From the NCBI GenBank assembly GCA_947649125.1, contig CANSQL010000020.1, forward strand, positions 1-44,678: DNA of 44,678 nucleotides, in the 5' to 3' direction. This DNA is from an uncultured Erysipelotrichaceae bacterium. Lineage in GTDB: Bacteria; Bacillota_I; Bacilli_A; Erysipelotrichales; Erysipelotrichaceae. Below, piece by piece: positions 1 through 44,678 of the stretch. Position numbers and translations under genes: made by a program. The number at the start of each line of letters is the position of its first letter. The first letter of the stretch is position 1. The notes beneath the pieces were generated by a model that worked only from the letters and a program-made list of their open reading frames with translations, was not told the origin of the DNA and did no database searches.

Positions 1-9
1 TAAGCGCTT

Positions 10-43
10 CTCCTTACCGCATAGAAGCGGCACCATGATTATA
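10..43 (-). promoter_or_regulatory. Possible leader of a divergent gene lying off the left edge
   Basis: Read on the minus strand there is a TATAAT hexamer (38-43) followed by an AAGGAG ribosome-binding-like sequence (10-15), about 9 bases from the window edge. This looks like the 5' leader of a gene transcribed leftwards whose start codon lies just outside. No convincing -35 box is visible, so this is tentative. Confidence 0.25.
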
Positions 44-311
44 ACATAAAAACATTCAAATAATACCATAAAATAGATATATTTATGAAATAAACAACAT
101 TAATATATTTCTGATTAATGGTTACATAATTCCGCTCTATAATTTATATACACCGCAAAAAACAAGTTCCCCGATTTTTTATTCATTTCCCATCATATCA
201 CATAATTTTTCGCATAGTATGATGCCCCTTCTTAAAATAGAACCGAAATCATTCGTAATATTGTGAGCGGCTTTGCGAATGCAGCCCGTTATAGTATACC
301 CGGTGATATCA
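44..311. other. AT-rich intergenic region before feoA
   Basis: About 270 bases without a gene. The only structure seen is a 7-base inverted repeat CATCATA (191-197) / TATGATG (218-224). No clear Fur-type box or consensus promoter for feoA could be recognised. Confidence 0.4.
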
Positions 312-536
312 ATGAAACTGACAGACGCAAAGATGAAAAAGTATTATCGCATCACAAATTTAGAATTTGATCGCATCAGTGAAAAGCGAATGATCTGTAT
401 GGGAATGTATCCGGGAGCATGTATCAGTATCGAGCGAAAAAACCAATCAAAAGCAGTTATGCTTGTATACGTATGCGGGAATTTGATCATGCTGCGCTAT
501 CGGGATGCACAAGGAATTGAGGTGGAGCTGTTATGA
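312..536 (+). CDS. feoA: Ferrous iron transport protein A (FeoA)
   Basis: This is a 74-residue cytoplasmic SH3-like protein of the FeoA family, the small partner of the FeoB iron(II) permease. The order of segments is typical: an N-terminal KLTDAK strand, a central MGMYPGACISI turn (the usual LGLxPGxxV motif of the family) and a C-terminal LRYRDAQGIEVEL strand. I chose the ATG at 312 because GGTG (302-305) precedes it at a good distance and the length fits the family; a TTG at 273 would add 13 residues without a ribosome binding site. The end overlaps the feoB start by 4 bases (ATGA), which indicates translational coupling. The family is clear; regulation by iron is expected but no operator is visible. 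Confidence 0.88.
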   Translation: MKLTDAKMKKYYRITNLEFDRISEKRMICMGMYPGACISIERKNQSKAVMLVYVCGNLIMLRYRDAQGIEVELL

Positions 537-2620
537 AAACAAAAAGAGTAGTATTTGTCGGAAACCCCAATGTCGGAAAAAGCGCATGGATCAACGGCTT
601 ATCCAATGCTCATTTTAAGGTGGGGAATTGGCCCGGTGTTACCGTAGCCAAAAAAGAAGCGCTCGTCGAGTGGCAGAATCAGAAATATGAGCTGGTTGAT
701 TTACCGGGAACCTATCAGCTTGAGGACGGAAAAAGCGAGGAAGCAATCACAGCACGCTATTTAAGGGATGAAGCTGTTGATTTGATCGTCAATGTCGTTG
801 ACGCAACCAATCTTGCGCGAAATTTATATTTAACGCTGAAGCTCAGGCAATATCAAATACCGATGATTATCATCTTTAACTTTATGGACGAAGTAAAACG
901 ATATCACATCGCTATAGATTTCAAGCAGCTTACGCAAAAGCTTCAGACACCGATTTATCCTTACAGTGCCTTTGATGCAGAAGGAATCAAAATCGTTAAG
1001 CAGGCAATTATTGAATGCACCGAAGAAACGGTGTACTATGCTCCCTGTATCGCTGAGGAGCGAACCGAGGCCTATTTATCGATTTTGCGTTATTTAAGAA
1101 AGCGGACACCGCTTTATATGGAGCTGAAGGAAAATGAGCTTGCCTTACTGGCATATGATTTGCTTTATCAAAAGCCGCAGGCAACGGCACAGCTGAGGGC
1201 ATGGCAGCTTGATGTGCCGTCAGCGAATGAAAGATATCATGAGGATGTTGATTTATATCATTACGTAGAGGAATTGATGGCTTATGTATCCGACAATGAA
1301 AATCGCTTGGCGAATACAAGGCGATTGGATCGAATTCTGCTTCATCCGGTATATGGCATGATTTCGCTGGCGATGATTTTATCACTGTTGCTGCTGTTTG
1401 TATTTCAGGGCAGTGCGCCTTTTAACGATTTCATTGATTTCTGTATCAATGATATGCTGATGCGCTATGCCAATGCTCTGTTTTCCTTTCTGCCTGCAGG
1501 GGCTAAGGATTTGCTGCTGCACGGTATCATTGCCGGAGTCGGGGGAGTGCTCGTTTTTATTCCGCTGATGAGCTTTTTGACCTTTGCGCTTTCCTTGCTG
1601 GAAGAAAGCGGCTATATGGCACGCATCGCTTATTTGTTGGATCACGCGATGCAGCGCTTTCATCTCAACGGCAAAAGCTTCGTATCACTGCTGCTCGGCT
1701 TCGGCTGTAATGTTCCCGCCATCTATGCGACAAGAACGCTCAATAATGAAAAACAAAAAAAGCTGACGGCATTGCTTGTACCGTTTATGTCCTGCGGCGC
1801 CCGATTACCTGTATATATGCTGTTTGCGGCTGCCTTTTTTCGCTCCAAAGCGCCCTTGATGATTTTAAGCATTTACGGTATCGGGATTTTTATCGCCCTT
1901 ATCGTTGCACTGATCTGTTCGCATTTTGACCGCTTTCATGACGATGAGCTGCTGCTGATGGAGCTGCCGCCGTATCGTATGCCGGCATTCAAGGTCATCG
2001 GGCATAAGGTAGTACAAGAGGTAAAGCATTATATACATAAAGCCTTTCGCGTTGTGCTTTGGGCAATGATTGCTTTATGGGCCTTGTCCTATTTTCCTAA
2101 CGGAAATACTCAAACAAGCCTGATTGCGCAGCTTTCAAAAACGGCAGCTCCGCTCTATGAGCCGCTCGGCTTCGGCAGCCGTTGGGAATGCGTGGCGGCA
2201 CTTCCGGGCAGTATCGTCGCAAAAGAAACAGTCGTCGGCTTTATGGATCAAACACTGCTGCAGGAGGCAAGAGCGGAAATTGCCGATATCGATCCGTTGA
2301 ATGATATCACCGAGACAGCACATGCCTTTCAAAGCGCCTGTATCGACTTTACGAAGGCTTTTTTACCGCATTCAATCCAAGAGCCTCAAAATGATTCGCT
2401 CGTGTCCGCAATCAAAGGGCTGTGGAGCGATGATTTGGCCAATGCCCGTGCCTTCTCTTATATGGTGTATCTGCTGCTTTCCATTCCCTGTGTAATGAGT
2501 TTACAGGCCCTATGGCGAGAATACGGATGGCGCTTACTGCTGCTTTCAATCGCATTGATGCTGGTTATTCCTTATATGACCTCATTAGTGATATTTCAGC
2601 TCTTATCGCTTGTTATGTAA
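533..2620 (+). CDS. feoB: Ferrous iron transport protein B (FeoB), G-protein-coupled permease
   Basis: FeoB takes up iron(II) across the cytoplasmic membrane under low-oxygen conditions. The 695-residue protein starts with a GTPase domain: G1 GNPNVGKS at residues 10-17, a VT pair in the G2 region (36-37), G3 DLPG at 56-59 and a G4-like NFMD near residue 120. A helical linker follows, then a polytopic membrane domain. Within that domain the conserved gate segments are present: LLGFGCNVPAI with its Cys, and MSCGARLPVY. The C-terminus is hydrophobic and no FeoC gene follows. The start overlaps feoA by 4 bases. A hairpin terminator begins at its stop codon, so feoAB appears to be a two-gene operon. 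Confidence 0.96.
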   Translation: MKTKRVVFVGNPNVGKSAWINGLSNAHFKVGNWPGVTVAKKEALVEWQNQKYELVDLPGTYQLEDGKSEEAITARYLRDEAVDLIVNVVDATNLARNLYLTLKLRQYQIPMIIIFNFMDEVKRYHIAIDFKQLTQKLQTPIYPYSAFDAEGIKIVKQAIIECTEETVYYAPCIAEERTEAYLSILRYLRKRTPLYMELKENELALLAYDLLYQKPQATAQLRAWQLDVPSANERYHEDVDLYHYVEELMAYVSDNENRLANTRRLDRILLHPVYGMISLAMILSLLLLFVFQGSAPFNDFIDFCINDMLMRYANALFSFLPAGAKDLLLHGIIAGVGGVLVFIPLMSFLTFALSLLEESGYMARIAYLLDHAMQRFHLNGKSFVSLLLGFGCNVPAIYATRTLNNEKQKKLTALLVPFMSCGARLPVYMLFAAAFFRSKAPLMILSIYGIGIFIALIVALICSHFDRFHDDELLLMELPPYRMPAFKVIGHKVVQEVKHYIHKAFRVVLWAMIALWALSYFPNGNTQTSLIAQLSKTAAPLYEPLGFGSRWECVAALPGSIVAKETVVGFMDQTLLQEARAEIADIDPLNDITETAHAFQSACIDFTKAFLPHSIQEPQNDSLVSAIKGLWSDDLANARAFSYMVYLLLSIPCVMSLQALWREYGWRLLLLSIALMLVIPYMTSLVIFQLLSLVM

Positions 2621-2650
2621 AAGCACTGCTTTCATTCGCAGCGCTTTTTT
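2619..2650 (+). terminator. Rho-independent terminator of feoAB
   Basis: An AAAAGC-A-CTGC arm pairs with GCAG-C-GCTTTT around an 8-base loop and runs into a T tract. It overlaps the feoB stop codon. Confidence 0.75.
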
Positions 2651-2680
2651 GTTTTCATGACAGGAAATCACTGCGTTTCA

Positions 2681-2708
2681 TTGAAACTTTGAAAAAAAAG
2701 GTTATAAT
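2681..2708 (+). promoter_or_regulatory. SigA-type promoter of the NAD salvage operon
   Basis: TTGAAA (2681-2686) and a perfect TATAAT (2703-2708) are separated by 16 bases. It lies directly after the feoB terminator and about 50 bases before the pncA start. Confidence 0.75.
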
Positions 2709-2722
2709 AATACATAAGAAAA

Positions 2723-2742
2723 TACGATACCAGTGTATCGTA
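2723..2742. promoter_or_regulatory. Perfect inverted repeat, candidate operator of pncA-pncB
   Basis: TACGATAC (2723-2730) and GTATCGTA (2735-2742) form a perfect 8-base inverted repeat with a 4-base spacer. It begins about 15 bases after the -10 box, so it sits at or just after the transcription start and just before the ribosome binding site. The position suits a repressor operator or an RNA hairpin. The regulator is unknown; NiaR and NrtR control NAD salvage in related bacteria, but I cannot assign the motif to either. Confidence 0.5.
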
Positions 2743-2757
2743 AAAAGGAGTGAGCTT

Positions 2758-3378
2758 ATGGCAAGAATAAAGACAGAACTATTACAGAGCTATCCCAAGC
2801 TGCAGTCAACAGAGTTAAAAAATCCGATCATATTCGCAGTTGATATGGTAAACGGCTTCATCAAAGAAGGAGCACTGAGCGATCAAGCAATTTCGGCATG
2901 TGTACAGCCGATCAAGGAGCTTTGTGACATATTGGATTGTCATCGCATTTTTGTGAATGATTCTCATCCGCCCAAGACAAGAGAATTTAAATCCTTTCCG
3001 AAGCATTGTGTAATCGGTACAACAGAAAGTGAAATCGTCCGTGAGCTGAAGCCTTATGCCGAGGAAGTCTTTCCTAAAAACAGCACGAATGCGTTTTTAT
3101 GTGAAGCATTTAAGGAATTTTTAGATGAGGAATTTTACTATTATAATGATTTCATCATTACCGGCTGCTGCAGCGACATTTGCATTTTACAGTTTGCCTT
3201 AAGTTTACAGGCGTATTTGAATGAACATAATGAATGTGATAAACGAGTCATCGTACCGTTGAACTGTATTGATACCTATCATATTGAGAGAGTTCACGAT
3301 GCGATGGAAAATAATGCTTTCGCAATTCAAAATATGAGCGCTAACGGGATTCATATCGTAAGCGAAATTAAGGAATAG
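2758..3378 (+). CDS. pncA: Nicotinamidase (isochorismatase-family cysteine hydrolase)
   Basis: This enzyme deamidates nicotinamide to nicotinate, the first step of NAD salvage. The 206-residue protein carries the family triad: Asp29 in AVDMVNGF, Lys107 in FPKNSTNAF and the nucleophile Cys142 in GCCSDIC. Likely metal ligands are Asp68 and His70 in NDSHPP, with His83 in PKHCVIGT matching the usual PxHCxxGT segment. The open frame extends upstream to 2512 inside feoB, but the ATG at 2758 is chosen because AAAAAGGAG precedes it and a promoter lies between. The next gene, 6 bases downstream, uses its product. Confidence 0.88.
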   Translation: MARIKTELLQSYPKLQSTELKNPIIFAVDMVNGFIKEGALSDQAISACVQPIKELCDILDCHRIFVNDSHPPKTREFKSFPKHCVIGTTESEIVRELKPYAEEVFPKNSTNAFLCEAFKEFLDEEFYYYNDFIITGCCSDICILQFALSLQAYLNEHNECDKRVIVPLNCIDTYHIERVHDAMENNAFAIQNMSANGIHIVSEIKE

Positions 3379-3384
3379 TGATAT

Positions 3385-4866
3385 ATGAAAAATTTTGATG
3401 AAAAGTATGATTTTCGTGATGCGCGCAATTTAAGCATGTGCATGGATTTCTATGAGCTGACAATGAGCCAGTGTTACTTCAACAGCGATGCCAAGGATAA
3501 GATCGTCAGCTTTGATTTATTTTATCGCAAGAATCCCGATAACGGCGGCTATGCGGTATTTGCCGGCTTAGAGGAAATTATCGGCTTTATCCAAAATCTG
3601 CACTTCAGTGATGAGGATATCGCTTATTTAAGATCACTTCATACATTCAGTGAGCCGTTTTTGGATTATCTTCGACATTTTATCTTTACCGGAGATGTCT
3701 ATGCGGTGAAAGAGGGAACTCCGGTTTTCCCGTATGAACCGTTGATTCGTGTCAGAGCAAGATTGATCGAAGCACAGATTTTGGAAACCGCAATGCTTTT
3801 GGTAGTCAATCATCAAACCTTGATTGCGACAAAGGCGAAACGAATCGTAAGAGCGGCACAGGGAAGGGCAATTATGGAATTCGGTGCCAGACGTGCGCAT
3901 AACTTTGACGCAGCCAATTACGGTGCCAGAGCGGCTTATATCAGCGGTGCGGCAGGAACAGCAACCACATATGCGGGACAAAAGTTTGATATTCCGGTAC
4001 TGGGGACGATGGCTCACTCCTTTATTCAATCCTTTGACAGCGAATATGAAGCATTTCTTGCCTATGCGAAAACCTTTCCTGACAGCTGTACGGTGCTGTT
4101 AGATACGTATGATACACTGCGCAGCGGTTTGCCGAATGCAATACGCTTGGCAAAGGAATATTTAGAGCCTAACGGGTATCGATTGGCAGGAGTACGCATC
4201 GATTCGGGCGATATGGCATATTTATCAAAAAAGATTCGGGAAGCTTTAAACGCAAACGGCATGAACGATACTAAAATCGTCGTATCCAACTCTTTAGATG
4301 AATACTTGATTCAATCATTGATTTCTCAAGGAGCGCAGATTGACAGTATGGGTGTCGGAGAAAACCTTGTCTGCAGTAAAAGCACGCCGGTATTCGGCGG
4401 TGTCTATAAGCTGTCCTCGGTCATGGAAAACGGTGAAATGATTCCTAAAATAAAGGTCAGTGAAAATATTGAAAAGGTAACCAATCCCGGCTTTAAGAAG
4501 CTGTATCGTATCTATGACAAGGAAAGCGGAAAGGCGATTGCCGATCTTATGACTCTATATGAGGAACAGATTGACAGTGAAAAGGATTTGACGATTTATC
4601 ATCAGATGAATACTTGGAAAAATAAAACGCTGAAAGGCGGAAGCTATACGCTGTGTGATTTACTGGAGCCGATCTTTATCGACGGCAAACTTGTTTATGA
4701 TGTACCGAAACTGCAGGAAATTCGCTCCTACAGTGAAAGTGAATTTGCCAAGCTGTGGGATGAGGTACTGCGCTTTGAATTTCCGCAGGTCTATTATGTG
4801 GATTTAAGTGAGCGCTTATTAAAGCTGAAGCTCTCGATGCTGGAGGATATCAAGCATGTCAAATAA
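3385..4866 (+). CDS. pncB: Nicotinate phosphoribosyltransferase
   Basis: The enzyme makes nicotinate mononucleotide from nicotinate and PRPP with ATP use, the second step of NAD salvage after nicotinamidase. The 493-residue length is typical for the Firmicutes form. Recognisable segments are the N-terminal DFYELTMSQCYF, FGARRAH near residue 166, and GTMAHSFIQ at 207-215, whose His211 matches the phosphorylated histidine of the family. The GVRIDSGDMAYLSK and GVGENLVCSKSTPVFGGVYKL segments form the phosphate site. It lies 6 bases after pncA, and its last codons overlap the next gene by 11 bases, so the three genes form one transcript. Confidence 0.95.
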   Translation: MKNFDEKYDFRDARNLSMCMDFYELTMSQCYFNSDAKDKIVSFDLFYRKNPDNGGYAVFAGLEEIIGFIQNLHFSDEDIAYLRSLHTFSEPFLDYLRHFIFTGDVYAVKEGTPVFPYEPLIRVRARLIEAQILETAMLLVVNHQTLIATKAKRIVRAAQGRAIMEFGARRAHNFDAANYGARAAYISGAAGTATTYAGQKFDIPVLGTMAHSFIQSFDSEYEAFLAYAKTFPDSCTVLLDTYDTLRSGLPNAIRLAKEYLEPNGYRLAGVRIDSGDMAYLSKKIREALNANGMNDTKIVVSNSLDEYLIQSLISQGAQIDSMGVGENLVCSKSTPVFGGVYKLSSVMENGEMIPKIKVSENIEKVTNPGFKKLYRIYDKESGKAIADLMTLYEEQIDSEKDLTIYHQMNTWKNKTLKGGSYTLCDLLEPIFIDGKLVYDVPKLQEIRSYSESEFAKLWDEVLRFEFPQVYYVDLSERLLKLKLSMLEDIKHVK

Positions 4867-5518
4867 GGCAGAGAAGCGTTTAAAAAGCATATTATATCTA
4901 CTTGTGCTTATCTATGTGATAACGCTTGTTATCGGCTTTTATTTAAATTATCAGAATCATGATACAAATGCGCTCGGCATGGTATTTGTCGCATGCTTAA
5001 CACCGCTTATTGTACCGTTATTGTTTCGGCTGTTGCATCTTGTGCCTGTATATGAAATCTATATCTGTAATATCCTTTTTGTTTATTTCGCTTCACTTAT
5101 CGGTTCCGGCTTTCACGGCTATTCACAGCCTTATTTTGATAAGGTCGTTCATTTTTTCAGCGGCTTGATCTTCACGATTGTTTCCATGTTAATTTTTATG
5201 ATGATAAAAAAAGTATCACGTATTAAGGATCGCAATGATTATCATTTATTTTTGATCTTTATGAATACGGCAAATCTTGCCATAGCGGTATGCTGGGAAT
5301 TTTATGAATATGCGATGTTAATCTTTTTTAACAATGACTGCATTAACCATTATACACAAGGTGTTCATGATTCCATTACCGATATGCTTTGTGCATTTGT
5401 CGGCGGTCTGATCATTACGGCACTTACGGCATATGCGTATCAGCATAATAAAAATAACTTTATAACGAATCTGTGTGAGAAATTTTATCGTTTAAATATT
5501 GAAAAAAAGAGTAAATAA
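4856..5518 (+). CDS. YjdF/DUF2238-like integral membrane protein
   Basis: A 220-residue protein with about five to six hydrophobic helices. The segments DKVVHFFSG, AVCWEFYEYAM and HDSITDMLCAFVGG resemble the pattern of the YjdF (DUF2238) membrane family: Asp and His in one helix, WExxE in another, then a DxxxDM stretch before the last helix. No biochemical function is known for that family. Its start lies within the 3' end of pncB (11-base overlap), which suggests co-translation with the NAD salvage enzymes, but a transport role for a pyridine is only a guess. A VanZ-like fold is an alternative reading. Confidence 0.55.
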   Translation: MSNKAEKRLKSILYLLVLIYVITLVIGFYLNYQNHDTNALGMVFVACLTPLIVPLLFRLLHLVPVYEIYICNILFVYFASLIGSGFHGYSQPYFDKVVHFFSGLIFTIVSMLIFMMIKKVSRIKDRNDYHLFLIFMNTANLAIAVCWEFYEYAMLIFFNNDCINHYTQGVHDSITDMLCAFVGGLIITALTAYAYQHNKNNFITNLCEKFYRLNIEKKSK

Positions 5519-5520
5519 AG

Positions 5521-5556
5521 AAAGAAAACAAGTGTTATGCGTCACTTGTTTTCTTT
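5521..5556. terminator. Bidirectional terminator between convergent genes
   Basis: A perfect 14-base stem (5521-5534 with 5543-5556) encloses an 8-base loop, with A and T tracts on the two sides. It can end transcription from both directions. The right arm also encodes the last residues of the minus-strand hydrolase, whose stop codon is in the loop. Confidence 0.85.
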
Positions 5557-6365
5557 TGCATTCTGTTTTGTCGCCCATAAACCTTTAATATATCCTCAGC
5601 CTCGGGAAAGCCTTGATCGATGACAATTTGATCATGAATAAATAAGGTGATGATGCGATAAACCTCTTGACTGACTGTTTGATCCATCAATAAGCGATGA
5701 TGTCCGTTATGCAGAATAATCAGCTTCTTATTCTCATGCGGAATACGATCATATGCGTAAACACTGCTTTTTACACTGATGACCTCATCTTCATCTCCGT
5801 GCAGTAGCAATACCGGACAATTTACGTTTTTGATATAGGCTTTCAGATTTTTAATGACACTTGTAAAGGCGTTATAAAACGGTTTCGGTATTTCAATCTC
5901 ATAATCATGCGATCCTGAATCACTGCCGCCGAAAATGGAAGTGGCACCCTTGGTAATAACGGAAGTGATCGCATCGACATTGATATATTGAAAAGCCGGT
6001 GCTAATAAAATCAGTTTTTTTACACTGCCGGAGGTAGCGGCTAAATAGGAAGCAATCACACCGCCCATCGAAAAGCCGATCAAATAAATGTCTTTTCCCG
6101 CTAATTCCTGTTCATTGATTACGAGCTTGGCACGACTGACCCATTTTTGCCAATCACAATCTGTTTCATCAAATAAATCATAGAGATCAAACTGAATGAC
6201 TTCAAACTGTTTCATAATCGGATCATTTTTTGCCCATAAGGCGAAATGATCCATTTCGTGTTTCCTTCTGCGTCCGTATCCGTGTACGGTGATAATCACC
6301 GGTGTTTTTCTTGTAGTTGTTTCATTATGATTGGGCTTTAACAATGCCTTCAATTTCTCCAGCAT
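5535..6365 (-). CDS. Alpha/beta hydrolase (serine esterase/S33-like)
   Basis: This 276-residue protein has the features of a cytoplasmic alpha/beta-fold serine hydrolase. The oxyanion-hole segment VHGYG is near residue 28, the nucleophile elbow is GFSMGG with Ser99, an acidic residue lies in LLHGDEDEV (Asp191 or Asp193), and the catalytic His is in HNGHHRLL (222 or 223). The fold family is clear, but the substrate is not; carboxylesterases and monoacylglycerol-lipase-like proteins share this pattern. It has no signal peptide. It is transcribed alone from its own promoter with a GGAG ribosome binding site. Its C-terminal codons form one arm of the shared terminator. Confidence 0.82.
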   Translation of the reverse strand: MLEKLKALLKPNHNETTTRKTPVIITVHGYGRRRKHEMDHFALWAKNDPIMKQFEVIQFDLYDLFDETDCDWQKWVSRAKLVINEQELAGKDIYLIGFSMGGVIASYLAATSGSVKKLILLAPAFQYINVDAITSVITKGATSIFGGSDSGSHDYEIEIPKPFYNAFTSVIKNLKAYIKNVNCPVLLLHGDEDEVISVKSSVYAYDRIPHENKKLIILHNGHHRLLMDQTVSQEVYRIITLFIHDQIVIDQGFPEAEDILKVYGRQNRMQKKTSDA

Positions 6366-6388
6366 TCAATCAGCTCCTTTCTTTGCAC

Positions 6389-6418
6389 ATTATATCATAA
6401 AAGCCGCTGTGCTTGTAA
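6389..6418 (-). promoter_or_regulatory. Promoter of the minus-strand hydrolase
   Basis: On the minus strand TTACAA (6413-6418) and TATAAT (6389-6394) are separated by 18 bases and lie just upstream of the AAGGAG site and the ATG at 6365. Confidence 0.6.
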
Positions 6419-6549
6419 GCTTATGCATGATTATTTTAGGAAGGCTGTTTTAATTGTGACTTGTTTTACGTTTAAAAATAGATACTATCTTTTTTTGTTC
6501 GCTTTTTTTAATCATTCAGGTTATAATATAGCCTGATTTGAGGATGATT

Positions 6550-7302
6550 ATGAAAAAGAAAGCAACCGTTTTGATTCAGCACTTAGAGGCTGTATATACT
6601 ATGTATCCAAAGCGAAATACGATAAAGCGTCATGCCTTTATCGCTGTTTATCATGACCGGATTTTAAAAATCGGAAACGGTTTGGGAAGTGAATTTATCG
6701 ATAAGGATACAAAAATTATCGAAGGTAGAAATCATATAGCGCTGCCCGGTTTAATCGATATTGATGTCAGAAGTGAAGCGCTGAAGCAACAAACAAGTGA
6801 TACGCCGTATCAGCTGCAGAGCTTAAGCGGGACGCTGCTTCGTCACGGCACGATGTTGATTCATAATGAAATGGTATTGAGTGAAGTCAAAGAACAGCTG
6901 CGCCATCCGAGTATGATCGATGTACATACAAAGCCTTGTCAAAGCAAGGCAGAAATATGCCGACCGCTGACAATGAAATATGACTTTTATGATAACAAAA
7001 AGCCTTTTTGTATCAGCTGCGGCTATCATAGTGAGCCTTGTCTTGATCAATTGCTTTGTGCAAAACTGTACGCAAAACAACATGGTATATCCGATCTCAC
7101 TCATGTGCTGGCTGCCTGTACGTTATATCCCGCTCGTGCGCTCGGATTAAATGATTACGGCATTTTAAAGCAGGGCGGAAAAGCAAATATTCTGTTATTT
7201 TCGGGAAAGGAATTATCGCAGGTCATGAAGCGCTTTTACGGTGATGAATTGATTCATGTCATTAAGGATGGTATTCGCTTCTATCCTAATCCGATAATTT
7301 AG
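6550..7302 (+). CDS. Degenerate amidohydrolase-like protein lacking metal-binding histidines
   Basis: The 250-residue protein matches the two ends of the amidohydrolase superfamily (imidazolonepropionase/dihydroorotase type). The N-terminal beta-sandwich half is present (AVYHDRILKIGNG, then ALPGLIDIDVR). The C-terminal part THVLAACTLYPARALGLNDYGILKQGGKANILLF is the usual ATLNPARALG/GxLxxGKxADLV segment. The HxH metal motif that normally follows PGxxDxH is replaced by IDIDVR, and much of the catalytic barrel is missing: family members are usually about 400 residues. It is therefore probably inactive as a metal hydrolase or has taken another role. The ATG at 6550 is chosen over upstream starts because GAGG lies 6 bases before it. 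Confidence 0.6.
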   Translation: MKKKATVLIQHLEAVYTMYPKRNTIKRHAFIAVYHDRILKIGNGLGSEFIDKDTKIIEGRNHIALPGLIDIDVRSEALKQQTSDTPYQLQSLSGTLLRHGTMLIHNEMVLSEVKEQLRHPSMIDVHTKPCQSKAEICRPLTMKYDFYDNKKPFCISCGYHSEPCLDQLLCAKLYAKQHGISDLTHVLAACTLYPARALGLNDYGILKQGGKANILLFSGKELSQVMKRFYGDELIHVIKDGIRFYPNPII

Positions 7303-7361
7303 CTGTTTCGACACAAAGTATCTTTTAACTTTCATATACTACCTATATGGAGGTGAAGCAG

Positions 7362-7829
7362 ATGGAAATCATCGCTCATGAAAAAGATGGGGATAAGATT
7401 TTATTAACAAGTGATTATTGTCCCAATCCGGCAATGAAAAACGCCTTTCAAACACAATTTTTTACGTGTACCTTGCGCAGTATCGAATTAAGTAACCAAA
7501 AGCTTCGTCAATATGTTGTATCAGAGGAAGCCATGTTTATTTGTCTGCATATAACAATTCAAAATCATACGAATGAAATCCTGACAATGTTCAAGGAAGA
7601 TTTTTATATCCGTTTCGATGATGAGGGTCCCTTTGAACCGGAAGAGGAATTTGATGTGGCACACCAACTTCCCGATACGTATGCACTGAAGCCGAATGAG
7701 ACAAAGCGCGGCTGCTTGGTGTTTATCGTAGCGGCAAATACGAAAAGGCTGACATTCAGCTATACGGAATATTTTGATGATGACAGTGAGGGGAAAACTT
7801 ATCGTTTGAAATATCAATTACGAAAATAA
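7362..7829 (+). CDS. Small DUF4352-like beta-sandwich protein
   Basis: A 155-residue acidic protein without a signal peptide or membrane segment. The segment AMFICLHITIQNHTNEILTMFKEDFYIRFDDEGPF, followed by YALKPNETKRGCLVFIV, resembles the DUF4352 Ig-like fold found in many Firmicutes surface proteins. In that fold a 'vxvxvxNxs' strand precedes a 'gelxpGexxxGxlxFxvp' strand. The usual lipoprotein leader of that family is absent. The ATG at 7362 is preceded by GGAGGTGAAGC; a start at 7347 would overlap its own ribosome binding site. Function is unknown, and it seems to be the last gene before the T-box leader. Confidence 0.5.
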   Translation: MEIIAHEKDGDKILLTSDYCPNPAMKNAFQTQFFTCTLRSIELSNQKLRQYVVSEEAMFICLHITIQNHTNEILTMFKEDFYIRFDDEGPFEPEEEFDVAHQLPDTYALKPNETKRGCLVFIVAANTKRLTFSYTEYFDDDSEGKTYRLKYQLRK

Positions 7830-7942
7830 AACGACTGGTTTTTTCATATGAATCCTGTATTGATCAAGGCTTTTTTGTATTTATGCGTTAAAGCTGAATG
7901 CATCTTTTATTAAGATTTGCGATAATAAAAAACAAAAAAAGA

Positions 7943-7971
7943 TTGACGATATGAAAAAAATGCGCTATCAT
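7943..7971 (+). promoter_or_regulatory. Promoter of the metNIQ T-box transcript
   Basis: TTGACG (7943-7948) and TATCAT (7966-7971) are separated by 17 bases, placing the start of transcription near 7978, immediately before the T-box structure. Confidence 0.75.
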
Positions 7972-7977
7972 TATGAA

Positions 7978-8250
7978 CAGATAAAAATAGACAATGAAAA
8001 GATAAGTAAACAGTGAACGCTTTTGTAGAGAGTCCTTGCTTGGTGAAAAAGGATAAAGGAAGTACCTGTTGAATATGGTCTTGGAGTCATCATGGTCGAG
8101 GCAGTGCTGAGGCTATGACGTGTGCGCCCGTTACAGCGCCGAGGTATCTCTGTGATTACAGACGTACCTGATGAGGTGAATTTCGTGAGGGATTCATAAA
8201 TTAAGGTGGTACACGAGCAGGTCTTCGTCCTTATGGGAGAAGGCCTTTTA
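7978..8250 (+). promoter_or_regulatory. T-box riboswitch leader
   Basis: The leader senses uncharged tRNA and permits transcription of the importer genes when the cognate amino acid is scarce. The Stem I base is visible: AAGA (7999-8002) pairs with TCTT (8079-8082) and AACAG (8009-8013) with CTGTT (8066-8070), with the AGTA (8005-8008)/GAA (8071-8073) loop-E motif between. AGAGAG and GGTG elements of the distal arm follow. The T-box AAGGTGGTACACGAG is at 8203-8217 and can pair with CGTCCTT (8226-8232) to form the antiterminator, which competes with the terminator 8220-8245. The specifier region reads GAATATGG. AUG fits the methionine transporter; see the findings for the alternative reading. 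Confidence 0.9.
8220..8250 (+). terminator. Terminator of the T-box leader
   Basis: GGTCTTCGTCC pairs with GGGAGAAGGCC around a TTAT loop (one mismatch, some G-T pairs) and is followed by CTTTTAT. Its left arm contains the bases that pair with the T-box in the antiterminated state. Confidence 0.85.
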
Positions 8251-8263
8251 TATTACGGAGGTT

Positions 8264-8332
8264 ATGATGAAGTGCTTAAAGGAATGGAAAACAAATCGAA
8301 TGTGTGACAGAAAGGGGAATGCATATGATTGA
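8264..8332 (+). CDS. Possible 22-codon upstream ORF overlapping metN
   Basis: A short ORF begins with ATGATG after the strong ribosome binding site ACGGAGGTT (8256-8263). It starts MMKCLKEWKTNRMC and ends at TGA 8330-8332, 8 bases inside metN. Three of its 22 codons are Met and two are Cys. The site in front of it looks stronger than the one in front of metN, so ribosomes could translate it and then restart on metN. It may be a coupling or leader peptide, or it may be chance; no homologue is known to me. Confidence 0.35.
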   Translation: MMKCLKEWKTNRMCDRKGNAYD

Positions 8333-9356
8333 AGTGAGACATGTGTCTAAAACATTTGAAACAAAAAAATTAAATGTACATGCGGTAAAGGATGTCAGCC
8401 TGCATATCGCTTCCGGTGAAATTTACGGCGTGATCGGCTTCAGCGGTGCCGGTAAATCAACTTTGATTCGCTGCATTAATTTATTGGAGCGTCCGACTTC
8501 GGGTGAAATACTCGTTGACGGCAGTAATATGTGTAAGCTGAATGATAAGGAGCTGCGCAGTGTCAGAAAAAAAATCGGGATGATTTTTCAGCATTTTAAC
8601 CTGATGCGTTCACGAACCGTATTTCAAAATATTGCTTTTCCGTTGAAAGACAGCGGCTTAAGCAAGCAGGAAATTGCGGCGAAAGTAACCGATTTACTGA
8701 AGCTGGTCGATCTGGTCGAAAAAAAGGATGCGTACCCTTCCGAGCTGTCAGGCGGGCAAAAGCAGCGTGTTGCGATTGCCAGAGCACTTGCGAATGATCC
8801 GAAGGTATTGCTTTGCGATGAAGCGACCAGTGCCTTGGACCCGCAGACGACGCGCTCGATTTTGCGGCTGTTGAAGGAAGTAAATCAGCGTTTGGGAATT
8901 ACGATTGTTCTGATTACGCATGAGATGGCGGTTATTAAGGAAATCTGTGATCGTGTTGCGGTGATGGAAGACGGTGAAGTCGTAGAGGAAGGCAATATTA
9001 TTGATATTTTTGCCCATCCCAAAGCACAAGTGACAAAGAACTTTATCAATACGACCTCAAGCCTGTCTAAAATCTATGAGATGGTGGAAAACAATTCGCC
9101 GATCACGCAGCTTTCAAAAGGGCAGTGGCTCGTTCATTTGAAATACGGTGCCGGCAATACGAAGGAAGCACTGTTATCGCATATGACAAGAGAAATGCAG
9201 GTTGATACAAGTATTATTTACGGTAATGTCGAAGTGATTCATGATACGCCGCTGGGTGATCTTGTCGTCATTTTGGACGGTAAGGAAAGCGATATAAAAA
9301 ATGCGGTTGCCTATGCGAAGGCAAACGGTGTGGAAGTTGAGGTGATCGCGTCATGA
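8325..9356 (+). CDS. metN: Methionine ABC transporter ATP-binding protein MetN
   Basis: This is the ATPase subunit of the MetNIQ importer for methionine. The 343-residue protein has Walker A GFSGAGKS (38-45), signature LSGGQ (141-145), Walker B VLLCDE (161-166) and the H-loop in LITHEMAV. The last 90 or so residues form the C-terminal NIL domain (ending GVEVEVIAS), which in known MetN proteins binds methionine and inhibits transport. The ATG at 8325 is chosen because AAAGGGGAAT precedes it; the GTG at 8304 has no site. The stop codon overlaps the metI start by 4 bases. Transcription is under T-box control. Confidence 0.94.
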   Translation: MIEVRHVSKTFETKKLNVHAVKDVSLHIASGEIYGVIGFSGAGKSTLIRCINLLERPTSGEILVDGSNMCKLNDKELRSVRKKIGMIFQHFNLMRSRTVFQNIAFPLKDSGLSKQEIAAKVTDLLKLVDLVEKKDAYPSELSGGQKQRVAIARALANDPKVLLCDEATSALDPQTTRSILRLLKEVNQRLGITIVLITHEMAVIKEICDRVAVMEDGEVVEEGNIIDIFAHPKAQVTKNFINTTSSLSKIYEMVENNSPITQLSKGQWLVHLKYGAGNTKEALLSHMTREMQVDTSIIYGNVEVIHDTPLGDLVVILDGKESDIKNAVAYAKANGVEVEVIAS

Positions 9357-10030
9357 GTTGGTTATCAGAGTGGATTCCCAATGTAGTGGAATTGGCAGAT
9401 GAATTTCCGGCAGGTATGATGCAGACATTACAGATGCTGCTGATTCCGGGAGCGATTTCATTCGTGCTGGGAGTTATATTCGGTGTAACATTGATTGTTA
9501 CGCGCAAGGGCGGCATTATGGAGAATCGTATTATATTCTTCCTTTTGGATAAGCTTGTGAATCTGTTTCGCTCGATTCCCTTTATTATCCTAATGACGCT
9601 GTTGGTCGGTTTTACCCGCTTCTTGATGGGAACTTCCATCGGTGTTGCCGGAGCGCTTCCGTCCTTAGTCGTAGGTACGACACCGTTTTTCTCAAGACAG
9701 ATTGAAAGTGCCTTGGCAGAGGTAGATCAGGGTGTGATCGAGGCAAGTCAGGCAATGGGGCTTTCACCGATGCAGATCATCATGCGTGTTTATCTGCGTG
9801 AAAGCATTCCCGGGATTGCCAGAGCGACAACGATTACTTTGATTTCGTTGGTTGGCTTGACCGCGATTGCCGGAGCGATCGGTGCCGGCGGACTCGGTGA
9901 TATGGCGATTCGTTACGGCTATCAGCGCAATATGTATGATGTAACGTATGTAGTGGTAATCATTATCTTATTGATGATTACGTTGATTCAAACAATCGGC
10001 GATGTGATTGTAAAAAAGACATCGCATTAA
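9353..10030 (+). CDS. metI: Methionine ABC transporter permease MetI
   Basis: The 225-residue membrane permease has five or so transmembrane helices. The binding-protein-dependent transport signature is the EAA loop EASQAMGLSPMQIIMRVYLRESIPGI. The segment AIAGAIGAGGLGDMAIRYGYQRN is characteristic of MetI. It forms the pore of the MetNIQ importer together with the MetN dimer. Its ATG overlaps metN by 4 bases (ATGA), and metQ follows after 43 bases with its own strong ribosome binding site, which would allow higher synthesis of the binding protein. Confidence 0.94.
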   Translation: MSWLSEWIPNVVELADEFPAGMMQTLQMLLIPGAISFVLGVIFGVTLIVTRKGGIMENRIIFFLLDKLVNLFRSIPFIILMTLLVGFTRFLMGTSIGVAGALPSLVVGTTPFFSRQIESALAEVDQGVIEASQAMGLSPMQIIMRVYLRESIPGIARATTITLISLVGLTAIAGAIGAGGLGDMAIRYGYQRNMYDVTYVVVIIILLMITLIQTIGDVIVKKTSH

Positions 10031-10073
10031 AATGACAATAAGTAAAGAAAACATACTTTAGGAGGAAAAGAAA

Positions 10074-10916
10074 ATGAAAAAACTATTGACAGGTGCATTG
10101 GCACTGCTTGTATGTGTAAGCTTGGCAGGCTGCGGCAGCGGCGATAAGGAGAGCGATTCCAAAAAGCTGAAAATCGGCGCAACCAGCGCTCCTCATGCGG
10201 TAATTCTAAATGAGGCAAAGAAGTACATGAGTGAAAAGGGCTATGAATTAGAGGTTGTGGAATTTACCGATTGGAAGCAGTTGGATCCTTCGACAAGCGA
10301 CGGTTCCTTAGATGCGAATTATTTCCAGCATCAGCCGTACTTAGATCAGTACAATGCGGATGCAGGCTATGAGAGCGGCAAGGACGGTTATTTAGTCAGC
10401 GTCGGTTCAATTCACTTTGAACCGCTCGGGATTTACGCTGAAGAACCAAACGGAAAAAAGGCAATTTCCGCCGATGATTTAGCAGACGGCGATAAGATTG
10501 CCGTACCGAATGATGCGACCAATGAAGCACGTGCTTTACTGCTGCTTGAAAAATACGGTATCATTAAGTTAAAAGAAGGTGTCGGTGTCAACGCTACCGT
10601 TAAGGATATTGAATCAAAGGCAAAGGATATTGAGCTGTTTGAAATGGAAGCGGCACAAATTCCTAATAAGTTAGCTGATGTGAAATTCGCGGTTGTCAAC
10701 GGTAATTATGCGTTGGATGCGAAAATCACCGATAAGCTGATCTGCGCCGAGGAAAAGGATGATGAAGCGGCGAAAACCTACGCAAATGTTGTTGCGGTAA
10801 CAGAAGCGAATAAGGACAATGAAGCAGTAAAGGCACTCGTTGAAGTGTTAAAGAGTGAGGATATTCAAAATTATATCAATAAAACTTTCTCCGGTGTTGT
10901 AGTACCGGCACAATAA
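10074..10916 (+). CDS. metQ: Methionine-binding lipoprotein MetQ
   Basis: This is the substrate-binding lipoprotein of the MetNIQ importer (NlpA family), 280 residues. A lipoprotein signal peptide ends in the lipobox LAGC with Cys20, so the protein is anchored on the outer face of the membrane. Family segments include IGATSAPHAVIL, DANYFQHQPYLDQYN and AVPNDATNEARALLLLEKYGIIKL, whose Asn/Arg contact the ligand carboxylate in MetQ structures. The ribosome binding site TAGGAGG is strong. A terminator follows directly. The ligand could be another amino acid, since NlpA-family proteins vary, but MetN's NIL domain supports methionine. Confidence 0.92.
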   Translation: MKKLLTGALALLVCVSLAGCGSGDKESDSKKLKIGATSAPHAVILNEAKKYMSEKGYELEVVEFTDWKQLDPSTSDGSLDANYFQHQPYLDQYNADAGYESGKDGYLVSVGSIHFEPLGIYAEEPNGKKAISADDLADGDKIAVPNDATNEARALLLLEKYGIIKLKEGVGVNATVKDIESKAKDIELFEMEAAQIPNKLADVKFAVVNGNYALDAKITDKLICAEEKDDEAAKTYANVVAVTEANKDNEAVKALVEVLKSEDIQNYINKTFSGVVVPAQ

Positions 10917-10923
10917 ACAAACG

Positions 10924-10949
10924 GCATCGTCGCTGACGGTGCTTTTTTT
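10924..10949 (+). terminator. Terminator of metNIQ
   Basis: GCATCGTC (10924-10931) pairs with GACGGTGC (10935-10942) around a 3-base loop and is followed by seven T. Confidence 0.85.
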
Positions 10950-11100
10950 GTGCGTATTAAGTGATACATGAAAAGTATGGTTGTGAAGTTGGTTCGCTTG
11001 TGTAATACGAGATAGATGAAAAAACAGAAAGAATTAGGAAACTATGGCAAATTTGCATAAACCATTGTATAATACTACTGAGTAAGGAGGGTGAATTGCC

Positions 11101-11829
11101 TTGATTACTTATATTCGTAAAAATGCCATGTTCGTCGGATTGCTTACGGTACTGATCGTTGTCAGCATCTGCTTCGGCGGATATACGCTGATTCAAAAAA
11201 ATGAGCATAATGAGGTTGTACTGCCGCCCGATCAAGAGGAGCCGACAGTGAATGATGCGGAAATTGCGGAATTTGAAGGCAGCTACGGAAGTGATGCAAG
11301 CGTTCATTTAAGCTGGAGCATCAAGCGAAATAATCATGAATTAAAAAGCGTCAAGCTGTTTCATGACGGGAAACAAATCGGCGGTGAAATGAAGGATTTG
11401 TCTTCCTTTGAAATGGCTCAAAGCCTGTATCAGTTTCCTGCCGGTAATTGTAAATTTACCTTACAGGCTGAATTTGATGAAAATACCACACTTACAAAAG
11501 ATGTCGATGTATTTATTCGCTATGTCATGAATATCGAAATGGAGCATCAACCGGTCAAGGACGGAGTGTTGTTGAAGTTGAAATATGCTTATGATAAACA
11601 AAGTCCTGTCAGTGTTCCGCGAATCAAATTTACAAACGGAAGCAATGTGCCGTTTTCCGTCTCATATCAAGACACGAAGAAAAAAGTCAACGGTACGATC
11701 GTTCAGGCGGAAACGACCTTTCAGCTGAATACGCAAAGCATTGCGCCGGGAAACTATCCGGTTACGATACGTTGGATTTTTGAAGGCTTGAATATCTCCA
11801 AGGATTTTGAGATAACCGTAACGAAGTAA
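11101..11829 (+). CDS. Membrane-anchored extracellular Ig-like protein, unknown function
   Basis: The 242-residue protein has an N-terminal membrane anchor (about residues 9-30, rich in L, V, I) with no lipobox, so the rest should lie outside the cell. The outer part (from about residue 58) looks like two Ig-like beta-sandwich domains: one with DASVHLSWSIKRNNHELKSVKLFHDG and a second ending PGNYPVTIRWIFEGLNISKDFEITVT. I do not recognise a named family. The start is a TTG at 11101 after AAGGAGGG, which is a good site. A TATAAT (11068-11073) upstream gives a likely promoter, though its -35 is weak. The coiled-coil gene 27 bases downstream is probably in the same operon. Confidence 0.6.
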   Translation: MITYIRKNAMFVGLLTVLIVVSICFGGYTLIQKNEHNEVVLPPDQEEPTVNDAEIAEFEGSYGSDASVHLSWSIKRNNHELKSVKLFHDGKQIGGEMKDLSSFEMAQSLYQFPAGNCKFTLQAEFDENTTLTKDVDVFIRYVMNIEMEHQPVKDGVLLKLKYAYDKQSPVSVPRIKFTNGSNVPFSVSYQDTKKKVNGTIVQAETTFQLNTQSIAPGNYPVTIRWIFEGLNISKDFEITVTK

Positions 11830-11856
11830 TAAAGAATAAAAAGGATAGGTGATAGA

Positions 11857-12768
11857 ATGAAAAGCATCGATCAAAAATTAATTGAGAATCAATATCGAAT
11901 GATCAGAGGAAGCTACTTGCGCCGGCAGTTGAAACAGCTGAATGAACAATTAGCGCTTGAACAACAGACCTTATTACGCTTGAAGCAGGCAGTCACAAAG
12001 GAAAACGATGATGTGAGTCGCTTAGCCAATGTTTCGATGAAGCGCTTATTTTCCGTATTGAACGGCAGAGGTGAGCTGCGCTTGGAAAAGGAGCGGGCAG
12101 AAGCATTTCGTGCCGCATTGGATTATAAGCTGAAACTGAATGATATTGAATATTTGACGCATCAGAAAAATCTGTTGACAAGTGAGCTGAAAAGCTATGA
12201 TAATTTAAATAAGACCTATGAGGAGCTGTTGGAAATTAAACGGAAATCACTTTCTGTCGATGCCTTAAATGCGGTCAGAGCGGCTGAAAAGCGCCTTGAA
12301 GCCGCAATGAATCAGGAAAAGGAATTAAAGGAAGCCTTGGAAAGCGGTAAAAAGCTTTGTTCCTGCTTCACTTATATACTGGATCATCTAAATGATTTAG
12401 TTGAGGATACCACAGATGCGAAAAGCTTATGGTATCCCACGGTATCTCAGGATGAAATCGATGATGTGATGAAGGAAATCACCAATCTGAATACGATCTG
12501 GAATCACTTTATCAAAGAGCTTCAAGACATCGATGTTACACTTCCCGAGCAGTTCGATCAGACATTTTTATTAAATGTCAGTGATTATGTAGCTGAGGGA
12601 GACTGTCATGATGCGAAGCGCATTGATACCTCTTATGATTGTTTGAATGCGACGTATTCCGATGTCAGAGAGCTGTTAAATATGCTCGGTATGCGTTTAC
12701 AGGATTTGGAATATCAAATATTCGATCAACAGCTGATGATTGAGGAAAGCATTGCGAGCGGAGAATAA
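11857..12768 (+). CDS. Coiled-coil protein of unknown function
   Basis: A 303-residue hydrophilic protein dominated by heptad-like stretches, for example around residues 20-55 (LRRQLKQLNEQLALEQQTLLRLKQAV) and 95-150. It has no signal peptide or membrane segment, so it is probably cytoplasmic. A second half (about 170-303) is mixed and contains WYPTVSQDEIDDVMKEI. I recognise no family. It follows the membrane-anchored Ig-like gene with a GATAGGTGAT ribosome binding site and ends before a terminator shared with the convergent ABC exporter genes. A cytoplasmic partner of the anchored protein is possible but is inferred from position only. Confidence 0.6.
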   Translation: MKSIDQKLIENQYRMIRGSYLRRQLKQLNEQLALEQQTLLRLKQAVTKENDDVSRLANVSMKRLFSVLNGRGELRLEKERAEAFRAALDYKLKLNDIEYLTHQKNLLTSELKSYDNLNKTYEELLEIKRKSLSVDALNAVRAAEKRLEAAMNQEKELKEALESGKKLCSCFTYILDHLNDLVEDTTDAKSLWYPTVSQDEIDDVMKEITNLNTIWNHFIKELQDIDVTLPEQFDQTFLLNVSDYVAEGDCHDAKRIDTSYDCLNATYSDVRELLNMLGMRLQDLEYQIFDQQLMIEESIASGE

Positions 12769-12770
12769 TA

Positions 12771-12823
12771 AGAAAAAGAATAGGCAATTGTAGGATTGAA
12801 TACAAAGGCTTATTCTTTTTTTT
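12771..12823. terminator. Terminator between the coiled-coil gene and the ABC exporter
   Basis: AAAAAGAATA near 12773-12782 pairs with TATTCTTTTT near 12810-12820 across a long loop; T and A tracts flank both sides, so it may work in both directions. Confidence 0.6.
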
Positions 12824-12842
12824 GATATGATTGAACTGTAGA

Positions 12843-14573
12843 TCAAGATGTTTGAGCGGCTTTAAACTGACTTTGATATAAGGAAGCATAGGCACCTTGT
12901 TTTTGCAGAAGCTCCTCATGGGTTCCTTGTTCAATGATGTTTCCTTGTTCCATCACAAGAATTTGATCGCTGTTGATTATAGTGGAAAGTCGATGCGCAA
13001 TCACAAAGCTTGTTTTATTTTTCATCAGCTTTTCCATTGCGATATTCACATGTACCTCACTTCGAGTATCCATATTAGAGGTTGCTTCATCTAATATTAG
13101 AATTTGCGGATTCATCAGCATAACTCTTGTAACGGAAAGCAGCTGACGCTGTCCTTGAGACAGGAAGGAATGATTGTGAATCATTGTTTGATAACCTTGC
13201 GGAAGCTTGACGATAAACTCATGTGCGCCGCTTTCCTTTGCGGCTGATATGATTTCATCGTCGCTTGCATCTCGTTTTCCGTAGGCGATGATATTGCGTA
13301 TCGTATCCTCACCCAAATACGTGTCTTGAAGCACCATGCCGAAATGAGAACGCAGCTGTTCTCGGGACAGCTTTGCGATATCGACACCGTCTAAGAGAAT
13401 CTGTCCGCTGTTTAATTCATAGAAGCGCATAATCAGGTTGATCAAGGTCGTTTTACCGGCCCCTGTTTTACCGACGACCGCGATTCTGTTGCCTGCCGGT
13501 ATATCTAAGGATAGCTGATTCATCAACAGATGATTCGGCTCGTAGCCGAAGGATACTGATTTGAATTCAATATGTCCGTGACAAGTTTTCAGCTCACTGC
13601 TTACTTCGTTATTTTCCTGCGGCATATCCAAGAGTGCGAAAACGCGCTGTGCTCCGGCAAGTGCTGCCTGAAGCTGTGTCATTACACCGCTGATTTCATT
13701 GAACGGCTTAGCGAAGGTATTGGAATAGATCAAAAAGCTGGAGATATTTCCCATCGTGATTTTTCCAAGCAGCGCCAAGAAGGTAGCGCTGATACCGACG
13801 ATCGTATATGCGCCGTTTGTCACAAGTCTTGTCGACGGATTCACCAGTGAGCCGTAAAACTGTGAGTTTTTTCCCGATGTATAAAGCTGATCATTCAAGG
13901 CTTGAAACTGTTCACATGCCTGTTTTTCTTGATTAAACAGCTTCAGTGTATGAATGCCCTGCAGCATTTCCTGAGTGAAGGCGTTTATTTTACCGCTGTC
14001 ATTTGCCTGTGCGATAAAAAACTTATGAGAATGCGAAGCGATGAATTTCGCAACCAAAAAAGTAAAGGGGGCACAGAGAATCACGATGATCGTCATTGTT
14101 AAATTGATGTTCAGCATAAAGAAGATTGCCGCTATGATCGTAACTGCACCGCTTAATAAGGTGGAAAGTGCCTGTATCAAACCATCTGACAATAATTCGA
14201 TATCATTGGAGAAGCGTGTCATGATATCGCCGTGATCGTGTGTATCATAATAGCTGATCGGAAGCAGCTCCAGCTTCTTGATCAGGGCCTTTCTCAGCTT
14301 ATAGCTGAAGCTAAAGGCAATACGATTACTGAAAAGCATCATAAGCCATGTCGTTAATGAGGCGATGCAATACAAAACAATTAAAAGAATCAGTTTTTGA
14401 ATGATTGCATCAAAGGGAATTTGATTTGTGATATCATCGATGATATCACCGATCAACAGCGGCGCATAAAGGTTGGCACCTACGGAAATTAATGCAAATA
14501 TCATCGCTGAGATCAGTGCGCCCTTGTCTTGGCGAAGGTAGGAAAGAATACGCTTTATAAGTGCTTGATTCAT
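12843..14573 (-). CDS. Heterodimeric ABC exporter subunit with consensus ATPase residues
   Basis: The 576-residue half-transporter has an N-terminal six-helix exporter domain (about 1-310) and a C-terminal ATPase. Walker A is GKTGAGKT (368-375), Walker B ends in ILILDE with the catalytic Glu496, and the H-loop is AHRLS with His527. The signature is LSQGQ (471-475) instead of LSGGQ. This is the known layout of heterodimeric exporters such as BmrCD or TM287/288: this subunit donates the active Walker B and a weakened signature. Its start overlaps the stop of the partner gene by 4 bases. The substrate (drug, peptide or lipid) cannot be told from sequence. Confidence 0.9.
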   Translation of the reverse strand: MNQALIKRILSYLRQDKGALISAMIFALISVGANLYAPLLIGDIIDDITNQIPFDAIIQKLILLIVLYCIASLTTWLMMLFSNRIAFSFSYKLRKALIKKLELLPISYYDTHDHGDIMTRFSNDIELLSDGLIQALSTLLSGAVTIIAAIFFMLNINLTMTIIVILCAPFTFLVAKFIASHSHKFFIAQANDSGKINAFTQEMLQGIHTLKLFNQEKQACEQFQALNDQLYTSGKNSQFYGSLVNPSTRLVTNGAYTIVGISATFLALLGKITMGNISSFLIYSNTFAKPFNEISGVMTQLQAALAGAQRVFALLDMPQENNEVSSELKTCHGHIEFKSVSFGYEPNHLLMNQLSLDIPAGNRIAVVGKTGAGKTTLINLIMRFYELNSGQILLDGVDIAKLSREQLRSHFGMVLQDTYLGEDTIRNIIAYGKRDASDDEIISAAKESGAHEFIVKLPQGYQTMIHNHSFLSQGQRQLLSVTRVMLMNPQILILDEATSNMDTRSEVHVNIAMEKLMKNKTSFVIAHRLSTIINSDQILVMEQGNIIEQGTHEELLQKQGAYASLYQSQFKAAQTS

Positions 14574-16285
14574 TGTGCACCAACCTTTCCGAACTGTTGT
14601 GAATGACAGATTTCACGATATACAAGACAGCTGTCATAGAGGTTTTCATGTGTATCGAAACCGACCGCATAGCCGTTATCCAGCACCAAAATTTTATCAC
14701 AGCGATATAATGTGGCAACGCGCTGTGAAATGATTATTTTTGTCATCTCACGATAGCTGTTCAATGCTTCTCTCAGTTTAGCATCTGTTTCAAAATCCAA
14801 GGCGCTGAAGGAGTCATCAAAAACAGTGATTTTCGTATTACGTAAAAGACCGCGGGCTATCGCAATTCGCTGTCTTTGTCCGCCGGAGAGGTTTTTACCG
14901 CCGGCTTCAATGGGGTGCTCAAGCCCTTTACCCTTTTGTTTTACGAAATCGAGTGCCTGTGCATCATTCAATGCCTTCCATAAATCAGAATCGTTCGCAT
15001 CGCTGTTGCCCTGCAGGAGATTATCACGCAGCGTACCGGAGAACAGCTCACTCGTTTGCGGAATCAAGGTGATGAGCTTATTCAGAAGCTGTGGATCATA
15101 TTGAGCGGGTGCAGCGCCGAACAGGCGAATTCCGTCACACGGATACAGATTCATCCAAACAGCTGCCAAGGTTGATTTACCGCTGCCTGTACCGCCAATG
15201 ATTCCGATGCTTTGACCGCTTACGATTTGAAGCGTAATATCATTTAATGAGGGATTGGCAGCTTTTTTATAGGTAAAGCTCATATGATCGCATTGTATCG
15301 CTGTCTGTGGATCGGGAACTGTATTTAATGTGCCGCTTTCTTGTCTGATTTTCATTGCCAACAGCTCATTGACACGTTCTGCACTTGCTTGTGCCTTGGA
15401 AAAAATCACGATTAAGTTAGATACAGCGACCAGTGCCAGTAAAATTTGTGTGGCATAATTGATAAAAGCAATCAAGGTTCCGGCAGGGATTGCCTCAGGA
15501 AGCGTCAGCATGCCGTTCCATAACAGTATAACGATCGCACCGTTGATAATAAGCGCAGTGATCGGATTTAATAATGCGGACAAGCGACTGACTTGAAGCA
15601 TTTGTTTCTGCAGGTCAAAAGCGGCTTCTTCTAATTGTTTCGAGGCATGGCGCTGTGATAAAAAGGCGCGTATGACTCTGACACCCGACAGATTCTGTTC
15701 TAAAATGCTTAAAAAACGATCGAGCTTTTTTTGATAGGTCTGATACAGCGGAGTTGTATATTTAATATATAATGTAAGCACAAGGGCGATTAACGGCACA
15801 CAGGCAATTAAAATAAGTGCCAGTCTCATATCCAATAACATTGCCATAAGTACAGCACCGATTACGATAAACGGTGATCGTATGACAAGTCGTATCAGCA
15901 TCGCCACTGCCAGCTGGAGCTGATTGACATCATTTGAAATTCTTGTGAACAGTGTTGAATGGGAAAATTCATCTAAATCCTCATAGGACAGCTTCATGAT
16001 ATGCGCAAATAATAAATTTCGCATATTCGTGCCGAAGCCTTGCGCTGCAACAGCTGCATTATATTGACATATAAGAGAAAAGCCAAAGCCGATAAACACC
16101 ATGAGCACCATAAGGGCACCGTAGGTGATCACGACCTGTTGATCGTGCTGCATAACACCTTCATTTATCATAAATGCCATAATCGTAGGCAATATCAATT
16201 CAAGAATTGCTTCAATCCATTTGCACAGCGGTCCGATGATACATTGCTTGCGAAACGGCTTTAAATAGGGAAGTAATGCTTTCAT
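14570..16285 (-). CDS. Heterodimeric ABC exporter subunit with degenerate ATPase residues
   Basis: The 571-residue half-transporter is the first gene of the pair on the minus strand. It has a six-helix membrane domain (about 1-305) and an ATPase with Walker A GGTGSGKS (364-371) and a consensus LSGGQ (466-470). The catalytic Glu is replaced by Asp491 (ITVFDD) and the switch His by Gln521 (ISQRV). With the LSQGQ of the partner, one composite ATP site is consensus and the other degenerate, as known for heterodimeric exporters. The ribosome binding site is GAAGGGA. An extended A/T-rich leader precedes it, but no clear promoter could be fixed. Confidence 0.9.
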   Translation of the reverse strand: MKALLPYLKPFRKQCIIGPLCKWIEAILELILPTIMAFMINEGVMQHDQQVVITYGALMVLMVFIGFGFSLICQYNAAVAAQGFGTNMRNLLFAHIMKLSYEDLDEFSHSTLFTRISNDVNQLQLAVAMLIRLVIRSPFIVIGAVLMAMLLDMRLALILIACVPLIALVLTLYIKYTTPLYQTYQKKLDRFLSILEQNLSGVRVIRAFLSQRHASKQLEEAAFDLQKQMLQVSRLSALLNPITALIINGAIVILLWNGMLTLPEAIPAGTLIAFINYATQILLALVAVSNLIVIFSKAQASAERVNELLAMKIRQESGTLNTVPDPQTAIQCDHMSFTYKKAANPSLNDITLQIVSGQSIGIIGGTGSGKSTLAAVWMNLYPCDGIRLFGAAPAQYDPQLLNKLITLIPQTSELFSGTLRDNLLQGNSDANDSDLWKALNDAQALDFVKQKGKGLEHPIEAGGKNLSGGQRQRIAIARGLLRNTKITVFDDSFSALDFETDAKLREALNSYREMTKIIISQRVATLYRCDKILVLDNGYAVGFDTHENLYDSCLVYREICHSQQFGKVGAQ

Positions 16286-16444
16286 AATGCGTCCCTTCTT
16301 TCCTTATGCTTTCTTATTTATTCTGCATTATTTTATCATAAGTATCCGCGAAAGGAAATATTTGTTAAAGAGAGCGGACTCTATATGCAGATATTGATTC
16401 ACACCAGATGCACAAGTACGTAATACTGTGAGCACATAAACATA

Positions 16445-16480
16445 AAAAAGGGTAAGTAATGTGTCTCTTACTCACCTTTT
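16445..16480 (-). terminator. Probable terminator of the small hypothetical gene
   Basis: On the minus strand AAAAGGTGAGTAA pairs imperfectly with TTACTTACCCTTTT and ends in a T tract, 36 bases after the stop codon of the gene at 16517-16807. Confidence 0.5.
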
Positions 16481-16516
16481 CGTCATAATGATAATACTGA
16501 TACTGCCGAGCAGTTT

Positions 16517-16807
16517 CTAAATGATACCGAACTGCAGAATATTGCGTCTTTGGTCTTTGCTTATTTGAAACTGTTCCCCCGGTGCAGGAGGGAATAATAT
16601 ATCGTATAGCTCTAAAGATGCCCTGTACATGTTCTCACATGTGTTTAATAATTCTTCGATTGTGTCTAGTCCATAATGATGATTTAATTCTTTAAGTCTG
16701 TTTAAAATAGAAGAGATTTGTTCAATCTCTAAGGTGCACCGATATGATACTAAGCATTCCTCCAGCAGTCTTACGATGCTGAAAACTCTATCGCTTCGAA
16801 ATATCAT
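16517..16807 (-). CDS. Hypothetical small helical protein
   Basis: A 96-residue protein with no signal peptide or membrane helix. It is mostly predicted helical (SIVRLLEECLVSYRC, SILNRLKELNHHYGLDTIEELLNTCENMYRASLELYDILF) and ends with a polar tail. I do not recognise a family. The ATG at 16807 is chosen because GGGGGAGATACT stands before it; the longer frame would begin within that ribosome binding site. It is flanked by its own terminator and by the exporter genes on the same strand, so it seems to be a single-gene transcript. Confidence 0.5.
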   Translation of the reverse strand: MIFRSDRVFSIVRLLEECLVSYRCTLEIEQISSILNRLKELNHHYGLDTIEELLNTCENMYRASLELYDILFPPAPGEQFQISKDQRRNILQFGII

Positions 16808-16825
16808 AGTATCTCCCCCTTTCAC

Positions 16826-17140
16826 GTAAGCAAAATCATGAAAGTCTCCGAACAGTATCTGTCATTCCCAAATTTTAACATCATGACACTTGCATTGTAA
16901 TTTATAAAACGAAAAGGTTCAATGGAATAGGTGAATTTTTTTTTAATATCGGGGATTTTGTTCATAATAGAAAGACAAAAATGAAAAAGTGTTCTTCTGA
17001 GAACGGTGATTAAGAGGGGCGGAGTGGAACGATTCGATATCGATTGTTTTTATGGACTGATCATCCATCATCCTGTGCTTTGTAATTCCTGCAGCGTATG
17101 AAAAAGGAAAGAGGCGCCTCCCTCTTATGTTTTAAGGCAT
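16826..17140. other. Intergenic region with no recognised gene
   Basis: About 315 bases between the small hypothetical gene and the tRNA terminator. Only minor structure is seen: a palindrome TCGATATCGA (17034-17043) and a 6-base hairpin AAGAGG/CCTCTT (17109-17126). No ORF with a convincing ribosome binding site and no known RNA was recognised. Confidence 0.4.
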
Positions 17141-17171
17141 AAAAAAACACACATCTGAATCAATGTGTGTT
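17141..17171 (-). terminator. Terminator of the tRNA operon
   Basis: On the minus strand AACACACAT and ATGTGTGTT form a perfect 9-base stem (17163-17171 with 17146-17154) with an 8-base loop, followed by a T tract (the A run at 17141-17147). It lies 10 bases after the tRNA-Gly 3' end. Confidence 0.88.
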
Positions 17172-17181
17172 CATTTCTTAA

Positions 17182-17255
17182 TGGAGCGAGTGATGAGAAT
17201 CGAACTCACGTAGTCAGCTTGGAAGGCTGAAGTTCTACCATTGAACTACACTCGC
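17182..17255 (-). tRNA. tRNA-Gly (anticodon TCC)
   Basis: The minus strand reads GCGAGTG..., folds as a cloverleaf with anticodon loop CTTCCAA, and ends in an encoded CCA. It is the last gene of a six-tRNA operon. Confidence 0.93.
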
Positions 17256-17258
17256 ATT

Positions 17259-17334
17259 TGGTGACCCGTTGGCGATTCGAACGCCAGACCCTTTGATTAA
17301 AAGTCAAATGCTCTACCAACTGAGCTAACGGGTC
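17259..17334 (-). tRNA. tRNA-Lys (anticodon TTT)
   Basis: The minus strand starts GACCCGTTAGCTCAG, has anticodon loop CTTTTAA and the arm GTTCGAATC, and ends with encoded CCA. It is 3 bases from tRNA-Gly. Confidence 0.95.
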
Positions 17335-17350
17335 AGTTGGTTTAAAAAAC

Positions 17351-17426
17351 TGGCTGGGGTAACTGGATTCGAACCAGTGAGATGCCAGAGTCAAAGTCTG
17401 GTGCCTTACCACTTGGCTATACCCCA
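17351..17426 (-). tRNA. tRNA-Gln (anticodon TTG)
   Basis: The minus strand starts TGGGGTATAGCCAAG, the U-starting acceptor typical of bacterial tRNA-Gln, with anticodon loop CTTTGAC and encoded CCA. Confidence 0.95.
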
Positions 17427-17444
17427 ATGTCACAAATGATAAGA

Positions 17445-17528
17445 TGGTGGAGAGGGGCAGATTCGAACTGCCGAACCCTAAGGAGATGAGTTACAGTCAC
17501 CCGCGTTTAGCCACTTCGCTACCTCTCC
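17445..17528 (-). tRNA. tRNA-Tyr (anticodon GTA)
   Basis: The minus strand starts GGAGAGGTAGCGAAGTGG, has anticodon loop CTGTAAC and the long variable arm of class II bacterial tRNA-Tyr, and ends with encoded CCA. Confidence 0.94.
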
Positions 17529-17547
17529 ACATATTCTAATCAAAAAA

Positions 17548-17623
<76 letters not shown>

Positions 17624-17631
17624 ATAAAAAA

Positions 17632-17707
17632 TGGTGGAGGTTGAGGGACTCGAACCCCCGACCCTCTGCTTGTAAGGCAGACGCTCTCCCAACTGAGCTA
17701 AACCTCC
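17632..17707 (-). tRNA. tRNA-Val (anticodon TAC)
   Basis: The minus strand starts GGAGGTTTAGCTCAG, has anticodon loop CTTACAA and ends with encoded CCA. It is the first tRNA after the operon promoter. Confidence 0.95.
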
Positions 17708-17766
17708 AACTGGATATTTTGCTTTGATTCATAGCTGTTTTGTTCTATCAACCTCAGCGCCTTAAT

Positions 17767-17795
17767 ATAATACCATTTTAGATTTTATCTGTCAA
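17767..17795 (-). promoter_or_regulatory. Promoter of the tRNA operon
   Basis: On the minus strand a perfect TTGACA (17790-17795) and TATTAT (17767-17772) are separated by 17 bases, about 60 bases before tRNA-Val. Confidence 0.85.
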
Positions 17796-17823
17796 CGACT
17801 TTTTTTCTTTTTTTTCATAAACA

Positions 17824-17829
17824 TATAAT
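17824..17829 (+). promoter_or_regulatory. Possible -10 box of the leader upstream of rlmN
   Basis: A perfect TATAAT lies 15 bases before a short ORF with a ribosome-binding-like AGGTG. The matching -35 region is only a T tract, so the promoter is tentative. Confidence 0.35.
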
Positions 17830-17844
17830 TTTTGTAGGTGAAGA

Positions 17845-17892
17845 ATGAAAAAAGCCCTTGATAAAGCCCTTTACGGCATAATCGATGCTTAA
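17845..17892 (+). CDS. Possible 15-residue leader peptide upstream of rlmN
   Basis: A short ORF, MKKALDKALYGIIDA, follows TAGGTGAAGA, a fair ribosome binding site. Its stop codon lies inside the left arm of an inverted repeat (17884-17891/17926-17933). A second hairpin with a T tract follows, and then rlmN at 18058. The layout resembles a translated leader with an attenuator, but the peptide has no obvious run of regulatory codons. It could equally be a stand-alone small protein or chance. Confidence 0.3.
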   Translation: MKKALDKALYGIIDA

Positions 17893-17971
17893 AATTTTTT
17901 TATAAAAGGACATGTTTTCTGTTTATAAGCATCAAAAGCTTCAAAAATATTCAGAACCGATGAAGCCTTTT
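17884..17971 (+). terminator. Two adjacent hairpins, the second terminator-like
   Basis: GATGCTTA (17884-17891) pairs with TAAGCATC (17926-17933). Directly after it, GCTTCA (17938-17943) pairs with TGAAGC (17961-17966) and is followed by CTTTTCTAT. The second hairpin could end or attenuate transcription before rlmN. Confidence 0.4.
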
Positions 17972-18057
17972 CTATATATCTATGAATTTCTTATGATTTC
18001 CGTTTGAATTCTTTGTGTTGCCTGTTTGTTTATGGTAAAATAATATGCGGTGATATA

Positions 18058-19104
18058 ATGAAAAGCTTATACGATTTTAACTATGAACAAATACAGCAAT
18101 ATGCGTTAAGCAAAGGCTGGAAAAAATATCGCGGACATCAAATTTTTCAATGGCTGTATCGAAAACGAGTTACAAGCATTGATGATATGAGTGATCTGTC
18201 CAAAGAAACAAGAGAATTACTGAATCAGGAATTTATCATTTCACCGTTGAGCCTAAAGGATATTCAGATTGCGAAAGACGGTACGACGAAGTTTCTTTTT
18301 GAGCTTCATGACGGAGCCTTGATTGAAAGCGTATTGATGATCTTTGATTACGGAAACAGTGTTTGTGTTACGACACAGGTAGGCTGTAATATGGGCTGTG
18401 CCTTCTGTGCCAGCGGCTTGACTAAAAAACAACGTGATTTAACGAGCGGTGAAATCGTTGCGCAGATTATGTATGTGCAGGGATATTTGGATCAGCGTGA
18501 GGAACGGCTGTCTCATATCGTAGTAATGGGTACGGGAGAACCGTTTGACAATTACGAAGAAATGATGAACGCACTGGCGACTGTCAATCACGATCGCGGT
18601 CTTGGAATCGGCGCAAGGCATATCACGATATCAACGTGCGGCGTTGTACCGAAAATATATACTTTTGCGAAGGAGCATGTACAATATAATTTAGCGATAT
18701 CGCTTCATGCACCGAACGATGAGCTGCGCAATCAGCTGATGCCGATCAATCATGCGTATCCCTTGGCTGAATTATTTCAGGCAATTCATGCTTATTGTGA
18801 TGAAAACAACCGTCGCTTGACCTTTGAATATATATTATTAAAGGGAGTCAATGATACGAAGGTATGTGCCAAGCAGCTGGCAGAGCTTGTTAAGGGATTA
18901 AATGCTTATATTAATTTGATTCCTTATAATGCAGTTGATGAAAAAGGCTTTCAGGGAGTTAATCATGAGCATGCGATGATATTTTATGATATGCTGATGA
19001 AGCAGAATGTTCGCTGTACGATACGTAAGGAGCACGGCGGAGATATTGATGCGGCATGCGGTCAATTAAGAATCAAGCATTTGAAAAAGGAGGCACAACG
19101 ATGA
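18058..19104 (+). CDS. rlmN: Dual-specificity 23S rRNA/tRNA adenine-C2 methyltransferase RlmN
   Basis: RlmN methylates A2503 of 23S rRNA and A37 of some tRNAs by radical SAM chemistry. The 348-residue protein has the CxxxCxxC iron-sulfur motif as GCNMGCAFC (Cys110, 114, 117). The conserved segment VVMGTGEPFDNY is present, and ACGQL near the C-terminus (Cys334) matches the cysteine that carries the methyl group. The ATG at 18058 is chosen because GGTGAT stands just before it and the N-terminus then matches the family (KSLYDFNYEQIQQYA). Its stop overlaps prpC by 4 bases. This rlmN-prpC-pknB-rsgA-rpe-thiN order is common in Firmicutes. Confidence 0.95.
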   Translation: MKSLYDFNYEQIQQYALSKGWKKYRGHQIFQWLYRKRVTSIDDMSDLSKETRELLNQEFIISPLSLKDIQIAKDGTTKFLFELHDGALIESVLMIFDYGNSVCVTTQVGCNMGCAFCASGLTKKQRDLTSGEIVAQIMYVQGYLDQREERLSHIVVMGTGEPFDNYEEMMNALATVNHDRGLGIGARHITISTCGVVPKIYTFAKEHVQYNLAISLHAPNDELRNQLMPINHAYPLAELFQAIHAYCDENNRRLTFEYILLKGVNDTKVCAKQLAELVKGLNAYINLIPYNAVDEKGFQGVNHEHAMIFYDMLMKQNVRCTIRKEHGGDIDAACGQLRIKHLKKEAQR

Positions 19105-19850
19105 TAAAGGCATTCGGCGCAAGTGATATAGGATTACATCGAAAACAAAATCAAGACAGCTATTTGATTGTGGAAAACGAAGCGAAGGACTTATTGGCGG
19201 TCGTATGTGACGGAATCGGCGGCGGCTTGGCAGGAGATGTTGCTTCTCATATGGCAGTGGCGCATATGAAGGAACGCTTTATCCGTAAACAGAGCTTCCA
19301 TGATGATTTAGATGTCAAGCATTGGCTGAAAACGATTATTCAAGAGGCCAACGATCTTATTTTTATGCAGTCCGCAAAATCAATGGATCAAAAGGGCATG
19401 GGAACGACCTGCGTCGGCGTGATCTACGCGAATCAACAGACGTATATTTTCAATGTCGGAGATTCCCGCATTTACAGTATTTATGATGATGAATTGATCT
19501 GTTTGACAGAGGATCACTCCTTTGTCCGCGATTTATTAAAGGCCGGCGAGATTACCGAGGAGGAAGCCAAGCATCATCCTAATCGCAATATGCTTACCAA
19601 TGCTTTAGGGATTTGGGATCATGTTAAAATCGATATTAATAAAATAAAAGAAGGCTATCATTACTTATTGATTTGCAGCGACGGACTTCACGGATATGTG
19701 AAGGAGGAGGAAATCTTTCACATCATCAATAAGGAAAAGGATGTAAGACATATCGTTCATGAGCTTATCAATGCATCAAAAAGTGCCGGCGGCTATGACA
19801 ATGTGAGTGTTATCATACTGGTACATGAGGAGGGTGATTCTCATGAATAA
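19101..19850 (+). CDS. prpC: PP2C-family protein serine/threonine phosphatase
   Basis: The 249-residue metal-dependent phosphatase removes phosphates placed by the neighbouring PknB kinase. The family motifs are present: SDIGLHRKQNQDSYL (metal Asp), VVCDGIGGGLAGD, GMGTTCVGVIY, NVGDSRIYSI, LTEDHSFV, LLICSDGL and a final GGYDNVSVIIL. The ATG at 19101 has the strong site AAGGAGG. It overlaps rlmN by 4 bases and pknB by 8 bases, so the phosphatase and kinase are made together. The protein is soluble and cytoplasmic. The names Stp or PrpC are both in use for this orthologue. Confidence 0.94.
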   Translation: MIKAFGASDIGLHRKQNQDSYLIVENEAKDLLAVVCDGIGGGLAGDVASHMAVAHMKERFIRKQSFHDDLDVKHWLKTIIQEANDLIFMQSAKSMDQKGMGTTCVGVIYANQQTYIFNVGDSRIYSIYDDELICLTEDHSFVRDLLKAGEITEEEAKHHPNRNMLTNALGIWDHVKIDINKIKEGYHYLLICSDGLHGYVKEEEIFHIINKEKDVRHIVHELINASKSAGGYDNVSVIILVHEEGDSHE

Positions 19851-21549
19851 GATGATATCCGATCGTTATATGATCGTAACCTCACTCGGTGAGGGCGGAA
19901 TGGCTGATGTGTACTTGGCGATCGATACGATTCTGAATCGTGAGGTTGCGATAAAAATATTAAGAGGAGAGCTTTCAAGCGACCCGGTAACGCTGCTTCG
20001 TTTTCAGCGTGAGGCCAATGCGGCCAGTAAGCTGAATCATCCTAATGTCGTTGATGTATATGATGTCGGGGAAAGCGAAGGCAGACATTTTATCGTAATG
20101 GAATATGTAAGAGGCAGAACCTTAAAACAATTGATTTCACAGCGCGGAGCATTGGATAAAAAAGAGGCTGTCGATATTATGATGCAGCTGACCTCGGCGG
20201 TTCAGCATGCCCATGAAAATCATATTATTCACAGAGATATCAAGCCGCAGAATGTGCTTGTAAAGGATGACGGTACGGTAAAGATCACCGATTTCGGAAT
20301 TGCTTTGGCTCATGATGCCGTACAGTTGACACAAAATGATGCGGTACTGGGAAGTGCGCATTATCTTGCGCCGGAAACGACAAGAGGCGAGCCGGCAACG
20401 AATCAAATCGATATTTATGCACTGGGCATTGTATTTTATGAGCTGTTGAGCGGCAGTGTACCGTTCAAGGGCGAAAATCCGGTACAAATTGCGATGAAGC
20501 ATTTGCGTGAGGATGTACCTAATATCAAAGATTTTAACCCGACCTTGCCGCAATCAATTGAAAATATCATTATCAAGGCAACGGTAAAAAATCGTAAGCT
20601 GCGTTATCAATCGGCACAAGAGATGCTGGAGGATTTGAAGTGCTGCTTATTACCTGAGTATGCCGATGTTGAAAAGCTTGTTTTTTCCGACTTGGAATCA
20701 CAGCCGACGGTAAATGTGCGTGAGCGTGCTGTCACCGCAGAGAATAACGGACAAAAGGCAGAGGTGGTAGAGGAAATCGTTGAGCCGAAAAAGAACGGTT
20801 CAAAGAAAGGACTGTGGATAACGACAGGTGTTGTTGTCACAGCCGTGATTACGATAATAACGCTTTATTTCAGCGGGGCATTGGGATTCTTTTCCTTCGA
20901 TCCGATGATTAAAATCCCCGAAATCAACGATTTGACAAAAGAGGAAGCGCTGCAGAAGCTGCTGGAAGCTGGATTTCAAGAGAGTGATATTACCTTCAAT
21001 GAGGAGCTAAGTGAGGATACGGAAACGGGACATGTGTTTGACTGCGATCCTAAGGAAGGCAGTGAATCCAAACGAAGTGCCGGTATTCAAGTGTCGGTTT
21101 CAAAAGGAAACTTTTATATATTGCCGGATTTCAAGGGTAAAACGCTTGAAGAGGCAGAGGCGGAGCTGAAAAAGGCATTGCCGTTAGCGGTGATTTCGGT
21201 GGAAACGATTCCGACCGCAGGAAAAAAAGCCGGAATCATTTTAGAACAGAGCGGCCCGACGATCGGTGATAAGCTTTCTCCCGAAAAAGAGATAACCGTT
21301 TTCCTTAAGGTGGCCAAGGCACCGAGCCTTACGATACCTGATGTCATCGGAGAGGATGTACAAACAGCCAAGGAGCATTTAGAATCCTACGGCGTTTATG
21401 TGGTGCTGTATCAACGTCCGACCGTCGGTATGAGCGAGGAAGAAATCGCTGCTTTGGAAACGGGGGTCGTTGTTGAGGTAGACCCGCCGAAGGGGACTGA
21501 ATATCAGCAGGACGGCTCCAGTAACTGGATCACGCTGTATTATTATTGA
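19843..21549 (+). CDS. pknB: PASTA-domain serine/threonine protein kinase
   Basis: The 568-residue kinase senses muropeptides or lipid II outside and phosphorylates division and wall-synthesis proteins inside. The kinase domain (about 1-270) has the glycine loop LGEGGMADVY (15-24), Lys38 in AIKIL, HRDIKPQN with Asp132 and DFG at 150-152. A juxtamembrane linker leads to one transmembrane helix (about 323-345). Outside are three PASTA repeats (about 355-422, 423-492, 493-568); the last ends in YYY. GAGGAGGG precedes the ATG at 19843; the open frame further upstream overlaps prpC. The count of PASTA units is from visible strand patterns. Confidence 0.95.
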   Translation: MNKMISDRYMIVTSLGEGGMADVYLAIDTILNREVAIKILRGELSSDPVTLLRFQREANAASKLNHPNVVDVYDVGESEGRHFIVMEYVRGRTLKQLISQRGALDKKEAVDIMMQLTSAVQHAHENHIIHRDIKPQNVLVKDDGTVKITDFGIALAHDAVQLTQNDAVLGSAHYLAPETTRGEPATNQIDIYALGIVFYELLSGSVPFKGENPVQIAMKHLREDVPNIKDFNPTLPQSIENIIIKATVKNRKLRYQSAQEMLEDLKCCLLPEYADVEKLVFSDLESQPTVNVRERAVTAENNGQKAEVVEEIVEPKKNGSKKGLWITTGVVVTAVITIITLYFSGALGFFSFDPMIKIPEINDLTKEEALQKLLEAGFQESDITFNEELSEDTETGHVFDCDPKEGSESKRSAGIQVSVSKGNFYILPDFKGKTLEEAEAELKKALPLAVISVETIPTAGKKAGIILEQSGPTIGDKLSPEKEITVFLKVAKAPSLTIPDVIGEDVQTAKEHLESYGVYVVLYQRPTVGMSEEEIAALETGVVVEVDPPKGTEYQQDGSSNWITLYYY

Positions 21550-21550
21550 T

Positions 21551-22414
21551 ATGGAAACGGGACGTATTATAAAAATCATCTCAAATCAATATTTGGTGTT
21601 ATGCGGAAATATCAAATATTCCTGTATTGCGATGGGAAAGCTTCGTAAAGGAAAATCACCGATCGTCGGTGATTTGGTTGAGATTGAGCATTTTGACAAA
21701 CAAAGCGGAATTCAAAAAATCTTACCGCGAGCCAATGAACTGCGCCGGCCGCCGGTAGCCAATGTCGATCAGGCAATCATTGTGATGTCCTGTAAAGACC
21801 CTGATTTTTCTGCGACCTTGATCGATCGCTTGCTGTTTCAAATCGTTTATCACGGAATTACACCGATCTTATGCGTAACCAAAACAGATTTGATTACGGA
21901 AAGCGATCCTATCTATGAGACAATCAAGCGTTACCAAGACAGCGGATATCAGGTCTTTACAAGCAGCAACAAGGAAGCAAACAAGGATTTGATCGCGTGC
22001 TTAAAGGATAAGATTACCGTTCTTACCGGGCAAAGCGGTGCCGGTAAAAGCTCATTGTTAAATCGTATCGATCCAAGCTTCCACCTGCAGACGCAGGAAA
22101 TTTCCAAAGCGTTGGGCAGAGGCAAGCATACCACAAGACATTGTGAACTGCATGAAATTGCCGAAGGTTGGGTCGCAGATACACCGGGTTTTTCGGCAAT
22201 GGATTTCACCTATATGGATATTGCGAAGCTTTCTGATGCGATACCGGATTTTAAGCCTTATCTCAATCATTGTCGATTTCGTGATTGTATCCATCTTAAC
22301 GAGCCTGATTGCGCAATACGTGATGCAGCAGCGAACGGGACATTGCCGAAGGAGCGATATGCGCATTATCAAGAAGTCGTCGCAATGATACAACAGGCAA
22401 AAAGGCGCAGATAA
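21551..22414 (+). CDS. rsgA: Small ribosomal subunit biogenesis GTPase RsgA
   Basis: RsgA is a circularly permuted GTPase that tests late 30S maturation. The 287-residue protein has an OB-fold N-terminus. It is followed by G4 TKTD (110-113), G1 GQSGAGKS (160-167) and G3 DTPG (210-213) in the permuted order. It ends with the zinc knuckle residues Cys241, Cys246, His248 and Cys254. The start lies 1 base after the pknB stop and no ribosome binding site is visible, so its translation should depend on coupling to pknB. Confidence 0.95.
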   Translation: METGRIIKIISNQYLVLCGNIKYSCIAMGKLRKGKSPIVGDLVEIEHFDKQSGIQKILPRANELRRPPVANVDQAIIVMSCKDPDFSATLIDRLLFQIVYHGITPILCVTKTDLITESDPIYETIKRYQDSGYQVFTSSNKEANKDLIACLKDKITVLTGQSGAGKSSLLNRIDPSFHLQTQEISKALGRGKHTTRHCELHEIAEGWVADTPGFSAMDFTYMDIAKLSDAIPDFKPYLNHCRFRDCIHLNEPDCAIRDAAANGTLPKERYAHYQEVVAMIQQAKRRR

Positions 22415-22442
22415 GTGTATTTTATATAAATAGGAGGCTGTT

Positions 22443-23096
22443 ATGCAGGAATTAATTATATCACCGTCGGTGTTATCCTTAGATTATGCCGATATGAACG
22501 GACAAATAGAACAGTTGCGTGCCAGTCGTGCAAAATGGCTTCATTTTGATGTGATGGACGGTCATTTTGTGCCGAATCTGACCTTTGGTCCTGATTTATT
22601 GAAGGGTTTCAAAAAGGCCAGCGGTTTGATTATGGATGTGCATTTGATGGTGTCTGCTCCATCGACGGTTGCTGAATGGTTTATTGCGGCAGGTGCTGAT
22701 ATCATAACATTTCATTTAGAGGCGTGTGATAGCATTGAGGCATGCCTGAAGCTTTGTGATGAAATTCGTGCACAGGGGAAACAGGTCGGTGTCAGTGTAA
22801 AACCGAAAACACCGGTCACAGAGCTGCTTCCGTATTTGGAGCGAATGGATTTGGTGCTTGTAATGAGCGTAGAGCCTGGCTTCGGCGGTCAATCATTTAT
22901 GGCCGATATGCTGGATAAGGTTCAAATACTGCGCAAGGAAATCGAAACAAAAAAGCTCACTACCCGCATCCAAATTGACGGCGGAATCAATCAGGAAACA
23001 GGCAGGCTTGCAGTTGCGGCAGGCTGTGATACGCTAGTGGCAGGAAGCTATGTATTTCGTTCCGATATCGTAAAGGCAGTCGATTCTTTATTATGA
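22443..23096 (+). CDS. rpe: Ribulose-phosphate 3-epimerase
   Basis: This pentose phosphate enzyme interconverts ribulose-5-phosphate and xylulose-5-phosphate. The 217-residue TIM-barrel protein shows the family segments ISPSVLSLDYADM, LHFDVMDGHFVPNLTFGP (metal His and Asp), DVHLMV, VMSVEPGFGGQSFM and IQIDGGINQETG. A strong AGGAGG lies before the ATG. It overlaps thiN by 4 bases. Its place after rsgA is conserved in many Firmicutes. Confidence 0.95.
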   Translation: MQELIISPSVLSLDYADMNGQIEQLRASRAKWLHFDVMDGHFVPNLTFGPDLLKGFKKASGLIMDVHLMVSAPSTVAEWFIAAGADIITFHLEACDSIEACLKLCDEIRAQGKQVGVSVKPKTPVTELLPYLERMDLVLVMSVEPGFGGQSFMADMLDKVQILRKEIETKKLTTRIQIDGGINQETGRLAVAAGCDTLVAGSYVFRSDIVKAVDSLL

Positions 23097-23713
23097 CAAA
23101 AAAAATAATGTTGACAGCGGCAATGAGTCAAAATATTCCGAGGCTTTCCGATTGTGATTATGTCGGTATTGACAAGGGCGCATTGACAGCGATTCGTGCA
23201 CAAATTCCGCTGATTTGTGCAATCGGTGATTTTGATTCTGTCACAGAAGCAGAAAAAGCGGAAATTGCGGCGCAATGCCCGATCGAAACGCTGCCTAGGC
23301 ACAAGGATGAAACTGACAGCGAAAAGGGGATTTTGTATGCGCTTGAGCATGGTTATGATGAAATTATCTTATACGGCGGTTTGGGCGGACGTATCGATCA
23401 TACAACAGCGAATCTGTATCTTTTGATGTATCGCAATTTACCGCTGACGCTTATGGATGAGCATCATTGTATTAAAAGATTGAAAAAGGGCAGCTATCAA
23501 ATTCCTAAGCTGTTTACCTATTTATCTTTTCTGGCGCTTGAAAAAACAGTAATCAGTGAAGCAGGTGTTGTATATCCTTTAAACAGGCGTATGATTACCC
23601 CAAAGGATATTTATCCGATTTCGAATGAAATTATCGGTGATTATGCAGAAATAACGATTCATGAGGGAAGTGTCATCATGTTTCAATGTGAGGATGCGAA
23701 CTGCTTGAAATAG
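23093..23713 (+). CDS. thiN: Thiamine pyrophosphokinase
   Basis: The enzyme transfers pyrophosphate from ATP to thiamine to make the cofactor TPP. The 206-residue protein has the family segments AIGDFDSV, RHKDETDSEKGI (active-site Asp and Glu) and YGGLGGRIDHTTANL. A C-terminal beta domain follows that would complete the thiamine pocket. It is the last gene of the rlmN operon and overlaps rpe by 4 bases. A long 3' region and a weak terminator follow. Confidence 0.92.
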   Translation: MTKKIMLTAAMSQNIPRLSDCDYVGIDKGALTAIRAQIPLICAIGDFDSVTEAEKAEIAAQCPIETLPRHKDETDSEKGILYALEHGYDEIILYGGLGGRIDHTTANLYLLMYRNLPLTLMDEHHCIKRLKKGSYQIPKLFTYLSFLALEKTVISEAGVVYPLNRRMITPKDIYPISNEIIGDYAEITIHEGSVIMFQCEDANCLK

Positions 23714-23855
23714 GATACACAGTTTGCTTATTATACTTTCTTTTATTGAGGAATTCGGTTGGATTCATCAGTAGCTTGTCAGGAGTTTATTTAAAAAGCA
23801 ATCAAAAAGAATGAATGAAAAAGTAAATCTTAAAATAACAGACAAGCTGTAAACG

Positions 23856-23876
23856 GGATTTTAAAATCCTTTTTTT
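23856..23876 (+). terminator. Probable terminator of the rlmN-thiN operon
   Basis: The palindrome GGATTTTAAAATCC (23856-23869) is followed by a T tract. The stem is AT-rich, so it may be weak. An additional 8-base inverted repeat AGCTTGTC (23773-23780)/GACAAGCT (23841-23848) lies upstream in the same 3' region. Confidence 0.5.
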
Positions 23877-23903
23877 ATTATCAGTTTAACGCTTGAAGCA
23901 AAG

Positions 23904-23926
23904 AAAAAAACAGGGATACCCTGTTT
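23904..23926 (-). terminator. Terminator of rpmB
   Basis: On the minus strand AAACAGGG and CCCTGTTT form an 8-base stem with a 3-base loop, followed by a long T tract, 10 bases after the rpmB stop. Confidence 0.85.
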
Positions 23927-23935
23927 CAGTTTGCA

Positions 23936-24127
23936 TTAGATTGCATTTTTTGCTTTCAGTGTTTTTAATGCACGAGCACTGATACGCAGCGTTTGAGGCT
24001 TGCCGTCAACGACAACTTTCACCTTCTGTAAATTGACATTCCATTTACGACGATTTGCACGCATTGAGTGAGAACGTCTGTTACCGGATAAAGGTCCCTT
24101 ACCTGTAATTGCACAGACTTTAGACAT
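23936..24127 (-). CDS. rpmB: 50S ribosomal protein L28
   Basis: This 63-residue basic protein matches bacterial L28: [20 protein letters not shown] at the start, [12 protein letters not shown] in the centre and [11 protein letters not shown] at the end. Cys5 stands in the usual CxxxGK context, but there is no second CxxC pair, so this is the zinc-independent type. The start at 24127 is chosen because AAAGGAGG lies before it; the longer GTG frame has no support. It is transcribed alone and convergent to the rlmN operon, as in many Firmicutes. Confidence 0.96.
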
Positions 24128-24172
24128 ATCGTATACCTCCTTTATAATCTTGAAAAGCACATTTGCCTATAT

Positions 24173-24201
24173 ATGATAGCATTTCTTTTATGAAATTACA
24201 A
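24173..24201 (-). promoter_or_regulatory. Promoter of rpmB
   Basis: On the minus strand TTGTAA (24196-24201) and TATCAT (24173-24178) are separated by 17 bases, about 45 bases before the rpmB start. Confidence 0.7.
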
Positions 24202-24557
24202 GAAAAAGTTTTAAAACAATCGCAAAGAGTGACGAAACGGTAACAGAAAGCCTGATATAAACGCTACAAAGAGTCTTTATTGGGTATGATTTGAGTTAAT
24301 GACATCATCTTTACCAAGTTAATAAAAATCGGATTTACTGATATACAAGGCTGTTATGCATCAGCATATACTATGGTAGAAGCAGGATTATTTTATTCGA
24401 TATATTAAGCATTATCGTAATATCAATAACATCGCTTAATAAGCGATTAACGGCTTTCATTAAAATAAATCGCTGTATTTTTTTACAGTTGAAATAGAAT
24501 TTATACTATCGCGCATAAAATAAGCAGAATGTAAATACTGGGAATGAGTATTATAAA
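24202..24557. other. AT-rich intergenic region between rpmB and the glucosaminidase gene
   Basis: About 355 bases with no ORF that has a ribosome binding site. A small palindrome CGCTTAATAAGCG lies near 24435. Nothing else is recognised. Confidence 0.4.
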
Positions 24558-24586
24558 TTGCATTTTTCGATAATGTGGGTTATAAT
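24558..24586 (+). promoter_or_regulatory. Promoter of the dockerin glucosaminidase operon
   Basis: TTGCAT (24558-24563) and a perfect TATAAT (24581-24586) are separated by 17 bases, about 40 bases before the start codon. Confidence 0.7.
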
Positions 24587-24628
24587 GATAGATGTATCTG
24601 AAAAGAAATAAAGATAAGAGGGATCGCT

Positions 24629-26518
24629 ATGAAAATGAAAAAAATATTATTGTTATTCCTTGCTTTGTGTTTAGGTATGGGTGCTTCAGTTGCGGTACAT
24701 GCAAGTGAGCCCGAAGGATTTCAATCAAATACGGAAAACGATTCACTAAACAGTGACGGGGAATATTATGAATATCCGGCTATGGACAGTGACGGAAATA
24801 TCACGATGATCAAGATGCCTGAGGTTGATCCGCAGGCAATAGAACAAGAAAAAATCGAGAATGCAGATTCTTTCGATGTTGTTTTAACGCTGGGCAATGA
24901 CGAAACGACGATCGCTTCCTTTGACAGCTATGAGGAGGCTCAGGCAGTTGTTCAAAGACGCAGGAAGCTGAGAACTTCCGGCAGTGTTGAGGTTCAGCCT
25001 AAAACCGATTATTCCAAGATCAAATACGGCGTGGTTGATTTTCGCACGAAGCCGTCTTCACAGAATACACATTATACGGAAACTTTAACGGGTTATAACG
25101 GATATATTAACGGTACTACCGGTGCAGATGCAGCTTTTTTAGGCTATTGTACAACGGACAAGAGTAAAATCAAATTTCGTATGGCAGGAGTAGAGGGATG
25201 TGTCAGTTCAAGTGATGTTATTGTACGCGATTTTGATGATGCTTATGTCGGATTCTACCGTGTCGAGAATGGTCTTTTGCTGCACTATATTCATTCAGAT
25301 GTAACTTCACCGTATTATACAAGCACGATCAATGTCGGTGTGAAACAGGATTATATGAAGTCTAATGTTGTATACTTCAGCTTTGACGGTCATTATTTCT
25401 ATACATCCTATGAAAAAATGATCGACGATTATAAGAATGATACATATGCACATTCGATCAATCCTAAAAAACCTTATTATAATTATTTTCAATATTTATC
25501 TCATCGCAGTAAAACAAGCTTTACGGCTCAGCAATTAGATGCACATACGAAAAGTGTAGTTGATTTCGGCAGTAAAATGTTAGGACTTGGTTCGGCCTTC
25601 ATTAGTAATCAGAATAAATACGGTGCAAATGCACTGCTGATGTACGGTGTTGCGGTTAATGAATCTGCGTGGGGTACAAGTAATATTGCGAATGAAAAAA
25701 ACAATATATTCGGACATAATGCGACTGACTTTAATCCGGGTGGCAATGCCAGCAAGTATAATTCCCCGGCAGACAGTGTAGAGCATCACGCACGTGATTA
25801 TGTTTCAGACGGTTATTTAGATCCAAAGGATGTCGGGGGACGTTATTACGGCGGACATTTGGGTGATAAGGGCAGCGGAATGAATGTGAAATATGCATCC
25901 GATCCTTACTGGGGTGAAAAGGCAGCGGCTATTGCGAATATTATTTCTCAGAAAAACAGTAATAAGGATTACGGAAAGTATCAAATCGGAATCGTAGAAA
26001 AAATGACGAATCTCCAGGTGAGAAAGGATGCCAAGACATCCTCTACGGCTTTGTACAGTACAAAGAATATCGGTAACTTCCCTGTATTGATTAAGAGCAA
26101 GGTAACCGGTCAAAGCGTTAACAACAATAATGTTTGGTATAAGATTCAAAGTGACCCGACATTAAATGCAGATCGAACTGCAAGTACACAGGGAACGTAT
26201 GTGTATGATTATGATAAAATGTATGGCTATGTTTCAAGTGAATATGTAAATGTACTTCCGTATAATAACGGAAGCAACAACGATAGTGATAACAACAATA
26301 CGACCAAGCCTGAGGAAACATATAAGCTCGGTGATGTGAATGGGGATAACAAGATTACTTCAATGGACTATGTAATGATTAAAAATCACATTTTGAAAAT
26401 AAGCTCCTTATCAGGCACAGGTGCAAAAGCAGCTGATGTAAATAAGGATGGTAAAATATCCTCGATGGATTATGTAATGATTAAAAATCATATTTTAGGT
26501 ATTCAATTATTAAAATAG
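24629..26518 (+). CDS. Secreted glucosaminidase with SH3-like and type I dockerin domains
   Basis: This 629-residue protein probably cleaves the glycan strands of peptidoglycan outside the cell. A signal peptide (1-26) ends VHASEP. A beta-rich region follows (about 130-290). The GH73-type glucosaminidase domain (about 300-440) holds NESAWG with the catalytic Glu345 and NNIFGHNA. An SH3-like wall-binding segment (about 450-545) contains LQVRKDAKTSSTALY and YGYVSSEYVNVLP. After a polar linker (546-563), the C-terminus is a type I dockerin with two calcium loops, DVNGDNKITSMD (569-580) and DVNKDGKISSMD (603-614), each followed by YVMIKNHIL. Dockerins bind cohesins, so the enzyme is likely to dock on a surface scaffold. 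The next gene, 15 bases away, is a possible membrane partner. Confidence 0.88.
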   Translation: MKMKKILLLFLALCLGMGASVAVHASEPEGFQSNTENDSLNSDGEYYEYPAMDSDGNITMIKMPEVDPQAIEQEKIENADSFDVVLTLGNDETTIASFDSYEEAQAVVQRRRKLRTSGSVEVQPKTDYSKIKYGVVDFRTKPSSQNTHYTETLTGYNGYINGTTGADAAFLGYCTTDKSKIKFRMAGVEGCVSSSDVIVRDFDDAYVGFYRVENGLLLHYIHSDVTSPYYTSTINVGVKQDYMKSNVVYFSFDGHYFYTSYEKMIDDYKNDTYAHSINPKKPYYNYFQYLSHRSKTSFTAQQLDAHTKSVVDFGSKMLGLGSAFISNQNKYGANALLMYGVAVNESAWGTSNIANEKNNIFGHNATDFNPGGNASKYNSPADSVEHHARDYVSDGYLDPKDVGGRYYGGHLGDKGSGMNVKYASDPYWGEKAAAIANIISQKNSNKDYGKYQIGIVEKMTNLQVRKDAKTSSTALYSTKNIGNFPVLIKSKVTGQSVNNNNVWYKIQSDPTLNADRTASTQGTYVYDYDKMYGYVSSEYVNVLPYNNGSNNDSDNNNTTKPEETYKLGDVNGDNKITSMDYVMIKNHILKISSLSGTGAKAADVNKDGKISSMDYVMIKNHILGIQLLK

Positions 26519-26533
26519 AAAGGAAACCAGCAA

Positions 26534-28063
26534 ATGAAAAAACGATTGAATCAATTAAGCATTGTTTCAATAGGATTGTTTTTGCTTACGACTTTAACGA
26601 TTAAGGCAGCCGGTGTTGCACCCGGTGCTACGTTTACCGCTACGGCGACCTGCGGAAATATTGAAGGAAGTGTTAAGGTTACTACATCAAATGCAACATT
26701 GATCAGCGGTGATAACTGGTGTGATCGCGGTAAAACATTATCGGCAAAAGCGAAAGCAGGCTCATCAGGCACAGCTACAATAACCTTTGTGACTGTAGAT
26801 GCGACTGATGTTGTGGCAATGAAGGATGCGAGCGGTGTAACCTTGGGTAGGAAAAGCGTCAGTGTGGTGAAGCCATCTACACCATCCAATAATACCGGTG
26901 GTAATACTTCAGGCGGTAACAATACACCGAGTTATAACACTCCTAATTATGAATCACCGATAACGAATCAGCAAGAAGAGGAACCAAAATCAAGCAATGC
27001 GGATTTAAAAGAACTGAGCATATCCAAGGGTGAGCTTTCACCGGAGTTTACAAGCGATAAAACAAATTATACCGTAATGCTTGAAAAGGACGTAACATCA
27101 TTGAATGTAACCGCAAAAGCCAAAGACAGTAAGGCAACTGTGAGCGGTGACGGTGAAACAGCTTTGAAGCCGGGAAACAATGAAATCACAATTACAGTTA
27201 CCGCAGAGGACGGTACGGTAAAAAAATACGTAATCAAAGCGATGGTCGATGAATCACCGGATGTATTCGTCAATTACAACGGTAAAAATTTAGGAGTTGT
27301 AAAAAACAGTGATGATGCACAGATCCCTGCCACCTTTGAAAAAACAATGGTTTCCTTAGAAGGAAAAAATGTCGAGGCATGGCACAGTAATCTTGCGAAT
27401 TTAACGATTCTATATATGATTGACGATAAAAACGAAAAGAATTTCTATTTATACGATGATACAAGTAAAATGGTTACTTCTGTCTATAAGCCAATTGCTT
27501 TATTAGGGCGTCAGGTTGCGATTATTGATGTGCCGAAAGAATTACAAACACGCATCGGCATGCGTTTTCAAGAGGTAGAGGTAGATTCCTTAAAATTCAA
27601 CGGTTGGATCTATGAGGAACCGGATTTTGAAAATTACGTACTCCTATACCTCATGGACGATAAGGGAAAAATGCACTATTATCTTTATGAGAAAAGTGAA
27701 AACTCACTGCAGCTTTACAGCAATCAGGCAGCAGTCACACAAGCAACCTATGATAAGCTCAACGAGGATATGAAGCTGAGAATGATCGTAATGCTTGCAT
27801 TAGCCGCAACAAATGTATTGACCTTATTGCTGCTGTTGATTGTATCACTGCGCAAAAGAAAAAAGAATCGAGTAAGAATTGAACCCGCAGTAAAAAATGA
27901 GCCTTCACTCAACAAGAAAAACGAAGGCATCGAGGAAGAAATTGAACCGTTCGATTCATGGAAATACGAACCGATGCCTGAAGAAACACATACGATTCAT
28001 ATGAAGCCGTATGATGAGGAACAGCATTTGTTTGATGAAATTGATGATTTTCGTCACAGGTAA
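26534..28063 (+). CDS. Membrane-anchored Ig/cadherin-like surface protein
   Basis: The 509-residue protein has a signal peptide (1-26) and an Ig- or cohesin-like beta domain (about 27-112). A Gly/Asn/Thr-rich linker follows, then a cadherin-like beta-sandwich domain (about 155-236, LKELSISKGELSPEFTSDK to KKYVIKAM). Next is a region with two copies of an LYMIDDKxEKxxYLY-type motif (about 293-307 and 371-385), then one transmembrane helix (416-438). The tail is about 70 residues, basic then acidic, and faces the cytoplasm. It is co-transcribed with the dockerin glucosaminidase. The N-terminal domain could be the receptor for that dockerin, but it is not a clear cohesin by eye. A terminator overlaps its stop codon, so ftsA starts a new unit. 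Confidence 0.7.
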   Translation: MKKRLNQLSIVSIGLFLLTTLTIKAAGVAPGATFTATATCGNIEGSVKVTTSNATLISGDNWCDRGKTLSAKAKAGSSGTATITFVTVDATDVVAMKDASGVTLGRKSVSVVKPSTPSNNTGGNTSGGNNTPSYNTPNYESPITNQQEEEPKSSNADLKELSISKGELSPEFTSDKTNYTVMLEKDVTSLNVTAKAKDSKATVSGDGETALKPGNNEITITVTAEDGTVKKYVIKAMVDESPDVFVNYNGKNLGVVKNSDDAQIPATFEKTMVSLEGKNVEAWHSNLANLTILYMIDDKNEKNFYLYDDTSKMVTSVYKPIALLGRQVAIIDVPKELQTRIGMRFQEVEVDSLKFNGWIYEEPDFENYVLLYLMDDKGKMHYYLYEKSENSLQLYSNQAAVTQATYDKLNEDMKLRMIVMLALAATNVLTLLLLLIVSLRKRKKNRVRIEPAVKNEPSLNKKNEGIEEEIEPFDSWKYEPMPEETHTIHMKPYDEEQHLFDEIDDFRHR

Positions 28064-28088
28064 TCACTAAAAATGATTACCTTTTTTT
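28059..28088 (+). terminator. Terminator after the membrane-anchored surface protein
   Basis: GGTAATCA (28059-28066) pairs with TGATTACC (28074-28081) around a 7-base loop and is followed by seven T. The stop codon of the gene is within the left arm. Confidence 0.85.
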
Positions 28089-28180
28089 CATTAAACGGGC
28101 TATGTCACCTCAGTTGATGAAAGAAAACATAAAAAAAAGCTTTCTTTTTTTATTTAGGTGTTTTTAAACTCTATAAATTA

Positions 28181-28189
28181 TGGTATTAT
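28181..28189 (+). promoter_or_regulatory. Extended -10 promoter of ftsA-ftsZ
   Basis: TGGTATTAT forms an extended -10 element 38 bases before the ftsA start. The -35 region is only T-rich, as is often seen with extended -10 promoters. Confidence 0.5.
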
Positions 28190-28227
28190 TATATAGATAA
28201 AAAGTGATGTAAGGGGGTTAATACCTT

Positions 28228-29481
28228 ATGAAGCGCAAACAAATATTCGCTGCACTTGAAATAGCGGATCATGAAGTACGACTTGTTGTCGGTGAATTTC
28301 ATGAAACGAGATTTAATATATTACGTGTTGAGCGAGTAAAAACAACCGGAATCACCAACAAGGTCGTTGTGGATGAACAAAATATCGTAGGTGCAGTGAT
28401 GAAAGCAGTTCAAAATGCCTCTACCGTATTAGGCTATAAAATAGAACGTGTTTTATTGGCAATACCGTCAATTGACGTCACTCGCTTTAATAAAAAAGTG
28501 AATGTCTTTGTCGAGGACGGAAGCAAACGTGTACGCTTATCCCATATCCAAAGCGGTATCAATGAAGCAATTTCATATAAGCCGGATGAAGATTTAGAAC
28601 TTGTAAATATCGGCTGCATCAAATACATAACCAACGGTATCACTTCAAGAAAAATGCCGTTAAATGAGGTTTGTGATGTCTTGACGATGAATATCGATCT
28701 GCTTTATGCGAATAAAGATATAGTTTATTCCTATGCACGATGCGCAGAGAAATCAGGGCTTGAGATTATCGATATCTGTTTAGATTCGTATGCGATTGCA
28801 GAGGAAGCCGCAATCTTTGAACAAACAGTGGATAAATATGTGGTCTTAATTGATTTGGAGCGACAAAATACAACACTTTCTTTATTTACGCATGGTAAAC
28901 TTGTAAACTGTGAGGTTTTAGAGGGCGGTTACGGAGATTGGCTGTCACCGTTAAAGGATAAGTACAATCTGCCGCTTGATGTCGGCTTCCGTTTAATTCA
29001 AAACACCTGTGCACTGGAGGAAAAAGAGGTCGGTGATGCGACCGTGTATATATGGTCTGAAGCAGGTACCTCTCGCCAAATCAGTGAACGTGATGTTTAT
29101 AAATGCGTTATCGATCCGATCAATGAGTGGATACAAATGATTAACGAAACATGTCAGCCGATTATTGACAGCGGCAATGTCCGCTATATTTTGACCGGTG
29201 AGGGTTTAGAGATTCAACAGATCGAAAGACTGGCAAAGGAGCTGAATGCACAATCGCAGGTATATGTTCCGCAGACCATCGGTGCACGAGATTGCGGATT
29301 GGTAACCTGTCTTGGCTTATTCTACAGTTGGAAATCACAGCTGGCAGTACGCAAGGATGAGCGAACAAGCTGTGATCAGCGTGATGTAGAAAAGGCAGTT
29401 GAAGGTGTCAATAAGCCGACAGTTGATGATGAAAGCGGCTTTACCAAAAAACTAAAGAGTATGTTGCTGAGCGACAAATAA
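28228..29481 (+). CDS. ftsA: Cell division protein FtsA, divergent
   Basis: FtsA is the actin-like protein that anchors FtsZ to the membrane and recruits the division machinery. The 417-residue protein starts with AALEIADHEVRLVVGEF, matching the usual GLDIGTSKxxxxIGE segment. It has the SHI domain region with VLLAIPS, and ends in a basic amphipathic stretch FTKKLKSMLLSDK that resembles the membrane-targeting helix. The nucleotide motifs are eroded: phosphate-2 reads LIDLERQNTTLSL without the glycines, and the adenosine motif is LTGEGLE. Identity rests on these remnants and on ftsZ 25 bases downstream. The ribosome binding site is AAGGGGG. Confidence 0.82.
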   Translation: MKRKQIFAALEIADHEVRLVVGEFHETRFNILRVERVKTTGITNKVVVDEQNIVGAVMKAVQNASTVLGYKIERVLLAIPSIDVTRFNKKVNVFVEDGSKRVRLSHIQSGINEAISYKPDEDLELVNIGCIKYITNGITSRKMPLNEVCDVLTMNIDLLYANKDIVYSYARCAEKSGLEIIDICLDSYAIAEEAAIFEQTVDKYVVLIDLERQNTTLSLFTHGKLVNCEVLEGGYGDWLSPLKDKYNLPLDVGFRLIQNTCALEEKEVGDATVYIWSEAGTSRQISERDVYKCVIDPINEWIQMINETCQPIIDSGNVRYILTGEGLEIQQIERLAKELNAQSQVYVPQTIGARDCGLVTCLGLFYSWKSQLAVRKDERTSCDQRDVEKAVEGVNKPTVDDESGFTKKLKSMLLSDK

Positions 29482-29506
29482 ATAAGAGAGCGAGGAAAGA
29501 GTAAAT

Positions 29507-30622
29507 ATGAGTGATTTACAATTTGAACAGGTGGCAAAAATTAAAGTATTCGGTATCGGCGGCGGTGGCTGTAATGCAGTAAATCGCATGGTTTCCGAAG
29601 GCGTTAAAGGTGTTGAGTTCTATGTAGCGAACACCGATCTTCAGGTACTGAATCAATCTCCGGTCGATAATAAAATCATATTAGGCAGAGAAATCACCAA
29701 GGGTCTTGGGGCCGGAGCCGATCCTGAGGTAGGACGTCGTGCCGCACAGGAAAACGAAAGCGAAATCAGAGAAGCAATCAAGGGCAGCGATATGGTATTT
29801 ATCACTGCCGGATTAGGCGGCGGAACCGGAACCGGTGCAGCTCCTTTATTTGCCAAAATTGCGAAAGAGGAAGGCGCATTGACCGTTGCGATCGTCACTA
29901 AGCCGTTTAGCTTTGAAGGTAAAAAGCGCCTATTAAGCGCAGACAGCGGATTTGCGGAACTGCGTGAATACGTAGACTCCATGATTATCGTTTCAAACAA
30001 TAACCTGATCGAGGTAATCGGCAGAAAGCCGTTGGTAGAAGCATTCCAAGCGGCAGATAATGTCCTTCGTCAGGGTGTACAAACAATTACCGATTTGATC
30101 GCTGTTCCTGCATTGATCAACTTGGATTTTGCCGATGTAAAAACAATCATGGAAAATCAGGGCAGTGCCTTGATCGGCATCGGTATGGCAGAGGGCGAAG
30201 ACAAAGCACGCGCAGCCGCAGAAAAAGCGATCCAATCACCGTTGTTGGAAGCACAGATTACCGGAGCACGCAATGCGATCGTAAATATCACCGGCGGAGA
30301 AAGCATTACCTTATTTGATGCTGAAGACGCAATGGCATTAGTCAGAGAAGCGGCAGGAAACGATATCGATGCAATTTTCGGTGTAGCGATCAATGAAAAA
30401 CTGGGCGATTCCATTATCGTCACTGTAATTGCGACAGGCTTCGATCAGCCGAAGGATAATATTATCAAGGCAGTACCGAAGGCAAATGCGACAGCCAATT
30501 TCGCTCAGCCGCAGCCTAAGCCTGTAACTGCACCTAAGCAGGTTGAGGCACCACGCTATCAGGAACCGATTATTGAAGATGACGAGGATGAAGGAACAAT
30601 TCCGCGTTTCTTTAAGCGCTAA
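29507..30622 (+). CDS. ftsZ: Cell division GTPase FtsZ
   Basis: FtsZ polymerises into the cytokinetic ring. The 371-residue protein has GIGGGGCNAVNRM at the start, NTDLQVL, the tubulin signature GGGTGTGAAP, the T7-loop segment NLDFADVKTIM and the C-terminal peptide IPRFFKR that binds FtsA. The linker before the C-terminal peptide is short, Pro/Gln-rich and then acidic. A GAGGAAAGAG site precedes the ATG. The pair ftsA-ftsZ is here apart from the mur genes and minCD, since the flanks are unrelated. Confidence 0.97.
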   Translation: MSDLQFEQVAKIKVFGIGGGGCNAVNRMVSEGVKGVEFYVANTDLQVLNQSPVDNKIILGREITKGLGAGADPEVGRRAAQENESEIREAIKGSDMVFITAGLGGGTGTGAAPLFAKIAKEEGALTVAIVTKPFSFEGKKRLLSADSGFAELREYVDSMIIVSNNNLIEVIGRKPLVEAFQAADNVLRQGVQTITDLIAVPALINLDFADVKTIMENQGSALIGIGMAEGEDKARAAAEKAIQSPLLEAQITGARNAIVNITGGESITLFDAEDAMALVREAAGNDIDAIFGVAINEKLGDSIIVTVIATGFDQPKDNIIKAVPKANATANFAQPQPKPVTAPKQVEAPRYQEPIIEDDEDEGTIPRFFKR

Positions 30623-30625
30623 ATC

Positions 30626-31078
30626 ATGAAATTTATCTATATCGATGATACCTATCTTAAAAGCTCTCCGTTTTTAGAAACGATGAAGCATCGTATGTTT
30701 TCTTTCTGTGAGCGTGAGCATATTTCTCATATTCTGCTTTCAATGCCTGATAAAAGAAACAAGGAAGCAGCTGCTTTTCTTGAACAATGTCGAAAGCGTG
30801 ACATTTCATTGATTGAAAGTCCTGCTGTTATTGACTGGGGCAACTTTCAGGGGATATTGACACCGACAGCCTTTTATATCAAGGACGGTACGATTCTGTA
30901 TCCTTACAGCGGCAGTGCATTATACGGTAACAGTACGTATAAGCAATATCAGCGTGTTTACTTTGAAATGTTTCTGACACATGATTATAATTTTAATCCT
31001 GATTCCTTAGAAAATGAATTAGGTGAATTGCTTCATGATATTCTGCATTTACATAAGAAAACGAATCACTACAATTAG
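30626..31078 (+). CDS. Small protein of unknown function coupled to ftsZ
   Basis: The 150-residue soluble protein starts 3 bases after the ftsZ stop with no ribosome binding site of its own, so it is likely to be translated by coupling. No signal peptide or membrane segment is present. The sequence runs from MKFIYIDDTYLKSSPF through SHILLSMPDKRNKEAAAFLEQCRKRDISLIES to an acidic C-terminus ending HKKTNHYN. The first part has an alternating strand/helix pattern like a small alpha/beta domain. I recognise no family. Its position suggests a division or wall role, but that is inferred from context. A terminator follows. Confidence 0.65.
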   Translation: MKFIYIDDTYLKSSPFLETMKHRMFSFCEREHISHILLSMPDKRNKEAAAFLEQCRKRDISLIESPAVIDWGNFQGILTPTAFYIKDGTILYPYSGSALYGNSTYKQYQRVYFEMFLTHDYNFNPDSLENELGELLHDILHLHKKTNHYN

Positions 31079-31103
31079 CACATGAAATCATGTGCTTTTA
31101 TTG
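31077..31103 (+). terminator. Terminator of the ftsA-ftsZ unit
   Basis: AGCACATGA (31077-31085) pairs with TCATGTGCT (31088-31096) and is followed by TTTATT. The short central AA means the innermost pairs open to form the loop. Confidence 0.7.
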
Positions 31104-31141
31104 TGCGCTTTTGTCGAAACTGACATAGGATAAATTACGGC

Positions 31142-31159
31142 TACATACGGTGTTATGTA
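31142..31159 (+). promoter_or_regulatory. Inverted repeat next to the ribosome binding site of the calcium ATPase
   Basis: TACATA (31142-31147) and TATGTA (31154-31159) form a perfect 6-base inverted repeat with a 6-base loop, ending where AAGGAGG begins. It could be an operator or a weak RNA hairpin. Confidence 0.25.
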
Positions 31160-31173
31160 AGGAGGTAACGTCT

Positions 31174-33747
31174 ATGAGCTATCGTAAAAATACCTATGAA
31201 ATATTGAAGGAATTAGGCAGTGATCCGAATAAGGGCTTAAGCAATGAAGAGGTCAGAAAAAGAAGAAATCAATACGGAACCAATGAACTGAAAAAACAGA
31301 AAAAGAAATCGTTATTTGGTATGTTTTTGGAACAGTTTCAAGACCCGATGGTCGTTATTTTAATAGTGGGTGCACTTATTTCCATCTTTCTGCAGGAATT
31401 CATTGACTCCTTTATTATTCTGTTCGTAATTGTGATGAATGCAATAATCGGAGTCATACAGGAATTTAAGGCCGAAAAAGCAATCGATGCACTGGAGAAG
31501 CTTGCTTCACCTAAGGCCTTTGTCGTTCGAAACGGCTATATCAGAGAGGTAGAGGCATCACAGCTTGTTGTCGGAGATATCGTTGATTTAGAGGTCGGGC
31601 GATATATTCCCGCCGATATGCGTTTATTGGCGAGCCGTAACTTAAAGGTAGAGGAAAGCACCTTGACCGGAGAAAGTGAAGCAGTCGAAAAGGATGCGGA
31701 ATACCTGTATCATGAGGAAATGCCGATTGCCGATCAGCGCAATATGGTTTTTATGTCTACCTATGTTACATACGGAAAAGCCAGAGGTATTGTAGTGCGG
31801 ACCGGAATGGATTCTCAGGTCGGTAAGATTGCGGCAATGCTGAGTGAATCAAAAGAGGAAATGACGCCGTTACAGGTTCGCTTGGCGCATTTATCCAAGG
31901 TTTTGGGAATTATTTGTCTGAGTGTTTGTATTGCGATGTTTGCGGTATCTCTATTACAAGGCAGAAATTTGTTTGATATGTTGCTGCTGTCTATTTCATT
32001 GGCGGTAGCTGCGATTCCCGAAGGACTTCCGGCAGTCGTTACGATCGTTTTGGCAATGGGCGTTCAAGTGATGTCGAAAAATAATGCAATCGTGCGTAAA
32101 CTTCATGCGGTGGAAACCTTAGGCTCGGTCAGTGTGATCTGCAGTGATAAAACAGGGACCTTGACACAAAATAAAATGCACGTCGTTTCTGCTTGGAATG
32201 CAGGCGGCTTCGATCATCCGGACAAAGAAATGCTGCAGGCGCTTGTGTTATGTAATAATACCGTTGTGCAAGGGAGAGAAATGCTTGGCGAACCGACGGA
32301 AACGGCACTTGTGGAATATGCACAGAAAAACGGCATTGATAAAAATGATACAGAGCTGAGCTATGTGCGGATCAATGAGCTGCCCTTTGACAGCAATCGT
32401 AAAAAGATGACGACGGTACATCAATTTCAAAATACGTATTATGCCTATACCAAGGGCGCATTGGAGCGTGTACTTGACAGCTGTTCGCACATGAAATCAG
32501 GAACACAGCTTGTAAAGCTTACGGCATATGAAAAAAATCGCATTCAAGAGGCAGCGAAAAAAATGTCATCTTCGGCATTGCGTGTATTGGCGCTCGCATA
32601 TCGACGTATGAATGATCCGCATCTCGGAGCGATCGAGAATGATATGACCTTTATCGGTCTGGTGGGCTTGATCGACCCGCCTCGTGAAGAGGCAAGGGAA
32701 GCCATCGAAACATGTCATAAGGCAGGAATCGAGGTCGCAATGATTACCGGCGATCATCCGTTGACAGCTTTGGCGATTGCCCGTCAGCTCAATATCGCAA
32801 AGGGTGAGGAACAGGTAATGACAGGCAAAGAGCTTGATGAAACAAGCGATGATAAGCTGAGTGAAAAAGTAAGGTCGATTCGTGTATTTGCGCGTGTTAC
32901 GCCCGAGCATAAGGTGCGTATCGTAGCGGCCTTTAAGCGTAATGATAAGGTCGTAGCGATGAGCGGTGACGGTGTGAATGACGCTCCTTCTTTAAAAAAT
33001 GCCGATATCGGAATTGCGATGGGTAAAAACGGTACCGATGTATGCAAGCAGGCAAGTGATATGATTCTTGCGGACGATAATTTTGCGACGATCGTTACGG
33101 CAGTCGAGGAAGGCAGAAATATTTATGCGAATATTCAAAAGGCAGTGCTCTATCTGTTGAGCTGTAACCTCGGTGAAATTATGGCTTTGTTTTTGGCAAT
33201 CGTATTGATGCCTAATGTTGCCGCAACCCTAAGTGCGATTCAGATCCTTTGGGTGAATCTTGTTACTGACGCTTTTCCGGCTTTGGCACTCGGTGTCGAT
33301 CCCAAGGATCGCTTCATTATGGAGGAAAAGCCTCGTGATGCGAAGGAAAGCTTATTCGGACACGGCGGCTTCATCTTTACGGTCTTAAACGGCATGCTGA
33401 TCGGTACGATTACCTTGGTGGCGTTCCGTTACGGACTCAATACCTCAGTGGCATGTGCACAAACAATGGCATTTATGGTCTTGTCGATATCGCAGCTGTT
33501 CCATGCATTAAATCTGCGCTCTCGTACGCATTCCTTATTTCAGGTGGGAATATTAAAGAATAAATGGCTCATATTGACGATCATATTCAGTATTCTGCTT
33601 CAGATCATGGTATCTCAGCTTCCGATTTTCCAGATGCTGTTAAAAACAGTAGCGCTTCCGTTATCCTCATGGCTCCTTGTATTCGGCTTATCCTTCAGTG
33701 TCATTTTGGTAAATGAAATCAGTAAATGGGTCGCAAAGGAGCGCTGA
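31174..33747 (+). CDS. P2A-type calcium-transporting ATPase
   Basis: This 857-residue pump probably exports calcium using ATP. The actuator motif TGES is present, the phosphorylated Asp is in SDKTGTLTQN (Asp325), and the ATP-domain motifs TGDHP and SGDGVNDAPSLKNADIG follow. The membrane residues match the calcium pumps: AAIPEGLPAV in helix 4, LSCNLGEIMALF in helix 5 (Asn and Glu of site I) and WVNLVTDAFPALALGVDP in helix 6. There are about ten helices. The ATG at 31174 has AAGGAGG before it; an earlier ATG has no site. Related family members move manganese, so calcium is likely but not certain. It seems to be a single-gene transcript. Confidence 0.92.
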   Translation: MSYRKNTYEILKELGSDPNKGLSNEEVRKRRNQYGTNELKKQKKKSLFGMFLEQFQDPMVVILIVGALISIFLQEFIDSFIILFVIVMNAIIGVIQEFKAEKAIDALEKLASPKAFVVRNGYIREVEASQLVVGDIVDLEVGRYIPADMRLLASRNLKVEESTLTGESEAVEKDAEYLYHEEMPIADQRNMVFMSTYVTYGKARGIVVRTGMDSQVGKIAAMLSESKEEMTPLQVRLAHLSKVLGIICLSVCIAMFAVSLLQGRNLFDMLLLSISLAVAAIPEGLPAVVTIVLAMGVQVMSKNNAIVRKLHAVETLGSVSVICSDKTGTLTQNKMHVVSAWNAGGFDHPDKEMLQALVLCNNTVVQGREMLGEPTETALVEYAQKNGIDKNDTELSYVRINELPFDSNRKKMTTVHQFQNTYYAYTKGALERVLDSCSHMKSGTQLVKLTAYEKNRIQEAAKKMSSSALRVLALAYRRMNDPHLGAIENDMTFIGLVGLIDPPREEAREAIETCHKAGIEVAMITGDHPLTALAIARQLNIAKGEEQVMTGKELDETSDDKLSEKVRSIRVFARVTPEHKVRIVAAFKRNDKVVAMSGDGVNDAPSLKNADIGIAMGKNGTDVCKQASDMILADDNFATIVTAVEEGRNIYANIQKAVLYLLSCNLGEIMALFLAIVLMPNVAATLSAIQILWVNLVTDAFPALALGVDPKDRFIMEEKPRDAKESLFGHGGFIFTVLNGMLIGTITLVAFRYGLNTSVACAQTMAFMVLSISQLFHALNLRSRTHSLFQVGILKNKWLILTIIFSILLQIMVSQLPIFQMLLKTVALPLSSWLLVFGLSFSVILVNEISKWVAKER

Positions 33748-33819
33748 TGCAGCTTTATCGATGTTCCTCTGTTCATATGTAGGATTATATGATAAAATAA
33801 TGCCGGTACAGGACTGAAT

Positions 33820-33844
33820 AAAACAGGTCATGCGACCTGTTTTT
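33820..33844 (+). terminator. Terminator or attenuator between the ATPase and uraA
   Basis: AAAACAGGTC (33820-33829) pairs perfectly with GACCTGTTTT (33834-33843) around a 4-base loop, with a T tract. It lies 73 bases after the ATPase and ends only 23 bases before the uraA start. A TATGATAAAAT -10-like sequence (around 33788-33798) stands before it, so it could also attenuate uraA. Confidence 0.7.
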
Positions 33845-33867
33845 GCCTGTTCTTGGAAGGAGTCTTT

Positions 33868-35184
33868 ATGGAACAAAATAAAACAGTAATATTAGAAGCA
33901 AATACGGAAGGTACAGAAGCAAGTGATATGATTTTGGATGTGAATGAGCGTCCCGAACCGTTAAAGTGGTGCTTACTGTCATTTCAGCATGTATTTGCGA
34001 TGTTCGGCGCAACGATTCTTGTGCCGATGATTACCGGTTTTCCCGTATCGGTTGCGTTATTTGCGAGCGGTATCGGAACCTTGATCTATACCGGAATTAC
34101 GAAAGGAAAGGTGCCTGTTTACTTAGGTTCCTCATTTGCCTATATAACTGCGGTACAGCTTGCGGTTACATCAATGTCAGGCGATGTTTCGGCAGCACAG
34201 ACAGGACTTATGCTGATCGGTGTGATCTATGTCCTTGTTGCATTCATTATTAAGCTCATCGGTAAGGAATGGATCGATAAGCTGCTTCCGCCGATCGTAA
34301 TCGGTCCGATGATTGCGGTCATCGGTCTTGGTTTGGCGGCAAATGCGGTCACGAATGCCGGCTTTGTGGCAGACGGTGATATTCGTCAAATGCTTGTGGC
34401 ATTGCTGACCTTTTTGGTAGCTGCTTTTATCTCTACAAAGGCAAAGGGCTTTTTAAAGATCATTCCGTTTTTATGTGCAATCATTATCGGCTATATTGCG
34501 GCCTTATGCTTCGGCTTGGTTGATTTCAGCGCTGTGAAAGAGGCGGATTGGTTTGCCTTACCGCAGTTTATCTTACCGTTTGCGCTTGGTGAATTTTCTA
34601 CGTATCATTTTTATTTCGGTCCGGAAACATGGGCAATTTTACCGGTGGCACTAGTTACAATCTCTGAACATATCGGCGATCATACCGTACTGGGAAAAAT
34701 CTGCGGCCGTAACTTTTTGAAGGATCCGGGCTTGGATAAGACCTTGATGGGTGACGGTGTCGCTACTGCAGTCTCTGCCTTTATCGGCGGTCCGGCCAAT
34801 ACGACTTACGGAGAAAACACCGGTGTAATCGGCATGACAAAGATTTCAAGTGTTTATGTCACTGCAGGAGCTGCGGTGATTGCGATTGCGTTGTCTTGCA
34901 TCGGTAAGGTTTCTGCCTTGATTTCTACGATTCCGGCCTGCGTATTAGGCGGCATGAGCATTCTTTTATACGGTGTTATCGCTTCTAACGGTCTGCGTGT
35001 ACTTGTTGACAACAAGGTTGATTTCGGTAAGCAGCGTAATTTGATCATTGCCAGTGCGATGCTTGTGATCGGTCTCGGCGGTGCGGTGCTGCCGTTAGGT
35101 CAGTCGGCAACCTTGTCCGGTACAGCTTTATCGGCCTTTGTCGGTATCGTATTAAATCTTTTATTACCGAAAAAGGAAGCTTAA
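33868..35184 (+). CDS. uraA: Uracil:proton symporter (NCS2 family)
   Basis: The 438-residue permease takes up uracil. It has about fourteen hydrophobic segments and the NCS2 signature regions: FQHVFAMFGATILVP in the first helices, ISEHIGDH with the substrate-contact Glu, and GGPANTTYGENTGVIGMTK, which is typical of UraA/PyrP rather than xanthine permeases. The ATG at 33868 follows GGAAGGAG; the longer frame from 33853 would start inside that site. No PyrR-binding consensus was recognised in the leader. Three unrelated small genes follow closely and may share its transcript. Confidence 0.9.
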   Translation: MEQNKTVILEANTEGTEASDMILDVNERPEPLKWCLLSFQHVFAMFGATILVPMITGFPVSVALFASGIGTLIYTGITKGKVPVYLGSSFAYITAVQLAVTSMSGDVSAAQTGLMLIGVIYVLVAFIIKLIGKEWIDKLLPPIVIGPMIAVIGLGLAANAVTNAGFVADGDIRQMLVALLTFLVAAFISTKAKGFLKIIPFLCAIIIGYIAALCFGLVDFSAVKEADWFALPQFILPFALGEFSTYHFYFGPETWAILPVALVTISEHIGDHTVLGKICGRNFLKDPGLDKTLMGDGVATAVSAFIGGPANTTYGENTGVIGMTKISSVYVTAGAAVIAIALSCIGKVSALISTIPACVLGGMSILLYGVIASNGLRVLVDNKVDFGKQRNLIIASAMLVIGLGGAVLPLGQSATLSGTALSAFVGIVLNLLLPKKEA

Positions 35185-35191
35185 TTACATA

Positions 35192-36013
35192 ATGCGTTTT
35201 AAGAAAATCTATATTGAAATCACCAATGCCTGTAATCTGAATTGTTACTTCTGCAGCAGTGCAAAGCGCACAAAGCAGTTTATGAGCGTTGCACAGTTTA
35301 CCCACATCTTAGATGAAATCAAGCCGTTCTGCCGCTATATTTATCTGCATGTGTTAGGAGAGCCGCTGCTTCATCCAAGCTTTGAGAAGCTGTTGGCGAC
35401 AGCAAAGCAAAAAGGCTTTTATGTGAATGTAACGACAAATGCCACGCTGTTGAACGAACATCGAGATGTGATCGCAAAGCACGTAAGACAGGTAAATATG
35501 TCCCTGCATGCGGATTTAAACGGACGTTTTCCTAATTACTTAAGCGATTGTCTTGCCAACGGTGATTTCTTGGCTGAGCACGGGGTGTATGTCAGCTATC
35601 GCTTTTGGAATCATAAGCAGCATCGATTGGATGCAGACAGTGAACAAATGCTGAGGCAACTGCTTCAGCATTATCACGTTGCCGCAATCAATCAGAAGCA
35701 GCAAAGATTGGCAGAGCGACGCTATCTGCATCTTGAGGAGCAGTTCACATGGCCTTCAATGCAGCTTCCGCTTATCGCTGCAAGCGGAAAATGCTACGGC
35801 ATGCGGCAGCAATGCGCAATTTTATGTGACGGCAGCGTTGTGCCCTGCTGCTTAGATGCACAAGGGGAATGCTGCTTAGGAAATATTTACGAGGAATCAT
35901 TTGCGGCGATATTAAAAAAGGAAACGGTGAATGATATGGTCGTCGGCTTTCAGCAAGGAAAGTTGATTGCCCCGCTATGTCAGCGCTGTTCCTATCGTAC
36001 TCGCTTTGACTAG
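35192..36013 (+). CDS. Radical SAM/SPASM-domain protein
   Basis: The 273-residue protein has the radical SAM cluster motif CNLNCYFC (Cys14, 18, 21) at its N-terminus. The C-terminal SPASM-like domain is rich in cysteines (KCYGMRQQCAILCDGSVVPCCLDAQGECCLGN, then LCQRCSYR) and should bind additional iron-sulfur clusters. Such enzymes modify peptides or act in cofactor and rRNA/tRNA chemistry. No precursor peptide gene is seen nearby, so the substrate is unknown. It starts 7 bases after uraA without a strong ribosome binding site, which suggests translational coupling. It is shorter than most peptide-maturing SPASM enzymes. Confidence 0.85.
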   Translation: MRFKKIYIEITNACNLNCYFCSSAKRTKQFMSVAQFTHILDEIKPFCRYIYLHVLGEPLLHPSFEKLLATAKQKGFYVNVTTNATLLNEHRDVIAKHVRQVNMSLHADLNGRFPNYLSDCLANGDFLAEHGVYVSYRFWNHKQHRLDADSEQMLRQLLQHYHVAAINQKQQRLAERRYLHLEEQFTWPSMQLPLIAASGKCYGMRQQCAILCDGSVVPCCLDAQGECCLGNIYEESFAAILKKETVNDMVVGFQQGKLIAPLCQRCSYRTRFD

Positions 36014-36022
36014 GAGGAAGCT

Positions 36023-36550
36023 ATGCTGATAAAATTAGATCAATCATCCTTTGAGGCAATTTATTCAATCATGACAAAGGCCTTTCCCTACAGTGAATAC
36101 AGAGAAAAAGCGGCACAGCGTGCATTATTTGCGCAGTCTCAATATGAGGTCTACGGGTGGCTTATCGATCAGCAGCTCATTGCGTTTCTGGCAGTATGGG
36201 ATTTAGGTGAAATTCGCTTCGGTGAGCATTTGGCTGTGCTTGAAAGCCATCGCAATCAAGGCATCGGGGCTAAGCTGTTTCAAGCTTACGAAGCACTTGA
36301 TCGTCGCCCTTTGATCTTTGAGGTGGAATTACCCGAAACAAGCCTCGCAAAGCGCAGAATCGCTTTTTATGAGCGAATGGGCTTTACCTATTACGGTGAT
36401 ATTCCGTATTATCAAGGTGCTTTTCATAATGAACAGACACCCTTACCGCTGCGCTTGATGATGAATATCAGCAATGCGAATCAAGCACAGTTGAATCACT
36501 ATATCGATTTGATTTATGAAAATGTATATCATACAAAGCGGTGGTTTTAA
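36023..36550 (+). CDS. GNAT-family N-acetyltransferase
   Basis: The 175-residue protein fits the GNAT fold. The acetyl-CoA loop is SHRNQGIGAKLFQAYE (the QxxGxG/A motif), and IAFYERMGFTYYGD is the usual motif B stretch near the end of the core. The acceptor substrate cannot be told from sequence. AGGAGG stands before the ATG. It lies 9 bases after the radical SAM gene and directly abuts the NUDIX gene, so the three are likely co-transcribed behind uraA. Confidence 0.85.
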   Translation: MLIKLDQSSFEAIYSIMTKAFPYSEYREKAAQRALFAQSQYEVYGWLIDQQLIAFLAVWDLGEIRFGEHLAVLESHRNQGIGAKLFQAYEALDRRPLIFEVELPETSLAKRRIAFYERMGFTYYGDIPYYQGAFHNEQTPLPLRLMMNISNANQAQLNHYIDLIYENVYHTKRWF

Positions 36551-37150
36551 ATGAGACAAAATTTGAAAAACAATGAGGACAATGAATATCTGTGCGTATG
36601 TGATGAAGCAGGTGATCCCTTATATACAGCTCCTCGTAACAAGATTCATACCCAAGGCTTAAGACATCGTGTCATTCATCTTTGGTTCGTTGATGAAGTG
36701 TATCTGTATTTTCAACAGCGCAGTGCAGACAAGGAAGCCTTTCCGCTCGGCTATGATATTACATGTGCCGGTCATATCGATCCGAAAGAGAGCGCGCAGG
36801 ATGCCTGTATCAGAGAATGCAAAGAGGAGCTCGGCATCACTTTAACCGAGCAGCAGCTGCAGTCGATCGGTACCTATTATGAGGAAATGATGATTTCAAA
36901 CGGCATCGATCGAGAATTAGCCGATGTATTTCTTTGTCGTTTCCCGTTGACATCCTGTAGGCTCAATGATGAGGTATTGACTGTCGGTAAAATCAAGCTT
37001 GATGATATTGTAAAGCTGCTTCAGCATAAACAAACAGACTGTAATTTCTATGATTTATTAAAGCCGCAGATACGCAGACTGAGTGCTTCGGATATTTTCC
37101 TGCATGAGCCTGCATACTATCAATGGCTGTTAAAGGCAATCCTTGCATAA
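36551..37150 (+). CDS. NUDIX hydrolase (isopentenyl isomerase-like subfamily)
   Basis: The 199-residue protein has a full NUDIX box, GHIDPKESAQDACIRECKEELGI, for cleavage of nucleoside diphosphate-X or related compounds with a divalent metal. The N-terminal half (HTQGLRHRVIHLWFV, LYFQQRSADKEAFPLGYDITCAGHI) resembles the YfcD/IPP-isomerase-like branch. The substrate is unknown. It begins at the base after the GNAT stop, with GGTGG as a possible ribosome binding site inside that gene. It has no helix-turn-helix, so it is not an NrtR regulator. A terminator overlaps its stop codon. Confidence 0.86.
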   Translation: MRQNLKNNEDNEYLCVCDEAGDPLYTAPRNKIHTQGLRHRVIHLWFVDEVYLYFQQRSADKEAFPLGYDITCAGHIDPKESAQDACIRECKEELGITLTEQQLQSIGTYYEEMMISNGIDRELADVFLCRFPLTSCRLNDEVLTVGKIKLDDIVKLLQHKQTDCNFYDLLKPQIRRLSASDIFLHEPAYYQWLLKAILA

Positions 37151-37168
37151 GCTTTGATTGCTTTTTTT
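37133..37168 (+). terminator. Terminator of the uraA-NUDIX unit
   Basis: GCAATC (37136-37141) pairs with GATTGC (37156-37161) and is followed by seven T. The NUDIX stop codon lies in the loop. Confidence 0.7.
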
Positions 37169-37238
37169 CTATCCTTAGGCTAACATTACAAAGCGATTTT
37201 TTACAGCTTCATATACTGTTAGGGAAAGGAGGATGAAT

Positions 37239-37775
37239 ATGTATACAAGCAGTGTTTTAAAACAAGGTGATATCGGTATTTCCGTCAATAAGATGCAGGC
37301 GTATTTGAATGTATTCCAAGAGCGTGGCTTGATTTCCACAAGAAATTTACAGGATGGGGTGTACGGTACACGTACGATGCAGGCAGTCAGTGAATTTCAG
37401 CGTTATGCAGGCCTTCCGGTAGATGGCATTATCGGCAACAACACTTGGGATGCGATCGTCAACAAGCTTCGTGAATTAGGGGTAATCACAAACTTCCCTG
37501 TTGCCAGCAATCGCTTCTATCTTTCATCAGGCGATACCGGTATCGGTGTATTCAAAATGCAGGAGTATTTGAATGAAATCGCCGCAAGCAATCAGTGTTT
37601 GCGCCCGGTTCCGGTAGACGGAATGTTCGGTCCTCGCACCACAACAGCGGTACAGATGTTCCAGTATTTGTATGATTTGACAATCGACGGTGTGATCGGC
37701 AGTAAGACATGGGATGCAATCGTCAATGAGCGTAACAGCTTGACCGCTCCCACTCCTCAGCCTCAGCCTCGTTAG
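37239..37775 (+). CDS. Tandem peptidoglycan-binding-domain protein without signal peptide
   Basis: The 178-residue protein consists of two PG_binding_1 domains (about residues 5-80 and 93-167). Each has the signature of the family: LQDGVYGTRTMQAVSEFQRYAGLPVDGIIGNNTWDAI in the first and VDGMFGPRTTTAVQMFQYLYDLTIDGVIGSKTWDAI in the second. The C-terminus is a short Pro/Gln tail (TPQPQPR). No signal peptide, catalytic domain or membrane segment is visible, which is odd for a wall-binding protein. The ATG at 37239 is chosen because AAAGGAGG ends 7 bases before it. It has its own terminator. Export by lysis, by a non-classical route, or an intracellular role are all possible. Confidence 0.8.
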   Translation: MYTSSVLKQGDIGISVNKMQAYLNVFQERGLISTRNLQDGVYGTRTMQAVSEFQRYAGLPVDGIIGNNTWDAIVNKLRELGVITNFPVASNRFYLSSGDTGIGVFKMQEYLNEIAASNQCLRPVPVDGMFGPRTTTAVQMFQYLYDLTIDGVIGSKTWDAIVNERNSLTAPTPQPQPR

Positions 37776-37782
37776 TTGAATT

Positions 37783-37831
37783 GTCCTCTTTTTACCAACA
37801 GCTTTAATCTGTTGAAAAGAGGACTTTTCTT
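37783..37831 (+). terminator. Strong terminator after the peptidoglycan-binding gene
   Basis: A 10-base stem GTCCTCTTTT/AAAAGAGGAC (37783-37792 with 37815-37824), a 3-base bulge, and an inner 6-base stem CAACAG/CTGTTG are followed by TTTTCTTT. Confidence 0.88.
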
Positions 37832-37977
37832 TGATTTCAAATCATTCGGATATCATTGTTTATGTGATAATTTGTTTACATAAAAGAAAACAGCTTTTAT
37901 TCATTCTCTTACGTTGGCATTTTATGGTAATTTTTTTACACTTTCTTTATTAAAAACATTAAATATTAATTTTAAGG

Positions 37978-38006
37978 TTGAATTTTTAATTACTTTTTAG
38001 TATTAT
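37978..38006 (+). promoter_or_regulatory. Probable promoter of the sigma-factor gene
   Basis: TTGAAT (37978-37983) and TATTAT (38001-38006) are separated by 17 bases. The implied leader before the AGGAG site is very short, so the true start may differ. A 7-base inverted repeat TTTATGT/ACATAAA (37859-37884) lies further upstream. Confidence 0.45.
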
Positions 38007-38025
38007 GAATAATAGGAGTGATAGT

Positions 38026-39048
38026 ATGGATTTCAATCAGGAGCAAACAGCAGCTTGGATCAAAAGCATTCAGGAAGGAAACGAGGACGCATTCCGGCAG
38101 TTTTATGAGGAATGGTATCCGAAAGCCTTTTATGTTGCCTTAGCGATTACTCACCATGAAGCAGATGCTAAGGATGCCGCTCAGGAAACGATGATTGAAA
38201 TACATCGATCGATTCATAAGCTTCGTGATGTGAATTATTTTAAGCTTTGGTTTAATCGCATCGTACTCAGTAAATGCAATCGTATTTTCAGAAAGCAAAA
38301 GGCCCTTACCATGGATATGGAACAAAAAGAGTATCTAATGTCCAAAGAAGAGGAACGAAATGACTTTTTACCGCTGAATCATATCAGACGAATCAGTGAT
38401 GTCGAGGTTTTGGAGCAGCTCTTAAAAAAGCTTTCGCCTATTTACAGTGAGGTTCTTGTCTATATGTATTATGAGCAGTGCTCAATCAAGGAAATTGCCG
38501 ATATTCTGCAAATACCTGAGGGGACGGTCAAGAGCCGTTTAAACAGCGCAAAGCTGAAGCTGAAAGAGGAAATACAGGCATATGAAAGGGAAAATCACAT
38601 AAAACTTGATTTTCACGAGGAGGGAATTGTCGCTTTATTGCCGCTTGTTTATGCCGCAATGAAGAACAAATATAAGCTTCCGCTCATCCCCTTTAAGCCG
38701 AAGCATTCCGTATCATTCCAATCAATGGTAACCTCTAAGGTAATGATTGCTTCATTATGTACCGCAATCGGTGTATCAGGATTCGGTATCGTATCACAGC
38801 TTCATAAGAGCGCATCAACGATGGATAACACCGATACGAAGCAAATCGTTTATGAACAACCGATTCAATTTAAAGATATATCTGTACAAAGTGATAAAGA
38901 AGCTTACTTTGTTTTGATGAAATATGCACATTGCGAATATGAGCGCAAGCAGTTAAGTGAGAATGAAAATAAAACTGCCGATGCTTTAATTGAAGCATTG
39001 GAGGAGCATAACAGTGAATATTATTCACTTTGGTTGAAGCGCAAATAG
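38026..39048 (+). CDS. ECF-type sigma factor with C-terminal membrane segment
   Basis: The 340-residue protein begins with a sigma-70 region 2 (about 10-95, with AKDAAQETMIEIHRSIHKL and FKLWFNRIVLSKC). Region 4 is at about 125-185 (LSPIYSEVLVYMYYEQCSIKEIADILQIPEGTVKSRLNSAKLKLKEEI). After a linker there is one hydrophobic segment (about 239-258), and the last 80 residues should lie outside the cell. Most ECF factors end after region 4; here a membrane-spanning tail is fused, much like a built-in anti-sigma anchor. The ATG at 38026 follows AGGAG. The next gene is a giant surface protein, a likely target. Confidence 0.85.
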   Translation: MDFNQEQTAAWIKSIQEGNEDAFRQFYEEWYPKAFYVALAITHHEADAKDAAQETMIEIHRSIHKLRDVNYFKLWFNRIVLSKCNRIFRKQKALTMDMEQKEYLMSKEEERNDFLPLNHIRRISDVEVLEQLLKKLSPIYSEVLVYMYYEQCSIKEIADILQIPEGTVKSRLNSAKLKLKEEIQAYERENHIKLDFHEEGIVALLPLVYAAMKNKYKLPLIPFKPKHSVSFQSMVTSKVMIASLCTAIGVSGFGIVSQLHKSASTMDNTDTKQIVYEQPIQFKDISVQSDKEAYFVLMKYAHCEYERKQLSENENKTADALIEALEEHNSEYYSLWLKRK

Positions 39049-39103
39049 TTTTAATTGATTGTATTTTAATGACTTTTATATGATTTTTCAGTTATGACAA
39101 TGA

Positions 39104-39148
39104 GAAAACAGACGGGGAAAAGGCTATTCTTTTTCTTGTTTTCTTTTC
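39104..39148 (+). terminator. Probable terminator after the sigma-factor gene
   Basis: GAAAACA (39104-39110) and TGTTTTC (39137-39143) enclose an inner G/A-rich to C/T-rich pairing and are followed by TTTTC. It should separate the sigma gene from the surface-protein gene. Confidence 0.55.
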
Positions 39149-39253
39149 TGTGTGATTTTGACAGTTTTAACTGAGTTAATTTTTTTCAAACTTTTTGCAT
39201 ATTTTTGTGAACTTATCAGATGATGGGTGGTTCACTATGTTGCAAGAGAGTGT

Positions 39254-39284
39254 TTGGACAACTTTTTTTGATGTTAAGTATAAG
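39254..39284 (+). promoter_or_regulatory. Candidate promoter of the giant surface protein
   Basis: TTGGAC (39254-39259) and TATAAG (39279-39284) are separated by 19 bases, more than ideal for the main sigma factor. GGACAAC could instead be an ECF-type -35 element, since ECF factors often read an AAC core. The assignment is weak. Confidence 0.3.
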
Positions 39285-39310
39285 TGAAACTATAGGAAGG
39301 GATGATTGGT

Positions 39311-42300
39311 ATGTGGAAAAGAATCATTATTGCATGTATAACCTTGATGAGTGCCGTATTGATTGGTTATCATCATTATCATACAAATATAAGTGCCGCA
39401 ACTACGGCATCGGGGGGAGCAGTGACCGGTAATTTAGGACCGTTAAAAGCGGGGAATCGATTTTATATTTTTACAAATAATTATCCTTTTGTCGTTGCGG
39501 GAAACGATCAGGGAAGTTCTAATATGGGAACACTCGCATTGAGTGATGTAGCGATAGATAATATTTTATGGGATAACGGCAGTAATTTATATTCTTCTTC
39601 TCGATATCGAAGAGTGATTCAAGGTTTGAACAATACAATCGATTCCAGAGATGTTAATGATATTATTAAAGAGTACGTGAAACCACATATACCTGATGTC
39701 GCAGGAAACACTTTTACTGTTGATTTGAATGCTCTTCCTTCAAATGAGATGCCTTATTTTATCGGTACACCGTATTTTATGGTGGTTAGGAATACTATCA
39801 CCGGTGTGACTGTATCTGAAATTGATAATTATTTCATACCCGGGACATGGTTGGGAACACCGATGACAAATTCAAAATATTCGCCTTCTTTTTGGAGCGG
39901 CAGCGAAAGATTGGCAGATACAAGCTGTACTACTTACAGAGCTACGCAACCGGGAATTTTATTAAATAATCAAAATGTTGCGTTTGCGGCATCGAAGCCC
40001 GGTAATTCCGGTTCAATGAGCAGTGTTGATGAAAACGGCACCGATCGAATGCAATTAAGGATGAAGGATACAAGCTTATCTGTGAATCTCAAAGATGTGA
40101 AAATAACGAAGAATGGTACTGAACTGCCCGGAAATAAGATCACGGAAGGAACTGAACTGAATATATATTATGATCAAGCCACAGTCGGTCGCAGCAGTAC
40201 CGTTTCTCTGATTGTCACTAAGGATGGTAAATGGGAATATTATCAACGATTAGAATCAAGTAACGGAAGTGGTACAGTTACAATAAAAACAGATGATTGG
40301 GAAGTAGGAACATACGATATAGCACTCGTTAATGAAGTTCTTACCAATGATATTGATCCGACGGTATCCTCTTTGGTAAGTGCTTCATCACCTATTATTG
40401 TGGTGGAGCCACATAAGCTTGCTTATACAAAAACACCGCAGAGCGGTGCGAGTGCAGGTAAGGAATATGAATTCAGTAAAAATGTGAATGCAGGTCAGGC
40501 AGTAGGAAAAGTTACTGTCAATCCGCAAGGGGTTATGCCGCTAACTTATACACTTGAAACTAACGGAGATAATAGTTATCAAAACTTTGAGATAGACGGA
40601 TTGAACAGCAACGGTGCTTCCAGCAGTACTTCGCTGAATGTGAAGATAAAGAGCGGAGCGCCTGATTTAGTGAACGGGGGATTAAAGGCAGGTACTTATA
40701 AATTCTGTATTACTGCAGTCGATGCGAATGGTGATCCTGTCGATACAAACGGGAATCCGACTGAAAAGGTTTGTACATCGTTTATGGTAGAAAAAACAAA
40801 AACACAAATCGCATTCGATGATCCGAATCAAACCAAGAAGTCAGTGGCGGATGCGGCAACAAATTGGAATGAAACTGCGACAGCTTCTCCAAGTACCGGC
40901 ACTAAAATTACTTACAGTGTGAGCGGCGGTGATGCATACTTAATTGAAATCGATAAGGACAGCGGTGAAATCACTTATAAAGGTAACGGCGGTTTCGGAA
41001 AAGTAAAGATCAAGGCAACGGTTGATGATGATCCAAGTACCGGTGATGATAATTATGAATCGGCATTTACTGAAAAAGAGATCGTAATCTATCGAGAAGT
41101 AGACGGAAGTGTAACACCTCATTCTAATTCATCAGATACTACAACTCCAACCTTTACTGCTTCTGACAGTAATGTAAAGGTAAACGGAATCATCGGAACA
41201 ATCAAAGGAACGCTTGGTACTCCAGATACGATCGGCGGAACCACAACAACTTATAAATATGGCTTGAAAACAGGCGGAGATTCAAGCTTATTCAGTGTTG
41301 ATCCCAATACAGGAGTTATCAAAAGTACAGCGAACCTCGGAGTCAAGAGTTATCATATTACAGTTACAGTATCAGATAAGTGGAGTACGAAAGAAATCCC
41401 TGTAACAATCAATGTCGGAGTAGCTGCGGCAGAAGACTTGAAGTTTTATGAAACAACAGCGGCAATCAATGCGATCACGACAAAGAGTGTAAAAGTCACA
41501 GATACAGGAGTTATTGTGTTTGCGACAGTCAAGGGAAGTTCAAATAATAATCCGGTGAAATATAAAATAAAAGATGGCTCAACGAATGTAATCGAAGTCA
41601 ATGAAAACAGCGGAGCGATTACGATTCACGGAGTAGGAACAGTGATCATCGTAGCTGAGAAACAAGGAGCTACAGGACAGGGAGATGCGAGTACAGAGCT
41701 GACCTTTACGGTAACGGCAGGATCACAGGAATTCATCTATACAGATGAAGCAGGAAATGAGCTTCCGAAGCAAACGGATAAATATAAAGCCTATGAGGAA
41801 GTATATGAAAAGGATAAGACGTTCCAGTTATATACGGCAGGAAATCCTACAGGCTCTACAGTAACCTATAAGCTAAAGAACGGAAGTCCTACCGATGTCA
41901 TCAGTGTAGACAGTGATGGATTAGTGCATATCTTAAATGCAAGCTTGAACACGCAAATGGGTAAGGTAATCGTAGAAGCGACAAGTCATGATCCAAACGG
42001 AAACTACACAGATAAAACGATTGAACTGCCCATTAACATTAAGAAAGCAGACCAAACAATATCATTTGCGGATGTAACCTATGCGACTAACGGAAAAGGT
42101 AAGGTAACACCGGTAATCACAGAACAGGATATATCAAGTAATGATGGCGGAGTTACAGTAAATGATACTGATTACTATATCACAGTAGATACAAGCGTAA
42201 ATACTTCGATTGCATGGACGAATGACGGAGTCGAGATAGAGTATGATTATGACGGAGAAAACGGAATTGATATCCCGCTTCATGTAGAAAAACAGGGGAA

Positions 42301-44533
42301 TCGAAACTACAATAAGGCAGAGGCAGACGGCATCCTTCATATCATGGGACCTGATGAAAACATGTTGGCAGTATCAAGTCCCGGAAAAATCATCTATGGC
42401 GATCACTTTACAATCCGAAGTCTGCAGGATGATTCAAGCAGTACGAATGTCCAATATACCTTTGAGGTAGACAAAACCACATATATTTCTAATCCGACAG
42501 TGAACGGAAACAAGGCGGAATTCGATGCACTGAAGTACAGCGGAACGACAACGATCAAAATCAAGGTGACGAGAACGGCAGACGGAGAAACTCCGTTAAG
42601 TAAAACGATAACGGTACAGGTATTGCCGAAACCGATTGAAATCATTATCGATGATAAAGAGAAGCTAAAGGGAGAACAAAATCCTGCATTAACGTATCAG
42701 GACTTCAGAAATGATCTCGTATCATGGAACGGTGTACAGGATGTGATACAAGAAAATGATATTAAATTGAGCACTACGGCGAAAGACAACAGTAATGCAG
42801 GAGCTTATCCAATCAAGGGAGACAGTAACACATTAAACAAGACTTATCCCAATTACAGCTTTACTTTTAAAGAGGGAACCTTAACAATCAAAGAAGAAAC
42901 TATTGAGGATGACTGGTACCACTTAGAACTAGATGATGGAAATAACACCTTATATACAGGCGGATGGACAAACAAGGATGTGAACATCATCAGCGATCAT
43001 AACGAGTATATCAATCTATCATTAGATGGAAGTACATGGGTACCGAATCAAGTCACGGTGACAAAAGAAGGCGAGAATAACCAAAGCTTTTGGATGAAAA
43101 AGGACAGCGGCGCCATCACAAAGGAAAAACAGGAAATCATCAAGATAGACAAGACAGCGCCTAAGGTTAAAAACATCAAAGCCAAAGATTCAAACAACAT
43201 GCTTCAAGATATCATTAATCAATTAAGCGGTGGAATATTCTTTAAACCGGGCACATCATTTGAGATTACGACGGATGATTCCAAAGATAATCTTAAAGTA
43301 AGCGGCACAAAGGAAGTTGCCTATGAGGTTTATAAGCTCGAATCACAAGCAAGAACCGGTGATGTATTAATCAAAGACGGAACCTTATCAGTCACAAATG
43401 AAAAAGCAAAGATCACAATCAGTGAAACGGTCGGTAAATACAAGGTTTGTGTAATACCAACCGACAATGCGGAAAATACAGGCAAAGAAAGCTGTCATGA
43501 ATTAGAACTAAAGAAAATCGATGTGGATGTAGACGGAGATGGAAAACCTGATTTCAATGATCCTGACGGAGATGGATGTCCTGATTTAAATATTAAATGG
43601 AAGGATCCAAATGATGAAAGTAAATGGATCGTAATCAACGGAGATCGTAATTATGACGGTATCCCTGATCTGAACATCGACAGTGACGGAGATGGCAAAC
43701 CTGACTTGAATATTGATACAGATCATGATGGGAAGCCTGATCTTAACCTAGTGATTCTAAAGAAAGGCGATTGGAAGCCAACGAAGTGTGTGAAACAAGA
43801 TATTGATAATAGTATCTTAGAGGAATACTGCACAGGCACAAACGTAAAAGCACAAATCAATGTGGACACCGATAATGACGGAATTCCAAACATCAATATT
43901 GATAATAAAGGTGATTTCAAGCCTCATATCAATATCTCGAAAAATGATATTAACCCAAGTATTAATATCGCAATTATTCATGATTGGAAGCCCGATAAAA
44001 ATTATAAATCAGGAAGCTTTACCTACGACAGCATCGGTAAAGATGAACTGAAGCCTTATCTTAATATAGATACCGATGGAGATGGTTTACCGGATATCAA
44101 TCTTGATTTAGACGGTGACGGTATAGCCGATATTAATATAGATACCGACGGTGACAACATTCCTGATGTAGATATCGATTCCGATGGTGACGGCGAACCG
44201 GACATCAACGTCGATACAGACGGTGATGGCAAGCCTGATGAAAACATTAAGGAAATAACAGAATGGAAGCCTGAAAAGAATGTAGACGGTGATTTCCCAT
44301 ACGATACCATGGATTTCAGTGAACCGAATGACCCACAAGATAACAAACCAAATGACAGTGGAAATGACACATCGGTGAAAGGTCAATACAATCCCGCAAC
44401 AAGCATGGGCGGAGCGAATACCGGTGATGAAACAAATCTAATGCTTTATATGAGTTTACTTATTTCAAGCTTAGTTTTTGGTTATATCACTATCAGAAAA
44501 ATACATTTCAATAAAAAAAGTCTAAATAGGTAG
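39311..44533 (+). CDS. Giant surface protein with Ig/cadherin-like, MBG and calcium-repeat regions
   Basis: The 1740-residue protein starts with a signal peptide (WKRIIIACITLMSAVLIG, about 2-20). The N-terminal 370 residues are unrecognised. A long run of Ig/cadherin-like beta domains follows (about 370-1100, with repeated 'SGEITYKGNG', 'VDPNTGVIKSTANLG' and 'NENSGAITIHGVG' type turns). Then comes an MBG-like domain (about 1105-1195, KLKGEQNPALTYQD). A region of DxDGDGxPDxN calcium-binding repeats runs from 1404 to 1646. The C-terminus has MGGANTGDETN (from 1699), a hydrophobic helix and a basic tail, as in sortase substrates, but without a classical LPxTG. The ATG at 39311 is chosen because AGGAAGGG lies at a suitable distance; the ATG at 39302 abuts it. 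It is probably an adhesin. Confidence 0.85.
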   Translation: MWKRIIIACITLMSAVLIGYHHYHTNISAATTASGGAVTGNLGPLKAGNRFYIFTNNYPFVVAGNDQGSSNMGTLALSDVAIDNILWDNGSNLYSSSRYRRVIQGLNNTIDSRDVNDIIKEYVKPHIPDVAGNTFTVDLNALPSNEMPYFIGTPYFMVVRNTITGVTVSEIDNYFIPGTWLGTPMTNSKYSPSFWSGSERLADTSCTTYRATQPGILLNNQNVAFAASKPGNSGSMSSVDENGTDRMQLRMKDTSLSVNLKDVKITKNGTELPGNKITEGTELNIYYDQATVGRSSTVSLIVTKDGKWEYYQRLESSNGSGTVTIKTDDWEVGTYDIALVNEVLTNDIDPTVSSLVSASSPIIVVEPHKLAYTKTPQSGASAGKEYEFSKNVNAGQAVGKVTVNPQGVMPLTYTLETNGDNSYQNFEIDGLNSNGASSSTSLNVKIKSGAPDLVNGGLKAGTYKFCITAVDANGDPVDTNGNPTEKVCTSFMVEKTKTQIAFDDPNQTKKSVADAATNWNETATASPSTGTKITYSVSGGDAYLIEIDKDSGEITYKGNGGFGKVKIKATVDDDPSTGDDNYESAFTEKEIVIYREVDGSVTPHSNSSDTTTPTFTASDSNVKVNGIIGTIKGTLGTPDTIGGTTTTYKYGLKTGGDSSLFSVDPNTGVIKSTANLGVKSYHITVTVSDKWSTKEIPVTINVGVAAAEDLKFYETTAAINAITTKSVKVTDTGVIVFATVKGSSNNNPVKYKIKDGSTNVIEVNENSGAITIHGVGTVIIVAEKQGATGQGDASTELTFTVTAGSQEFIYTDEAGNELPKQTDKYKAYEEVYEKDKTFQLYTAGNPTGSTVTYKLKNGSPTDVISVDSDGLVHILNASLNTQMGKVIVEATSHDPNGNYTDKTIELPINIKKADQTISFADVTYATNGKGKVTPVITEQDISSNDGGVTVNDTDYYITVDTSVNTSIAWTNDGVEIEYDYDGENGIDIPLHVEKQGNRNYNKAEADGILHIMGPDENMLAVSSPGKIIYGDHFTIRSLQDDSSSTNVQYTFEVDKTTYISNPTVNGNKAEFDALKYSGTTTIKIKVTRTADGETPLSKTITVQVLPKPIEIIIDDKEKLKGEQNPALTYQDFRNDLVSWNGVQDVIQENDIKLSTTAKDNSNAGAYPIKGDSNTLNKTYPNYSFTFKEGTLTIKEETIEDDWYHLELDDGNNTLYTGGWTNKDVNIISDHNEYINLSLDGSTWVPNQVTVTKEGENNQSFWMKKDSGAITKEKQEIIKIDKTAPKVKNIKAKDSNNMLQDIINQLSGGIFFKPGTSFEITTDDSKDNLKVSGTKEVAYEVYKLESQARTGDVLIKDGTLSVTNEKAKITISETVGKYKVCVIPTDNAENTGKESCHELELKKIDVDVDGDGKPDFNDPDGDGCPDLNIKWKDPNDESKWIVINGDRNYDGIPDLNIDSDGDGKPDLNIDTDHDGKPDLNLVILKKGDWKPTKCVKQDIDNSILEEYCTGTNVKAQINVDTDNDGIPNINIDNKGDFKPHINISKNDINPSINIAIIHDWKPDKNYKSGSFTYDSIGKDELKPYLNIDTDGDGLPDINLDLDGDGIADINIDTDGDNIPDVDIDSDGDGEPDINVDTDGDGKPDENIKEITEWKPEKNVDGDFPYDTMDFSEPNDPQDNKPNDSGNDTSVKGQYNPATSMGGANTGDETNLMLYMSLLISSLVFGYITIRKIHFNKKSLNR
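43520..44248 (+). repeat. DxDGDGxPDxN calcium-binding repeats with DWKPxK inserts
   Basis: The reading frame encodes many copies of a 12-residue unit of the form D-x-D-G-D-G-x-P-D-x-N-x. Five are in perfect tandem (36 bases each) from 44069 to 44248, and earlier ones are scattered from 43520. Between the groups stand longer linkers with DWKPTK (residue 1487), DWKPDK (1558) and EWKPEK (1651). The Asp spacing resembles thrombospondin type 3 calcium-binding repeats. Confidence 0.85.
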
Positions 44534-44541
44534 ACCATTCT

Positions 44542-44577
44542 AAACAGGTGTTTTTTAATTAAAAATACCTGTTTTTC
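44542..44577 (+). terminator. Terminator of the surface-protein gene
   Basis: AAACAGGT (44542-44549) pairs with ACCTGTTT (44567-44574), with inner T/A pairing, followed by TTCTAT. Confidence 0.7.
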
Positions 44578-44623
44578 TATTCAGAAACATATATTTCAAT
44601 AACTTTTTCCTATCTCTCTTTAA

Positions 44624-44639
44624 GTCTACATTTGTAGAC
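44624..44639. promoter_or_regulatory. Palindrome matching the CopY/BlaI operator pattern
   Basis: GTCTACA-TT-TGTAGAC is a perfect 7-base inverted repeat with a 2-base centre and contains TACATTTGTA. CopY, BlaI and MecI repressors bind sites with a TACA-N2-TGTA core. It lies 22 bases before the start codon of the next gene, over the likely promoter region. Confidence 0.5.
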
Positions 44640-44661
44640 ATTAAAGAAAGGAAAGATGATT

Positions 44662-44678
44662 ATGAGAAAGAAAGCATT
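44662..44678 (+). CDS. Start of a gene cut by the right edge
   Basis: An ATG at 44662 follows GAAAGGAAAG and reads MRKKA before the window ends. The basic start could open a signal peptide, but nothing more can be said. The upstream palindrome suggests repression by a CopY/BlaI-type regulator. Confidence 0.5.

Follow-up and report, generated by a model that had tools for sequence, protein, structure and literature searches.

Cohesin-dockerin interactions are known mainly from cellulosomes and a few glycosidase complexes. In cellulosomal type I pairs, including those of the anchoring cohesins OlpA and ScaF/SdbA of Clostridium thermocellum, the dockerin has two calcium loops and matching dipeptides in both of its repeats, and OlpA and ScaF/SdbA provide a cohesin-type receptor on the cell. 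The glycosidase pairs of Clostridium perfringens (NagJ/GH84 and sialidases; 2jh2, 2vo8) show that few or even single modules also operate outside cellulosomes, where they join secreted glycosidases to each other. Among cell-wall hydrolases, the endo-beta-N-acetylglucosaminidases of the LytB/GH73 type are relevant here. LytB separates pneumococcal daughter cells and is attached to the wall by choline-binding repeats. Ruminococcal cellulosomes have been noted to include cell-wall hydrolases with a dockerin, which is discussed as the 'lyticome' idea (PMC6403190); these enzymes are thought to join a scaffoldin. We found no report of a membrane cohesin dedicated to a wall hydrolase in the open literature, although this does not prove that the arrangement is new.

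Here, we analyse a pair of genes within a DNA stretch of 44,678 nucleotides (the window) from an uncultured Erysipelotrichaceae bacterium, i.e., a glucosaminidase with a dockerin (GluDoc) and the membrane protein P2. With a probability of about 85%, we consider P2 to be a dedicated, one-site, membrane-bound receptor of cohesin type for the wall hydrolase GluDoc, where the binding itself is a prediction. Like the cellulosomal enzymes, GluDoc has a two-calcium-loop dockerin with matching dipeptides, but its predicted target is peptidoglycan, and the genes of enzyme and receptor lie side by side. Compared to OlpA and ScaF/SdbA, P2 has one site, a shortened receptor domain, and a membrane helix instead of SLH domains or a scaffoldin. 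In contrast to the C. perfringens pairs, a membrane protein is the proposed partner here, with the cell wall as predicted substrate. The dockerin on a wall hydrolase is shared with the ruminococcal enzymes, while the putative dedicated one-site membrane receptor is not; furthermore, many genomes with a pair of the GluDoc-P2 type have no Pfam cohesin elsewhere. Finally, GluDoc has its catalytic domain in common with LytB/GH73 enzymes (7pj3, 4q2w), but carries a dockerin as attachment module where LytB has choline-binding repeats.

If this reading is correct, a plug and socket holds a bacterium's own wall-cutting enzyme at the membrane, conserved in gut bacteria of Erysipelotrichales type (two families) as well as in a third family whose genomes are small. 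It would provide a testable answer to how GluDoc, which has no recognised wall anchor except a weak SH3-type match, stays cell-associated. In addition, the dozens of naturally diversified minimal dockerin-receptor pairs could be used for specificity studies and as orthogonal protein couplers.

Organisation of the gene pair

The features of both genes are as follows (positions refer to the window).

24629..26518, + strand: GluDoc, GH73/LytB-like glucosaminidase with dockerin, 629 aa (Pfam and PDB-chain matches)
GluDoc residues about 1-25: signal peptide
25595..25939, + strand: Glucosaminidase domain PF01832, residues 323-437 (E 2.6e-16)
GluDoc residues 462-540: SH3_3, weak match
26327..26497, + strand: type I dockerin PF00404, residues 567-623 (E 1.1e-18)
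26360..26365, + strand: recognition dipeptide of repeat 1, S578-M579, dockerin positions 11/12 (N-domain covariation)
26462..26467, + strand: recognition dipeptide of repeat 2, S612-M613 (N-domain covariation)
26534..28063, + strand: P2, single-pass membrane protein, 509 aa, proposed dockerin receptor
26606..26878, + strand: N-domain of P2, cohesin-derived beta sandwich, proposed dockerin-binding module, residues about 25-115
27005..27238, + strand: cadherin-like beta sandwich PF12733 of P2, residues 158-235 (E 6.9e-11)
27242..27721, + strand: family-specific membrane-proximal ectodomain of P2, beta-rich, residues 237-396 (profile)
27782..27850, + strand: membrane helix of P2, residues about 417-439 (sequence)
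27851..28060, + strand: cytoplasmic tail of P2, basic then acidic (alignment)

The catalytic domain of GluDoc is assigned to the GH73/LytB type given its PF01832 match, the LytB-type chains 7pj3/4q2w as best PDB matches of the catalytic part (E about 1e-20), and the conserved glutamate motif NESAWG, which is part of NESAWG...NNIFGHNA within the PF01832 domain. Its predicted activity is peptidoglycan hydrolysis. The dockerin scores 67.6 bits compared to a curated Pfam cut-off of 22.9, and all residues of its two calcium loops are present (D569-N571-D573-D580 and D603-N605-D607-D614). The modelled dockerin lies within 0.7-1.5 A of solved dockerins, with 0.7-1.3 A for 2ccl, 1ohz, and 4uyq. A plasmid search with GluDoc returned matches to the catalytic domain only.

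P2 starts after a gap of 15 bp with a signal peptide, followed by the N-domain and a low-complexity linker rich in Gly/Asn/Ser/Thr. No PDB chain was found when P2 alone served as the query of a sequence search. The profile of its membrane-proximal ectodomain picks up P2 family members across three taxonomic families of the class. An alignment of the cytoplasmic tail reveals a EEEIEPFDSWKYE-like motif that is kept within the genus only; P2 proteins from beyond the genus have a short, unrelated tail. The domain layout in the initial annotation of this DNA is therefore confirmed for both genes: a complete type I dockerin including both calcium loops closes the first (PF00404 match and loop residues), and the second, 15 bases on, encodes a signal peptide, a cadherin-like domain, one helix, and a tail.

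Conservation and covariation of dockerin and N-domain

Relatives of P2 are present in 27/60 near relatives, and 47/209 genomes of the order contain strict members of the P2 family. For order-level P2 loci that have an N-domain and can be assessed, a dockerin gene is located directly upstream on the same strand in 50/51 cases, with gaps between -17 and +23 bp. The sole exception shows a weak dockerin match at a contig start just upstream of P2. The pair occurs in many genomic contexts and its enzyme part varies, i.e., among 18 partner proteins scanned we find 13 glucosaminidases, 1 GH25, and 2 of metallo-beta-lactamase type. The constant elements are the dockerin and P2. Named carriers of the pair include Traorella massiliensis and Beduini massiliensis. 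The same pair is also present in a family from another order, whose genomes measure ~1-1.6 Mb (dockerin upstream in about 17/19 sampled loci), and the dockerin is also upstream in 11/12 Bacilli MAG loci found by pattern; one further locus outside the order has the dockerin gene directly downstream of P2.

Loss of the N-domain was assessed for P2 genes away from contig ends. None of the three such genes without N-domain (L051, L052, L086) has a dockerin neighbour, and two of their genomes (G041, G042) show no PF00404 match even at E 0.1. A counter-example is found in G588, where a P2 with Pfam cohesin lies beside a glucosaminidase-like gene and no dockerin was found. On the genome level, PF00404 is present in 44/47 genomes with P2 compared to 51/162 others (Fisher p 6e-15). 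PF00963 is absent from 25 of the 44 genomes that have both P2 and a Pfam dockerin, such that P2 is the only recognised cohesin candidate there.

We also compared the distances of N-domain, dockerin, other P2 domains, and catalytic part for 50 pairs (mirror-tree). N-domain and dockerin distances are correlated with r 0.670, while the N-domain shows lower values with the other domains of its own protein (r 0.427 and 0.472). When controlling for the other P2 domains and the catalytic part, the partial correlation of N-domain and dockerin is 0.529, which was reached in 0/5000 permutations. After thinning to 40 pairs, the excess over the own-protein values survives every 70% subsample; the excess over the correlation of dockerin and catalytic part fails in 15% of them.

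This signal can be located within the dockerin. The three columns that best track the N-domain are S578, S612, and M579, with M613 in fifth place (partial r of 0.36, 0.32, 0.29, and 0.26, respectively), and positions 11/12 differ from all other variable columns with p 5e-4. These positions of the dockerin repeats are pivotal for cohesin recognition in published structures (PMC5141474; PMC5301203). Within a protein, the two repeats share the dipeptide in 75% of the cases, whereas between proteins it is identical in only 9%, as expected if both dockerin faces must fit one partner.

Homology and predicted joint fold of the N-domain

The N-domain of the window's P2 has no Pfam match at all and hence does not reach the curated cut-off of PF00963. 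For other members of the P2 family this is different: 7/9 scanned N-domains pass the Pfam Cohesin cut-off (L173, L178, L180, L184, L189, L190, L191). These proteins belong to another taxonomic family but share the membrane-proximal ectodomain and the gene position with the window's P2. Aligning a profile of the Pfam-negative N-domains (A3) with one of the Pfam-cohesin N-domains (A11) using hhalign yields a probability of 97% and E 4.6e-11 over 92/96 columns. Among PDB sequences, A3 has the cohesins 6kg8/6kgc as best matches (E 0.004), and A11 finds many cohesins (best E 1.5e-4). More distant proteins encoded directly downstream of dockerin genes (in G173, G174, and G212:C249) have a Pfam cohesin as N-domain, too; the comparison of A3 with the cohesin-type N-domains of more distant proteins (L090-L098) gives 81%, covering 34 columns only.

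The AlphaFold2 model of the window's N-domain is a compact six-strand sandwich (pLDDT 96.9, pTM 0.85). Searched against PDB structures, it retrieves generic Ig-like sandwiches first and the cohesin modules of C. perfringens lower, with 2jh2 at Z 5.5 among many Ig-like folds. That is, the model resembles Ig-like domains of bacteria more than classical cohesins, which form a nine-stranded jelly-roll. Judged by the profile comparisons, the N-domain is homologous to bona fide cohesins via members of its own protein family. Since it is Pfam-negative and its model Ig-like despite this profile link, we term it cohesin-derived and not a PF00963 member. The cohesin-like N-domain of the initial annotation thus holds in terms of homology via family profiles, but is not reflected in a Pfam match of the window's protein.

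GluDoc and P2 are in the same reading frame, such that a single TAG read-through yields a chain of dockerin, linker, and N-domain. We used this as a co-folding device and make no claim about translation. The AlphaFold2 alignment of the single chain comprised 18 rows of paired loci (window and 17 others). For the artificial chain, which represents the matched pair only, both domains show a pLDDT of 96-98, the signal-peptide linker is near 50, and the pTM is 0.77. A pTM of about 0.5 is expected if the domains are undocked and about 0.77 if their placement error is near 2 A. Judged by pLDDT and pTM, the single-chain model hence sets the dockerin against the N-domain with confidence.

Proposed function and alternative explanations

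Given the adjacency, the loss pattern, the covariation of recognition residues, the joint fold, and the cohesin homology within the family, P2 is very probably the partner of the dockerin. In this respect the tether model that was put forward for the locus is supported, while its division role is not (see below). We infer the following mechanism. The operon-like gene pair would make a secreted wall glucosaminidase together with its own membrane receptor. One helix would fix P2 in the membrane, and its two beta domains and the flexible linker would act as a stalk presenting the single cohesin-derived N-domain. The C-terminal dockerin of GluDoc would fold around calcium and dock on the N-domain, with contacts via positions 11/12 (and 18), which either one of the two nearly identical repeats could provide. 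GluDoc may thereby be held at the outer membrane face, under or inside the wall, and trim peptidoglycan there instead of escaping into the medium. Since each lineage has its own recognition residues, with SM, PA, GV, TL, and AN among the dipeptide types, the pairs should be private. As purpose of GluDoc, wall trimming or remodelling as well as daughter-cell separation are plausible by analogy, considering its LytB-like catalytic domain only.

The following features downstream of P2 are relevant for a possible link to cell division.

28058..28082, + strand: terminator-like hairpin and T run in the P2/ftsA interval
28228-29481: ftsA
29507-30622: ftsZ

The neighbourhood could indicate that both proteins belong to the division machinery, i.e., that P2 brings the glucosaminidase to the septum through FtsA/FtsZ via its cytoplasmic tail. 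This would fit the LytB-like catalytic domain, and within the genus ftsA-ftsZ indeed follow P2 in the window and five relatives (absent in G004). Elsewhere, they adjoin P2 only in loci of six further genomes (G012, G020, G128, G191, G077, G078). The link is missing from every locus of the order's second family and from the sampled loci of other orders, and within the family itself most genera lack it. Furthermore, P2 and ftsA have the predicted terminator between them, a feature that the initial annotation does not mention, and conservation of the tail is limited to the genus. GluDoc-P2 therefore shows neither the conserved linkage nor, by this prediction, the shared transcription of an ftsA-ftsZ cluster member, and we regard a direct division role as unlikely. 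The conserved unit is the gene pair and not its link to ftsA-ftsZ. The division role suggested by the initial annotation, and the conservation of the four-gene order that it proposed to check, are not supported, since the pair is kept without ftsA-ftsZ in most genera and the ftsA adjacency is confined to part of one family.

Two further explanations dispense with binding between GluDoc and P2. In the genome, the two Pfam dockerins are those of GluDoc and of a 1721-aa M60 peptidase, and the single Pfam cohesin is part of a 2222-aa GH31/F5-8C/FIVAR protein; a multi-cohesin scaffoldin with several dockerin enzymes, i.e., a cellulosome, is not found. The GluDoc dockerin could thus bind the cohesin of the GH31 protein, or another cohesin protein, with P2 merely a neighbouring surface protein, especially as pairwise GH-GH assemblies via single cohesin and dockerin modules are known from host-glycan degraders (PMC12997984). 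Yet this is quite improbable given the genomes with P2 and dockerin that lack PF00963, the covariation of the dockerin with the P2 N-domain at the recognition residues, and the differing recognition residues in the dockerin of the M60 peptidase. The correlation itself might be raised by joint cassette exchange, since dockerin and N-domain are neighbours in the DNA with only a stop codon and the signal peptide of P2 in between; this signal peptide carries no signal when used as a linkage control and is uninformative in this respect. That both parts just co-travel as one recombining cassette at the gene junction is nevertheless very improbable. Adjoining parts within each gene are less correlated (N-domain with cadherin-like domain 0.43, dockerin with catalytic part 0.52; 0.27 and 0.30, respectively, in the glucosaminidase subset), the signal is concentrated at positions 11/12 of both repeats, and loss of the N-domain is accompanied by absence of the dockerin.

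Beyond GluDoc and its receptor candidate P2, we lean towards a widespread non-cellulosomal system of host-associated Bacilli, in which each dockerin enzyme lies beside its own one-site membrane cohesin with a lineage-private code. It would mainly serve the bacteria's own wall hydrolases, plus, in the genome studied here, the M60 peptidase, whose membrane partner would be a second and unrelated one. This second pair hints that matching each dockerin with a single membrane protein may be a general habit here, with the M60 partner as a candidate.

The beta domain of this M60 partner gave no cohesin in a search against PDB sequences. The M60 gene (G000:C4) overlaps by one base with the next gene downstream, whose 296-aa product has a signal peptide and a beta-rich domain, then a linker and a membrane helix. 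We find the same gene order in two further genera and in four congeners; for two of these congeners (L140 and L141), the C-terminal helix is below the hydropathy threshold.

Variation among P2 loci

In one compared locus (L127, genome G612, contig C3), the gene order of the P2/dockerin pair is inverted, i.e., the gene of a 978-aa dockerin protein is located downstream instead of upstream of P2, with an overlap of 14 bp. In another (L190, genome G588), the P2 N-domain is a Pfam cohesin and P2 adjoins a glucosaminidase-like gene that lacks a dockerin; a search across G588 found no dockerin. One subgroup of P2 N-domains shares two cysteines, which may form a disulfide, and has lost the first-strand sequence.

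Window 26651-26653 and 26720-26722: C40 and C63 of P2 (TCGNIEG ... NWCDRG)

Other dockerin and cohesin genes

Two further loci of the window's genome (G000) encode such domains.

G000:C4:41867-47922 (minus strand of locus L054, 868-6923): gene of a dockerin-bearing M60 peptidase
G000:C5:37553-44221 (locus L053 1554-8222): 2222-aa GH31 protein

The M60 peptidase carries its dockerin internally (residues 218-269) and is followed, with a one-base overlap, by the gene of a 296-aa protein (signal peptide, beta-domain, membrane helix). This arrangement, found again in G002, G004, G005, G006, G064 and G192, is possibly a second dockerin-receptor pair. The GH31 protein, which also comprises F5/8C, FIVAR and fn3 domains, holds the sole Pfam cohesin of G000, preceded by a half-dockerin-like stretch, FGDINFNGISDVYDYAFTAFN.

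A third, unrelated pair is perhaps given by locus L148:

L148 (G080:C6), 3583-8000: 1122-aa dockerin protein gene, 14 bp gap, 344-aa membrane protein gene

Judged by eye, the N-domain of this membrane protein appears cohesin-like.

Flanking genes in the window

23936-24127 (-): ribosomal protein L28 gene (read by eye), with the gene of thiamine pyrophosphokinase on one side and GluDoc on the other
30626-31078 (+): 150-aa ORF directly 3' of ftsZ

The ORF has no Pfam match; it is kept in part of the genus and also recognisable in G012 and G020.
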